Assembly (NCBI GenBank): GCA_022844405.1
Contig: JALHLV010000013.1
Coordinates: 1-64,000 of the forward strand
Source: Sphingomonadales bacterium
GTDB taxonomy: Bacteria; Pseudomonadota; Alphaproteobacteria; SMXS01
DNA: 64,000 bases
Direction: 5' to 3'
Both the position numbers and the translations under genes were made by a program. A model generated the notes under the pieces. The model had not been told where the DNA came from and ran no database searches. It was given only the letters and a program-made list of their open reading frames with translations. The number at the start of each line of letters is the position of its first letter. Position 1 is the stretch's first letter. Shown piece after piece: positions 1 to 64,000 of the stretch.

Positions 1-216
1 GGCGCGCCGCCGACCCTGGCGACCGCCGGATCGGGCGACGTGCTGGCCGGCCTGATCGTCGGTCTGCTGGCCCAGTCCATGCCGCCGTTCGAGGCCGCCT
101 GCGCCGGCGCCTGGCTGCACGGGCGCGCGGCGCGGCTTTTCGGGCCGGGCCTGATCGCCGAGGACATCGGCGAGATGCTGCCCGCGGCGCTGCGGGAACT
201 GGCCGCAATCGCCTAG
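1..216 (+). CDS. nnrD: ADP/ATP-dependent NAD(P)H-hydrate dehydratase, C-terminal fragment
   Basis: The reading frame is open from the first base and stops at TAG 214-216, so only the last 71 residues are present. The motif [10 protein letters not shown] near the start is the catalytic glycine-rich loop of the ribokinase-like NAD(P)HX dehydratase family, which repairs hydrated NAD(P)H. The fragment ends in a helical, alanine-rich tail. The N-terminal epimerase domain, if fused as in many bacteria, lies outside the window. The assignment rests on this one motif and the family's usual C-terminal pattern. Confidence 0.8.
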
Positions 217-304
217 CCAAGATCGCTGGTGCATTACAAAAAAGGTGTGCTATACGTCCGCCCCCTGAGCGGGGCGGGATGGTCGCGGATGCGCCACGAG
301 ATTG

Positions 305-389
305 GCGGGCGTGGCGGAATTGGTAGACGCGCCGGATTTAGGTTCCGGTGAGGAAACTCGTGGGGGTTCGAGTCCCTTCGCCCGCACCA
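305..389 (+). tRNA. tRNA-Leu (anticodon UAG)
   Basis: An 85-nt class II tRNA with a 7-bp acceptor stem (GCGGGCG with CGCCCGC), discriminator A386 and an encoded CCA. The anticodon stem CCGGA/TCCGG encloses loop TTTAGGT, placing anticodon TAG at 339-341. A long variable arm follows the anticodon stem, as expected for leucine. The T arm contains GGTTCGAGTCC. It sits between nnrD and tig. A TATACG sequence at 251-256 could be part of its promoter, but no convincing -35 box is seen. Confidence 0.96.
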
Positions 390-439
390 CCGCAGTCTCC
401 GCCTAGAACACTGATGCACAACAGAATTCGGACGTTCCC

Positions 440-1783
440 ATGCAAGTCACCGAAACCAGCGCCGAAGGCCTCAAGCGTGAATACAAGATCACCGTCGAGG
501 CGGACGTCATTGACAGCAAGCTCGACGAGAAGCTGAAGCAGCTCGCCGGCCGCATCCGCCTGCCGGGCTTCCGGCCGGGCAAGGTGCCGGTGGGCCATTT
601 GCGCAAGCTCCACGGCGACGCGCTGATGGGCGAGGTGCTCGAGGAGACGGTGAACGACACGACCCGCCAGACGCTGGAAAAGAACGAGCTGCGCCCGGCC
701 ATGCGCCCGAACATCGAGATCACCTCGTTCGAGCGCGGCAGCGACCTGGAGTACCAGCTTTCGGTCGAGGTGCTGCCCGAGATCGTTCCCGGCGACCTCA
801 GCACGGTGAAGCTGGAGCGCCAGACCGCGCCGGTCGGCGACGGCGACATCGAGGAGGCGCTCAAGCGCATCGCCGACGGCCAGAAGGCCTACAAGGCCGC
901 CGCCAAGACCTACAAGGCGAAGAAGGACGACGCCGTCGTCATCGATTTCCTCGGCAAGCGCGACGGCGAGCCCTTCGAAGGCGGCACCGCCGAGGATTAC
1001 GAGCTGGTGCTCGGCTCGAACGCGCTGATCCCCGGCTTCGAGGACCAGCTGATCGGCGCCAAGACCGGCGAGAAGCGCGACGTCAACGTGACCTTCCCGG
1101 AGAACTACGGCTCGGCCGACCTGGCCGGCAAGGACGCGGTCTTCGAAGTGACCGTCAAGGAAGTGAAGAAGCCGGTCGACGTGGCCATCGACGACGAGCT
1201 GGCCCAGAAGATCGGCCTGGAGAACCTGGAGCAGCTGCGCGAGCGGCTGAAGGAGCAGGTGGCGGCCGACTACAACCGCGTCTCGCGCATGAAGCTGAAG
1301 CGGGCCATGCTCGACCAGCTCGCCGACATGCATGACTTCCCGGTGCCCGAAGGCATGGTGGAGATGGAGTTCAACCAGATCTGGCAGGATTTCGAGGCCA
1401 GCCTGAAGCAGGACGGCAAGACCCTCGAGACGGCCGAAAAGCCGGAAGACGAGATGCGCAAGGAGTACCGCGAGATCGCGGTCCGCCGCGTCCGCCTCGG
1501 CCTGCTGCTGTCGAATATCGGCGACACCAACGAGATCACGGTGACCGCCGAGGAGCTGAACCGCGCGATCATGATGGAAGCCCAGCGCTTCCCCGGCCAG
1601 GAGCGCCGGGTGTTCGAATTCTACCAGAAGAATCCGGACGCCATGCAGCAGGTCCGGGCGCCGATTTTCGAGGAGAAGGTGATAGACTTTATCCTCGATA
1701 AGGCTGAAGTTACGGAGAAGGAAGTCGACCGGGAAACGCTGCTCAGCGAGCCCGACGAAGACGCCGCCGCCGACTCCAAATAG
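440..1783 (+). CDS. tig: Trigger factor (ribosome-associated chaperone and peptidyl-prolyl isomerase)
   Basis: The 447-residue length is normal for the family. The N-terminal ribosome-binding domain carries the signature loop GFRPGKVP at about residues 43-50, which docks on ribosomal protein L23. An FKBP-type PPIase domain follows at about 150-245 (VVIDFLGKRDGEPFEGG at its start), then the helical C-terminal chaperone arms. The end is acidic (EPDEDAAADSK), common in alphaproteobacteria. The ATG at 440 has no clear Shine-Dalgarno. The gene sits first in the conserved tig-clpP-clpX-lon order and folds nascent chains at the ribosome exit. Confidence 0.97.
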   Translation: MQVTETSAEGLKREYKITVEADVIDSKLDEKLKQLAGRIRLPGFRPGKVPVGHLRKLHGDALMGEVLEETVNDTTRQTLEKNELRPAMRPNIEITSFERGSDLEYQLSVEVLPEIVPGDLSTVKLERQTAPVGDGDIEEALKRIADGQKAYKAAAKTYKAKKDDAVVIDFLGKRDGEPFEGGTAEDYELVLGSNALIPGFEDQLIGAKTGEKRDVNVTFPENYGSADLAGKDAVFEVTVKEVKKPVDVAIDDELAQKIGLENLEQLRERLKEQVAADYNRVSRMKLKRAMLDQLADMHDFPVPEGMVEMEFNQIWQDFEASLKQDGKTLETAEKPEDEMRKEYREIAVRRVRLGLLLSNIGDTNEITVTAEELNRAIMMEAQRFPGQERRVFEFYQKNPDAMQQVRAPIFEEKVIDFILDKAEVTEKEVDRETLLSEPDEDAAADSK

Positions 1784-1864
1784 GCCGGGTCGCCGCGCGC
1801 GTCGGTCCGGAAGCGGAGGCGGGACGCCATCAAAGTGTCCTGCCTCTAGAAAAACCAACTATGA

Positions 1865-1888
1865 GGCCCATCTGAAGGCGGATGGGCT
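1865..1888 (+). other. Hairpin upstream of clpP
   Basis: GGCCCATC (1865-1872) pairs with GATGGGCT (1881-1888), an 8-bp stem including one G-U pair around an 8-nt loop. It lies 20 bases before the clpP start. No run of T follows, so it is not a classical terminator. It may affect read-through or stability between tig and clpP. Confidence 0.35.
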
Positions 1889-1908
1889 TCCGGCTACAAG
1901 GCGGTGAC

Positions 1909-2538
1909 ATGAGGGATCCTCTGGAAATCTACGGCGCGCTCGTTCCCATGGTGGTCGAGCAGAGCAATCGCGGCGAACGCGCCTACGACATCTATTCGCG
2001 CATGCTCAAGGAGCGCATCGTGTTCCTGGTCGGCGGCATCGACGACCATGTCTCGAGCCTGATCTGCGCCCAGCTGCTGTTCCTCGAGGCCGAGAATCCC
2101 AGCAAGGAAATCGCCCTCTACATCAATTCGCCCGGCGGCATCGTGACGTCGGGTCTCGCGATCTACGACACCATGCAGTACATCAAGGCGCCGGTGTCGA
2201 CGGTGTGCATCGGCCAGGCCGCGTCCATGGGCTCGCTGCTGCTGCAGGCGGGCGAGCCGGGCCGGCGCTTCGCCACCCCGAACGCCCGCGTCATGCTGCA
2301 CCAGCCCTCGGGCGGCGCGCAGGGTCAGGCGACGGACATTGAAATCCACGCCCGCGAGATCCTCGCGGTCCGTGAGCGCCTCAACCAGCTCTACGTCAAG
2401 CATACCGGCCAGGACATCGAGATCATCCGCCGGGCGCTGGAACGCGACAACTTCATGACGGCGTCCGAGGCCAAGACGTTCGGCCTGATCGACGAGGTTT
2501 TCGAGAAGCGCCCGGACCCGCAGAGCAAGGCCGCCTGA
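1909..2538 (+). CDS. clpP: ATP-dependent Clp protease proteolytic subunit
   Basis: Serine protease that forms the double-heptamer chamber used by ClpX and ClpA. The start is set at ATG 1909, preceded by AAGGCGGTGAC, rather than the in-frame ATG at 1882, because homologues begin near this [13 protein letters not shown] sequence; this gives 209 residues. The catalytic triad is visible: Ser106 in GQAASMGS, His131 in MLHQPSGG and Asp180 in [11 protein letters not shown], with the 25- and 49-residue spacings seen in E. coli ClpP. It lies directly upstream of clpX with a 114-bp gap, so separate transcription of clpX is possible. Confidence 0.97.
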
Positions 2539-2652
2539 GGCGGCACGGAAATTGGACGCTTTTCCTCAGGCGGTGACGAGCCGCAACATTGGCATTGATT
2601 GCCCGGGCTTGCCCCGGATAGCATGCACTGAAACGACGGTACGACTCGGGTA

Positions 2653-3924
2653 ATGACCAAGACCAGCGGCAGCGGCGACTCAAAGAACACGCTTTATTGT
2701 TCTTTCTGCGGAAAGAGCCAGCACGAGGTGCGCAAGCTCATCGCGGGTCCGACCGTGTTCATCTGCGACGAATGCGTCGAGCTGTGCATGGACATCATCC
2801 GCGAGGAGAACAAGAACTCGCTGGTGAAGTCGGGCGACGGCATCGCCACGCCGGCCGAAATCTGCCGCGTGCTGGACGACTATGTCATCGGCCAGGAGGT
2901 CGCCAAGCGCGTGCTCTCGGTGGCGGTCCACAACCATTACAAGCGGCTCAACCACGCGTCGAAGAACAACGACGTGGAACTGTCGAAGTCCAACATCCTG
3001 CTGATCGGCCCGACCGGCTGCGGCAAGACGCTGCTGGCCCAGACGCTGGCGCGCATCCTCGACGTGCCGTTCACCATGGCGGACGCCACGACGCTGACCG
3101 AGGCCGGTTATGTGGGCGAGGACGTCGAGAACATCATCCTGAAGCTGCTGCAGTCCGCCGACTACAACGTCGAGCGCGCGCAGCGCGGCATCGTCTACAT
3201 CGACGAGGTCGACAAGATCAGCCGCAAGTCCGACAACCCTTCGATCACCCGCGACGTGTCGGGCGAGGGCGTGCAGCAGGCGCTGCTGAAGATCATGGAA
3301 GGCACGGTGGCCAGCGTGCCGCCCCAGGGCGGCCGCAAGCATCCGCAGCAGGAATTCCTGCAGGTGGACACCACCAACATCCTGTTCATCTGCGGCGGCG
3401 CGTTCTCGGGCCTCGAGAAGATCATCGACGCCCGCGGCTCCGAGAAGTCCATCGGCTTCGGCGCCAACGTGGTCGGTCCCGAGGACCGCCGCACCGGCGA
3501 CATCCTGCAGAACGTCGAGCCCGAGGACCTGCTGAAGTTCGGCCTGATCCCCGAATTCGTCGGCCGCCTGCCGGTGCTCGCGACGCTGAGAGACCTGGAC
3601 GAGACGGCGCTGATGGAGATCCTGACCAAGCCGAAGAACGCGCTGGTCAAGCAGTACCAGCGCCTGTTCGAAATGGAAGGCGTGTCGCTCGGCTTCACCG
3701 ACGACGCGCTGCACGGCGTCGCCAAGCGGGCGATCAAGCGCAAGACCGGGGCGCGCGGCCTGCGGTCGATCATGGAAAGCATCCTGCTCGACACGATGTT
3801 CGACCTGCCGGCGCTGGAAGGCGTCGGCGAGGTGGTCATCAACAACGAGGTCGTCGAGGGCCGCGCACAGCCGCTGTACATCTATTCCGAGCGGCGCGCG
3901 GACGACGCCGTCAAGGGCGCGTGA
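2653..3924 (+). CDS. clpX: ATP-dependent Clp protease, unfoldase subunit ClpX
   Basis: AAA+ unfoldase of 423 residues that recognises substrates and threads them into ClpP. The N-terminal zinc-binding domain has Cys16, Cys19, Cys38 and Cys41 (CSFCG and CDEC). Walker A is GPTGCGKT at 119-126, followed by the Walker B region [10 protein letters not shown]. The pore loop YVGED and the ClpP-binding IGF loop (GSEKSIGFG) are present. The start at ATG 2653 matches the family's N-terminal length. A weak TTGATT/TAGCAT promoter with an 18-bp spacer may lie at 2595-2624. Confidence 0.98.
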
Positions 3925-3934
3925 CATCCGTGTT

Positions 3935-3963
3935 CCCCCGTCATGGGTGCGGGGGTTGATCTT
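3935..3963 (+). terminator. Weak terminator or attenuator after clpX
   Basis: CCCCCG (3935-3940) pairs with CGGGGG (3950-3955) around a 9-nt loop and is followed by the moderately T-rich TTGATCTTT. The stem is short, so termination would be partial. It separates clpX from lon. Confidence 0.4.
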
Positions 3964-4030
3964 TCGTAACCCAATTGCCATGTGAGCGGGTACGATAGAA
4001 TGGGGCTGCCGAGTCGGTTGGCCCCCAGAT

Positions 4031-6457
<2,427 letters not shown>

Positions 6458-6488
6458 CCCGGACGCGGTTCACCGCCCCAAAACCGAT

Positions 6489-6535
6489 AAAGCCCCTGAA
6501 AAGCGCAGATTTCCTGAGCATTTCGGGGGCTTTTC
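6489..6535 (+). terminator. Rho-independent terminator after lon
   Basis: AAAGCCCCTGAAA (6489-6501) pairs with TTTCGGGGGCTTT (6521-6533), 13 bp with one G-U pair, around a 19-nt loop, with further T at 6534. The A-rich 5' arm would also allow some termination in the reverse direction. Confidence 0.8.
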
Positions 6536-6625
6536 CTTTGACGCATATGGGCGCTCCCTCTAAACTCGCGGTTCTCTCGCAAAGAGAGACCTGTTGGATA
6601 AATCAACATAAACAAGGGGGTTGTC

Positions 6626-6898
6626 GTGAACAAAAACGACCTGATCGCGGCCGTTGCAACCAGTGCAGGCCTCTCCAAGACGGATGCCGCAAGCGCGGTC
6701 GATGCCGTCCTCGACGGTATCTCTGGTGCGCTGGCGAAGGGCGATGAAGTCCGTCTCGTCGGCTTCGGCACCTTCAGCGTCGCCAAGCGCGCCGCCACCA
6801 CCGGCCGCAATCCGCGCACCGGCACCGCCATCAAGATTCCGGCGTCCACCCAGCCCAAGTTCAAGGCTGGCAAGGCGCTGAAGGACGCCGTCAACTAA
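6626..6898 (+). CDS. hup: HU family DNA-binding protein
   Basis: A 90-residue nucleoid protein that bends DNA as a dimer. It starts at GTG 6626 with a strong Shine-Dalgarno AAGGGGG five bases upstream. The N-terminal helices (NKNDLIAAVATSAGLSKTDA) and the HU signature in the beta arm (GFGTFSVAKRAATTGRNPRTG) are complete, including the minor-groove-intercalating RNP sequence (RNPRTG). It stands alone between two terminators, next to tRNA-Val. A small TCTCTC/GAGAGA hairpin lies in the leader at 6573-6589. Confidence 0.97.
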   Translation: MNKNDLIAAVATSAGLSKTDAASAVDAVLDGISGALAKGDEVRLVGFGTFSVAKRAATTGRNPRTGTAIKIPASTQPKFKAGKALKDAVN

Positions 6899-6926
6899 AG
6901 GCGTTTCCTGACGTTTCTGGTCAAGC

Positions 6927-6964
6927 AGCCGGCCGTCCTTCGCGGGGCGGTCGGCTTCATTTAT
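6927..6964 (+). terminator. Rho-independent terminator after hup
   Basis: AGCCGGCCGTCC (6927-6938) pairs with GGGCGGTCGGCT (6945-6956), 12 bp with two G-U pairs, loop TTCGCG, followed by TCATTTATT. Confidence 0.75.
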
Positions 6965-6997
6965 TGCGTGTAAATTGCATTTAATTTGAACTGCTTC

Positions 6998-7073
6998 GGG
7001 CGGTTAGCTCAGTTGGTAGAGCATCTCGTTTACACCGAGAGGGTCGGCGGTTCGAGCCCGTCACCGCCCACCA
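6998..7073 (+). tRNA. tRNA-Val (anticodon UAC)
   Basis: A 76-nt tRNA with acceptor stem GGGCGGT/ACCGCCC, discriminator A7070 and encoded CCA (7071-7073). The anticodon stem TCTCG/CGAGA encloses TTTACAC, giving anticodon TAC. The T arm is GGCGGTTCGAGCCCGTC. In related genomes hup, tRNA-Val, tRNA-Asp and nuo are often close together; here tRNA-Val and tRNA-Asp are 6.4 kb apart. Confidence 0.97.
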
Positions 7074-7154
7074 GCCTTCGCGCTGCACGCTTCGGCCTGG
7101 CAAGCCAGGGCACAGAATTCAGTGCGCGGCGCGCGTCGCGCCGAGGTTACTTTC

Positions 7155-7394
7155 TTGCGCTACGTTTACATGCTTCGCAGCCAGGTTGACCCTGATCGGC
7201 ACTACATGGGCGTCACCGGCGATTTGAAGGCTCGGCTCGCCCGGCACAATCCCGGGGAGGTCCCACATACTTCCAGATATCGGCCCTGGACGCTGGCGAC
7301 CCACGTGGCTTTTTCCGACGAGGTCAAGGCCTTCGCATTCGAGAAATATCTCAAGTCGGCGTCGGGCCGTCCTTTCGCAAAAAAGCGGTTCTGA
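7155..7394 (+). CDS. GIY-YIG nuclease superfamily protein (YhbQ/UPF0213-like)
   Basis: A small (79-residue) stand-alone GIY-YIG domain. The motif appears as YVYMLRS, then YMGVTGDLKARLARHN (here GVT in place of the usual GIT), followed by HTSRYRPWTL, FEKYLKSASGR and a terminal AKKRF, all typical of this family. Members are predicted nucleases with poorly defined cellular roles. The TTG at 7155, with GAGG 8-12 bases upstream, is preferred because the domain starts there; GTG 7122 would add 11 residues. It is the first gene of the accessory block downstream of tRNA-Val. Confidence 0.85.
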   Translation: MRYVYMLRSQVDPDRHYMGVTGDLKARLARHNPGEVPHTSRYRPWTLATHVAFSDEVKAFAFEKYLKSASGRPFAKKRF

Positions 7395-7444
7395 CCTGAA
7401 TTCCGCCATCGGGAATCGCTCTGCCGTGCCTTGGGTGAGCCCTC

Positions 7445-9061
7445 TCAGAACCGGCTGACGACGGCGATGCGGCCGATGCTGCGCTCGAAGCCGCTCGATG
7501 ACTGTGTGCGGGAGGTCGAGTAATCGTAGGCGAACTCGACGGCGAGATCGCGGTGGATGTCCCACGTCAGGCTGATCCCCGCGCTCTTCGTGAACCGCGA
7601 GGACCCGGGAACTTCGATCTCGTAGCCGATGACCAACCGGATGTCCCAGCGCAGCGAGCGGCCCAGCGAGTCCGATGCCTGGAGCAGGACTTCGTTGAGG
7701 TGGAGCAGGCCGGGATTGTAGTAGCCGGCCTGCCCGGGCCTCGTGAAGTCGAAGCCGGTATAGCGGTAGCCGAGCACGATCCTGGGGTCGTTCAGGATTC
7801 GGCGGCCGGCTTGCAGTTGCCACCAGGTACGCCGGTTTCCATCGGAATAGTCCGCCCAGCTTGCCCGCGCCGAGAGCCGCGTGCGTTCATCGACCAGAAA
7901 ATCCATCGACGCGTTCACCTGGGTCGCCACCAGCCCGGCCCTGAGTGCCTCCTCGCTGTCGAATGTCCACCGGGAGGAGCCGACGTCGAAGCGAAGCCGG
8001 TCGTTGGGGACGAAGGTGAGATAGGTTTCGTAGGTGAAGATATCCCTGTCGCCCGACTGGCCCCGGACATCGATGACATCGGCATACACGCTCGCGTTCA
8101 GGTCGAAGGCGTCGCTCAGTCGCAGCTGGCCGCGCAGGCCGAACCGGTCGACGCGGATTTTTTCCACGGAGTCGCCGGGTGGGCGATAGAGCGCGGCAAC
8201 GTATCGCGGCCCCGCGGAGCCCCTCCCATCCAGGAAAGTCGCCCGCGCATCGAGCGCCAGTTCAGTGATTTCGAGGTCATCGGACTGGTCGTAGATGCGC
8301 CAGTCGGCGCGGGCCGCCGGACGCTTCTGGGCTTCGATCTCGCCCAGCAGAGTCCGGGCCCGGTCATCGCCCGGGTCGGCCGCGAGCTGGGCTCGCAGCA
8401 CCTCTACCGACCGATCCGGCCGGCCCATCCAGGTCAGCGATTCGGCGATGATGGCGATCGCCTGGCGGTCGTTGGGCTGCTGCCCAATCACCGGCGCCAG
8501 GCGCTCGATCGCCCGCCGGTAGCGGCCGCGCCAGCTCAGCACGCGGGCGGCGCCGCGCTGTGCCTCCGGTTCGCCCGGGTGATCGCCCAGGACCTGTTCA
8601 TAAGCGGCCAGCGCCTCGCCCAGCCGGTTGGCCCAGGACAGCACCTGCGCCCGCGCCAGGCGGACCTCGAGATCGGCCGGGGTATCGACCAGCATACGGT
8701 CATAGAGGGCGATGGAGGCGGCATGGTCGCCCTGCCACGAGAGGGCGCGAGCGAGCCCCATGCGCGCCCAGCGCAGCCGGCCGGGATCGCTTGCCGCCGT
8801 GGCGCCCCGGTATAGCGCGATCGCCTCGTCGACGCGGCCGGACCAGGTCAACTGGTCGGCCAGTTCCAGGACCCACTCCTCCTGGCGGCCCGGCGCCATC
8901 GCAATCGCTTGCCTGAACGCGGCGATCGCGTCGGCGTGCCGGTCCTGGCGGGCGGCCGCGCGGGCGATCCCGACGGCCTCGTCGGCGGCGGGGGTCGGGC
9001 TCCGCGCCGCCGCTTCAGCCGAGCAGACCAGCAATAGCGAAAAAATCGCCGCCTTCAGCAT
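7445..9061 (-). CDS. YaiO-like outer-membrane protein with TPR domain
   Basis: A 538-residue envelope protein. The start at 9061 gives a clear signal peptide (MLKAAIFSLLLVCSAEAAA). Five TPR-type repeats follow, marked by the recurring L-S/T-W-x-G-R element at residues 71, 107, 141, 175 and 209, spaced about 34 apart. From about residue 255 the sequence alternates like beta strands and ends in phenylalanine (RIAVVSRF), as outer-membrane barrels do. This layout matches YaiO-type proteins and is analogous to PgaA/BcsC exporters that guide polysaccharide through the periplasm and outer membrane. Its start overlaps the end of the glycosyltransferase gene by 7 bp (ATGCTGA), so the two are co-translated. 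The substrate is unknown. Confidence 0.8.
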   Translation of the reverse strand: MLKAAIFSLLLVCSAEAAARSPTPAADEAVGIARAAARQDRHADAIAAFRQAIAMAPGRQEEWVLELADQLTWSGRVDEAIALYRGATAASDPGRLRWARMGLARALSWQGDHAASIALYDRMLVDTPADLEVRLARAQVLSWANRLGEALAAYEQVLGDHPGEPEAQRGAARVLSWRGRYRRAIERLAPVIGQQPNDRQAIAIIAESLTWMGRPDRSVEVLRAQLAADPGDDRARTLLGEIEAQKRPAARADWRIYDQSDDLEITELALDARATFLDGRGSAGPRYVAALYRPPGDSVEKIRVDRFGLRGQLRLSDAFDLNASVYADVIDVRGQSGDRDIFTYETYLTFVPNDRLRFDVGSSRWTFDSEEALRAGLVATQVNASMDFLVDERTRLSARASWADYSDGNRRTWWQLQAGRRILNDPRIVLGYRYTGFDFTRPGQAGYYNPGLLHLNEVLLQASDSLGRSLRWDIRLVIGYEIEVPGSSRFTKSAGISLTWDIHRDLAVEFAYDYSTSRTQSSSGFERSIGRIAVVSRF

Positions 9062-10962
9062 GCTGCCTCGAGGGGGGCGGCGCTGGCTGACCGCTGATTG
9101 CGGATGGCTTCCAGGACCAGCGGACCCAGGCCGACGCAGGCGATGCAGCCAGCCAGCCAGCCGGCCCAGGCCGCCGCGACATAGTGGCCCCGAGCGGCGA
9201 ACACGAGCATCCAGGCGGACTGCGTGACGATGAAGAAAAGCTCGACGAGCAGGTAGGGCACGCGAACATTCGGCTTGCGGGCGGACGTCGCGCGCCTGGC
9301 GCCGGGCGAGATGCGCGGCTGGCCTTGCGCCGCCGACACGGCGGCCGTCTTCGGGGTGCGCTCGAACTCCGCATGCATCGGCCCGAACAGGCCTTCCAGG
9401 AACGCGCACACATGGTGCGGCAGCATGCCGGCGTTGATGAACAGGTAGGGGAACACACGCAAGAATCTGCGTACCCGTCCCGACCCGACATCAGCCCGGT
9501 TCGCATAGGTCCGGCGCGTCTCGATCGTTGCAAGCAACGTCGCGACGAGCGCGAAGATCGACGGCGGCAGGAAGTAGATCATCGATCCCACGACCTCGTC
9601 GGAGCTGCCGAACCAAAGGCCATGGGTGATCAGAAACGGGAAGATGGTGATCCATGAGGCCCACAGCGGCCATTGCCAGGAAATGCCCATGAAGTAGGTC
9701 AGGTAGATCTTGGTGAGCCACGGTCTGCGGTAATTGAAAAGCAGCGTCCCCATGTGCAATCGCTGAAGCTGCGCCCAACCCTGTGTCCAGCGTTTCTGCT
9801 GGAGGCGATAGGCGGCAAACGTCTGGGGCAGTTCCGCCGGCGCCACGACCTCCTTGACGAAACGGGTCTGGTAGCCGGCGAAGAGCACGCGCATGCTGAG
9901 TTCGCAGTCTTCGACGAGGCTCGCGGAACGCCATCCGCCGGCCGCCTGGATGGCCGAGGCCCGCCACACACCCGCGGTACCGGTAAAGTTGACGAAGTGG
10001 ATGACAGCCGACCGCCAGGACTTCTGAAGCGTGTGGTGGTCGTCCACCCAGAGCGCCTGCGCGGCGGTCAGCAGCGACTCGTCATCGTTGAGATGTCCCC
10101 ATTGCGCCTGGACGAGCGCCAGTTCAGGCTTGCCCGCGCCATCGACCTCGAAGAAGTGGGGCATGGCATTACGAAGAAAGTCGTGCGGCGGCAGGAAATC
10201 GGCATCGAAGATGGCGATGAACTCCGCGTCGGTGAGGTGCCGGCCGGCTTCCAGCGCGCCGGCCTTGTAGCCCGCGCGGTTGGCGCGGTGGATCCAGGCA
10301 CAGGGAATGCCGGTTTCCCGCGACACGTCGTCGCAGACACCCCGGACCATGTCCTGGATGGCCGGGTCGGTGGAATCGTCGAGCACCTGAATGGTCAGCC
10401 GTCCCTTCGGCCAGTCCAGCGCGGCCGCCGCCTCGATGATCCGCCGTGCGACGGCGGCTTCATTGAACATGGGAAGCTGCACACAAACGGCCGGCGTCTC
10501 CATCGGCAGGCGTCCGGGACTCCTGGGGGATCGCCCGCTCCAGATGTATCCAATGCGTTCCATCAGCCCAAACGACAGCCATAATATAATAAAGGCGAAT
10601 GGAACGTGAAGAATGGCGAGGATGATCCAGCCGACCGGTGATGCTCCGGCGGTTCCTGGTTGCCAACCTCCCAGCGTCATTGAAAACAAAACCAGCCAGA
10701 CCAGCGTCAGTGACGCCAGGTAGAGCCGCCAGTCGCCAGAAATCGACCGCGCTGGCCTGGTTTTCCGGGTGGCTTTGTCGACATGAAGATGTTTCTTCAG
10801 GCCCGTTTCGCCGGGGTTCGCGATCTCTATCGGCCCCGCGTTCACCCATGACGCGTCCCGCTGCATCTTCTGTTCGTCGTCATCGCTCGCTGGCGTGACG
10901 GGCGTTACGCGGTATCCCGGCGCCGATGGCCGGTGGTTCCGGCCGGTTCCCTGTGTCGACAT
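9055..10962 (-). CDS. Family 2 processive glycosyltransferase (cellulose/mannan synthase-like)
   Basis: An inner-membrane polysaccharide synthase of 635 residues. The start at 10962 has Shine-Dalgarno AAGGGAG eight bases upstream; earlier in-frame ATGs add only a low-complexity arginine/serine tail. The N-terminal ~70 residues are hydrophilic, then two membrane segments precede the GT2 domain. Catalytic signatures are all present: DDSTD (195-199), FDADF with DxD at 253-255, VEDCE (351-352) and QQKRW (388-392). Several C-terminal membrane helices follow. The core resembles CslA/mannan-type synthases more than BcsA, and no PilZ-type c-di-GMP binding motif is seen. It is translationally coupled to the YaiO-like exporter; the polymer made is not predictable here. 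Confidence 0.85.
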   Translation of the reverse strand: MSTQGTGRNHRPSAPGYRVTPVTPASDDDEQKMQRDASWVNAGPIEIANPGETGLKKHLHVDKATRKTRPARSISGDWRLYLASLTLVWLVLFSMTLGGWQPGTAGASPVGWIILAILHVPFAFIILWLSFGLMERIGYIWSGRSPRSPGRLPMETPAVCVQLPMFNEAAVARRIIEAAAALDWPKGRLTIQVLDDSTDPAIQDMVRGVCDDVSRETGIPCAWIHRANRAGYKAGALEAGRHLTDAEFIAIFDADFLPPHDFLRNAMPHFFEVDGAGKPELALVQAQWGHLNDDESLLTAAQALWVDDHHTLQKSWRSAVIHFVNFTGTAGVWRASAIQAAGGWRSASLVEDCELSMRVLFAGYQTRFVKEVVAPAELPQTFAAYRLQQKRWTQGWAQLQRLHMGTLLFNYRRPWLTKIYLTYFMGISWQWPLWASWITIFPFLITHGLWFGSSDEVVGSMIYFLPPSIFALVATLLATIETRRTYANRADVGSGRVRRFLRVFPYLFINAGMLPHHVCAFLEGLFGPMHAEFERTPKTAAVSAAQGQPRISPGARRATSARKPNVRVPYLLVELFFIVTQSAWMLVFAARGHYVAAAWAGWLAGCIACVGLGPLVLEAIRNQRSASAAPLEAAC

Positions 10963-11139
10963 CAGCGAACTCCCTTGCGTGCGGCGCGAGCTGTTCCTGC
11001 GCCTGGGTAGAGAACTCGAGGTCGGCCGGGGACGTGAACGACGCCTGAAATCCACATGAAAGGAGCATGAAAATCAGTGCTTGGGCGGCGAAGATCGGTA
11101 ACATGGCAGGTGACGAGATCCTCCTGGACTGAAGGTGCC

Positions 11140-12657
11140 ATGGGCGCACTCGGTTATCGAACCAAGCTGCTTGGGACCTTTGGGCTGCTGCTTCTGCTGG
11201 TCGCCGTGCCCGTGCTCGTCGCGTGGACCGCGGCCGAGCAGCTTGACCGCCTGAACGAGCGGTCGCGCATCGCGCATGAAGTGCTCGATGCGCACCTCAC
11301 GATCGCCGAGCTGGGCCAGCTGCTGCTTCGCACGGATCGCGGTGCCGAAGCTCTACCGACGCCCAGCGAGGACCTGCGCCGCCATGCGGAGGTCGAGGCG
11401 CAGTTCAGGCGGGCCCGCGCCGCGATCGTCGGTGAGATGGAGCTCATCGGAACCGGCGGCGCCGGCGAGGAACTGGAAGAACTCACACGCCTCGACGACA
11501 TCCGCTCGCGGCTTGACCGCGCCATCGCCGGCAACCGGAACACCGGCTGGCGCGACGTGGTCTTCGCCGCCGTGGACGAGGAGCGGCGCGAGCTGCGGCA
11601 GGCCGATGCCGCCGCGCGCAGCGCGTCGCGCGTCATGCGCCTGATGCTCGGGTCCTGTGCGTTCGGCGCGATCCTGATCGCGGCAGTCTTGCTGTATTTA
11701 TTCCAGCATTCGGTGCGCCTGCGTCTGAACCGTCTGATCGCGGGCATGCAGGCCCTGGCCACGGGCGATTTCGCGCACCGCATCAGGCTGGATGGCCAGG
11801 ACGAGTTCGCGGAGATGGCACAGGGTTTCGATCTCATGGCGGAGACGCTGCAGCGCCAAAACCAGGCGATCGCCGACGCGCGCGAGGCGCTGGAGGAAAC
11901 CGTCGCGGCGCGCACCAGCGCGCTGGAGGCCGCCAATGCACGGCTTGCCGAAGCCGGAGAGCGCCGGCGCCAGTTCCTCGCGGATATCAGCCATGAGCTT
12001 CGCACGCCACTGACGATCATCCGCGGCGAGGCGGAGGTTTCGCTGCGCGGTGTGGAGAAGCCGGCCGACACCTACCGGGAGGCGCTGTCGCGGATCGTGG
12101 ACCAGGCGCTCGGCATGGGTCGCCTGGTCGACGATCTGCTGTTCGTGGCGCGCACCGACGCCGGCGAACCCAGGCTCAACCTGCGGCCGCTCCTGCTCGC
12201 GCCGTTCCTCGAGCGCTGCGTGGCGAGCGTGCGGTCTTTCGTCGAGAGCGATGGCGGCGGCATCGACATGAATTTCGGCTGCGAGCCGAGCGTGATCGGC
12301 GACCCGGACCGGCTTCGCCAGCTGGTCAATATCCTGCTCGACAATGCGATCCGCTACTCGTCTGACGCGCCGCGCATCGCCGTGAGCCTGCTCGCGTCTC
12401 CGAACGGTGTGACGGTTCAGGTGAGCGATAATGGCATCGGCATCGCCGCCGCCGATCTCCCGCATATTTTCGATCGCTACCGCCGCGGCGAGCGGGCGGA
12501 ACGCAAGAACGGCGACGGCGTCGGGCTCGGCTTGCCGATGGCCAAGGCGATCGTCGAGGCGCATGGGGGCACCATCACTATCGAGAGTGTCGAAGATGTC
12601 GGGACGACCGTTTCGGTGTTTCTGCCGACCGTCAGCGGACTACGCGCCATAGCATGA
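11140..12657 (+). CDS. Sensor histidine kinase (HAMP, HisKA, HATPase)
   Basis: A 505-residue membrane sensor. The start at ATG 11140 has GAAGG four bases upstream. A first membrane helix spans about residues 10-30; the periplasmic segment of about 145 residues is mostly helical; a second helix lies at about 176-195, followed by HAMP. The phosphoacceptor is His285 in DISHELRTPLT. The ATP-binding domain has the N box NILLDNAIRY, DNGIG and GVGLGLPMAK. The stop overlaps the regulator start (ATGA). It is divergent from the polysaccharide synthase unit, 177 bp away, suggesting local control. The signal sensed is unknown. Confidence 0.92.
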   Translation: MGALGYRTKLLGTFGLLLLLVAVPVLVAWTAAEQLDRLNERSRIAHEVLDAHLTIAELGQLLLRTDRGAEALPTPSEDLRRHAEVEAQFRRARAAIVGEMELIGTGGAGEELEELTRLDDIRSRLDRAIAGNRNTGWRDVVFAAVDEERRELRQADAAARSASRVMRLMLGSCAFGAILIAAVLLYLFQHSVRLRLNRLIAGMQALATGDFAHRIRLDGQDEFAEMAQGFDLMAETLQRQNQAIADAREALEETVAARTSALEAANARLAEAGERRRQFLADISHELRTPLTIIRGEAEVSLRGVEKPADTYREALSRIVDQALGMGRLVDDLLFVARTDAGEPRLNLRPLLLAPFLERCVASVRSFVESDGGGIDMNFGCEPSVIGDPDRLRQLVNILLDNAIRYSSDAPRIAVSLLASPNGVTVQVSDNGIGIAAADLPHIFDRYRRGERAERKNGDGVGLGLPMAKAIVEAHGGTITIESVEDVGTTVSVFLPTVSGLRAIA

Positions 12658-13334
12658 AGATTCTGGTTGTCGAGGATGAGCCGCTCGTCGCGGATTTTCT
12701 CAGACGCGGCCTTGTGGCCGAGGGTCACGCCGTCACGCTCGCGGGCGATGGCGGCGAGGGGCATGCCTATGCCCTGGCCGGAGGCTTTGACGTCATACTG
12801 CTCGACGTCAGGCTGCCGATCCGCTCGGGCCTCGAGGTTTGCTCGGCGCTGCGCGGCGCCGGCGTAGCGACACCGATCCTGATGCTGACCGCGCTCGATG
12901 CGGTGGCCGACCGCGTCGAAGGGCTCAAGCGCGGCGCCGACGACTATCTGATCAAGCCCTATGCCTTCGAAGAGCTCATCGCGCGTATCCAGGCGCTGGC
13001 GCGGCGACATACGCGCGGCAGGATCGACCCGCGAGCCCGCCGCTATGTGCATGCGGATCTGACCCTGGACCGCGAAACCCTCGTCGTCACCCGCGGCCAG
13101 GCCATCATCGCGCTCACGGCCAGGGAGATCGGCATCCTGGAGATGCTGATCGTGCGTCCCGGCGTCGTCGTCTCGCGCGAGCGTATCCTCAGTTCCGTCT
13201 GGGGTGTACAGGTGGACCCGCTGACCAACATCATCGACGTCTATATCGGCCGGCTGCGCCGCAAGCTCGGCGAGCACGGCGCCCCGATCATCGAAACTGT
13301 CCGCGGCTTCGGGTATCGGCTGGTCGAGCCGTGA
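12654..13334 (+). CDS. OmpR-family response regulator
   Basis: A 226-residue transcription factor. The receiver domain has acidic residues Glu7/Asp8, phospho-acceptor Asp51 in LLDVRLP, then MLTALD and the lysine in LIKPYAFEEL. A winged-helix DNA-binding domain follows at about 125-224, ending in the expected IIDVYIGRLRRKL and VRGFGYRL. It is translationally coupled to the kinase gene upstream. Likely targets are the divergent glycosyltransferase/exporter promoter and its own promoter, but no binding repeat was clearly recognised in the 177-bp divergent region at 10963-11139. Confidence 0.94.
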   Translation: MKILVVEDEPLVADFLRRGLVAEGHAVTLAGDGGEGHAYALAGGFDVILLDVRLPIRSGLEVCSALRGAGVATPILMLTALDAVADRVEGLKRGADDYLIKPYAFEELIARIQALARRHTRGRIDPRARRYVHADLTLDRETLVVTRGQAIIALTAREIGILEMLIVRPGVVVSRERILSSVWGVQVDPLTNIIDVYIGRLRRKLGEHGAPIIETVRGFGYRLVEP

Positions 13335-13394
13335 CGCTTGCTCCACCGGGTGTGGAATCCTATCCAAACTTCCCTGATACGAGGCGATTATCCG

Positions 13395-13423
13395 TTGACA
13401 CCATTCGGGGGGTGCCGTACACG
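13395..13423 (+). promoter_or_regulatory. Promoter of tRNA-Asp
   Basis: A perfect TTGACA (13395-13400) is followed after 17 bp by TACACG (13418-13423), about 14 bp before the mature tRNA-Asp. The -35 box is strong and the -10 box weak. Confidence 0.6.
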
Positions 13424-13436
13424 GAGCCTCCCTTGC

Positions 13437-13513
13437 GGGGGTGTAGCTCAGTTGGTTAGAGCGTCGGCCTGTCACGCCGAAGGTCGCGGGTTCGAGTCCC
13501 GTCACTCTCGCCA
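13437..13513 (+). tRNA. tRNA-Asp (anticodon GUC)
   Basis: A 77-nt tRNA. Acceptor GGGGGTG pairs with CACTCTC using two G-U pairs; the discriminator is G and CCA is encoded. Anticodon stem TCGGC/GCCGA encloses CTGTCAC, giving GTC. The T arm is GCGGGTTCGAGTCCCGT. The weak acceptor stem is slightly unusual but all other positions are canonical. Confidence 0.93.
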
Positions 13514-13537
13514 TTTCTCTCCTGTACAGACCGGCGC

Positions 13538-13591
13538 AGCGTGGCGATCACGCCACGCGGCGGATCGACCGGAGCCCCGTCACACTCGCCA
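13538..13591 (+). pseudogene. Degenerate tRNA-Asp copy
   Basis: This stretch aligns with tRNA-Asp from the anticodon arm to CCA. It has AGCGT-GGC, TCACGCC, and a final 20 bases (13572-13591) matching the tRNA 3' end at 18 of 20 positions. Anticodon and T arms are no longer pairable and the 5' half is unrecognisable. It is either a decayed tandem copy or an attachment-site-like relic. Confidence 0.55.
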
Positions 13592-13634
13592 CTTTCCCAC
13601 AGTTCTGGCCTGCGAAAACACAGGTCCATTGGGT

Positions 13635-13662
13635 TTGACACGGGGGGTGCGCCGACTATACT
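13635..13662 (+). promoter_or_regulatory. Promoter of the nuo operon
   Basis: TTGACA (13635-13640), a 16-bp spacer and TATACT (13657-13662) form a near-consensus sigma-70 promoter. Transcription would begin near 13669, leaving a leader of about 60 nt before nuoA. Confidence 0.75.
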
Positions 13663-13731
13663 GCGCCCCGATCGATCCCAGCCGGACCGATCGGTAAGCC
13701 GGATCTACAACGCACAATCAGACGGTTTCCG

Positions 13732-14097
13732 ATGCAGGGTTTGCTCGCCGAGTACCTACCTATTCTGCTGTTCCTTGGCGTCGCCACAGCCTTCTCGCTG
13801 ATCATGATCGGAGCCGCCGTGCTGGTGGCGCGCCAGAACCCCGATCCGGCCAAGCTGGCCGCCTATGAATGCGGCTTCGACGCCTTCGGCGACAGCCGCG
13901 GCCAGTTCGACGTGCGCTTCTACCTGGTCGCCATCCTGTTCATCATCTTCGATCTCGAGGTCGCTTTCCTGTTCCCGTGGGCTATCTCACTGGGGGACAT
14001 CGGCCTGTTCGGATTCTGGTCGATGATGATCTTCCTAGGCGTGCTGACCGTGGGCTTCGTCTACGAATGGAAGAAAGGGGCGCTGGAATGGGAGTAG
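13732..14097 (+). CDS. nuoA: NADH-quinone oxidoreductase subunit A
   Basis: A 121-residue inner-membrane subunit of complex I with three helices. The conserved loop [20 protein letters not shown] and the following [11 protein letters not shown] helix, with buried acidic residues, are diagnostic. It is the first gene of a complete nuoA-N operon. The ATG at 13732 has no clear Shine-Dalgarno. The last 10 bases overlap nuoB, so translation is coupled. Confidence 0.97.
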
Positions 14098-14642
14098 AGA
14101 ATCCGCTCGCGCCGGGTCGCCAGAAACTGGACGCCTCGACCGCCGCCTCGCGCGACTATTTCGAGACCCTCTCCGGCGACCTGTCCGAAAAGGGCTTCAT
14201 CGTCGCCGGCGTGGACGACCTGATCAACTGGGCGCGCACCGGATCGCTGTGGTGGATGACCTTCGGCCTGGCGTGCTGCGCCGTCGAGATGATGCAGGCC
14301 AACATGCCGCGCTACGACCTGGAGCGCTTCGGCTTCGCGCCGCGCGCCTCGCCGCGCCAGTCGGACGTGATGATCGTCGCCGGCACGCTCACCAACAAGA
14401 TGGCGCCGGCGCTGCGCCGGGTCTACGACCAGATGCCCGAGCCGCGCTACGTGATCTCCATGGGCAGCTGCGCCAATGGCGGCGGCTATTACCATTATTC
14501 CTATTCGGTGGTGCGCGGCTGTGACCGCGTGGTGCCCGTCGACATCTACGTTCCGGGCTGTCCGCCCACCGCCGAAGCGCTGGTTTACGGGATTCTGCAG
14601 CTGCAGAAGAAGATCCGGCGGACCGGAAACCTGTCGCGATAG
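14088..14642 (+). CDS. nuoB: NADH-quinone oxidoreductase subunit B
   Basis: A 184-residue peripheral-arm subunit that holds the terminal cluster N2, which passes electrons to quinone. Cluster ligands are visible as Cys63-Cys64 (the unusual tandem pair in [11 protein letters not shown]), Cys128 (GSCANGG) and Cys158 ([10 protein letters not shown]). The start is ATG 14088, inside the end of nuoA; the longer upstream frame is only a shadow of nuoA. Confidence 0.97.
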
Positions 14643-14650
14643 GGGCTGTG

Positions 14651-15271
14651 ATGGACGGGGCGCTACACGAGCTTGGCGAGCACATCGCCACCAGCCTGCC
14701 GGACGCCGTGACGGGCTTCGAGGTCCGTCTCGGCGAGCTGACGGTCGCGGCCCATGCCGGGCACATCGTCCGGCTGCTGAAATTCCTGCGCGACAACACC
14801 GCCAGCCGGTGCCAGCAGCTCATCGACGTCTGCGGCGCCGATTATCCGAACCGGCCACTGCGCTTCGACGTGGTCTACCACCTGCTCAGCCTGACCCATA
14901 ACCACCGCGTCAGGGTCAAGGTGCAGACCGACGAGGATACGCCGGTGCCGTCGGTCATCGAGGTCTACGGCGCGGCGACCTGGTTCGAGCGGGAATGCTG
15001 GGACCTCTACGGCGTGATGTTCAACGGCCATCCGGACCTGCGCCGCATCCTCACCGACTATGGTTTCCAGGGCTTCCCGCTGCGCAAGGACTTCCCGCTG
15101 ACCGGCTATGTGGAAGTGCGCTACTCGGAAGAGCAAAAGCGCGTGGTGTACGAGCCAGTGAGCCTGATGCAGGAGTTCCGCGACTTCGATTTCATGAGCC
15201 CGTGGGAAGGCGCCAGATACATCCTGCCCGGCGACGGGAAGGCGGCGGGCGAGGGTGGAAAGCAAGGCTGA
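14651..15271 (+). CDS. nuoC: NADH-quinone oxidoreductase subunit C
   Basis: A 206-residue hydrophilic subunit (30 kDa type) at the junction of the peripheral and membrane arms. The signature region [26 protein letters not shown] is split across the middle, followed by [18 protein letters not shown] 14651 is chosen, five bases after AGGGG; GTG 14648 is an alternative. It is separate from nuoD, unlike the fused NuoCD of E. coli. Its TGA overlaps the nuoD ATG by one base. Confidence 0.96.
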
Positions 15272-16449
15272 TGGCGGACGTCGAACTCAAGAATTTCAAC
15301 CTCAACTTCGGGCCGCAGCATCCCGCGGCCCATGGTGTTCTGCGCCTGATCACCGAGCTGGACGGCGAGATCGTCGAGCGGCTTGATCCGCATATCGGCC
15401 TGTTGCACCGGGGCACCGAGAAGCTGATCGAGTACAAGACCTATCTGCAGGCCGTGCCCTATTTCGACCGGCTCGACTATGTCGCGCCGATGAACCAGGA
15501 GCACGCCTTCGCGCTCGCCGTCGAGAAGCTGCTGGGCTGCGAGGTGCCGGTGCGCGGCCAGTACATCCGGGTGCTCTATGCCGAAATCGGCCGCATCGCC
15601 AACCACCTGCTGAACCTCACCACCCACGCGCTGGACGTGGGCGCCATGACGCCAATCCTGTGGGGGTTCGAGGAACGCGAGAAGCTGATGGTGTTCTACG
15701 AGCGGGCCTGCGGCGCGCGCCTGCACGCGGCCTATTTCCGGCCCGGCGGCGTCCACCAGGACCTGCCGCCCGAGCTGCTCGAGGACATCTTCACCTGGAC
15801 CGACACGTTCCCGGAAATTCTCGCCGACATGGAAACCATGCTGATCGGGAACCGTATCTTCAAGCAGCGCAACGCCGATATCGGCGTGGTCACCGCCGAC
15901 GAGGCGTTCGACCTGGGATTCTCGGGCCCGCCGCTGCGCGCCTCGGGCATCGCGTGGGACCTGCGCAAGTCGCAGCCCTATGACGGCTACGAGAAATTCG
16001 ACTTCGACATCCCGATCGGCAAGCACGGCGACTGCTACGACCGCTTCATCCTGCGGCTGGAGGAAATCCGCCAGAGCCTGAAGATCATGAAGCAGGCGAT
16101 CAACGAGATGCCGGCCGGCCCGGTCGCCTCGCTCGACCGCAAGATCGTGCCGCCTTCGCGCGGCGAGATGAAGCGCTCCATGGAAGCGCTGATCCATCAC
16201 TTCAAGCTGTACACCGAAGGCTACAAGGTGCCCGAAGGCGAGACCTATGTCGCGGTCGAGGCGCCGAAGGGCGAGTTCGGCGTCTATGTGGTCGCCGACG
16301 GCACCAACAAGCCCTATCGCTGCAAGATCCGCGCGCCGGGCTTCCCGCATCTGGCCGCCATGGATTTCATGTGCCGGGGACATATGCTGGCGGACATTCC
16401 CGCCATCCTCGGCTCACTCGACATCGTGTTCGGGGAGATCGACCGATGA
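15271..16449 (+). CDS. nuoD: NADH-quinone oxidoreductase subunit D
   Basis: A 392-residue subunit (49 kDa type) that forms the quinone-binding pocket with NuoB. Key regions: [14 protein letters not shown] near the N-terminus, [12 protein letters not shown], and the C-terminal [18 protein letters not shown] that ends close to IDR. The start is coupled to the nuoC stop (TGATG). It is evolutionarily related to hydrogenase large subunits but lacks the nickel-binding cysteines. Confidence 0.97.
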
Positions 16450-17050
16450 GCGGCGCGCACGCTGCCCCCTTCGTCCAGCCGGCCCGCTTCGAGTTCACCC
16501 CCGAGAGCATGGAGCAGGTCGACAGGCACATCGCCAAATATCCGAAAGGGCGTCAGCAGAGCGCGGTGATGCCGCTGCTCGACATCGCCCAGCGCCAGAA
16601 CGGCGGCTGGCTGCCGGAAGCGGCGATAAGGGTGATCGGCGAGATGCTCAACATGCCCTATATCCGCGTCTACGAGGTCGCCAGCTTCTACACCATGTAC
16701 AATCTGGCGCCAGTCGGCCGGCACCTGGTGCAGGTCTGCACGACGACGCCGTGCTGGCTGCGCGGCTCCGACCAGGTGATGGAGGCGTGCCGCCAGTCGC
16801 TCGGCGTGCGCGCCGGCCAGACCTCGGCCGACGGCCAGTTCACCCTGATCGAGGTGGAATGCCTGGGCGCCTGCGTCAACGCGCCGATGATGCAGATCGG
16901 CGACGACTACTACGAGGACCTGGATGCGGGCAGCACCAGGCGCATCCTCGACGACCTGAAGGCGGGCCGCGCGCCCGCGCCGGGACCGCAGATCGACCGG
17001 ATCAACGCGGCGCCCGTGGGCGGACCGACCACGCTGAAGGAGACCGCGTG

Positions 17051-17051
<1 letters not shown>
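16446..17051 (+). CDS. nuoE: NADH-quinone oxidoreductase subunit E
   Basis: A 201-residue 24 kDa-type subunit of the NADH dehydrogenase module. It binds the [2Fe-2S] cluster N1a through Cys98 and Cys103 (VCTTTPC) and Cys139 and Cys143 ([11 protein letters not shown]), the expected CX4C/CX3C pattern. The ATG overlaps the nuoD stop by four bases. A proline-rich tail after residue 175 is variable in the family. Confidence 0.97.
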
Positions 17052-18337
<1,286 letters not shown>

Positions 18338-18347
18338 GGGAAACGGG

Positions 18348-20411
18348 ATGCCAACGCTTACCATCGACGGCAAGGACGTCACGGTCGCCCAGGGCACCAC
18401 GGTGCTGCAGGCCTGCGAGATCGCGGGGATCGAGGTGCCGCGGTTCTGCTATCACGAGCGCCTGTCCATCGCCGGCAACTGCCGCATGTGCCTGGTCGAG
18501 CAGGAAAAGGCGCCCAAGCCGATCGCGTCCTGCGCCATGCCGGCCGCCGACAACATGGTGATCCACACCAACACGCCGCAGGTCAAGAAGGCCCGCGAAG
18601 GCGTGATGGAGTTCCTGCTGATCAACCATCCGCTGGACTGCCCGATCTGCGACCAGGGCGGCGAGTGCGACCTGCAGGACCAGTCCATGGCCTATGGCAA
18701 GGGCGCCACGCGGTTCCACGAGAACAAGCGCGCCGTCAAAGAAAAATACATGGGCCCGCTGATCAAGACGGTGATGACCCGCTGCATCCATTGCACCCGC
18801 TGCGTGCGCTTTGCCGAGGAAGTGGCCGGCGTCGAGGAGATCGGCGCCATCGGCCGCGGCGAGCACATGGAGATCACCACCTATCTGGAACAGGCGATGA
18901 CGTCGGAGCTGTCCGGCAACGTCATCGATCTTTGCCCGGTCGGTGCGCTGACGTCGAAGCCCTATGCCTTCACCGCCCGGTCGTGGGAGCTGGAGAAGGT
19001 CGAGAGCGTCGACGTGCATGACGCGGTCGGCTCCAACATCCGCGTCGACTTCCGCGGCAAGGAAGTCATGCGCGTGCTGCCGCGCCTCAACGAGGACGTC
19101 AACCAGGAGTGGATCTCCGACAAGACCCGCTTCGCCTATGACGGCCTCAAGCGCGGCCGCCTGGACCGGCCCTATGTCCGCCAGGACGGCAGGCTGCGGG
19201 AAGCCACCTGGGCCGAGGCGTTCGGCGCCATCGCCGCCAATGTCAACGGCCTGCCGGGCGCCAAGATCGCCGCCATCGCCGGCGACCTGGCCGATCTGGA
19301 GGCCATGGCCGCGCTGAAGGACCTGATGGCCAATCTGGGCTCGCCCCACATCGACTGCCGCCAGGACGGCGCCAGGCTCGATGCCTCGGTGCGCGCGTCC
19401 TACCTGTTCAACAGCACCATTGCCGGCATCGACAAGGCCGACGCGCTGCTGATCGTCGGCTCCAATCCCCGCATCGAGGCGCCGATCGTCAACGCCCGCA
19501 TCCGCCAGCGCTGGCTCGCGGGCGGCTTCCGTATCGGCGTGATCGGCGAGCGGCCGGAGCTGACCTACGACTACGACTATCTGGGCGCCGGTCCGGGCAC
19601 GCTGGGCGAGGTCGCCTCGGGCGGCCATTCCTTCGCCGAGGTGCTGCGCGGCGCGCAGCACCCGATGATCATCGTCGGCCAGGGCGCGCTCGCCCGCGCC
19701 GACGGCGCCGCGGTGTTGGCCGCCGCGCGCCAGATTGCCGAGACCTATGGCATGATCGGCGACGGATGGAACGGCTTCAACGTGCTGCACACGGCGGCGT
19801 CGCGCGTCGGCGGCCTCGACCTGGGCTTCGTGCCGGGCGACGGCGGCCTCGACGTCGAGGGTATGCTGACGGGCGCGCAATCCGGCGCGGTCGAGGTGGT
19901 CTACCTGCTGCACGCCGACGAACTCGACACCAGCCGGCTCGAAAACGCCTTCGTGATCTATCAGGGCAGCCACGGCGACAATGGCGTCAAGCACGCCGAC
20001 GTGATCCTGCCGGGCGCCGCCTACACCGAGAAGAACGCCACCTGGATCAACACCGAGGGCCGGGTGCAGCTCGGCAGCCGGGCCGTGTTCCCGCCGGGCG
20101 ACGCGCGCGAGGACTGGACCATCGTCCGCGCGCTGTCGGAGGTGCTGACCGGCGGCAAGCTGCCCTATGACAATCTCGGCGCGCTGCGCCGCCGGATCGC
20201 CGGCGCAGTGGCGCACGCGACCGCCGTGGGCGACGTCGTGCCCGCCGAATGGGGCGCGTTCGGTCAACCGGGCCTGCTCGGCGACGCACCGTTCGCTTCG
20301 ACGGTCACGCAGCACTACCTGACCAACCCGATCTGCCGCGCGTCCACCATCATGGCCGAGTGCCACGCGGTGATCGAACCGGCGCAGGAAGGGACCGGCA
20401 CCCATGGATAA
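18348..20411 (+). CDS. nuoG: NADH-quinone oxidoreductase subunit G
   Basis: A 687-residue 75 kDa-type subunit. Ligands of the [2Fe-2S] cluster N1b are Cys34, Cys45, Cys48 and Cys62; the His-ligated cluster N5 uses His94, Cys98, Cys101 and Cys107 ([11 protein letters not shown]). A further [4Fe-4S] site is in [10 protein letters not shown] and [11 protein letters not shown] molybdopterin-oxidoreductase-like domain fills the rest. The Shine-Dalgarno AGGGGAAACGGG precedes ATG 18348. The length matches the alphaproteobacterial/mitochondrial form, shorter than E. coli NuoG. Confidence 0.97.
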
Positions 20412-21453
20412 CCCGTTCCTTCACGGCTATGTCTATCCCGGCCTGTGGATGCTGGGCGGCATTCTCGCCGTCATGCTGCCGGTGGTGCTCGCCGTCGCGT
20501 TCGTCATCTATTTCGACCGCAAGATATGGGCCGCCATGCAGCTTCGCCGCGGCCCCAACGTGGTCGGCCCGTTCGGCATCCTGCAAAGCTTCGCCGACGG
20601 CATCAAGCTGGTGCTGAAGGAAACCATCGTCCCCGCCAGTGCCAACAAGGGCGTCTATTTCATCGCGCCGGTGCTGACCTTCGTGCTCGCCATGGTCGCC
20701 TGGGCAGTCATTCCCTGGGGCTATTTCGGCGATACCAAGCTGGTGATCTCCGACATCAATGTCGGCATCCTCTACCTGTTCGCCATTTCGTCGCTGGGCG
20801 TCTACGGCATCATCATGTCGGGCTGGGCGTCCAACTCGCGCTACCCGTTCCTGGGCGGCCTGCGGTCGGCGGCGCAGATGGTGTCCTATGAGGTCTCCAT
20901 CGGCTTCGTGCTGATCACCGTGCTGCTGTGCGTCGGCTCGCTCAACCTGTCCGACGTGGTCGAGGCGCAGCGCGGCACCTGGTACGGCATCCCGAAATGG
21001 TTCTTCCTGCCGCTGTTTCCCATGTTCGTCATCTTCTTCATCTCGGCGCTGGCCGAGACCAACCGACCGCCCTTCGACCTGCCCGAAGCCGAAGCCGAGC
21101 TGGTGGCGGGCTATCAGGTCGAATATTCGTCCATGACCTTCGCCATGTTCTGGCTGGGCGAGTACGCCAACATCCTGCTGATGTGCGCCATGCTGTCGAT
21201 CCTGTTCTTCGGCGGCTGGCTGCCGCCGTGGGAAGTGGCGCCGTTCACCTGGGTGCCGGGGCCGATCTGGATGATCATCAAGATGTCCATCTTCTTCTTC
21301 ATCTTCTCGTGGGTGAAGGCGGCGGTGCCGCGCTACCGCTACGACCAGCTCATGCGCCTGGGATGGAAGGTTTTCCTTCCCATCTCGCTGGGCGCGGTGG
21401 TGGTGGTGTCCGGTTTCCTGGTCGCCTTCGACCTTCTGCCAAACAAGGGTTAG
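20404..21453 (+). CDS. nuoH: NADH-quinone oxidoreductase subunit H
   Basis: A 349-residue membrane subunit with eight or so helices that forms the quinone entry channel. Diagnostic segments are [22 protein letters not shown] (split here by context), [21 protein letters not shown] and [17 protein letters not shown]. It overlaps the nuoG stop by eight bases. Confidence 0.97.
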
Positions 21454-21463
21454 GAGCACGCCG

Positions 21464-21952
21464 ATGTCGAGCTTCTCACGCGCCGCCAAGACGATCCTGC
21501 TCTGGGAGTTCGTGCAGGCCATGGCCTTGACCTTGAAGTACTTTTTCAAGGCCAAGCAGACCATCAACTATCCCTATGAAAAGGGTCCGCTGAGCCCGCG
21601 CTTCCGGGGCGAGCACGCGCTGCGCCGCTATCCGAACGGCGAGGAGCGCTGCATCGCCTGCAAGCTGTGCGAGGCGATCTGTCCGGCCCAGGCCATCACC
21701 ATCGAGGCCGAACCCCGCGCCGACGGCTCGCGCCGCACCACCCGCTACGACATCGACATGGTGAAGTGCATCTATTGCGGGTTCTGCCAGGAGGCGTGCC
21801 CGGTCGACGCCATCGTCGAGGGGCCGAATTTCGAGTTCGCCACCGAGACCCGCGAAGAACTCTACTACAACAAGGAAAAGCTGCTGGCCAACGGCGACCG
21901 CTGGGAACGCGAGATCGCCGCCAACCTTGCGGCCGACGCGCCCTACCGCTAA
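21464..21952 (+). CDS. nuoI: NADH-quinone oxidoreductase subunit I
   Basis: A 162-residue ferredoxin-like subunit (TYKY type) carrying clusters N6a and N6b. The two CX2CX2CX3CP motifs are Cys63/66/69/73 ([12 protein letters not shown]) and Cys102/105/108/112 ([12 protein letters not shown]). It begins ten bases after nuoH. It relays electrons to NuoB. Confidence 0.97.
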
Positions 21953-21992
21953 GAACCCGGCCAAAAGAAGCCGCAACAGGAACGCTCACCGG

Positions 21993-22604
21993 ATGATCCT
22001 GCAGACGATCACGTTCTATCTCTTCGCGGCAATCACCGTGGCCGCCGGCTTCATGGTGATTGCCGCGCGCAACCCGGTGCATTCGGTGCTGTACCTGATC
22101 CTGGCGTTCTTCACCTCGGCCGGCCTGTTCGTGCTGATCGGCGCCGAGTTCATCGCGATGATCCTGCTGATCGTCTATGTGGGCGCCGTCGCCGTGCTGT
22201 TCCTGTTCGTGGTGATGATGCTCGACATCAACTTCACCGATCTGCGCCAGGGCTTCCTGCAATATCTCCCGATCGGCGGCCTGATCGGCATCGTCCTGCT
22301 GGTCGAGCTGTTCATGGTGCTGGCGACCTGGCAGTTCGGCCCCGATGTCGCGGCCGGCGCCGTGCCGCAGGCGACCACCGGCGGCCTGACCAACACCGAA
22401 GCGCTGGGCGCTGTCATCTACACCGATTACGCCTACGCCTTCCAGGCGGCGGGCATCATCCTGCTGATCGCCATGATCGGCGCCATCGTGCTGACCCACC
22501 GGACCCGCCCGGGCGTCAAGAAGCAGCGCATCTCCAGCCAGGTTCACCGCGACCCCAAGACCACCATCGAGGTAAAGAAAATTCCGCCAGGGCAGGGAAT
22601 CTGA
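21993..22604 (+). CDS. nuoJ: NADH-quinone oxidoreductase subunit J
   Basis: A 203-residue membrane subunit with five predicted helices. The start is ATG 21993; the frame upstream is basic and not conserved. The stretch [19 protein letters not shown] and the [20 protein letters not shown] helix containing the pi-bulge region are typical of the ND6 family. The C-terminal 40 residues are hydrophilic. Confidence 0.95.
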
Positions 22605-22605
22605 G

Positions 22606-22914
22606 ATGACGATCGGGCTTGAAAACTACCTGATCGTCGCCGCGATCCTGTTCACCCTGGGCATTTTCGGCATCTTCCTGAACCGGAAGAACGTGATCAT
22701 CATCCTAATGTCGATCGAGCTGATGCTGCTGGCGGTGAACATCAACCTGGTCGCCTTCTCGGTATTCCTGGGCAATTTGATCGGCCAGGTGTTCGCGCTG
22801 TTCGTGCTGACGGTGGCGGCCGCCGAAGCGGCCATCGGCCTCGCCATCCTGGTCGTCTATTTCCGCAACCGCGGCACCATCGCCGTGGAAGACATCAGCC
22901 AGATGAAGGGTTGA
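22606..22914 (+). CDS. nuoK: NADH-quinone oxidoreductase subunit K
   Basis: A 102-residue ND4L-type subunit with three helices. The proton-channel glutamates sit in [15 protein letters not shown] and [14 protein letters not shown]. It starts one base after nuoJ ends. Confidence 0.96.
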
Positions 22915-22919
22915 GGGGG

Positions 22920-25019
22920 ATGTATCACCTAATCGTATTCCTGCCCCTCGCGGCGGCGATCATCGCCGGCTTCGGCGGCCGGATCATCGGCGACCGCGGT
23001 GCCCAGCTGGTCACCTGCGGCGCGGTGATCGCGTCGGCCATCCTGTCGATGGTCGCGTTCGCCCAGGTGGCGCTGGGCCACCAGCCCGAGCATGTGGTGC
23101 TGGCCAACTGGATCACCTCCGGCGACTTCAAGGTCGACTGGGCGATCAAGGTCGATACGCTCACCGCCGTCATGCTGGTGGTGGTCAACGGTGTGTCGGC
23201 GCTGGTGCATGTTTATTCGATCGGCTACATGAGCCACGACCCGCACAAGCCGCGCTTCATGGCCTATCTGTCGCTGTTCACCTTCGCCATGCTGCTGCTG
23301 GTGACCGCCGACAATTTCGTGCAGCTGTTCCTCGGCTGGGAAGGCGTGGGCGTCGCGTCCTATTTGCTGATCGGCTTCTGGTACAAGCGGCCCTCGGCCA
23401 ACGCCGCGGCGATCAAGGCGTTCCTCGTCAACCGCGTCGGCGACTTCGGCCTGGCGCTTGGCATCTTCGGCATCTTCCTGGTGTTCGGCGCCGTCGACTA
23501 CGAGACCGTGTTCGCGGCCTCGCCGGCCATGGCCGGCAAGAGTTTCACCTTCCTGAACTATCAGGTCGACGTGATGAACACGCTGACCCTGCTGCTGTTC
23601 ATCGGCGCCATGGGCAAGTCGGCCCAGATCGGTCTGCACACCTGGCTGCCGGACGCCATGGAAGGCCCGACGCCGGTCTCGGCGCTAATCCACGCCGCCA
23701 CCATGGTGACCGCCGGCGTGTTCCTGGTGGCCCGCTGCTCGCCCATGTTCGAGATGGCGCCGGAGACCACGCAGTTCGTCACCATCATCGGCGCGACGAC
23801 GGCGTTCTTCGCCGCCACCGTCGGTCTGGTGCAGAACGACATCAAGCGCATCATCGCCTACTCGACCTGCTCGCAGCTCGGCTACATGTTCTTCGCGCTG
23901 GGCGTCGGCGCCTATGGCGCGGCCATCTTCCACCTGTTCACCCACGCCTTCTTCAAGGCGCTGCTGTTCCTGGGCGCCGGTTCGGTGATCCATGGCATGT
24001 CGGGCGAGCAGGACATCCGCAAGATGGGCGGCCTTTATTCCCGCATGAAGATCACGGCGATCCTGATGTGGATCGGTTCGCTGGCGCTGGCCGGCATCGG
24101 TATTCCGGGCGTGTTCGGCTTCGCCGGCTTCTATTCGAAGGACATCATCCTGGAGTCCGATTACGCCGCCCATACGAGTGTCGGCGCCTATGCCTTCTGG
24201 CTGGGTACCGCCGCGGCGCTGATGACCGCGTTCTATTCGGGCCGCCTGCTGTTCATGACCTTCCACGGCCGCAGCCGCGCCGACCACGACGTGCTGCACC
24301 ACGTCCATGAATCGCCGCAGGTGATGCTGATTCCGCTCTACGTCCTGGCCGCGGGCACGCTGCTGACGGGCTATGTGTTCTACGAATATTTTGTCGGCCA
24401 CCATTACGCCGAGTTCTGGGGTCCGGCGCTCAAGGTGGTCGGCGAGAACGTGCTGGAGGGCGCGCATCACGTGCCGTTCTGGGTGAAGCTGCTGCCGCTG
24501 ATCATGGGCGTCTACGGCCTGGCCATCGCGTGGTCGTTCTATATCGACAACGTGCCGAAATGGTCGCGCCTGCTGGGCATAGCCGGCGCCATCGGCGTCA
24601 TCGTCGCGGGCGCGGTTCCCGGCGTGGTCGAACATCAGGGCGGCATGATCCTGACCGGCATCGCCACGCTGGTGCTGGCGCTGGTGTTCTATTTCGGCCG
24701 CACCAGCGCGCCGGGCATTCTGGTGGCGACCAACCAGTCGCTCTACCAGTTCCTGCTCAACAAGTGGTACTTCGACGAGCTCTATGACTTCCTGTTCGTG
24801 CGTCCGGCCAAGTGGCTGGGCTTGCAGCTCTGGAAGAAGGGCGACGGCAAGATCATCGACGGCTACGGCCCCGACGGCGTCACCGCGGCCATCGGCTTCG
24901 TCGCGCGGCGGGCGCGGGTGCTGCAGACCGGCTTTGTCTACCACTACGCCTTCGCCATGCTGATCGGCGTCGCCGGGCTCGTCACCTGGTACATGCTGCA
25001 TTCGGGCGGGGGACGCTGA
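22920..25019 (+). CDS. nuoL: NADH-quinone oxidoreductase subunit L
   Basis: A 699-residue antiporter-like proton-pumping subunit (ND5) at the distal end of the membrane arm. GAGGGGG precedes ATG 22920, which is preferred to TTG 22911. Conserved elements include [17 protein letters not shown], the [20 protein letters not shown] region and the long C-terminal lateral helix (after about residue 500). Its stop overlaps the nuoM ATG. Confidence 0.97.
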
Positions 25020-26548
25020 TGAGCGGCTGGCCGATTCTCTCGCTCGTCACCTTCCTGCCGCTGCTGGGCGCGGTGTTCGCGCTGCTGCCCCGCGGCGACG
25101 CGGCACAAGTGGCACGCAACGTCCGCGCCGTCGCCCTGCTGACGACGATCGCCACCTTCCTGCTGTCGCTGCTGATCTGGATCAACTTCGACCACGGCAC
25201 CGCCGAATTCCAGTTCGTCGAGGACCGTGAGTGGCTGGGCGGCGCGATCCACTACCGCATGGGCGTCGACGGCATCTCGATGCTGTTCGTCATCCTGACC
25301 ACCTTCCTGATGCCGTTCTGCATCCTGGCGAGCTGGGAGTCGATCCACACCCGCGTGCGCGAGTACATGATCGCCTTCCTGCTGCTCGAGACGCTGATGA
25401 TCGGCGTGTTCTGCGCGCTCGACCTGGTGCTGTTCTACCTGTTCTTCGAGGGCGGCCTGATCCCGATGTTCCTGATCATCGGCGTCTGGGGCGGGGCGCG
25501 GAAGATCTACGCGTCGTTCAAGTTCTTCCTCTACACCCTGGTCGGCTCGCTGCTGATGCTGCTGGCGATGATCGCCATCTACATTCACACCGGCACCACC
25601 AGCATCCCAGAGCTGCTGACCGGCGACCATTTCGACGCCGGGCTGCAGAAGTGGCTGTGGCTGGCGTTCTTCGCCTCGTTCGCGGTGAAGATGCCGATGT
25701 GGCCGGTGCACACCTGGCTGCCCGACGCCCACGTCGAGGCGCCGACCGCCGGCTCGGTGATCCTGGCGGGCGTGCTGCTGAAGATGGGCGGCTACGGCTT
25801 CCTGCGGTTCTCGCTGCCGATGTTCCCGGTGGCGAGCGACTACTTCGCGCCGCTGGTGTTCGCGCTGTCGGTGATCGCGGTGATCTACACCTCGCTGGTC
25901 GCGCTGGTGCAGCAGGACATGAAGAAGCTGATCGCCTATTCGTCGGTGGCCCATATGGGCTTCGTGACCCTGGGCCTGTTCGTCATGAACCCGCAGGGCG
26001 TCGAGGGCGGCATCTTCCAGATGCTCAGCCACGGCATCGTCTCCGGCGCGCTGTTCCTGTGCGTCGGCGTCGTCTACGACCGGCTGCACACCCGCGAGAT
26101 CGACCGCTATGGCGGCCTGGTCAACAACATGCCGCGCTATGCGCTGGTGTTCATGATCTTCACCATGGCTTCGGTGGGCCTGCCGGGCACCAGCGGCTTC
26201 ATCGGCGAGTTCCTGGTGCTGGCCGGCGTGTTCCAGGCCGACACCGTCGTCACCGCGCTGGCCGCCACCGGCCTGGTTCTCGGCGCGGCCTACATGCTGT
26301 GGCTCTACCGCAAGGTGATCTTCGGCGAGCTGACCAAGGACGACCTGAAGCACATGCTGGACCTGTCGCCGCGCGAGAAGCTGATCTTCGCGCCGCTGGT
26401 CGCCGTGGTGTTCTGGATGGGTATCTTCCCCGGCTCGTTCCTCGACGTCATGCACGTCTCCGTCGACAATTTGCTGCACAATTACGACACCGCCATCGCC
26501 GCCCATGAGGCCGGCACACCCGCGGTCGCCGAGGGAGCACAGCGATGA
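25019..26548 (+). CDS. nuoM: NADH-quinone oxidoreductase subunit M
   Basis: A 509-residue antiporter-like subunit (ND4). ATG 25019 overlaps the nuoL TGA (ATGA-type). The [20 protein letters not shown] segment and the [14 protein letters not shown]-like helix (here [14 protein letters not shown]) are characteristic. It pumps protons in complex I alongside NuoL and NuoN. Confidence 0.97.
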
Positions 26549-27987
26549 TCGAGGTTCCGGCCCTTCTTCCGGCGCTTCCGGAGATCATCCTCGCCATCGG
26601 CGCCATGGCGCTGCTGATGCTGGGCGTGTTCATCGGCGAGAAGTCGCTGCGCCTGGTGTCGACGCTGGCGGTCCTGCTGCTGCTGGGCGCGGCCGTGGCC
26701 GTGCTGCCGGGCTACCATGACACCGTCGTGACCTTCGGCGGCATGTTCGTGTCGGATTCGTTCGGCGGCTTCTGCAAGATCCTGATCCTGATCGGCTCGG
26801 CGATCTCCGTCATCATCTCGGTGGACTACCTGGAGCGCGAGAACCTGAAGCGCTTCGAGTATCCCGTGCTGATCGTGCTCGCCACGCTCGGCATGCTGAT
26901 GATGGTCTCGAGCAACGACCTGATCGCGCTCTATGTCGGCCTCGAGACCCAGAGCCTGGCGCTTTACGTCATGGCCGCGTTCAGCCGGGATTCGGCGCGT
27001 TCGACCGAGGCCGGCCTGAAGTATTTCGTCCTCGGCGCGCTGTCGTCGGGCATGCTGCTCTATGGCAGCTCGCTGCTCTACGGCTACACCGGCGGCACCG
27101 GCTTCGCGCAGATCGCCGCCGCCGTCTCGGGCGACGGTCCGGTGGCGATCGGCGTGCTGCTCGGCCTGGTGTTCGTGATGGCGGGCCTCGCCTTCAAGGT
27201 CTCGGCGGTGCCGTTCCACATGTGGACGCCCGACGTCTACGAGGGCGCGCCGACGCCGGTCACCGCGTTCTTCGCCGTCGCGCCGAAGATCGCCGCCATG
27301 GCGCTGCTGGTGCGCACCATGTTCGGCGCGTTTCCCGAGATCAGCGACCAGTGGCAGCAGATCCTGGTGTTCCTGTCGATCGCTTCCATGGTCGTCGGCG
27401 CGGTGTTCGCCATCGTCCAGACCAACATCAAGCGGCTGATGGCCTTCAGCTCCATCGGCCATGTGGGCTATGCGCTGATGGGGCTGGCCGCCGCCTCGCC
27501 CGACGGCGTCAAGGCGGTGCTGATCTACCTGGCCATCTATCTGGCGATGAACGTGGGCGCCTTCGCGCTGATCATCGCCATGCGGCGCAAGGACGGCGCC
27601 ACCGAATCCATCGCCGACCTGTCGGGCCTGTCGCGGACCCGGCCGGCCATGGCGCTGGCCATCGCCATCTTCATGTTTTCGCTGGCCGGCATTCCGCCGC
27701 TCGCCGGCTTCTTCGGCAAGTTCTACGTGTTCATCGCCGCCATCGACGCCGACCTGACCTTCCTCGCCGTGATCGGCGCACTGGCCAGCGCGGTGAGCGC
27801 GTTCTATTACCTGCGCATCGTCAAGGTGATGTATTTCGACGAGCCGGTCGATGCGTTCGACGTCAACACCGGCCGGGGCATCGCCGCCGTCGCCACCGTC
27901 TCGGCGCTGGCCACGGTGTTCTTCCTGGTGTTCGCGGCGCCTGTCGTGCGCGTTGCGAACACCGCCGCCCAGTCGCTGTTCCAGTAA
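26545..27987 (+). CDS. nuoN: NADH-quinone oxidoreductase subunit N
   Basis: A 480-residue antiporter-like subunit (ND2). ATGA overlap with nuoM (26545-26548). It has the [20 protein letters not shown] signature and the [18 protein letters not shown] helix. As the last structural nuo gene it completes all fourteen subunits; birA follows after 10 bp in the same transcript. Confidence 0.97.
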
Positions 27988-27997
27988 GGGGATCGGG

Positions 27998-28741
27998 GTG
28001 GTCCATCTGCCGGATGGCTACAGCATCGCGATCTTCGACAGCATCGACAGCACCAACGAGCAGGCGCGGCGCCACGCCGCCACCGCCCGCGACCGCACGG
28101 TCTACTGGGCCAAGCGCCAGACCGCGGGCAGGGGACGGCGCGGCCGTTCCTGGATGTCCGAGCCGGGCAATCTGTTCGTGTCGCTGCTGCTGAAGCCCGG
28201 CTGTCCGCTGGCGCAGGCCGCCCAGCTTTCCTTCGTCTGCGCCCTGGCGGTCGGCGACGTGCTGCTGAAGGCGGGCGCGGGCGACCGGGTGGCGCTCAAA
28301 TGGCCCAACGACGTGCTGGTCGACGGCGCCAAGATCTGCGGCATCCTGCTCGAGGCCACCGCGACCGGCGCGACCGTCGAGGCGGTCGTCGCGGGCATCG
28401 GCCTCAACCTTGCCAGCCATCCCGACGGCACGCCCTATCCGGCGACGGACTGCCGCCATGCCGGCCTGGACGATGTGAGCGCCGACCAGGCGCTGACATG
28501 GTTGCTGGCGGCTTTCGAGCTACGTTACGCCGCGTGGCGCGACCGCGGTTTCACGGCGGTGCGGGCCGACTGGCTGGTCCGCGCATACCGGCTGGGGCAG
28601 GACATCCAGGTCCAGCTCGACGGCGAGACGGTGACCGGCCGCTTCGCCGAGCTGGACGAGACCGGCGCGCTGGTGGTCGAGACGGCCGCCGGCGTGCGCC
28701 ACATCACTGCCGGGGACGTCCATTTCCCCGGCGCGGCTTGA
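27998..28741 (+). CDS. birA: Biotin--[acetyl-CoA-carboxylase] ligase
   Basis: A 247-residue biotin protein ligase that activates biotin as biotinyl-AMP and attaches it to the carboxylase carrier protein. The GTG start at 27998 has AAGGGG six bases upstream. The biotin/ATP loop GRGRRGRSWMSEPGNL and KWPNDVLVDGAKICGILLE are intact. There is no N-terminal helix-turn-helix, so it is the monofunctional type and not a biotin-operon repressor. It follows nuoN closely, a placement common in alphaproteobacteria. Confidence 0.95.
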   Translation: MVHLPDGYSIAIFDSIDSTNEQARRHAATARDRTVYWAKRQTAGRGRRGRSWMSEPGNLFVSLLLKPGCPLAQAAQLSFVCALAVGDVLLKAGAGDRVALKWPNDVLVDGAKICGILLEATATGATVEAVVAGIGLNLASHPDGTPYPATDCRHAGLDDVSADQALTWLLAAFELRYAAWRDRGFTAVRADWLVRAYRLGQDIQVQLDGETVTGRFAELDETGALVVETAAGVRHITAGDVHFPGAA

Positions 28742-28748
28742 GGAAGCG

Positions 28749-30410
28749 ATGACCAAGGAACTGCTGTTCGTGCCGCTGGGCGGCGCGGGCGAGATCGGGA
28801 TGAACCTTAACGTGTTCGGGTACGACGACCAGTGGATCGTCGTCGACCTGGGCGTCAGCTTCGGCAACCCGTCGCTCCCGGGCATCGACCTGGTGATGCC
28901 CGATCCGTCGTTCATCGAGGCGCGGCGCGACAAGCTGCTGGGCATCGTGCTGACCCACGCGCACGAGGACCATCTGGGCGCCGTGCCCCATCTGTGGACG
29001 CGCCTCAGGTGCCCGGTCTATGCCACGCCGTTCACCGCCGGCATCCTGCGCACCAAGCTGGCCGAGGCCGGGCTGCTGAAGCAGGTGCCGATCGTCGAGA
29101 CCGCGCTGGGGAGCCGCGTGACGCTGGGGCCGTTCGAGATCGACTTTCTGACGCTGACCCATTCCATCGCCGAACCCAGCGCGCTGGTCATCCGCACGCC
29201 GCTGGGCACGGTGTTCCACACCGGCGACTGGAAGATCGACCCGGACCCGCTGATCGGCCGTCCGTTCGACGAGGACGCGCTCGCCCGCCTGGGCGAGGAG
29301 GGCGTCCTCGCCATGGTCTGCGATAGCACCAACGTGTTCAATCCCAGCGCCAGCGGCTCCGAGGCCGATGTCCGGCGGCATCTGCTGGAGCTGGTAGGCA
29401 AGGAGACGGGCAGGGTGGCGATCACCGCCTTCGCCTCCAACATCGCCCGGCTGGAGACGCTGGCCGAGGTGGCCAAGTCCCATGACCGTCATGCGGTGCT
29501 GGTCGGCAGGTCGCTGCGGCGCAACGTCCAGGTCGCCCGCGAGACCGGGTACCTGACCCATCTGCCGCCGTTCATCGACGAGGCCGACGCCGGCTTCCTG
29601 CCGCGCGACAAGGTGCTCTACATCTGCACCGGCAGCCAGGGCGAGCCGCGCGGCGCCATGGTGCGCGTCGCCACCGGTGATCATCCCCATGTCAACCTGG
29701 CGGACGGCGACACGGTGATCTTCTCGTCCAAGATCATCCCCGGCAACGAGCTGGCGCTCGGCAAGCTCTACAACGCGCTCGCCAAGCGCGGCGTCAAGAC
29801 CATCACCGAAAAGGACGAGTTCGTGCACGTTTCGGGCCATCCGGGCCGCGAGGAGCTGGCGCGCATGTACCAGTGGATAAGGCCCGAGATCGCGGTGCCG
29901 GTCCATGGCGAGGCGCGCCATCTGTTCGAGCACGCCGAGCTGGCGCGCGAGCTGCAGGTGCCGCACTGCGTCGTGCCCGAGAACGGCACCATGATCCGGC
30001 TGGCGCCCGGCAAGGCGGAAATCATCGACCGGGTGATGGCGGGACGACTGGTGCTCGACGGCAACCTGCTCGTCGCCGAGGACAGCATCTCCATCGTCGA
30101 GCGCCGGCGCGGCCTGCACAACGGCCATCTGGTGGTCAGCATCGTGGTCGACGGGGAAGGCCGGCTGCTGGCCGATCCGGGCATAACCCTGTTCGGCGTG
30201 CCCGATCCGGGCGACCTCGCCGACCAGATCGCCGGCGCCATCGAGGCCGCGGTGAAGGGCATGCCGCGCGGCCAGCGGCGCGACGACGAGGTGCTGCGCG
30301 AGGCGGTCCGCGTCGCCGCGCGCCGCGTCGTTCGCCAGACCACGGAGAAGAAGCCGGTGACGGACGTGCAGATTCTGCGATTGCCGCCGCAAACCGAAGC
30401 CCCTAAATAG
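28749..30410 (+). CDS. rnj: Ribonuclease J
   Basis: A 553-residue metallo-beta-lactamase/beta-CASP ribonuclease that matures and degrades RNA using 5'-3' exonuclease and endonuclease activity. The metal-binding motif is THAHEDH at 69-75 (His70, His72, Asp74, His75). Further conserved parts are HTGDWKIDPDP, the beta-CASP region near FASNIARLETL, and SGHPGREEL close to the C-terminal third. It starts 8 bases after birA. An RraB-like gene elsewhere in the window (35577) suggests RNase E is also present. Confidence 0.95.
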   Translation: MTKELLFVPLGGAGEIGMNLNVFGYDDQWIVVDLGVSFGNPSLPGIDLVMPDPSFIEARRDKLLGIVLTHAHEDHLGAVPHLWTRLRCPVYATPFTAGILRTKLAEAGLLKQVPIVETALGSRVTLGPFEIDFLTLTHSIAEPSALVIRTPLGTVFHTGDWKIDPDPLIGRPFDEDALARLGEEGVLAMVCDSTNVFNPSASGSEADVRRHLLELVGKETGRVAITAFASNIARLETLAEVAKSHDRHAVLVGRSLRRNVQVARETGYLTHLPPFIDEADAGFLPRDKVLYICTGSQGEPRGAMVRVATGDHPHVNLADGDTVIFSSKIIPGNELALGKLYNALAKRGVKTITEKDEFVHVSGHPGREELARMYQWIRPEIAVPVHGEARHLFEHAELARELQVPHCVVPENGTMIRLAPGKAEIIDRVMAGRLVLDGNLLVAEDSISIVERRRGLHNGHLVVSIVVDGEGRLLADPGITLFGVPDPGDLADQIAGAIEAAVKGMPRGQRRDDEVLREAVRVAARRVVRQTTEKKPVTDVQILRLPPQTEAPK

Positions 30411-30439
30411 GACCAACCCGGATTCACGAGGAGCACGTC

Positions 30440-30844
30440 ATGATCGGTCGTCTCAACCATGTTGCCATCGCCGTCCCCGATCTGGCCGCCGCGTCCGCGG
30501 TCTACCGCGATACGCTGGGTGCCAAGGTCACCGAGGCGGTCGACATGCCCGAGCACGGCGTGACCACCGTGTTCGTCGAGCTGCCGAACACCAAGATCGA
30601 GCTGCTGCACCCGCTGGGCGACAAGTCGCCCATCGCCAAGTTCCTCGAAAAGAACAAGTCGGGCGGCATCCACCATGTCTGCTACGAGGTGGACGACATC
30701 CTGTCCGCCCGTGACCGGCTGAAGGACGAGGGCGCCACCATCCTGGGCGACGGCGAGCCCCGCATCGGCGCCCACGGCAAGCCGGTGCTGTTCCTGTCGC
30801 CGAAGGATTTCTGCGGCACCCTGGTGGAAATCGAGCAGATCTGA
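30440..30844 (+). CDS. mce: Methylmalonyl-CoA epimerase
   Basis: A 134-residue vicinal-oxygen-chelate protein that interconverts (R)- and (S)-methylmalonyl-CoA in propionate breakdown. Paired beta-alpha-beta-beta-beta units begin with NHVAIAVPDL (His7 ligand) and GGIHHVCYEVDD, and the last ligand is the glutamate in GTLVEIEQI. The length matches the family. A GAGGAG Shine-Dalgarno precedes ATG 30440. The DUF1467 gene follows after 13 bp. Confidence 0.93.
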   Translation: MIGRLNHVAIAVPDLAAASAVYRDTLGAKVTEAVDMPEHGVTTVFVELPNTKIELLHPLGDKSPIAKFLEKNKSGGIHHVCYEVDDILSARDRLKDEGATILGDGEPRIGAHGKPVLFLSPKDFCGTLVEIEQI

Positions 30845-30857
30845 TCCGGAGCCCGCC

Positions 30858-31121
30858 ATGGGCATCGTCACCGGCATCGTCATCTATGTGGTCCTGTGGT
30901 GGGTGGTGTTCTTCACCATGCTGCCGCTGGGCGTGAAGACTCCCGGCGATACCGGGCAGCCGGCCGAGCCGGGCCACGCCGACAGCGCGCCGCAGCGGCC
31001 CTATATGTGGCGCAAGGTGCTGGGCGCCAGCCTGATCGCGGCGGTCCTGTGGGGCGGCTACTACTGGCTGCAGGGATCGGGGCTGATCACGCTGCGCCCC
31101 GACTTTCATCGCACCGACTGA
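30858..31121 (+). CDS. DUF1467 family small membrane protein
   Basis: An 87-residue protein with two predicted membrane helices: IVTGIVIYVVLWWVVFFTML near the N-terminus and a second at about 56-72 (LGASLIAAVLWGGYYW). The loop has the family's LPLGVKTP motif. Function is unknown. In many alphaproteobacteria it sits beside mce and proS, as here. It is the last gene before a strong terminator. Confidence 0.9.
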   Translation: MGIVTGIVIYVVLWWVVFFTMLPLGVKTPGDTGQPAEPGHADSAPQRPYMWRKVLGASLIAAVLWGGYYWLQGSGLITLRPDFHRTD

Positions 31122-31153
31122 TACCCGTTCGGTTTCCTGACTGGCGGGCAAGA

Positions 31154-31185
31154 AAAAAGCAAGGCCCGTAAGAGCCTTGCTTTTT
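31154..31185 (+). terminator. Rho-independent terminator ending the nuo-birA-rnj-mce transcript
   Basis: AAAAAGCAAGGC (31154-31165) pairs perfectly with GCCTTGCTTTTT (31174-31185), a 12-bp stem with loop CCGTAAGA. The T-run is part of the stem arm. It is the strongest terminator in the first half of the window. Confidence 0.9.
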
Positions 31186-31574
31186 GAGATCGTCGATAAT
31201 TCTTATTAGTCGGCTATATCGCCGTTCTGAGTTTGTTAAGTCCCCTCCCAAGGAACTTCAACTCCCCAAACTTGGACCACTCCGCAGTTGCTCGGTGCCT
31301 GTTTGCTTTGCGCCACTATTGTTTGAATTCTGCGGCGCTTCGTTGTTGAGGAAAATGTAGGTGATTCCACCCGGCCTGTCATCGGCCGAAGCCAATTTCC
31401 GTCGCCCGATTGCAACTTTTCCGCTTCCTGTTGCAAAAACACCACAACCCGGCTTTGCGCGCGCGGCCAATCCGCCGCCAATTGCTTTAGGGCAGGGCGC
31501 GCCCTAAAGTCCGCCCCAACAAAGCCGCGATCACCGCAGATCGCGCGCGCCAGCCGGGAGCCAGTCAGCCCATC
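31186..31574 (+). promoter_or_regulatory. 389-bp non-coding leader of proS with two dyads
   Basis: No gene with coding character is seen. Two inverted repeats stand out: TTGCAAC (31410-31416) with GTTGCAA (31430-31436), spaced by 13 nt, and CTTTAGGGC (31485-31493) with GCCCTAAAG (31501-31509), a perfect 9-bp stem with a 7-nt loop, 65 bases before proS. The second is not followed by T and is not a standard terminator. One or both may regulate proS. Confidence 0.45.
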
Positions 31575-32885
31575 ATGCGCCGTTCCGTCCTGTTCCTGCC
31601 GACCATGAAGGAAACGCCCACCGAGGCGCAGATCGCCTCGCACCGGCTGATGCTGCGGGCCGGCATGGTCCGCCAGTCGGCGGCCGGCATCTATTCCTGG
31701 CTGCCGATGGGCTTGCGGGTGCTGCGCAACATCGAGCAGATCGTCCGCGAGGAGCAGGACCGTGCCGGCGCGCAGGAAATGCTGATGCCGACCATCCAGT
31801 CGGCCGAACTGTGGCGCAAAAGCGGCCGCTATGACGACTACGGCAAGGAAATGCTGCGGATCATCGACCGCGGCGAGCGCGAACTGCTCTACGGTCCGAC
31901 CAACGAGGAACTGATCACCGACATCTTCGCCAGCTCGGTTCGCTCGTACCGCGACCTGCCGAAGAACCTCTATCACATCCAGTGGAAGTTCCGGGACGAG
32001 ATCCGTCCCCGCTTCGGCGTCATGCGCGGCCGCGAATTCCTGATGAAGGATGCCTATTCCTTCGACCTGGACAAGGACGGCGCGCGCCGCTCGTATCTCG
32101 CCATGTTCGTCGCCTATCTGCGTACCTTCGCCCGCATGGGCCTGCGTGCGGTGCCGGTGCAGGCCGATCCCGGCGCCATCGGTGGCAACATGAGCCACGA
32201 ATTCCATATCCTGGCGGACACGGGCGAGAGCGACGTCTACTTCGACGCGGCGTTCGAGGACTATACGGCCGGGCAGATGCTCAACGCCGACCTGGACATG
32301 GTCGCCGATCTGGAAGGCCTCTATGCCGCCGCCGACGAGAAGCACGACGCCGCCAACTGCCCGATCCCGGCCGGCCGGCTGCGCCAGCGCAAGGGCATCG
32401 AAGTGGGGCACATCTTCTATTTCGGCACCAAGTACTCGGCGCCCATGGGCGCCAGCGTCACCTCGTCGACCGGCGAGCCGGTGATCGTCGAGATGGGTTC
32501 CTACGGCATCGGCGTGTCGCGCCTGGTCGGCGCGATCATCGAGGCCAGCCACGACGAGAACGGCATCATCTGGCCGGAAAGCGTGGCGCCCTGGAAAGCG
32601 GCGCTGATCAATCTGCGCCACGGCGACGCCGAGTGCACCGCCGCTGCGGACGATCTCTACGAGAAGTTCGGGAACGCGGGCATCGAGACGCTCTACGACG
32701 ACCGCGACGAGCGCCCCGGCGTGAAATTCGCCGACGCCGACCTGATCGGGCTGCCGTGGCAGGTGGTGATCGGCCCGCGCGGCGTGAAGGCGGGCGTGGT
32801 CGAATTCAAGAACCGGGCGACGGGCGAGACCCAGGAAATCACACCCGAGGCCGCGCTCAACCGTCTCGCGGCAAAAGCCGGATGA
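31575..32885 (+). CDS. proS: Prolyl-tRNA synthetase (short alphaproteobacterial form)
   Basis: A 436-residue class II synthetase. Motif 2 ([24 protein letters not shown]) and motif 3 ([16 protein letters not shown]) regions are visible, with the anticodon-binding domain at the C-terminus ([10 protein letters not shown] onward). It lacks the roughly 180-residue insertion domain that edits Ala-tRNA-Pro in the E. coli type; motif 2 is followed soon by the GGNMSHEFH segment. Editing is therefore expected from a free-standing ProXp/YbaK-like protein elsewhere. The stop overlaps the lolC/E start (ATGA). Confidence 0.96.
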
Positions 32886-34147
32886 TCGCCGCCTTCGAAT
32901 GGATGATGGCCGCGCGCTACCTGCGCGCAAGGCGCAAGGACGGCTTCATCTCGCTGACGGCGGTGCTGTCGGTCGTCGGCATCGTGCTCGGCGTCGCCAC
33001 GCTGATCATCGTCATGTCGGTGATGAACGGCTTCCAGAACACGCTGATCAACCAGCTTCTCGGCCTGCGCGGCCATGTGCTGGTGCAGACCGCCTTCACC
33101 GAGCCCATGCGCGACTACCAGCCGCTGGTCGACCGGTTGCGCAAGGTCGAGGGCGTCAAGGAAGCCCGGCCCATCGTCGAGGGCCAGGCCATGGCGGTCG
33201 GCCCGCGCCAGTCGGCGGGCGTCATGGTGCACGGCATCAGGCCGCAGGACATGGCGCGCCACGACATCGCCAAAGCCGATTCCAAGGGGCGCACCAAGGT
33301 CATCGCCGGGAGTCTGGCCGACTTCACGCCCGGCGACGCCGTCGTGCTGGGCACGCGGCTGGCGGATACGCTGGGTGTGCGGCCGGGCGACGTGATCACG
33401 CTGGTGTCGCCGCAGAGCACGGCGACGCCGTTCGGCTCGGCGCCGCGGATGCGCGACTACACCATCGTCGCCGTGTTCAGCGTCGGCAACGTGCTGTTCG
33501 ACAGCACCTACATCTTCATGCCGTTCGAGGACGCGCAGACCTATTTCCGCCAGAAGGACCAGGCCAGCGAGATCGAGCTGGTGCTGAACGACCCGCGCAA
33601 GATCAGCCAGGCCATGCCGGGCATCCAGGCGGCGGCGGGCGAGGGCTTCCGGCTGATCAGCTGGGAAAGCCTGAACGCGGGCCTCGTCAGCGCCCTCAAG
33701 GTCGAGCGCAACGTGATGTTCGTCATCCTGGTGCTGATCATCCTGGTGGCCGCGTTCAACATCATGTCGAGCCTGATCATGCTGGTGAAGGACAAGGGCA
33801 GGGACATCGCGGTGCTGCGCACCATCGGCGCGTCGCGCCGGTCGGTGATGAAGATCTTCATCCTGTGCGGCGGCATGCTCGGCGTCAGCGGCACCATCAT
33901 CGGCTTCATTCTGGGCGTGGTGCTGCTCAATTTCCGCAACGAGATTCTGGGCGGCCTGGGCAATCTGCTCAACACCACCTTCTTCCCGCCCGAGGTCTAT
34001 GGCATCGACGGCCTGCCGGCCACGGTCGACCCGCTCGAAGTGGGGCTCGTCACCGGCATCGCCATGCTGCTGAGCCTGCTGATGACCGTCTATCCGGCCT
34101 GGCGCGCCGCCAGCCTCGATCCGGTGGAGGCGCTGCGCTATGAGTGA
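32882..34147 (+). CDS. lolC: Lipoprotein-releasing ABC transporter, permease subunit (LolC/E type)
   Basis: A 421-residue inner-membrane protein of the FtsX/LolE family. One N-terminal helix (around 25-50, containing [20 protein letters not shown]) is followed by a large periplasmic domain and three C-terminal helices. The start [25 protein letters not shown] is typical. With LolD it extracts outer-membrane lipoproteins from the inner membrane. Alphaproteobacteria usually have a single LolC/E-like permease acting as a homodimer; no second copy is seen here. The name lolC is nominal. Confidence 0.93.
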
Positions 34148-34820
34148 CGCGGCGCTCAAGCTGGTCGATCTGCGCAAGGGCTTCGACGCCGGGCAAGGGC
34201 GCCTCGAGGTGCTGCGCGGCGCCACCGTCGAGGTGGCGCGCGGCGAGGTGATCGCGCTGCTCGGCCCGTCGGGCGCGGGCAAGTCGACGCTGCTGCACAT
34301 CGCCGGCCTGCTGGAAATGGCCGACAGCGGCGAGATCGTGCTGGCGGGCAAGTCCTGCGCGAGCCTGTCCGACGGCGAGCGCACCGCGATCCGCCGCGAC
34401 ACCGTCGGCTTCGTCTACCAGTTCCACAATCTGCTGCCCGAGTTCAGCGCCACCGACAACGTGGCGCTGCCGCAGATGGTGGCGGGCAAATCCCAGTCCG
34501 ACGCCCGCGCCCGGGCGCGGGAGCTGCTGTCGCGGCTCGGCCTCGGCCAGCGGCTGGAGCACTATCCAGCGCAGCTTTCCGGCGGCGAGCAGCAGCGCGT
34601 CGCCATCTGCCGCGCCATGGCCAACAGCCCGAAAATCCTGTTCGCCGACGAGCCCACCGGCAACCTGGACGAGGCGACCGCCGACGCCGTGTTCGCCGAA
34701 TTGCTGCGGGTCGCGCGCGAGGACGGCGTCGGCGCGCTCATCGCCACCCACAACGGCGCGCTCGCCGACCGCATGGACCGGCGGATATTGCTGCACAACG
34801 GGGTGATCGAGGCGGGTTAG
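34140..34820 (+). CDS. lolD: Lipoprotein-releasing ABC transporter, ATPase subunit
   Basis: A 226-residue ABC ATPase. Walker A is GPSGAGKST at 42-50, the signature is LSGGEQQRV and Walker B is ILFADEPTGNLD. The start overlaps the permease stop by eight bases. It powers lipoprotein release to the periplasmic chaperone LolA. Confidence 0.96.
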   Translation: MSDAALKLVDLRKGFDAGQGRLEVLRGATVEVARGEVIALLGPSGAGKSTLLHIAGLLEMADSGEIVLAGKSCASLSDGERTAIRRDTVGFVYQFHNLLPEFSATDNVALPQMVAGKSQSDARARARELLSRLGLGQRLEHYPAQLSGGEQQRVAICRAMANSPKILFADEPTGNLDEATADAVFAELLRVAREDGVGALIATHNGALADRMDRRILLHNGVIEAG

Positions 34821-34829
34821 GCAGGTTGC

Positions 34830-34877
34830 TTTACCGCGGCGGCAATGCACGATATTATTCTTCTCAAGGAGAATAAT
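34830..34877 (+). promoter_or_regulatory. Promoter and ribosome-site hairpin of the DUF433 gene
   Basis: A promoter is suggested by TTTACC (34830-34835), 17 bp, and TATTAT (34853-34858). ATTATTCT (34854-34861) is a perfect inverted repeat of AGAATAAT (34870-34877). In RNA this would fold, with two further pairs, into a 10-bp stem with loop TCAA that contains most of the Shine-Dalgarno AAGGAG. It could also be a protein operator, as antitoxins often repress their own promoter. Confidence 0.5.
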
Positions 34878-34878
34878 T

Positions 34879-35571
34879 ATGAGCACCGTTCCCGCGCGCC
34901 TCTACACGCCCAGCCAGGCCGCCGCGATCAGCGGCGTCGGCATCAAGGCGATCCACAATGCGATCGACAAGCGTATCGTCAGTGCCGCTCGGAAGACGCG
35001 CGGCACGGCCGGACGCGCGCCGCGCACGCTCACCGCCGATGACCTGCTCAGGGTCAAGCTCTGGTACGCCGTGGGCGACGCGCTGTCCACCGAGCGGCGC
35101 GAGCGGCTTTTCGCCGCCATTCACGAGCAGCCGAGGGCCAGGACGGTCAAGGCCGACGATCTGCTGATCGTCGATGTCGCCGAAGCGCGCCGGCAGATCG
35201 CCGCGCGCACCCGCGATCTCTCGGCCGCCGAAGCCATGGTAAAGTCCGACAAGGACGTCATGGGTGGCGAACCCGTGTTCAAGGGCACACGAATTCCGGT
35301 GCGCCTGATCGCCGCCATTCTCGCCGGTGGTGCCGACGAAAGCGAGATTCTCGAAGGCTATCCGGCGCTCGATGCCCGACAGCTCGAACTGGCGCGCCTA
35401 TGGGCGGCGGCGTATCCGTCCCGTGGCCGCCCTAAGTCCCTTAAGGACCATAGGTTGAAACTGAAATCCGTTACGAGGGTGCCGCTCGGCGATGGCGGGC
35501 CAAGGAGCAGCATGAACTACACGCCGGGTAAGAAATATATCGAAGAAAACCCCATTAATTCGAGTTCGTGA
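34879..35571 (+). CDS. MerR-like HTH plus DUF433 antitoxin-like protein
   Basis: A 230-residue protein. The N-terminal half has a MerR-like helix-turn-helix start (LYTPSQAAAISGVGIKAIHN). Residues about 120-185 form a DUF433 domain (MGGEPVFKGTRIPVRLIAAILAGG split by context; then ILEGYPAL and LELARLWAAAYP). DUF433 proteins of this layout are usually antitoxins paired with a DUF5615/VapC-like toxin; none follows here. The C-terminal 40 residues after RGRPKSL look unrelated to the domain and run into the RraB-like gene, so the end may be altered. A hairpin covers its Shine-Dalgarno. Confidence 0.7.
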   Translation: MSTVPARLYTPSQAAAISGVGIKAIHNAIDKRIVSAARKTRGTAGRAPRTLTADDLLRVKLWYAVGDALSTERRERLFAAIHEQPRARTVKADDLLIVDVAEARRQIAARTRDLSAAEAMVKSDKDVMGGEPVFKGTRIPVRLIAAILAGGADESEILEGYPALDARQLELARLWAAAYPSRGRPKSLKDHRLKLKSVTRVPLGDGGPRSSMNYTPGKKYIEENPINSSS

Positions 35572-35576
35572 TCGGC

Positions 35577-35939
35577 ATGCCCGTCTCTCGCGCAGACTTC
35601 CCCTATGATGATGATGGCGAGGTTCTTTATGGCCTTGCTGCCAAGGGTGTCGACTTACGCCGCAAACGCTTAATCGAATTTTATTGTTATGCTGCGGATG
35701 AAGACACTGCGCGGCAGATCGCGGACGATCTATCATCTTATGGCTATAGATCGCACGTATCTGTTGACGGTGATGATGATAGCTCCCGCCGGGTGTCGGT
35801 CTACTCGGCGATTACGATGATGCCAACCTACGACCAAATCGTTCTTGAGCAGACTCGTTTAGACCTAGTCCTCAAAGCCTACGGCACGAGATGCGACGGA
35901 TGGATGACAGAATCGACGCCAGATATTCAGGTGCATTGA
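35577..35939 (+). CDS. RraB-like ribonuclease E regulator family protein
   Basis: A 120-residue protein with the family's pattern: FPYDDDGEVLYGLAAKGVDL, then RLIEFYCYAADEDTARQIADDL, a strand-turn with MMPTYDQI and a terminal RCDGWMTE. RraB-type proteins bind and inhibit RNase E; other family members have unknown roles. The DNA is clearly richer in A/T than the neighbours and codon choice differs (many TAT, GAT, TTA-type codons), pointing to transfer. ATG 35577 is chosen; GTG 35568 overlaps the previous stop and is possible. No terminator or other gene is seen in 35940-36139. Confidence 0.7.
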   Translation: MPVSRADFPYDDDGEVLYGLAAKGVDLRRKRLIEFYCYAADEDTARQIADDLSSYGYRSHVSVDGDDDSSRRVSVYSAITMMPTYDQIVLEQTRLDLVLKAYGTRCDGWMTESTPDIQVH

Positions 35940-36139
35940 CGGACGATGCAAGCCGTGATGCACGTGGGTTTGGAGATCGGTTCGTTCGCGCCTTGGCATG
36001 CATCAGGACCCACACATAACGCGGCGGGAAGCTATCCACAGAAACCTCACAGCACCCAACGGAGAGCGGTTGGTGCTGGCCGGCGAACGCATTATCTTGT
36101 GGTCCTAGTCCGCTCCACCCCCTGATTCTGGACAGCGCC

Positions 36140-39594
<3,455 letters not shown>

Positions 39595-39595
<1 letters not shown>

Positions 39596-40356
39596 TGACC
39601 GAAACGATCCCGTTCGCCGCCACCGTCATGCTGCTGCGTGACCGTCCGGGTGAGATGGAAGTGCTGATGGTGCAGCGTCACCGCGACATGAAGTTCATGG
39701 GCGGCGCGCTGGTGTTCCCCGGCGGCAAGCACGATCCGGCCGATGTGGGCGCGGCGAAATACGCCACCTGCGCCTCCGACGACGTGGCGCTGCGCATCAC
39801 CGGCATCCGCGAGGTGTTCGAGGAGTGCGGCATCCTGCTGGCGCGCGAGCGGGACGGCAGCGGCTTCGTCGGCGATGCGCACCGTGACCGGATCGCCGAA
39901 CGGCACCGCAAGAAGCTGGAAAAGGGCGAGATGAACATGGTCGACCTCGCCGAGGCCGAGAACATCGAGTTCATGACCGACCTGCTGGTGCCGTTCGCCC
40001 ACTGGATCACGCCCAAGGGCGCGCCCCGGCGCTACGACACCTGGTTCTATATGGTTCGCGTGCCCGAGGACCACATCCACACCCATGACGGCGGCGAATC
40101 CGTGGATTCGGTATGGATCAGCGCGTCGCAGGCGCTGGCCGACGAAGCCGCCAAGCTGCGCGAGATCACCTTCCCGACGCGCATGCAGCTTGCCAAGCTG
40201 GGCCGCAACAAGACGGTCGACGCCGCGCTCGAGGCTGCCCGGCGCTCGACCATCGTGACCGTGCTGCCCGAGATCCTCGACGGCAAGCTGCAAATTCCGC
40301 CGGAAGCCGACTACGACATCACCGAGGAAGAGATTTCGCGGGCGATGCATAAGTAG
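39595..40356 (+). CDS. NUDIX hydrolase (NUDT19-like)
   Basis: A 253-residue nucleotide diphosphate hydrolase. The NUDIX box is spread out: FPGGKHDPADVG is separated by an insertion of about 20 residues from REVFEECGILL, an arrangement found in NUDT19/CoA-diphosphatase-like members. The second half has RRYDTWFYMVRVP and ITFPTRMQLAKLG. The metal-binding glutamates of REVFEE are intact. The exact substrate cannot be told. It shares one base with the dnaE stop. Confidence 0.88.
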
Positions 40357-40382
40357 CATTGCGCGCCGGCATCACGATGGCC

Positions 40383-40411
40383 TTGATGGCTGTGCGTCAA
40401 TGACGTATATC
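40383..40411 (+). promoter_or_regulatory. Promoter of the higBA-type pair
   Basis: TTGATG (40383-40388), 17-bp spacer, TATATC (40406-40411). The expected start site lies at about 40418, two bases before the toxin ATG, and no Shine-Dalgarno precedes that ATG, so the mRNA would be essentially leaderless. Confidence 0.55.
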
Positions 40412-40419
40412 GACCCTAT

Positions 40420-40773
40420 ATGTACACGAAGCTCATTACCGTGGTCGAGACTGTCGCGTTCCTGCGCCAGGCACAGTCCATCTGGACGGAGGAAGAACGG
40501 GCCGCGCTGGTTGATCATATGGCGCGCAATCCGGAGAGTGGCGACGTAATCCCCGGCACTGGCGGTGTTCGCAAGCTGCGTTGGGGCAGGGCTGGCAGCG
40601 GTAAGCGCGGCGGCACCAGGGTAATTTATTTCTACTATCACACCGATGCGCCGCTGTACCTGCTGCTGGCCTACGCAAAGGCTGATAGTGAGGATATGAC
40701 GGCCGGACAAAAGAAGGCCGTCGTGACGGTGGCTGGGACCCTGAGGCAGCAGCATCCGCCGCGAAAGGAGTAG
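40420..40773 (+). CDS. higB: RelE/HigB-family toxin
   Basis: A 117-residue predicted ribosome-dependent mRNA interferase. It has the family's ETVAFLRQAQSIWTEEE start, DVIPGTGGVRKLRWGR and the beta-strand pair GGTRVIYFYYHTDAPLYLLLAYAK. The toxin-first order with an XRE-type antitoxin three bases downstream is the HigBA/NadS layout. The start agrees with family alignments by eye although no ribosome site is present. The pair is inserted between the NUDIX gene and rpsB. Confidence 0.85.
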   Translation: MYTKLITVVETVAFLRQAQSIWTEEERAALVDHMARNPESGDVIPGTGGVRKLRWGRAGSGKRGGTRVIYFYYHTDAPLYLLLAYAKADSEDMTAGQKKAVVTVAGTLRQQHPPRKE

Positions 40774-40776
40774 AAG

Positions 40777-41067
40777 ATGACGAAGAACTTTGGCGATGAT
40801 CTGATCGAGAGCCTGAACGAAGCTCTTGCCCATGCGCAGGGCAAGAAAACGGGCGCATGCGTTCATGTTGTCGAAGTGCCTGATGCCAAAGCGATCCGGG
40901 AGCGCCTCGGGATGTCGCAGCAGGAGTTTGCTGGGGCCTATCGGATTCCGTTGGCGACGCTGCAGGGCTGGGAGCAGGGCCGTAGACAGCCGGATGCGAC
41001 GGCGTCGGCCTATTTGAGCGTGATCTCCAGTCTTCCGAAGGAAGCGCGCGCGGCGTTGGCTCAGTAA
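40777..41067 (+). CDS. higA: HigA/XRE-family antitoxin
   Basis: A 96-residue protein with a helix-turn-helix at about 42-85 (IRERLGMSQQEFAGAYRIPLATLQGWEQGRRQPD, read in pieces). It lies three bases after the toxin with AAAGGAG as Shine-Dalgarno. It should neutralise the toxin and repress the shared promoter. The N-terminal 35 residues likely contact the toxin. Confidence 0.87.
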   Translation: MTKNFGDDLIESLNEALAHAQGKKTGACVHVVEVPDAKAIRERLGMSQQEFAGAYRIPLATLQGWEQGRRQPDATASAYLSVISSLPKEARAALAQ

Positions 41068-41123
41068 TGCGTGCCGAGGCGAGAATAGTTCGGCCCCAAT
41101 CGCTGAATTAACGAGCAAACTCC

Positions 41124-41266
41124 TTGCATCCCGGCGGGTGACGGGCTAAATCACCGGCCATCACACACGCAGGGGCACGGTCAAGTGTGTTGCTTGATCG
41201 GTCCGGTGTCGGCACCAGCCGGCTCTTTTCCCTGTGGCGGTTGAACCGGTAAAGGAAAGATTGCAG
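41124..41266 (+). promoter_or_regulatory. Promoter and structured leader of rpsB
   Basis: TTGCAT (41124-41129), 17 bp and TAAATC (41147-41152) form a promoter giving a leader of about 108 nt. The leader has one hairpin from GGTCAAG (41179-41185) with CTTGATC (41193-41199) and another from GGTG (41205-41208) with CACC (41213-41216). Ribosomal protein S2 represses its own mRNA in E. coli; a similar role here is inferred only from position. Confidence 0.5.
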
Positions 41267-42157
41267 ATGGCTCTGCCTCAAGTTTCTATGCGCCAGCTCC
41301 TCGAAGCGGGCGTTCACTTCGGTCACCAGACACATCGCTGGAACCCCAAGATGGGCCCGTATATTTTCGGCGCCCGCAACAAGATCCACATCATCGACCT
41401 GTCGGAGACGGTGCCGCTGATGAACCGCGCCCTGGTGGCGATCCGCGACATCACCGCCGGCGGCGGCCGCGTGCTGTTCGTCGGCACCAAGCGCCAGGCG
41501 GCCGACGTGGTCGCTTCCGCCGCCCGCAAGTGCGGCCAGCACTATGTCAATCACCGCTGGCTCGGCGGCATGCTGACCAACTGGAACACCATTTCCCAGT
41601 CGATCCGCCGTCTGAAGACGCTGGAAGAAGAGATGAACGGCGGCGAGAGCGGCGGCCTGACCAAGAAGGAACGTCTCAGCCTGCACCGCGAGCACGAGAA
41701 GCTCGAGCGCTCGCTGGGCGGCATCAAGGACATGGGCGGCCTGCCGGACCTGCTGTTCGTGATCGACACCAACAAGGAAGCCATCGCCATCCAGGAAGCC
41801 AACAAGCTGGGCATCCCGGTGGCCGCCGTGGTCGACACCAACTGCAACCCGGACGGCATCGACTATCCGATCCCGGGCAATGACGACGCCAGCCGCGCCA
41901 TCCACCTGTACTGCGACATGGTGGCGTCGTCGGTGCTCGAAGGCATCCAGCGCGAGCTGGTCGCCGGCGGCGTCGACATCGGCGAATCCGAGAGCCCGGT
42001 GGTCGAGGACCTGCCCGAAGCCGACGAGCTTCTGGCCGAGCCCGAGACCCAGGTAGAGGCCGAGAGCCAGCCCGAGCCGGAGATCCAGGCCGAGCCCGAG
42101 ATCCAGGCCGAGGCCGTGACGCAGGACGAGGAACAGGCCGAAGCCGCCAACGGCTGA
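41267..42157 (+). CDS. rpsB: 30S ribosomal protein S2
   Basis: A 296-residue S2. AAAGGAAAG precedes ATG 41267. The N-terminus ([24 protein letters not shown], in pieces) and the RFVGTKRQA-like segment ([13 protein letters not shown]) are typical. The core ends near residue 240; a tail of about 55 residues is highly acidic and contains a tandem PEIQAE repeat. Such tails are common in alphaproteobacterial S2. First gene of the rpsB-tsf pair. Confidence 0.97.
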
Positions 42158-42188
42158 GCCAAGCCCCACACGTTCATCGAATCGACAC

Positions 42189-42219
42189 GGGGGCCGCGTA
42201 AAAACGGCCCCCATTTGTT
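42189..42219 (+). terminator. Attenuator-type terminator between rpsB and tsf
   Basis: GGGGGCCG (42189-42196) pairs with CGGCCCCC (42205-42212), an 8-bp GC-only stem with loop CGTAAAAA, followed by ATTTGTT. It likely lowers tsf read-through relative to rpsB. Confidence 0.7.
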
Positions 42220-42249
42220 ACAGACACCCGTTTGCAGGAAGGAAGAACC

Positions 42250-43173
42250 ATGGCTGAGATCACCGCCGCCCTCGTGAAAGAGCTGCGCGAGAAGACCGGC
42301 GCCGGCATGATGGATTGCAAAAAGGCGCTGACCGAGAATTCGGGCGACCTCGAGGCGTCCATCGACTGGCTGCGCCAGAAGGGTCTGGCCGCCGCCGCGA
42401 AGAAGTCCGGCCGCGTGGCCGCCGAAGGCCTGGTCGGCGTCAGCGTCGGCGGCAATGCCGGCGCGCTGGCCGAAGTGAATTCGGAAACCGATTTCGTCGC
42501 CCGCAACGACACGTTCCAGGCGTTCGTCAAGACCATCGCCGACCTGGCGCTGGCCAATGACGGCAACCAGGACGCGGTGATCGCCAGCGGCTTCCCGAAC
42601 GAAAGCCGCACCGTCGCCGAGCAGCTCACCCACATGATCGTCACCATCGGCGAGAACATGGCGATCCGCCGCATGGCCGCCCTCAAGGTGAGCCAGGGCG
42701 TCGTCGCCAGCTACGTCCACAACCCGGCCGCGCCGGGCCTGGGCAAGATCGGCGTCATCGTGGCGCTGGAGTCGGCCGGCGACACCGGCAAGCTGGAAGC
42801 CTTCGGCCGCCAGCTGGCCATGCACATCGCCGCCGCCGCGCCGCAGTCGATCTCGACCGACGACCTGGACGCCGACCTGGTCGCCCGCGAGCGCCAGATC
42901 CTGGTGCAGCAGGCGCGCGACTCCGGCCGCGCCGAGGACATCATCCAGAAGATGGTCGATGGCCGCATGCGCAAGTTCTTCGAGGAAGTGGTGCTGCTGT
43001 CCCAGACCTGGGTGATCGACGGCGAGAGCAAGATCGACAAGGTCGTCGCCGGCCTGGCCAAGGACCTGGGCACCGATGTCAAGGTAACCGGCTTCGTCCG
43101 CTTCGTGCTGGGCGAGGGCATCGAGAAGAACGACGGCGATTTTGCCGCCGAAGTCGCGAGCATGGCCGGCTGA
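42250..43173 (+). CDS. tsf: Elongation factor Ts
   Basis: A 307-residue guanine-nucleotide exchange factor for EF-Tu. AGGAAGGAAG precedes ATG 42250. The N-terminal UBA-like part has [16 protein letters not shown], followed by the TDFVARND motif ([11 protein letters not shown]) that contacts EF-Tu. The two-part core and C-terminus are full length. Confidence 0.97.
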
Positions 43174-43197
43174 GGCTGTCAGTTCCATGGAACGGGC

Positions 43198-43229
43198 TCC
43201 GCTGCCGGACGGCGTCGTCCGGCAGCGGA
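43198..43229 (+). other. Strong hairpin between tsf and pyrH
   Basis: A perfect 14-bp stem: positions 43198-43211 pair with 43216-43229 around the tetraloop GCGT. No T-run follows. It may stop exonucleases, pause RNA polymerase or terminate with Rho. The rest of the 182-bp spacer shows only the pyrH ribosome site AAGGGGAA. Confidence 0.75.
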
Positions 43230-43355
43230 CGATCCGGAACGCCGATTTCGACATCAACCCGCAATACGGGCTACAGTAGCCCGGCGGAGTTGTTGTAAGG
43301 TGCGCGCCGCCGGTCGGCGCGTTTACCCGCGCCATGACGCAAGAAGGGGAAAGCT

Positions 43356-44075
43356 GTGGCGACGCCAGGTCCATATCGCCGTGTCCTGTTGAAGGTTTCG
43401 GGCGAGGCCCTGATGGGTGACGGCGCCTATGGCATCGACCTCGCCACCGTCGATCGCATCGCCGACGACGTGAGGGCGGTGGTCGCCTCGGGCATCCAGG
43501 TCTGCCTGGTCGTCGGCGGCGGCAACATCTTCCGCGGGCTGTCGGGCGCCGCCCAGGGCATGGACCGCGCCAGCGCCGACCAGATCGGCATGCTGGCCAC
43601 GGTGATGAACGCTCTGGCCATGCAGAACATCATGGAGAACAAGGGCATGGCGACGCGGGTGCAATCGGCCATTCCCATGTCCAGCGTCTGCGAGCCCTAT
43701 ATCCGCCGCCGGGCGATCCGGCACATGGAAAAGGGCCGGGTGGTGATCTTCGCCGCCGGTACCGGCAATCCGTTCTTCACCACCGACACCGCGGCCGCGC
43801 TACGCGCCGCCGAGATGCGCTGCGACGCGCTCTTGAAGGGTACCCAGGTGGACGGCGTCTATTCCGCCGACCCGAAGAAGGATCCGAACGCGATCTATCA
43901 CACGCACCTCAATTATCTCGAGGTGTTATCGAACGATCTTAAAGTGATGGATGCGTCGGCCGTGTCGCTGGCGCGCGAGAACGACATCCCCATCCTGGTG
44001 TTCTCGATCCAGGATCCGGGCGGTCTCGCCCGGGTGCTGTCGGGCCAGGGCACGTTCACGACCATTGGCAAATAG
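43356..44075 (+). CDS. pyrH: Uridylate kinase
   Basis: A 239-residue hexameric UMP kinase of the amino-acid-kinase fold. GTG 43356 has AAGGGGAA upstream. [11 protein letters not shown] is the N-terminal ATP site; [10 protein letters not shown] and [19 protein letters not shown] are conserved. It feeds UTP/CTP synthesis. frr follows at 28 bp. Confidence 0.97.
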
Positions 44076-44103
44076 TCACCACGATCGGCAAACAGAGGTC
44101 GCC

Positions 44104-44667
44104 ATGGCTGAGGAAGATATCGATCTGGACAGCATCGAACGCCGCATGAAGGGCGCGGTCGATGTGCTGTCGAGCGAATTCGGCGGGTTGCGCACCGGAC
44201 GCGCCTCCGCGGCGCTGCTCGACCCGATCACCGTGGAGGTCTATGGCTCGGCCATGCCGATCAACCAGGTCGGCACCGTCAGCGTGCCGGAGTCGCGGAT
44301 GATCACGGTCCAGGTCTGGGACCGTTCCAACGTCTCGGCGGTCGACAAGGCGATCCGCAATTCGGGGCTGGGCCTCAATCCGTCGCCGGACGGCACCCTG
44401 ATCCGCATTCCGATCCCCGAATTGAACCAGGAACGTCGTACAGAGCTGACCAAGATCGCCGGGCGCTATGCCGAGCAGGCCAAGGTGGCGGTGCGCAATG
44501 TGCGGCGCGACGGCATGGACCTGCTGAAGCGGCTCGAAAAGGCCAGCAACATCAGTCAGGATGATCACAAGCTCTACGCCGACGAGATCCAGGAGATGAC
44601 CGACAGGATGGTCGGCCGCATCGACGAGATGCTCGCGACCAAGGAAAAGGAGATCATGCAGGTATAG
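44104..44667 (+). CDS. frr: Ribosome recycling factor
   Basis: A 187-residue factor that, with EF-G, splits ribosomes after termination. Key segments: [19 protein letters not shown], then the arginine-rich [14 protein letters not shown]. The start is ATG 44104. The upstream frame continuation overlaps pyrH and is not used. It ends three bases before uppS. Confidence 0.97.
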
Positions 44668-44670
44668 CGC

Positions 44671-45408
<738 letters not shown>

Positions 45409-45433
45409 GCGTTCACGGCGAGGATAGACCTGA

Positions 45434-46246
45434 TTGGCCAGCCGCTTACTCGTTCGCACCGCTTCGGCGCTGGTCATGGCCCCGGTGGTGCTGGGTGCGG
45501 CCTGGGCCGGCGGCTGGTGGTTCGCCGCGCTGCTTTTCGTCATCGCGCTCTACGCCTCGGTGGAATGGAACCGCATGACAGGTTCGGCGCGGGCGGCGTT
45601 CGCCATCATCAACGGGATCAGCCTGGCGCTCGCGTGCCTGGCGCTGCAGGATGTCGGCGGCCGGCTGGCCCTGGCGTTCGTGCTGGCGGGCGGGCTGCTG
45701 GTGGCCGCTGTCGCCCTGGTGCGCCGCTGGCCGGTCCCGTGGCCGGTCGCCGGGCTGCTCTATCTGGGCACTGCCGTCGTGGCGCTGCTGTGGCTGCGGC
45801 AATGGGGCGGCTTCGAGCTGGTGCTGTGGCTGCTGCTGGTGATCTGGGCGTCGGACACCGGCGCCTATCTGGTCGGCTCGCGGGTGGGCGGCCCCAAGCT
45901 GGCGCCGCGGCTCAGCCCGAACAAGACCTGGTCGGGTCTGGTCGGCGGCTGCGTCACCGCCGGCCTGCTTTCGGCGGTGTTCGCCAGACTCGTGGGCGGC
46001 GAGGCGGCCGCTTTCGGCTATCCTTTCGTGCAGTTCTTGGTAGGCTTTGTGCTGGCGGGCCTCTCTCAGGTCGGCGATATCGGGGAGTCGACCATCAAGC
46101 GCCGTTTCAACGTCAAGGACAGCGGAACCGTCATTCCCGGCCATGGTGGCGTCCTCGACCGCATCGACAGCCTGATCTTCACCGCGCCCATCGTGGCGCT
46201 CGCCATCGTCCTCTTGCGTGAATCGGGTGTCCTGCCGCATGGCTGA
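45434..46246 (+). CDS. cdsA: Phosphatidate cytidylyltransferase
   Basis: A 270-residue inner-membrane enzyme making CDP-diacylglycerol, precursor of the major phospholipids. It has about eight hydrophobic helices and the signature near the C-terminus: SQVGDIGESTIKRRFNVKD and IPGHGGVLDRIDSL. TTG 45434 is used, with GAGGATAG upstream. The end overlaps dxr by eight bases. Confidence 0.95.
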   Translation: MASRLLVRTASALVMAPVVLGAAWAGGWWFAALLFVIALYASVEWNRMTGSARAAFAIINGISLALACLALQDVGGRLALAFVLAGGLLVAAVALVRRWPVPWPVAGLLYLGTAVVALLWLRQWGGFELVLWLLLVIWASDTGAYLVGSRVGGPKLAPRLSPNKTWSGLVGGCVTAGLLSAVFARLVGGEAAAFGYPFVQFLVGFVLAGLSQVGDIGESTIKRRFNVKDSGTVIPGHGGVLDRIDSLIFTAPIVALAIVLLRESGVLPHG

Positions 46247-47417
46247 ACCGCTCAACAAGCCCGCCGTCCTTCCCCGCACGCTGACGCTGCTGGGGTCCAC
46301 GGGCTCCATCGGCCTCAGCACCCTCGACCTGGTCGCGCGCAATCCGGACGCCTATGACGTGGTCGCGCTGACCGCGCACTCGAATGTGGCGCTGCTGGCC
46401 GAGCAGGCGCGCCGGTTCCGCCCGCGGGTCGTCGCCATCGCCGATGCCGCGAAATACCAGGAACTGAAGGCGGCGCTGTCGGGCACCAACGTCGCCGTGC
46501 TGGCCGGGCCGCAGGGCCTGATCGAGGCGGCCAGCGTGGCGTCGGACTGGGTGATGGCGGGCATCGTCGGTTCGGCGGGGCTTTGGCCGACGCTTGCCGC
46601 CGTGCGGCGCGGCGCCACGGTGGCGCTCGCCAACAAGGAATGCCTGGTCTGCGCCGGCGAGCTGTTCACCAGGGATGTGGCCAAGTCGGGCGCCACGCTG
46701 CTGCCGGTCGATTCCGAGCACAACGCCATATTCCAGGTGTTCGATTTCGAGCACGCCGAGCGGGTCGAGAAGATCATCCTCACCGCGTCGGGCGGTCCGT
46801 TCCGCACCTTCACCCGCGAGCAGATGGCGCGGGTCACGCCGGCCCAGGCGGTCAAGCACCCCAACTGGTCCATGGGCGCCAAGATCTCGGTCGATTCGGC
46901 CACGCTGATGAACAAGGGGCTCGAGGCCATCGAGGCCTATCACCTGTTCCCGGTCGGCGTCGAGCAGATCGAGGTGCTGGTGCATCCGCAGTCGGTGATC
47001 CATAGCATGGTGCAGTATGTCGACGGCTCGGTGCTGGCCCAGCTTGGCTCGCCCGACATGCGCACGCCCATCGCCCACGCGCTGGCCTGGCCCGACCGGA
47101 TGAGCACGCCGGTCAACCGGCTGGACCTGGGGCAGGTGGGGCGGCTCGACTTCGAGGCGCCCGACTATGGCCGGTTCCCGGCGCTGCGGCTGGCGCGCGA
47201 AGCCTTGCAATGCGGGGGGGCGGCACCTACTATCCTCAACGCAGCCAACGAAGTCGCCGTGGAGGGGTTCTTGCAGGAGCGTGCTGCTTTCCTGGAAATC
47301 CCGAAAATCGTCGAGAAGGTGCTGGACCGGATGGGCTCGATGCCGCTCCGGGGCTGGGACGATCTGGAACAGATCGACAGCCAGGCCAGGTCGCTCGCCA
47401 CCGCCATGCTGGCCTGA
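46239..47417 (+). CDS. dxr: 1-deoxy-D-xylulose 5-phosphate reductoisomerase
   Basis: A 392-residue NADPH-dependent enzyme of the MEP isoprenoid pathway. The NADPH loop is GSTGSIGLSTLD near residue 18; metal and substrate residues lie in PVDSEHNAIFQ and SGGPFRT, KHPNWSMG and SATLMNKGLE. ATG 46239, inside cdsA, is preferred to GTG 46218. It supplies precursors to UppS encoded upstream. Confidence 0.96.
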   Translation: MAEPLNKPAVLPRTLTLLGSTGSIGLSTLDLVARNPDAYDVVALTAHSNVALLAEQARRFRPRVVAIADAAKYQELKAALSGTNVAVLAGPQGLIEAASVASDWVMAGIVGSAGLWPTLAAVRRGATVALANKECLVCAGELFTRDVAKSGATLLPVDSEHNAIFQVFDFEHAERVEKIILTASGGPFRTFTREQMARVTPAQAVKHPNWSMGAKISVDSATLMNKGLEAIEAYHLFPVGVEQIEVLVHPQSVIHSMVQYVDGSVLAQLGSPDMRTPIAHALAWPDRMSTPVNRLDLGQVGRLDFEAPDYGRFPALRLAREALQCGGAAPTILNAANEVAVEGFLQERAAFLEIPKIVEKVLDRMGSMPLRGWDDLEQIDSQARSLATAMLA

Positions 47418-47443
47418 AACGCGTCGCAGCAGCAAAGAGTTCG

Positions 47444-48544
47444 ATGGATATTCCGTTCGTAGGCACTTCGGTCGTTGCATTCCTCGCGGTCTTTTCCGCG
47501 CTGGTGTTCTTCCATGAGCTTGGCCACTTCTGGGTCGCCCGCCGCTTCGGCATCCGCGTCGACGTGTTCTCGATCGGCTTCGGCCCGTCGCTGTGGAGCC
47601 GCAAGGACCGGCACGGCATCGAATGGCGGCTGGCGGCCATTCCGCTGGGCGGCTATGTGAAGTTCTTCGGCGACGCCTCGGGCGCCAGCAACCAGTCGCC
47701 CGAGCTGGAGCAGATGAGCGAGGCGGACCGCCGCGATTGCTTCCACTTCCGGCCTCTGCACCAGCGCGCGGCGGTGGTCGCCGCCGGACCCATCGCCAAT
47801 TTCCTGCTCGCCTTCGTGATCTTCGCCGGCATGTTCATGACCGTCGGGCAGTCCTATTCGGACCCGGTCGTGGATGCCGTGCTGCCCGGCAAGCCCGCGG
47901 CCGCGGCCGGCTTCCAGCCCGACGACCGTATCCTGAAGGTGAACGGCGACGACATCGCCACCTTCGAGGAGTTCCGCAGCCGCGTCGCCATGAACGCGGG
48001 CAGGGAGATGTCGTTCACGGTCAAGCGCGGCGAGTCCATCCTGGTGCTGACGGCGACTCCGGCGGTCGAAACCGACGGGTCCATGAAAGTCGGCCGCCTC
48101 GGCCTCGCGAGCGAGCGCAAGGCGCTGGTCAAGCGCGGCCCGCTCGACGCCATGTGGCACGCTGTGCTGGAGATTCGCGATACGTCGGTGATGATTTTTC
48201 GTGTCGCCGGCGAGATGATCGTTGGCGAGCGCTCGGTGAAGGACCTGGGCGGCCCGCTGAAGATCGCCGAGATTTCGGGCGAGGTGGCCCAAGTCAGCCT
48301 GCTGGGGCTGTTGATGATGACGGCGGCGCTGTCGGTCAATCTGGGCCTGGTCAACCTGTTGCCGATTCCCGTGCTGGACGGCGGGCATCTTCTCTATTAT
48401 GCCTTTGAAGCCGTTCGCGGACGTCCCCTGGCCGAGAAAATCCAGGAGTATGGCTTCCGTATGGGAATGGCACTTGTGCTGCTGTTGATGGTCGTTGTCA
48501 CGTGGAATGACCTCATCGGTATCGTATCCAGAATTCAATCATAA
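47444..48544 (+). CDS. rseP: Site-2 intramembrane metalloprotease RseP
   Basis: A 366-residue membrane protease. The zinc motif HELGH (His24, Glu25, His28) is in the first helix; a PDZ domain spans about 130-210 (PAAAAGFQPDDRILKVNGD), and the third zinc ligand is in LLPIPVLDGG near the C-terminus. It cleaves anti-sigma factors in the envelope stress response. The gene lies 26 bp after dxr and 28 bp before bamA. Confidence 0.95.
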   Translation: MDIPFVGTSVVAFLAVFSALVFFHELGHFWVARRFGIRVDVFSIGFGPSLWSRKDRHGIEWRLAAIPLGGYVKFFGDASGASNQSPELEQMSEADRRDCFHFRPLHQRAAVVAAGPIANFLLAFVIFAGMFMTVGQSYSDPVVDAVLPGKPAAAAGFQPDDRILKVNGDDIATFEEFRSRVAMNAGREMSFTVKRGESILVLTATPAVETDGSMKVGRLGLASERKALVKRGPLDAMWHAVLEIRDTSVMIFRVAGEMIVGERSVKDLGGPLKIAEISGEVAQVSLLGLLMMTAALSVNLGLVNLLPIPVLDGGHLLYYAFEAVRGRPLAEKIQEYGFRMGMALVLLLMVVVTWNDLIGIVSRIQS

Positions 48545-48572
48545 GAGCCTAACAGGATGGTCGAGTAACGAG

Positions 48573-50894
48573 ATGCGGCAGGTCTCCTGGAAGTCGTGGC
48601 TGCTCGCCGCAGCTCTGATGCTGATCCCGATCCTGGCGCAGCCGGCGCTCGCGCAGTCGGGCGGCATCGTTTCAGCCATCCGCGTCGAGGGCAACCAGCG
48701 CATCGAGCCGGACACGGTGCGGTCCTACCTGCTGGTCGCGCCCGGCGACCGCTACCAGCCCGAGGTGGTCGACCAGTCGCTGAAGCGGCTGTTCGGCACC
48801 GGCCTGTTCGCCGACGTGAGGATCACCCTGCAGGGCAGCACGCTGCTGGTGTCGGTGGTGGAGAACCCCATCGTCAACCGCATCGCCTTCGAGGGAAACA
48901 AGAAGCTCGAGGACGACAAGCTGCGCCAGGAGCTGCAGATCAAGCCGCGCACGGTGTTCACCCGCGCCAAGGTGCAGGCGGACCTGCAGCGTCTGATCGA
49001 ACTGTATCGCCGGTCCGGCCGCTTCGCCGCCACCGTCGAGCCCAAGATCATCGAGTTGCCGCAGAACCGCGTGAACCTGGTCTACGAGATCAGCGAGGGC
49101 GAAAAGACCACCGTCCGCCGCATCAACGTCATCGGCAACGAGAAGTTCTCGGACGGCGACCTGCGCGGCGAGGTGGCGACCAAGGAAGCCCGCTGGTGGC
49201 GCTTCCTGACGTCGAACGACACCTACGATCCCGACCGGCTGCTGTATGACCGCGAATTGCTGCGCCAGTACTACCTGCAGCGCGGCTTCGCCGACTTCCG
49301 CACCATCTCGGCCGTGGCCGAGCTGGGCCGCGACCGCGAGGATTTCTACATCACGATCACCCTGGAAGAGGGGCCGATCTACACGGTGGGCAAGGTCGCC
49401 GTCGAGTCCGAGATCGAGGACCTGGACCCCGCGCAGCTGACGCGGCTGGTGCTGACCGAGGAGGGCGAGACCTACAACGCCCAGGAGATCGAGAAGACCG
49501 TCGAGGCGATCACCGAGGCCGCCGGCAAGATCGGCTACGCCTTCGTCAACGTCCGGCCCAAGATCACCCGCGACAAGGAAACCAAGATCATCTCCATCAC
49601 CTATCGGCTGCTCGACGCGCCGCGGGTGTATGTGGAACGCGTCGACATCGTCGGCAACACGCGCACCCTGGACAAGGTGATTCGCCGCGAGTTCCGGCTG
49701 GTCGAGGGCGACGCCTTCAATACCGCCAAGCTGCGCCGCACCAAGACCCGCGTGAAGGGCCTCGGATACTTCGAGGAAAAGGGCGTGGAAATCGACCAGG
49801 CGCAGGGCTCCTCGCCCGACCGCGTGGTGCTGACCGCGACCGTGCAGGAGCAGTCGACCGGCGAGCTGTCGATCGGCGCGGGCGTATCGTCGTCGGAAAG
49901 CCTGATCGGCGAAATCTCGATCCGCGAGCGCAACCTGCTCGGCAAGGGCCAGGACCTGCGCCTGTCGCTGGCTGCGTCCAGCCGGCGGCAGCAGGTCGAC
50001 CTGGGCTTCACCGAGCCCTACTTCCTCGACCGGCCGCTGGCGGCGGGCTTCGACCTGTTCCACCGCAAGGTCGACTACAAGGAGAGCTCGTTCTCGCAGG
50101 GATCGAGCGGCGTCAACCTGCGCGCGGTGTTCCCGATCACCGAATACCTGTCCATGGGTATCCGCTACCAGTTCCGCTACGACACGGTCACCGACCGCAA
50201 CAACCTGGTGGAGTCGGTTTACATCGACGAAGGCAACTTCACGACGTCCTCGGTCGGCATGACGCTGGCCTACGACGTGCGCGACGACCGCATCAAGCCG
50301 ACGCGCGGCTTCAACATCGTGTTCTCGCAGGATGTCGCCGGCCTCGGCGGCAACACGCGCTACATGCGCAGCCGCCTGAACTACGACTGGTACTACCCGC
50401 TGCTGTTCATCGGCGAAGACTGGGTGGTCAACCTGTCGCTGGAGGCCGGCCACATCTTCGGCCTCGGCCAGGATATCCGCATCAACGAGCGCTACTTCCT
50501 CGGCGGCACCCGCCTGCGCGGCTTCGAGCAGGCCGGCGTCGGCGCCCGTTTGAGGGACAGCGAGGACGCGCTGGGCGGCAACACTTACTTCGCCGGCTCG
50601 GTGGAAGTGTTTATTCCCTTGGGTGCTGTCGAAGAGTTTGGTATTACAGCCTCCGCTTTCGTCGACTTCGGCACGCTCTACGGTGTCAACGGCGTGGTGA
50701 ACGGCCAGCTCTGCAACGATCAGGGCGATTGCGAGGTCGTGTTGGGCTCCGACAGCATCCGGATGTCGGCCGGTATCGGCTTCTCCTGGAAATCGCCTTT
50801 CGGACCCATTCGTTTCGACTTCGCCAAAGCCATCCGCAAAGAAAGCTTCGACCAAACCCAGTTCTTCCAATTCAACGTCGGGACAAGATTCTAA
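48573..50894 (+). CDS. bamA: Outer-membrane protein assembly factor BamA
   Basis: A 773-residue Omp85 protein. The start at 48573 gives a signal peptide with cleavage near QPALAQS. Five POTRA domains occupy about 30-430 (VEGNQR begins the first), followed by a 16-strand barrel with the LRGF element (GTRLRGFEQAG) and a terminal FNVGTRF. It inserts beta-barrel proteins. Its stop overlaps the skp start (TAATG). Confidence 0.96.
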   Translation: MRQVSWKSWLLAAALMLIPILAQPALAQSGGIVSAIRVEGNQRIEPDTVRSYLLVAPGDRYQPEVVDQSLKRLFGTGLFADVRITLQGSTLLVSVVENPIVNRIAFEGNKKLEDDKLRQELQIKPRTVFTRAKVQADLQRLIELYRRSGRFAATVEPKIIELPQNRVNLVYEISEGEKTTVRRINVIGNEKFSDGDLRGEVATKEARWWRFLTSNDTYDPDRLLYDRELLRQYYLQRGFADFRTISAVAELGRDREDFYITITLEEGPIYTVGKVAVESEIEDLDPAQLTRLVLTEEGETYNAQEIEKTVEAITEAAGKIGYAFVNVRPKITRDKETKIISITYRLLDAPRVYVERVDIVGNTRTLDKVIRREFRLVEGDAFNTAKLRRTKTRVKGLGYFEEKGVEIDQAQGSSPDRVVLTATVQEQSTGELSIGAGVSSSESLIGEISIRERNLLGKGQDLRLSLAASSRRQQVDLGFTEPYFLDRPLAAGFDLFHRKVDYKESSFSQGSSGVNLRAVFPITEYLSMGIRYQFRYDTVTDRNNLVESVYIDEGNFTTSSVGMTLAYDVRDDRIKPTRGFNIVFSQDVAGLGGNTRYMRSRLNYDWYYPLLFIGEDWVVNLSLEAGHIFGLGQDIRINERYFLGGTRLRGFEQAGVGARLRDSEDALGGNTYFAGSVEVFIPLGAVEEFGITASAFVDFGTLYGVNGVVNGQLCNDQGDCEVVLGSDSIRMSAGIGFSWKSPFGPIRFDFAKAIRKESFDQTQFFQFNVGTRF

Positions 50895-51478
50895 TGAAAA
50901 ACGGGAATATCGCACGCACCTGGCTGGCGGCCGCCGCTGCCCTGTTCGTGGTTGGTGCAGCCTCCTATGCCTCCGCCCAGGAAGCCCCTGGCGCGAAGAT
51001 CATCATCGTCGACCTGCGCGAGGTCCAGAAGTCCTCGCTGGCCGGCAAGGATTTCGCGCGGCAGGTCGAAACCCTGCGCGCCGACCTCGAGTCTGACAAG
51101 CAGAAGCTGGAGAAGCAGGCCGCCGACGCCGAGCAGGAGCTGAGCCGCCAGAAGGCCATCCTGAGCGACGCGGCGTTCGAGGAAAAGCGCAAGGCCGCTG
51201 CCCAGCAGTTCGCCGACAGCCGCAACAACCTGCAGGACAAGGCCAACCGCGTCCAGGTTGCCCTCGGCAACGCCGACCGTGACCTGCAGTCGGCGCTCAA
51301 CCCGGTGTACCAGGCGCTGCTGAGCAAGTACGGCGCGAATATGATCCTGGACCGGAGCGTCATCGTGATGACCGGCCAGGTGACCGACGTGACCCGCGAG
51401 GTCATCTCGCAGCTCGACCAGAAGATGCCGAGCATCAAGCTCAACATGCCGGCCGCCGGTTCGACGCCCAGGCAGTAA
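50894..51478 (+). CDS. skp: OmpH/Skp-family periplasmic chaperone
   Basis: A 194-residue exported protein. The signal peptide ends near ASYASAQE. The mature part begins IIIVDLREVQKSSLAGK and continues as a long coiled coil rich in K/E/Q/A, then a hydrophobic YQALLSKYGANMILDRS segment typical of the trimer base. It guards outer-membrane proteins on the way to BamA. It is followed by a terminator instead of the usual lpxD. Confidence 0.93.
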   Translation: MKNGNIARTWLAAAAALFVVGAASYASAQEAPGAKIIIVDLREVQKSSLAGKDFARQVETLRADLESDKQKLEKQAADAEQELSRQKAILSDAAFEEKRKAAAQQFADSRNNLQDKANRVQVALGNADRDLQSALNPVYQALLSKYGANMILDRSVIVMTGQVTDVTREVISQLDQKMPSIKLNMPAAGSTPRQ

Positions 51479-51505
51479 GCCTTTCCGGACGTCGAAGGTT
51501 TTCAG

Positions 51506-51544
51506 GTCCCCCGCGAGAGCGATCTCGCGGGGGACTTTCTCTTT
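51506..51544 (+). terminator. Rho-independent terminator after skp
   Basis: GTCCCCCGCGAGA (51506-51518) pairs perfectly with TCTCGCGGGGGAC (51523-51535), 13 bp around the GNRA tetraloop GCGA, followed by TTTCTCTTT. It separates the envelope operon from fabZ. Confidence 0.92.
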
Positions 51545-51600
51545 GGCGAACTTCTGGTATTAAAGGCCGCTGACGACGGAAGCTGGAGAGGACCCGCCGG

Positions 51601-52074
51601 ATGAACGCGATGATCGGGGAAAACATCGTCGAGACGTTCGATCTCGACCGCATCAAGCGCCTGATTCCCCACCGCTATCCCATGCTGCTGGTCGACCGCC
51701 TCCATATCGTCGAACGCGGCGAGAAGGCCGTCGGCATCAAGAACGTGACCGCCAACGAACCCTTCTTCCAGGGTCACTTCCCCGAAAAGGCGGTGATGCC
51801 GGGCGTGCTGATCATCGAGGCGCTGGCCCAGACCGCCGCGGTCCTTGCCCTCGACGTGCTGCTGACTGACGAGGAGGAGGCGCTCGTCTATCTGACCTCC
51901 GTCGAGAGCGCCAAGTTCCGCCAGCAGGTGGTTCCCGGCGATACGCTCTACCTCCACGTCCGCAAGGAAAAGGCCCGTTCCTATCTGTGGCGCCTCGCCG
52001 TGCAGGCAAAGGTCGACGGCAAGGTGGTGACCGAGGCGGTGCTGTCGGCGGTCATCGAGAAACGCCCGCGGTAG
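51601..52074 (+). CDS. fabZ: 3-hydroxyacyl-[ACP] dehydratase
   Basis: A 157-residue hot-dog-fold dehydratase of fatty acid elongation. Catalytic His59 lies in FFQGHFPEKAVMPG and Glu73 in GVLIIEALAQ. GGAGAGGA precedes ATG 51601. In relatives it lies between lpxD and lpxA; here neither neighbour is present. An extended -10 box TGGTATTAA at 51555-51563 suggests its own promoter after the skp terminator. Confidence 0.96.
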   Translation: MNAMIGENIVETFDLDRIKRLIPHRYPMLLVDRLHIVERGEKAVGIKNVTANEPFFQGHFPEKAVMPGVLIIEALAQTAAVLALDVLLTDEEEALVYLTSVESAKFRQQVVPGDTLYLHVRKEKARSYLWRLAVQAKVDGKVVTEAVLSAVIEKRPR

Positions 52075-52094
52075 AGCGAACACCGGAGGCGATA

Positions 52095-52613
52095 ATGCCG
52101 CCTGCCAGTCTTACCGATTCGATAATGGACACAGAAAAACTGTTGCTTCGATCACCGGAGCCGGGCGATGCACCGCTGCTTTTTGCCTTCCTTGGTGACC
52201 GCTCCGCGATGCGCTTCACCCAGGCGCGTTCGTCCCTTGAGGACTGCGTACACTATCTGGAGGTCCATGAATCCCAACGCGAGACAGTCGGTTGTGCACC
52301 ATGGACCATTATTGGCAAGGCGGAAGGTGAAATTGTCGGCTTCGGTGGGTTGTACGAAGATCCGTTCGATCCTGGCTGGGGCGTCGAACTCGCGTACTTT
52401 TTTAGGCCCGAAAGTTGGGGGAAGGGTTATGCGACTGAGCTAGCGGGCGCTTGCCTTGCCCACGCGAGACGCGAGCGGCGCTGGCCTACGATTTGTGCGT
52501 TCACGCACGCTGATAATAAAGCATCGTCAAGAGTCCTCGAGAAGGTTGGTTTTGCCCGTAGGCGCTATGTGTCGGAAATGGATCGCTGGCTTTACGGCTA
52601 CGATATCTCGTGA
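52095..52613 (+). CDS. GNAT-family N-acetyltransferase (RimJ/RimL type)
   Basis: A 172-residue protein. GGAGG stands five bases before ATG 52095. The fold is seen as LLLRSPEPGDAPLLFAFL, then GFGGLYEDPF and the acetyl-CoA loop region FRPESWGKGYATELAGACL, followed by NKASSRVLEKVGFARR. The substrate is unknown. The second half of the gene is more A/T-rich than neighbours, suggesting a later arrival. It occupies the place where lpxA-lpxI-lpxB normally lie. Confidence 0.88.
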   Translation: MPPASLTDSIMDTEKLLLRSPEPGDAPLLFAFLGDRSAMRFTQARSSLEDCVHYLEVHESQRETVGCAPWTIIGKAEGEIVGFGGLYEDPFDPGWGVELAYFFRPESWGKGYATELAGACLAHARRERRWPTICAFTHADNKASSRVLEKVGFARRRYVSEMDRWLYGYDIS

Positions 52614-52700
52614 GGCATGAAAAATGGTTCCTCACGGATTATCAGATTGATCAGGTGATCGGTCAGCTCACTCTCTAAAGTTCCTGGGGCAAAACATAAA

Positions 52701-52787
52701 CTCCACCGTGTCCCTGAGCCTGTCGAAGGGCCTTGCCTAAGCGTTTGTGCAGCGCCCTTCGACAGGCTCAGGGACACGGATATGGAG
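52701..52787. repeat. Long perfect inverted repeat (REP-like)
   Basis: The 26-base arm at 52706-52731 is perfectly inverted at 52754-52779, with a 22-nt loop. Outer arms CTCCA (52701-52705) and TGGAG (52783-52787) also pair, leaving a 3-nt bulge. The core CCCTGAGCCTGTCGAAGGGC is known as a widely dispersed repeat in proteobacterial genomes. It lies between convergent genes and could act as a bidirectional terminator. Confidence 0.9.
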
Positions 52788-52830
52788 TGATCTGCATCGA
52801 ACTCGGTTCGCGCCCATCCCCGACCCCACG

Positions 52831-52861
52831 AAAAAGGCGGCGCCCGAAGACGCCGCCTTTT
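52831..52861 (-). terminator. Rho-independent terminator after gltA
   Basis: AAAAGGCGGCG (52832-52842) pairs with CGCCGCCTTTT (52851-52861) with loop CCCGAAGA. Read on the minus strand it is a GC stem followed by TTTTT, 20 bases after the gltA stop. Confidence 0.88.
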
Positions 52862-52880
52862 CCTTAAACAGACTGACAGC

Positions 52881-54179
52881 CTATTTGCGCTTGACCATCG
52901 GCACGTAGGACCGCTGCACCGCGCCGGTGTAGAGCTGGCGCGGACGGCCGATCTTCTGCATCGGATCTTCGATCATCTCGTTCCACTGGGCGACCCAGCC
53001 GACGGTACGGGCGACGGCAAACAGCACGGTGAACATGCTGGTCGGAAAGCCCATGGCCCGCAGGATGATGCCCGAATAGAAGTCGACGTTGGGATACAGC
53101 TTCTTCTCGACGAAGTAGTCGTCCTCGAGCGCGATGCGCTCAAGCTCGATGGCCAGCTCCAGCAGGGGGTCGTCCTGCTTGCCCAGCGCGCCCAGCACCT
53201 CGTGGCAGGTCTCCTGCATCACCTTGGCGCGCGGGTCGTAGTTCTTGTAGACCCGGTGGCCGAAGCCCATCAGGCGGAAGTTGTCGTCCTTGTTCTTGGC
53301 CTTCTTGACGTACTCGGCGACGCGGTCCTTGGTGCCGATCTCCTGCAGCATCAGCAGCACGGCCTCGTTGGCGCCGCCATGGGCCGGACCCCACAGACAG
53401 GCGATGCCGGCGGCGATGCAGGCGAACGGGTTGGCGCCCGACGAGCCGGCGAGGCGTACGGTCGAGGTCGAGGCGTTCTGTTCGTGGTCGGCGTGCAGGG
53501 TGAAGATGCGGTCCATGGCGCGCGACATGATCGGGTCGATCGCATAGGGCTCGGCCGGCACCGCGAACATCATGTGCAGGAAATTCTCGGCATAGCCGAG
53601 GTCGTTGCGCGGGTAGACGAAGGGCTGGCCGGTCGAATATTTGTACGCCATCGCCGCGATGGTCGGCATCTTGGCGACCAGCCGGTGGGTCGCCACCATG
53701 CGCTGGTGCGGGTCGTTGATGTCGGTGCTGTCATGGTAGAACGCCGACAGGGCGCCGACGACGCCGCACATTACCGCCATCGGATGCGCGTCCCGGCGGA
53801 AGCCGCGGAAGAATTCGCGCAGCTGCTCGTGCACCATGGTGTGATAGGTGATGCCGCGCACGAACTTCTCGCGCTCGGCCTTGTTCGGCAGTTCGCCGTG
53901 CAACAGCAGGTAGCAGACTTCCTCGAAATCCGAGTAGCGCGCCAGTTCCTCGATCGGATAGCCGCGATAGAGCAGCACGCCCGCATCGCCGTCGATATAG
54001 GTGATCTTGGATTCGCAGCTCGCGGTCGAGGTGAAACCAGGGTCGTAGGTGAACATGTCCGTCGCCCCGTAGAGCTTGCGGATGTCGATCACCTTGGGAC
54101 CGACCGAACCCTCGATCACCGGCAAATCGATCGACTTCCCGCCGGCGCCGAGTTTCGCAATCTTCTCGCTTTCACCCAT
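52881..54179 (-). CDS. gltA: Citrate synthase
   Basis: A 432-residue type II citrate synthase, the entry enzyme of the TCA cycle. Conserved parts include [37 protein letters not shown] around a catalytic histidine, and [14 protein letters not shown] with the second histidine. The start at 54179 fits the family. The gene follows gltX by 41 bp; a small GCGCCGC/GCGGCGC hairpin lies between. In relatives lpxB precedes this pair's far end. Confidence 0.97.
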
Positions 54180-54220
54180 CTACTGTCCCCTGTCTTTCTC
54201 GCGCCGCCATATGCGGCGCG

Positions 54221-55642
54221 TCATGTGTTTATCTGGTCGGCGATCCGCGCCAGGCTTTCGTCCCGGCCCAGCACGGCAAGAACGTCGAATATCCCGGGCG
54301 ACGTGGTTCGCCCGACGAGCGCCGCGCGTAGCGGCTGGGCAATCCTGCCGAACTTTATCCCTTCGGCCTCGCTCATGTTCCGCAGGGTGAGATCGAGGCA
54401 TTCGGCTGTCCAGTCCGAGACGGATCGCAGCCCGTTGTAGGCGTGTCCCAGGATCTTCCTGGCTTCCGGATCATCTAATAGGACTTTGGCTTTGTCGTCC
54501 ACCGCGAGCGGCCGCTCCTCGACCAGGAAAAGCGCGCCGTCCGCCAGCTCCAGCAGGGTCTTGGCGCGCTCCTTCAGGCCGGGCATGGCCTGCAGGATGC
54601 GGCGTGCGGCGGCGGCGTCCGGCGTCCGCCCCAGCTTCCCGGCGACGATGGGCAGCACGAGGTCGGTCAGGCGCCGGTCGTCGGCCTGGCGCAGATAATG
54701 ACCGTTGAGGTTCTCCAGCTTGGCGAAGTCGAAGCGCGACGCCGCGCGGCCGACGGCATCCAGGTCGAACCATTGGATGGCCTGGTCGGTCGAGATGATC
54801 TCGTCGTCGCCGTGGCCCCAACCCAGCCGCAGTAGGTAGTTGCGCAGCGCTTCGGGCAGGTAGCCCATGTCGCGGTAGGCCTCGACGCCCAGCGCGCCGT
54901 GGCGCTTGGACAGCTTGGCGCCGTCGGGACCGTGGATCAGCGGGATGTGCGCGAAGCGCGGCACGTCCCAGCCCATCAGGTCGTAGATATGGAACTGGCG
55001 GAACGCATTGGTCAGGTGGTCGTCGCCGCGGATCACATGGGTGATGCCCATGTCGCGGTCGTCGACCACCACCGACAGCATGTAGGTGGGCGAGCCGTCG
55101 GCGCGCAGCAACACCATGTCGTCGAGCTGGCCGTTGGCGATGGTCACGGAGCCCTGGACCAGGTCGTCGATCACCGTTTCGCCGTCCTGCGGCGCGCGCA
55201 GGCGGATCACCGGCGCCACGCCGGGCGGCGCGTCGGCCGCATCCCGGTCGCGCCAGCGGCCGTCATAGCGGACCGGCCGGCCTTCGGCCCTGGCGTGCTC
55301 GCGCATCTCGGCCAGTTCCTCGACCGAGGCATAGCATTTGTAGGCGTTGCCGGCGGCGAGCAGGGCGTGCGCCACCTCGGCGTGCCGCGCGGCGCGGCGT
55401 GACTGGAAAACGATGTCGCCGTCATGGTCGAGGCCGAGCCAGTCCAGGCCGGCGATGATGGCGTCGATGGCGGCCTGCGTCGAACGCTCCTTGTCCGTAT
55501 CCTCGATCCGCAGCAGGAACGTCCCGCCATGGTGATGCGAAAACAACCAGTTGAACAACGCGGTGCGCGCGCCGCCGATATGCAAAAAACCCGTCGGAGA
55601 CGGCGCGAAGCGGGTTACAACTGAGGCGGGAGAGTGGGACAC
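54221..55642 (-). CDS. gltX: Glutamyl-tRNA synthetase
   Basis: A class I synthetase, 473 residues from the GTG at 55642, which best matches homologues ([18 protein letters not shown]). The HIGH motif is [16 protein letters not shown] and the KMSKS-type motif is KLSKRHG. No strong Shine-Dalgarno precedes this GTG; ATG 55702 would add 20 residues. Many alphaproteobacteria carry two GltX paralogues, one acting on tRNA-Gln; this copy alone does not show which it is. It is divergent from comEC. Confidence 0.94.
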
Positions 55643-55832
55643 GGGAGGCCGGAACTCCGGTTCGGCGAGGTGGTGGGGCAGGGCGCTTCCGCAGCGCAAC
55701 ATGCTTCTAGCATACATCGTCCGAAAGGAAAAACTATCACGCGTGACTTTCTTTTCTGCCCCACGGACCGGAAAATTTCCGGGATTTTCCGGAGATATGG
55801 ATAGCACAATAAAATCAGCATTATGGGGTTGA

Positions 55833-57914
55833 TTGTTGAACTGGGGGCTTAGCGCGATAAGGGGGGTGCTCGCGGCGGAACGCGACCGCTGGGCGCTGTG
55901 GATTCCGGTACTGATCGGCGGCGGCATCGCCGGCTACTTCGCCGTTGCGGCCGAGCCTTCGGCATGGCCCGCCGCGGCCTGCGCCGCCGTGGCCGGCGCC
56001 GGCGTCGTGGTCCTGCGCGGCGGGGCGCGGTGGCTGGCCATAGCCGTGCTCTGCGTGACGCTCGGCTTCGCCGCCGCGGCGCAGCGGACACAGGCCGTGG
56101 CCGCGCCGGCGATCACGGCCGAAACAAGAGGGCTGGCGCTGTCCGGGCGGGTCGAAAAGGTGGAACGCTTCGCCCCGAAGGAGATGCGGCTCACCCTGTC
56201 CCATCTCACCGTCGGGGGCTGGATGGCCGCGGCGACGCCCGAACGGGTGCGGATCGGCGTGCGGACGAAAGGGGATGACGTCCGGCCCGGCCATCTGGTG
56301 GAGTTCCGCGCCGTGCTGATGCCGCCGCCCGGTCCCAGCGTGCCCGGCGGCTACGATTTCTCGCGGCAGGCCTGGTTCGACCGGCTGGGCGCGGTCGGCT
56401 TCGCCATTTCGCCGGTCAAGGTCACCGGTCAGGCGCAGGGCTGGGGCGGCTGGCGGGTGGCGCGTTGGCGCGACGACATCGGCCGCCGCCTGCTGGCGCG
56501 GACCGGCGGCGATACGGGCGCCATGGCCGTGGCGCTGGTGACCGGCGAGCGGGCCGGGATCAGCGAGGCGACGCTGGAGACGCTGCGCGTCGCCGGCATC
56601 GCCCATCTGCTGGCGATTTCCGGCATGAACATCGCCATGATGACCGGCTTCGTGTTCGTCGTGGTGCGGTTCCTGCTGGCCTGCGTGCCCGGCCTGGCGC
56701 TGCGCCATCCGATCAAGCAGTGGGCCGCCGTCGCGGCGCTGGCCGCCGGCCTGTTCTACCTGCTGATGAGCGGCGCGACGATCCCGACGCAGCGCGCGTT
56801 CATCGCCTCGACGGTGGTTTTCGTCGGCATCCTGCTCGACCGGGTGGCGATCACCATGCGGCTCGTCGCCGTCACCGCCATCGCGCTGTTGCTGCTGGCG
56901 CCGGAAAGCCTGCTCAGCGTCAGCTTCCAGATGTCGTTCGCGGCGGTGGTCGCGCTCGTCGCCGTCTACGAGCGGGCGAGGGGCTGGCTTTCATCCGGTC
57001 ACGGCGGCCTGCTGCGCCGAGTGTGGGTCTACGTGGTCGCGGTCGCCGTCACCAGCCTGGTCGCGGGCGCGGCGACCGGGTTCTTCGCCGCCTTCCACTT
57101 CAACAACTTCGCCACCTGGGGATTGCTCACCAACATGGCGGCGGTGCCGATCATGGGCCTGTGGATCATGCCCTGGGTGCTGGCGATCTTCGTCGCGCTG
57201 CCGTTCGGGCTGGAGGCGTTGCCGCTGAAGATGGTGGTGTGGGGCAACGAGCTGACGCTGGCCATCGCCGGCCGGGTCGCCGCGCTGCCGGCCGCCGATT
57301 TGCGCATTCCGGCGCTGCCGGACCTGACCATGGCGCTGGTGGTGGGCGGCGGGCTCTGGCTGCTGCTGTGGACGCGCGGGTGGCGATGGCTGGGCATCCT
57401 GCCCATGCTGGCGGGCGTCGCGGTCGCGTTGGCCGCCCGGCCGCCGGACATCCTTGTCGACGAGAAGGGCAAGGTGGCCGCCGTGCGCGGCGCCACCGGC
57501 GACCTTGTCGTCCTCGGCGGGCGGAAATCCTTCGCCCGCGAAACCTGGTTGCGCCGCGATGCTCAGACCGAAACGGAACAGGGCGTGGCCGAAAAACCCG
57601 CCTGCGACAGCATCGGCTGCGTCTACCGGCCGTCGCGCCGGCCCGACCTGCGCATCGCCCTGGTCCGGGTGGCGGATGCGCTGCCCGAGGACTGCGCGCG
57701 GGCCGACATCGTCATCAGCGCGGTGCCGACATTCCGCCGCTGCCGCGGGCCGCTGCTGGTCATCGACCGCTTCGACCTGTGGCGCGGCGGCGCCCATGCG
57801 GTCTGGCTGGGCGACGACAGCGTGACGGTGCGGTCGGTGGCGCAGGACCAGGGACGGCGTCCCTGGTCGCTCTATGCGCGGCGGACCGGAGAAAAAGCGG
57901 GTAAACCTCAGTAA
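55833..57914 (+). CDS. comEC: ComEC/Rec2-family competence protein
   Basis: A 693-residue inner-membrane protein forming the putative DNA-uptake channel. The N-terminal OB-like soluble region (DUF4131) is followed by the competence domain with [19 protein letters not shown] and [13 protein letters not shown], then multiple helices. The C-terminus is a small soluble part and lacks the metallo-beta-lactamase domain of Bacillus ComEC, as usual in alphaproteobacteria. TTG 55833 is the likely start. The stop overlaps the convergent lexA stop by seven bases. Confidence 0.92.
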
Positions 57915-58600
57915 CGGCGGAGCAATCCGACCATGCGGCCCTGGATCTTGACCCGGTCGGGGCCGAAGATGCGGGTTTCATAGGCCGGGTTCGCGGCCTC
58001 GAGCGCGATCGAGGCGCCCTTGCGGCGCAGCTTCTTGAGCGTCGCCTCCATGTCGTCGATCAGCGCGACGACGATGGCGCCGTTCTCGGCCGTGTCGGCG
58101 CGCTCGATGATCACAGTGTCGCCGTCGAGAATGCCGGCCTCGATCATGGAATCGCCGGCGACCTCGAGGGCATAGTGTTCCTTGCTGCTGAGCATGCTGG
58201 CGGGGAAGCCGACCGTGGTGTCGTTGTTCTGCAGTGCCTCGATGGGCGTGCCGGCGGCGATCTTGCCCCACAGCGGCATCTCGACCACGCCGTCGCCGCC
58301 GCTCACCGCGCCGACGAGGGCTTCCGGGCGGCGCTTGAAGTTGGGTTCGATGACATTGCTGCGCGGCTTCTTCGCCGCGGCCCTGGCCTCGGGCAGCTTG
58401 ATCACCTCCAGCGCGCGGGCGCGGTGGGCGAGGCGGCGGATGAAGCCGCGTTCCTCCAACGCCGTGATCAGCCGGTGGATGCCGGACTTGGACCGCAGAT
58501 CGAGCGCCTCCTTCATCTCCTCGAACGAGGGCGAGATGCCGGTGGCGTCCAGCTTCTCGTGGATGAAGGTAAGAAGTTCGTGCTGCTTGCGCGTGAGCAT
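57908..58600 (-). CDS. lexA: LexA repressor
   Basis: A 230-residue SOS repressor. The start at 58600 follows GGGAGG. The winged-helix N-terminus is [17 protein letters not shown]. The self-cleavage site is Ala116-Gly117 ([10 protein letters not shown]); the catalytic dyad is Ser151 ([10 protein letters not shown]) and Lys189 (EATLKKL). A perfect alphaproteobacterial SOS box lies 35 bases upstream, so it represses itself. Confidence 0.97.
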
Positions 58601-58634
58601 GGGGCCTCCCGACAGGAACAAATACTGCTCAAAC

Positions 58635-58649
58635 GTTCTAGTTTAGTTC
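58635..58649 (-). promoter_or_regulatory. SOS box of lexA (GTTC-N7-GTTC)
   Basis: GTTC at 58635-58638 and 58646-58649 are separated by exactly seven bases. This direct repeat is the LexA-binding consensus of Alphaproteobacteria. Its location just upstream of the lexA start indicates autoregulation. Confidence 0.9.
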
Positions 58650-58675
58650 TTAATTCGGGTCAATATGAAAAGCAG

Positions 58676-59881
58676 CTAAATCCCGTCGAGGGGCAGGATT
58701 TCCACCATCTCGCCCTCCCTGGCGGCGGGCGCGTGGGGCGGCCGGATGACCAGCGCGCCGGCATTGGCGAACAGCGACAGCATGGAGCTGTCCTGCACCC
58801 GGAACGGCGTGGCGACGGGCATGGCGCGCCGGTCGCCACGGAACAGCGTGGCCCGCATATAGTCCTGGCGGTCGCGGTTGGCCGGCAGCGCACAGCCCAG
58901 CAGCGCCTGCTCGGTCGGCAGTTCCACCGGCCGGACGCCGAGCATGGCGCGGATCATCGGCACGAGGAACAGCAGGCCGCAAACCATTGCCGACACGGGG
59001 TTTCCCGGCAGTCCCAGCATCATCGCATCGTCCATGCGGCCGAAGATCAGCGGCTTGCCGGGGCGCAGGGCGATCTTCCAGAAGTCGATTTCCAGTCCGA
59101 TGTCGCCCAGCACCTGCTTGACCAGGTCGTGATCGCCGACCGACGCGCCGCCGATGGTGACGAGGACGTCGGCGCCGCGGGCGCTTGCGACCAGCCCGCG
59201 CAGCGCCCGCGGCTCGTCGCGGGCGATCCCCAGGTCCAGGGCGACGCCGCCATGGCGCTCGATCAGCGCGGCGAGGGCGACGGAATTGGAGCTGACGATC
59301 TGGTTCGGGCCGACCGGCTCGCCCGGCCTGACCAGCTCGTCGCCGGTCGCGATCAGCGCCACGCGGGGCCTGCGCCGCACGTCGAGCCAGGTCACGCCCA
59401 TGGCGGCCAGCAGGCCGATGGCGGGCGGCGTCAGCACGCGGCCCGCCTGCAGCAGCACGTCGCCCTCGCGGAAGTCGATGCCGGCGCGGCGGATATGCTG
59501 GCCCAGGCCGCCGGCCTCGGTCACCGTCACGGTGCCGTCGCCGGCCTCGGCATCTTCCTGCGGCACCACGGCGTTGGCGCCTTCAGGCACCGGGCCGCCG
59601 GTGAAGATGCGGACCGCCTCGCCTGGACCGAGAAATCCGTCGAAGGCGTTGCCGGCCGGGGCATGGCCCACGACCCGTAGCGTGACCGGCGCGCCGGCGA
59701 TATCCTCGGCCCGCACGGCATAGCCATCCATGGCCGAGGCATCGAACGGCGGCTGGGTGCGCCGGGCGGCGATATCGGCGGCGAGCACGCGGCCCGGCGC
59801 ATCGGCCAGGGCGACGTTCTCCGGTGGCAGCAGCGGGGAATGGCCCACGATGCGGTCGAGCGCTTCGTCCACTGAGATCAC
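58676..59881 (-). CDS. moeA: Molybdopterin molybdenumtransferase
   Basis: A 401-residue enzyme that inserts molybdate into adenylylated molybdopterin. Motifs: DASAMDGYAVRAED near residue 45, IATGDELVRPG and GGASVGDHDLVKQVL, and a GMPGNPVSA-like loop (LGLPGNPVSAMV). It starts at GTG 59881 with AGGGGG upstream. One base separates it from moaC, so both are coupled; lexA lies downstream. Confidence 0.96.
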   Translation of the reverse strand: MISVDEALDRIVGHSPLLPPENVALADAPGRVLAADIAARRTQPPFDASAMDGYAVRAEDIAGAPVTLRVVGHAPAGNAFDGFLGPGEAVRIFTGGPVPEGANAVVPQEDAEAGDGTVTVTEAGGLGQHIRRAGIDFREGDVLLQAGRVLTPPAIGLLAAMGVTWLDVRRRPRVALIATGDELVRPGEPVGPNQIVSSNSVALAALIERHGGVALDLGIARDEPRALRGLVASARGADVLVTIGGASVGDHDLVKQVLGDIGLEIDFWKIALRPGKPLIFGRMDDAMMLGLPGNPVSAMVCGLLFLVPMIRAMLGVRPVELPTEQALLGCALPANRDRQDYMRATLFRGDRRAMPVATPFRVQDSSMLSLFANAGALVIRPPHAPAAREGEMVEILPLDGI

Positions 59882-59882
59882 G

Positions 59883-60359
59883 TTATTCCCCCTCGAACGT
59901 ACCCGACTTGCCGCCGGACTTGTGCACCAGCCTGACGTCGCCGATCCGCATCCCGCGGTCGACGGCCTTGCACATGTCGTAGATGGTAAGCGCGGCGACG
60001 GAAACGGCTGTCAGCGCTTCCATTTCGACGCCGGTCCTGCCGGTCACCTTCACCGTCGCCTCGATCTCGACGGCGTTCTCGGCGTCGAGGCAGGCCAGCG
60101 CCACGGTGACCTTGTCGAGGGGCAGGGGATGACACAGCGGAATGAGCTCGGACGTGCGCTTGGCGGCCATGATGCCGGCGAGCCGGGCGACGGCCAGCAC
60201 GTCGCCTTTCTTGTGGCCGCCGTCGCGGATCATCGCCAGCGTCCCGGGCAGCATGACGATGCGCCCCCTGGCGACGGCGACCCGTTCGGTGACCGATTTG
60301 CCGGACACATCGACCATGACGGCGTTGCCGTCGCCGTCGAAATGCGTCAGGTCCGCCAT
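59883..60359 (-). CDS. moaC: Cyclic pyranopterin monophosphate synthase
   Basis: A 158-residue enzyme of molybdenum cofactor biosynthesis. The active-site region includes [17 protein letters not shown], and the later [22 protein letters not shown] with conserved Glu, Asp and Lys. The start at 60359 overlaps the trpC stop by one base (TGATG). The link of moaC/moeA to trp genes is conserved in alphaproteobacteria. Confidence 0.97.
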
Positions 60360-61153
60360 CACGCGGCTCCCAGCAAGGCGGCTGTGGCACGGGTCACGTC
60401 GGGCTGCTTCATCAGCGACTCGCCGACCAGGAAGCACTTCATGTTGTAATGGGCCAGGTCGATGAGCTCGGCATGGGTGTGGATGCCGCTTTCGCCGACG
60501 CACAGCCGGTCGATCGGCACGCGCGGGCCCAGGTCGCGGGCGGTCTGCAGGTCGACGGTCAGGGTCTTCAGGTTGCGGTTGTTGATGCCGATCAGCGTCA
60601 CGTCGAGGTCGAGCGCGCGGTCCAGTTCCCCGGCGTCATGCACCTCGACCAGCACGTCCATGCCCCAGTTGGCGGCGCAGGCGGCCAGCTCCATGGCCTG
60701 GCTGTCCTCGAGCGCGGCCATGATCAGCAGGATGCAGTCGGCGCCCAGGGCGCGGGCCTCGGCCACCTGGTAGGGATCGAGCATGAAGTCCTTGCGCAGC
60801 ACGGGCAGCGATACCGCCTCGCGCGCGGCCACCAGATAGGCGTCGTCGCCCTGGAAATAGGGCACGTCGGTCAGCACCGACAGGCAGGTGGCGCCGCCCG
60901 CCTCGTAGGCGCGGGCCAGCGCCGGCGGATCGAAATCGGCGCGGATCAGGCCTTTCGACGGGCTGGCCTTCTTGATCTCGGCGATCAGGCCGAAGCCGCC
61001 GCCGTCGACGGCGGCGCGCAGGCTCGCCGTGAAGCCGCGCGGCGGCGAGGCGGCGCGGGCGGCGTCCTCGACCGCGGAGAGCGGCCGCGCGGCCTTGCAG
61101 GCGGCAACGTGCCGGCGCTTGTCGGCGCAGATGCTGGCGAGAACGTCTGTCAT
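60359..61153 (-). CDS. trpC: Indole-3-glycerol phosphate synthase
   Basis: A 264-residue TIM-barrel enzyme of tryptophan biosynthesis. It has [13 protein letters not shown] with the catalytic lysines, [25 protein letters not shown], and [17 protein letters not shown] overlap with trpD. It is not fused to TrpF. Confidence 0.97.
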
Positions 61154-62166
61154 TGGCCGTTGGACAGGGTCACGAGTTTGTTCAGGGTAGCCTTCGCCGC
61201 GCCGGAGTCCAGCGCTTCGGCGGCCATGGCGACGCCCGCGCGCAGATCCGGCGCCTTGCCGGCCACTATCAGGGCGGCGGCGGCGTTGAGCAGCACGATG
61301 TCCCGGTAGGCGCCCGGCGCGCCGTCGAGCAGGGCGCGCAGGGCGGCGGCGTTGTGCGCCGGATCGCCGCCCTTCAGCGCCTCGGGGCGCGCATAGGGCA
61401 GCCCCGCGTCCTCGGGCGTGATCGAGAATTCGCGGATCCGGCCGTCGCGCAGCTCGGCGACGCGGGTCGCGGCGGTGGTGGTGATCTCGTCGAGACCGTC
61501 CTCGCCATGGACGACCCAGACGGCGGTCGAGCCCAGATTGCGCAGCACCTGGGCCATGGGTACGACCCACTTGCCGTCGAACACGCCGAGCAACTGACGC
61601 GATGCGCCGGCCGGATTCGACAGCGGACCCAGCAGGTTGAAGATCGTCCTGGTGCCCAGCTCGACACGCACCGGGCCCACATGGCGCATGGCGGTGTGAT
61701 GCCTGGGCGCCATCAGGAAGGTGATGCCGGCGCCGGCCAGGCAGCGCTCCAGCACGGCCGGCTCGCGGTCGATGTTCACGCCGAGTTGGTGCAGCACCTC
61801 GGCCGAGCCGGATTTGGACGACAGCGCCCGGTTGCCGTGCTTGGCGACGGGCACGCCCAGCGCGGCGACGACCAGCGCGACGGCCGTGGAGATGTTGTAG
61901 CTGCCGCTGCCGTCGCCGCCGGTGCCGCAGGTGTCGATGGCGCCGTCGGGCGCGGTCACCCGCAAAGCCTTCTCGCGCATGACGCGGGCGCCGCCGGTGA
62001 TCTCCTCGACGGTCTCGCCGCGCACCCGCAGCGCCATGAGGAACGCGCCCATCTGGGCCGGCGTCACGTCGCCGTCCATCATGGCGCTGAACACCGTGCA
62101 GGCTTCGTCCTCGGTGAGGCTCGCCCCGGTCGCGACCCTGGCGATGAAGGGCTTGATGTCGGCCAT
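61150..62166 (-). CDS. trpD: Anthranilate phosphoribosyltransferase
   Basis: A 338-residue enzyme. The PRPP loop is [34 protein letters not shown] and the [10 protein letters not shown] region are typical. The start at 62166 shares a base with the trpG stop, so translation is coupled. Confidence 0.97.
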
Positions 62167-62750
62167 CAGGCGGCGTCGCGGGTGCGTGCGCGGTCGAGGA
62201 AATTGCGCAGCAGGTCGTGGCCGTGCTCGGAGGCGATGCTTTCCGGATGGAACTGCACGCCGTGCACCTCGAACTGGCGGTGCTCCAGCCCCATGATCAG
62301 CCCGTCGTCGGTCCAGGCGGTGATGTCGAGGCAGTCGGGCAGGGTGTCGCGCTCGGCGATCAGCGAATGGTAGCGCGTCGCCCGGAAACGCTCGGGCAGG
62401 CCGCGGAACAGGCCCTTGCCGGTGTTGCCGATCTCGCTGACCTTGCCGTGCATCAGCGCCGGCGCGCGGATCACCCGGCCGCCGAACGCCTGGGCGATCG
62501 CCTGATGGCCCAGGCAGACTCCGAGCAGCGGGATCCTGCCGGCGGCGGCGCCGATCAGGTCGAGGCAGATGCCGGCCTCGTTGGGGGTGCAGGGTCCCGG
62601 CGACAGCACGATGCCCTCGGGCTTCAGGGCGATCAGCTCGGCGACGCCGATCTGGTCGTTGCGGTGCACGACGACATCCGCGCCCAGTTCCGCCAGGTAG
62701 TGGAACAGGTTGTAGGTGAAGCTGTCGTAGTTATCGATCAGGACGAACAT
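62166..62750 (-). CDS. trpG: Anthranilate synthase glutaminase component
   Basis: A 194-residue class I glutamine amidotransferase. The nucleophile cysteine is in [15 protein letters not shown] and the His/Glu pair in [21 protein letters not shown] starts the protein. The longer upstream frame is not conserved. The partner trpE is not in front of it as in many relatives; a divergent deacetylase gene is found there. It might also serve as PabA. No tandem Trp-codon leader peptide was found in 62751-62976. Confidence 0.95.
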
Positions 62751-62976
62751 CGCACCCCAACGATTTGGCATTCCTGCGGATGAAGGGCGGTCCGATAACC
62801 CGGGCCGGTGCCGCTGTTCCGCCACGTCAGAACGATATAAGGCAGTCGGGCCGGGATGCATAGATTCCATGAGGCGGGCGGCGAAAAAGAACGCGGTGCT
62901 GGCACCCTGCGCATTATCGCGCCTATATAAATCCATGGGCCGCTCATCCGCGCCCGCCCGAGAGTGAGAACAGTCG

Positions 62977-63990
62977 TTGAAATCCCGTTTCGCCTTCAGC
63001 CGTTCCAACCTGCCGCTGCTGCTGGCGGGCGCGGTGACGGCCATCTCGCTGGTCATCGTCGCCGTCGTCATGCTCGCGGGGAGCGAGCCCGAGAAAACCG
63101 CGATCCCGGTCGCCGTCCGGCCGCCGCCGGCGGCGACCGCGCCGGACGCGGAGCAAAAGGGCGCCGACCCGATCGGCGACCTGATCGCCAGCCTGCCGGA
63201 AAAGAGCCCGCATGCCGCGCCGCCGCAGGACGGCCTGCCGACCTTCGAGGGCGAGCCGGCGTGGAAACGCTATGCGACCGCCACCGCCATTCCGGGCGGC
63301 ACGGCGGTGATCGCCGTGGTGATCGACGACGTGGGCCTGAACCGGGCGCGCACCGCCGACGTGATCGCCCTGCCGGCGCCGGTGACGCTGTCGTTCATGC
63401 CCTATGGCGAGGATCTGCAGAACCAGGTGGACAAGGCCCGGACGCTGGGCCACGAGGTCATGCTGCACCTGCCCATGCAGCCCGAGAGCGACAGCGAGGA
63501 CCCGGGCCCGAAGGCGCTGCTCGTCACCCTGCCGCCGCAGGAGCTGCAGGACCGGGTGGTGTGGAACATGGACCGGTTCAGCGGCTATGTGGGCTTCAAC
63601 AACCACATGGGCAGCAAATTCACCGCCGATCAGGAAGGCATGGGCGTGGTGATGCGCGAAGCCGCCAGGCGCGGCCTGATGTTCCTGGATTCGCGCACCA
63701 CGCCGCGCAGCACCGGCCCGGCCTCGGCCGCACGCTTCGGCGTGCCGCTGCTGAAGCGCGACATCTTCATCGACAACGTGGCGACCGAGGCGGCCGTGCG
63801 CGCCCAGCTCGACAAGGCCGCCGAACTGGCCCGCCGGCGCGGCGCGGCCATCGTCATCGGCCACCCCCACAAGGCGACGGTGGCGGCGCTGCACGCCTGG
63901 ATCCCGACCCTGCAGGACGTAACGCTGGTGCCGATCACGGCGCTGCTCAACCGGCCGGCGCAGGAGCCGGCGGTGGCGGAGGGGCGTTGA
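62977..63990 (+). CDS. Divergent polysaccharide deacetylase family protein (YibQ-like)
   Basis: A 337-residue protein with one N-terminal membrane anchor (about 12-34), then a proline/alanine-rich linker and a deacetylase-like barrel from about residue 105 ([12 protein letters not shown]). Later motifs are [32 protein letters not shown] and GLMFLDSRT. The family (DUF610/PF04748) is periplasmic with unclear substrate. TTG 62977 is the likely start; GTGAGAA upstream is a weak ribosome site. It is divergent from trpG. Confidence 0.88.
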
Positions 63991-64000
63991 AGTTTAGTGA

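Follow-up and report, generated by a model that had tools for sequence, protein, structure and literature searches.

Lipid A is often regarded as near-essential. The existence of LPS-free, sphingolipid-bearing sphingomonads is already established; Sphingomonas paucimobilis carries a glycosphingolipid instead of LPS (Kawasaki et al. 1994, as cited in PMC11324152), and sphingolipids were described as apparently restricted to Sphingomonadales in a survey from 2020 that covered more than 1,000 alphaproteobacterial type strains (PMC7179689). Rhodothalassium salexigens, an alphaproteobacterium outside the Sphingomonadales, has been reported to be without LPS and to have sphingolipids and an spt gene (PMC11762602). 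Wolbachia and other Anaplasmataceae are alphaproteobacteria without Kdo2-lipid A genes (PMC3087551). For Caulobacter crescentus, the phosphosphingolipid locus is CC_1168-CC_1152 and transport of sphingolipids by second copies of LptFG has been proposed, the route by which bacterial sphingolipids reach the outer membrane being stated as not known (PMC11324152).

Like the Sphingomonadales, the order to which our window belongs (the window is the whole analysed stretch of 64,000 nucleotides) has none of the lipid A genes tested. The two also share an SPT family and the presence of sphingolipid-type LptFG in the absence of the LPS-type pair. Family f13 agrees with this pattern in LptD, LptFG, WaaA and the pepA locus; its SPT scores 700 bits against the solved SPT 2x8u, from which we infer that f13 are sphingomonads. 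Unlike the Sphingomonadales, the window's order lies off the f13 lineage in a DnaE tree, and the SPTs of the two share only about 54% identity. R. salexigens, reported to be without LPS, resembles the predicted state of the window's order and also has an spt gene; it belongs by name to a different order.

In gene content, the sphingolipid cluster of the window's genome resembles CC_1168-CC_1152 of Caulobacter, with aasR, cerR, acpR, spt, a lipid kinase, a flippase and LptF2/LptG2 types. Caulobacter makes LPS too and keeps lpx (it served as positive control for LpxB and LpxC), whereas the window's order is left with the second set only. The cluster is compact here, in contrast to the scattered sphingolipid genes of S. 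wittichii and Zymomonas (PMC11324152). The Anaplasmataceae have reduced intracellular genomes, compared with 3.8 Mb for the window's genome, and the small LpxB-negative genomes tested for both SPT and LptD mostly had no SPT-grade match and no LptD.

Gene order around fabZ

In the window, the genes run pyrH-uppS-cdsA-dxr-rseP-bamA-skp-fabZ-GNAT-gltA, and Pfam supports the identities and order of RseP, BamA, Skp/OmpH, FabZ, GNAT and GltA. The first-pass annotation had taken skp-lpxD-fabZ-lpxA-lpxI-lpxB, often followed by gltA, as the usual alphaproteobacterial order, and the same queries recovered this order through to gltA in LPS-making alphaproteobacteria used as positive controls (including Caenispirillum L003, Parvibaculum L012, Phenylobacterium L061, G018 and G049), Skp being too diverged for detection in some of the control loci. 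It had also described skp as followed by a terminator and fabZ with no lpxD, and fabZ as followed by a GNAT gene, an inverted repeat and gltA with no lpxA-lpxI-lpxB, all the neighbouring genes being kept. These descriptions were borne out by Pfam, folding and tblastn (Table 1). No remnant of lpxD, lpxA, lpxI or lpxB was detected near fabZ, the best tblastn match being a 16-residue stretch with an E-value of 0.09.

Table 1. Coordinates of the fabZ locus (positions in the window) and of the sphingolipid cluster stretch
Feature	Position	Strand	Basis or remark
bamA (outer-membrane assembly), kept	48570..50894	+	Pfam Omp85 and POTRA
skp/ompH chaperone, kept	50894..51478	+	Pfam OmpH, 47 bits
lpxD site of LPS-making alphaproteobacteria, empty here	51479..51600	.	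control synteny; tblastn finds no remnant
terminator-like hairpin 3' of skp	51504..51537	+	folding; relatives with hairpins at the same place
fabZ, 3-hydroxyacyl-ACP dehydratase, kept	51601..52074	+	Pfam FabA-like domain, 115 bits
lpxA-lpxI-lpxB site of LPS-making alphaproteobacteria; GNAT gene and inverted repeat only	52075..52880	.	control synteny, tblastn
GNAT acetyltransferase gene	52095..52613	+	Pfam Acetyltransf_3, 112 bits
inverted repeat, two opposed CCCTTCGACAGGCTCAGGG copies	52712..52773	.	copies at 52712 and 52755
gltA (citrate synthase), bordering the lost lpx segment on the right	52881..54179	-	Pfam Citrate_synt, 483 bits
sphingolipid cluster stretch L110	G000:C16:36000-55900		SPT at C16:45365-46570

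The gap between skp and fabZ measures 122 bp and contains a hairpin with a stem of 15 bp and a T-rich tail (z = -4.95); none of 200 shuffles folded equally well. Comparable hairpins stand 3' of skp in relatives. fabZ itself was detected in nine of the ten genomes of the order; it would have been kept because fatty acid elongation needs FabZ. Four relatives (G001, G003, G008 and G009) have skp-fabZ-gltA without a GNAT gene. Since the gene is missing at the same place in all four, its presence between fabZ and gltA in the window is probably the result of a later insertion. The CCCTTCGACAGGCTCAGGG inverted repeat separates the GNAT gene from gltA, and checks of other stretches from the order did not turn up its 12-base core.

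At the level of the locus only, a collapsed fabZ-gltA arrangement without lpx was also seen in three named alphaproteobacterial MAGs (L002, L006 and L010). In a Rhodospirillales MAG (L007) the only match after fabZ is LpxI-like, at 10471, and in a Defluviicoccus MAG (L008) no lpx gene adjoins fabZ within 20 kb.

Lipid A genes across the genomes

The window's genome, a 3.78-Mb draft in 41 contigs rated 100% complete, was searched together with nine others from its order, among them G003 (2 contigs, 100% complete). Lipid A loss was judged on LpxA, LpxB, LpxC, LpxD and WaaA. Whole-genome searches gave no match to LpxB or LpxC in the window's genome or in the nine others, and none to the Kdo transferase WaaA/KdtA in any of the ten. 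For LpxA and LpxD, the best scores in the window's genome were 32.7 bits (cut-off 231) and 25.9 bits (cut-off 242.5), respectively, which is hexapeptide-type background only. All ten genomes of the order fell far under these curated cut-offs, and all ten LPS+ controls passed them. LpxB is present in 334 of the 385 genomes sampled across the class. Searching the genome for LpxA, LpxB, LpxC and LpxD had been proposed in the first-pass annotation, and the outcome confirms, as far as gene content tells, that the loss of lpx from the fabZ locus is genome-wide in the order.

G036 had been considered as a lipid-A-less genome with WaaA; because its contig ends after lpxA, it was reassigned to the LPS+ group. 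Families f29, f80 and f93 have both LpxB+ and LpxB- members, as seen in the pairs G167 versus G037 (f29), G088/G202 versus G294 (f80) and G101 versus G210/G301 (f93). Families that mix lipid-A-less and lipid-A-bearing members in this way are useful for dating losses.

Sphingolipid genes and the Lpt exporter

The SPT gene of the window's genome scored 625.8 bits with NF047599 (cut-off 500), the model with which it was checked, and its product aligned end to end with 2x8u, the best solved match, at 508 bits. The ceramide genes aasR-cerR-acpR-spt stand together (L110 positions 9366-13606). Adjoining spt are genes for a fatty acyl-AMP ligase (acyl-ACP synthetase), an SDR-type epimerase/reductase and an acyl carrier protein, and the cluster also holds a lipid kinase, CC_1160-like (DAGK_cat) by family search, LptF and LptG of the LptF2 and LptG2 types beside spt, a flippase-like protein and a fatty-acid hydroxylase. 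An ORF of 398 aa (L110:667-1863) has weak GNAT similarity and is conserved in other clusters; from its position, its length and that similarity we propose it as a candidate ceramide synthase gene (cerS).

Genome-wide SPT searches were run with NF047600, an SPT model of another group. No genome passed its cut-off, and SPT grade was therefore taken from the gap in bit scores: matches of about 300-375 bits were counted as SPT-grade, ALAS/KBL-type background lying below about 285 bits. By this measure, every tested LpxB-negative genome above 2 Mb with a completeness of 90% or more had an SPT-grade match, compared to 3 of 14 LPS+ controls. LpxB-negative genomes without such a match were mostly small or incomplete. 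SPT-like genes 50-54% identical to that of the window's genome were also seen on large plasmids of Roseomonas (NZ_CP147881.1 and others) and of one Sphingomonas, and carriage on plasmids is a possible route of transfer.

LptD was found in each of the order's ten genomes, as well as in most lipid-A-less families with SPT. In the LPS-making controls G010, G018 and G049, lptF-lptG lie between pepA and lptD. At this ancestral site of lptD, the order pepA-lptD-surA without lptF-lptG is found in the window's genome and four relatives, and likewise in lipid-A-less members of families f13, f38, f93 and f131; in G167, lptD-surA is kept and pepA was not found. In a tree of 88 LptF/LptG proteins, both subunits split into two groups. 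The first contains LPS+ genomes only and includes every lptD-linked pair. The second contains all proteins of the sampled lipid-A-less genomes together with the second copies of the LPS+ genomes G031 and G035, which stand on long branches. Taken together, the two tree groups and the disappearance of lptF-lptG from the pepA-lptD locus indicate that the predicted retained exporter of the order is LptD with sphingolipid-type LptFG.

The sphingolipid cluster and the retained LptD suggest that this exporter may now carry sphingolipid. In most of the ten genomes the spt-type LptFG pair is on the contig of spt, within about 6 kb of it, and in G003, G004, G005, G008 and G009 it is the only pair while LptD is kept. 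LptD could also have been retained for another substrate. A third kind of LptF/LptG pair was observed at L154 7000-14341 (G000:C12), and also in L156 and L157. Kept in the window's genome (G000) and in the relatives G001 and G002, it adjoins genes for an acyl carrier protein, a ketoacyl synthase, a glycosyltransferase and a GNAT-domain protein; the cluster is perhaps for another exported lipid, and its LptFG could feed LptD too. The complete 5.4-Mb genome of G074 (family f66), lipid-A-less and SPT+, gave no match to LptD or to LptF/LptG, and Lpt may therefore not be required for sphingolipid in every case; in G193, of the same family, both were found.

These observations bear on an explanation in which the cell makes sphingolipid and no lipid A, yet LptD and the alternative LptFG export something else, for example another glycolipid made by the contig C12 cluster, and the sphingolipid travels to the outer membrane by another route. 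The third pair with its lipid-synthesis neighbours and the example of G074 both speak for it. The five genomes that keep LptD with the spt-type LptFG as their only pair, and the closeness of that pair to spt, speak against it, and we consider this explanation unlikely.

A probable LPS-free outer membrane and lineage history

By gene content, the order has the makings of an LPS-free outer membrane of sphingolipid type: the lipid A genes tested are absent, SPT is present, and BamA, Skp and LptD are kept. We consider it likely that the outer membrane is indeed free of LPS and ceramide-based on its outside, with export through the retained LptD and the alternative LptFG. The ancestor of the order would have lost lpxD and lpxA-lpxI-lpxB around fabZ, lpxC and waaA elsewhere, and, beside lptD, the lptF-lptG pair that serves as the LPS-type extractor at the inner membrane; present-day absence is what the searches show, and loss in the ancestor is the parsimonious reading of it. 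The outer membrane itself would persist, with BamA, Skp and LptD present, and a ceramide/phosphosphingolipid cluster that includes an LptF/LptG pair, its genes identified by homology, would stand in place of the lipid A genes. Synthesis of a ceramide-based lipid would take place at the inner membrane; the sphingolipid-type LptFG would extract it there and pass it to the retained LptD, and this sphingolipid would replace LPS in the outer leaflet.

The first-pass annotation had left a choice between an organism that makes no canonical LPS and one that has moved the pathway elsewhere, and of these the former is supported. Gene clusters do break up, which lends relocation with normal LPS some credence; with LpxB, LpxC and WaaA missing and LpxA and LpxD nowhere near their cut-offs in ten genomes, positive controls at hand, no intact lpxA, lpxD or lpxB anywhere in the genome and the LPS-type lptFG pair gone as well, relocation is therefore rejected as highly improbable. 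That lpx genes only seem missing through an assembly gap or an incomplete genome, as a draft of 41 contigs might allow and as the same artefact accounts for G036, can practically be dismissed, because the fabZ locus runs unbroken through to gltA within one contig and ten genomes agree, the 2-contig G003 among them.

In the DnaE tree, the window's order comes out as a clade with full support, placed among LPS+ lineages and apart from f13. A single lipid-A-less clade, partly named post hoc, was rejected on this tree (AU test, p 1.9e-5). Mapping of lipid A state gave 8 changes, or at least 7 with Defluviicoccus (L008) and the outgroup left open, a count that is rough because the tree comes from one gene and a quick search and many of its deep branches are weak. 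Membership of the Sphingomonadales was considered for the window's genome and rejected, its DnaE and SPT both being far from those of the sphingomonad-like f13; only 10 genomes in the collection belong to the order. Distant as it is in DnaE, f13 groups with the window's order in the LptF, LptG and SPT trees, a possible sign that the sphingolipid cluster was transferred.

A broader account, which we put forward with modest confidence, is that an older sphingolipid-specific LptFG, by plugging into the single LptD, would have made lipid A dispensable. Joint loss of lpx, waaA and the LPS-type lptFG would then have followed in several lineages, including this order, with skp-fabZ-gltA and pepA-lptD as the two scars common to them, and the Lpt bridge would be a sphingolipid exporter in alphaproteobacteria.

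Our results show that absence of lipid A genes together with sphingolipid genes occurs in a separate order and in several further families. To the sphingomonads already described they add another such order, paired loss scars at fabZ and lptD, and a sphingolipid-type LptFG retained with LptD; the novelty of the scars was judged on open-licence literature, and they may have been described elsewhere. Lineages that have LptD and only sphingolipid-type LptFG constitute a natural experiment on sphingolipid export with no LPS background.
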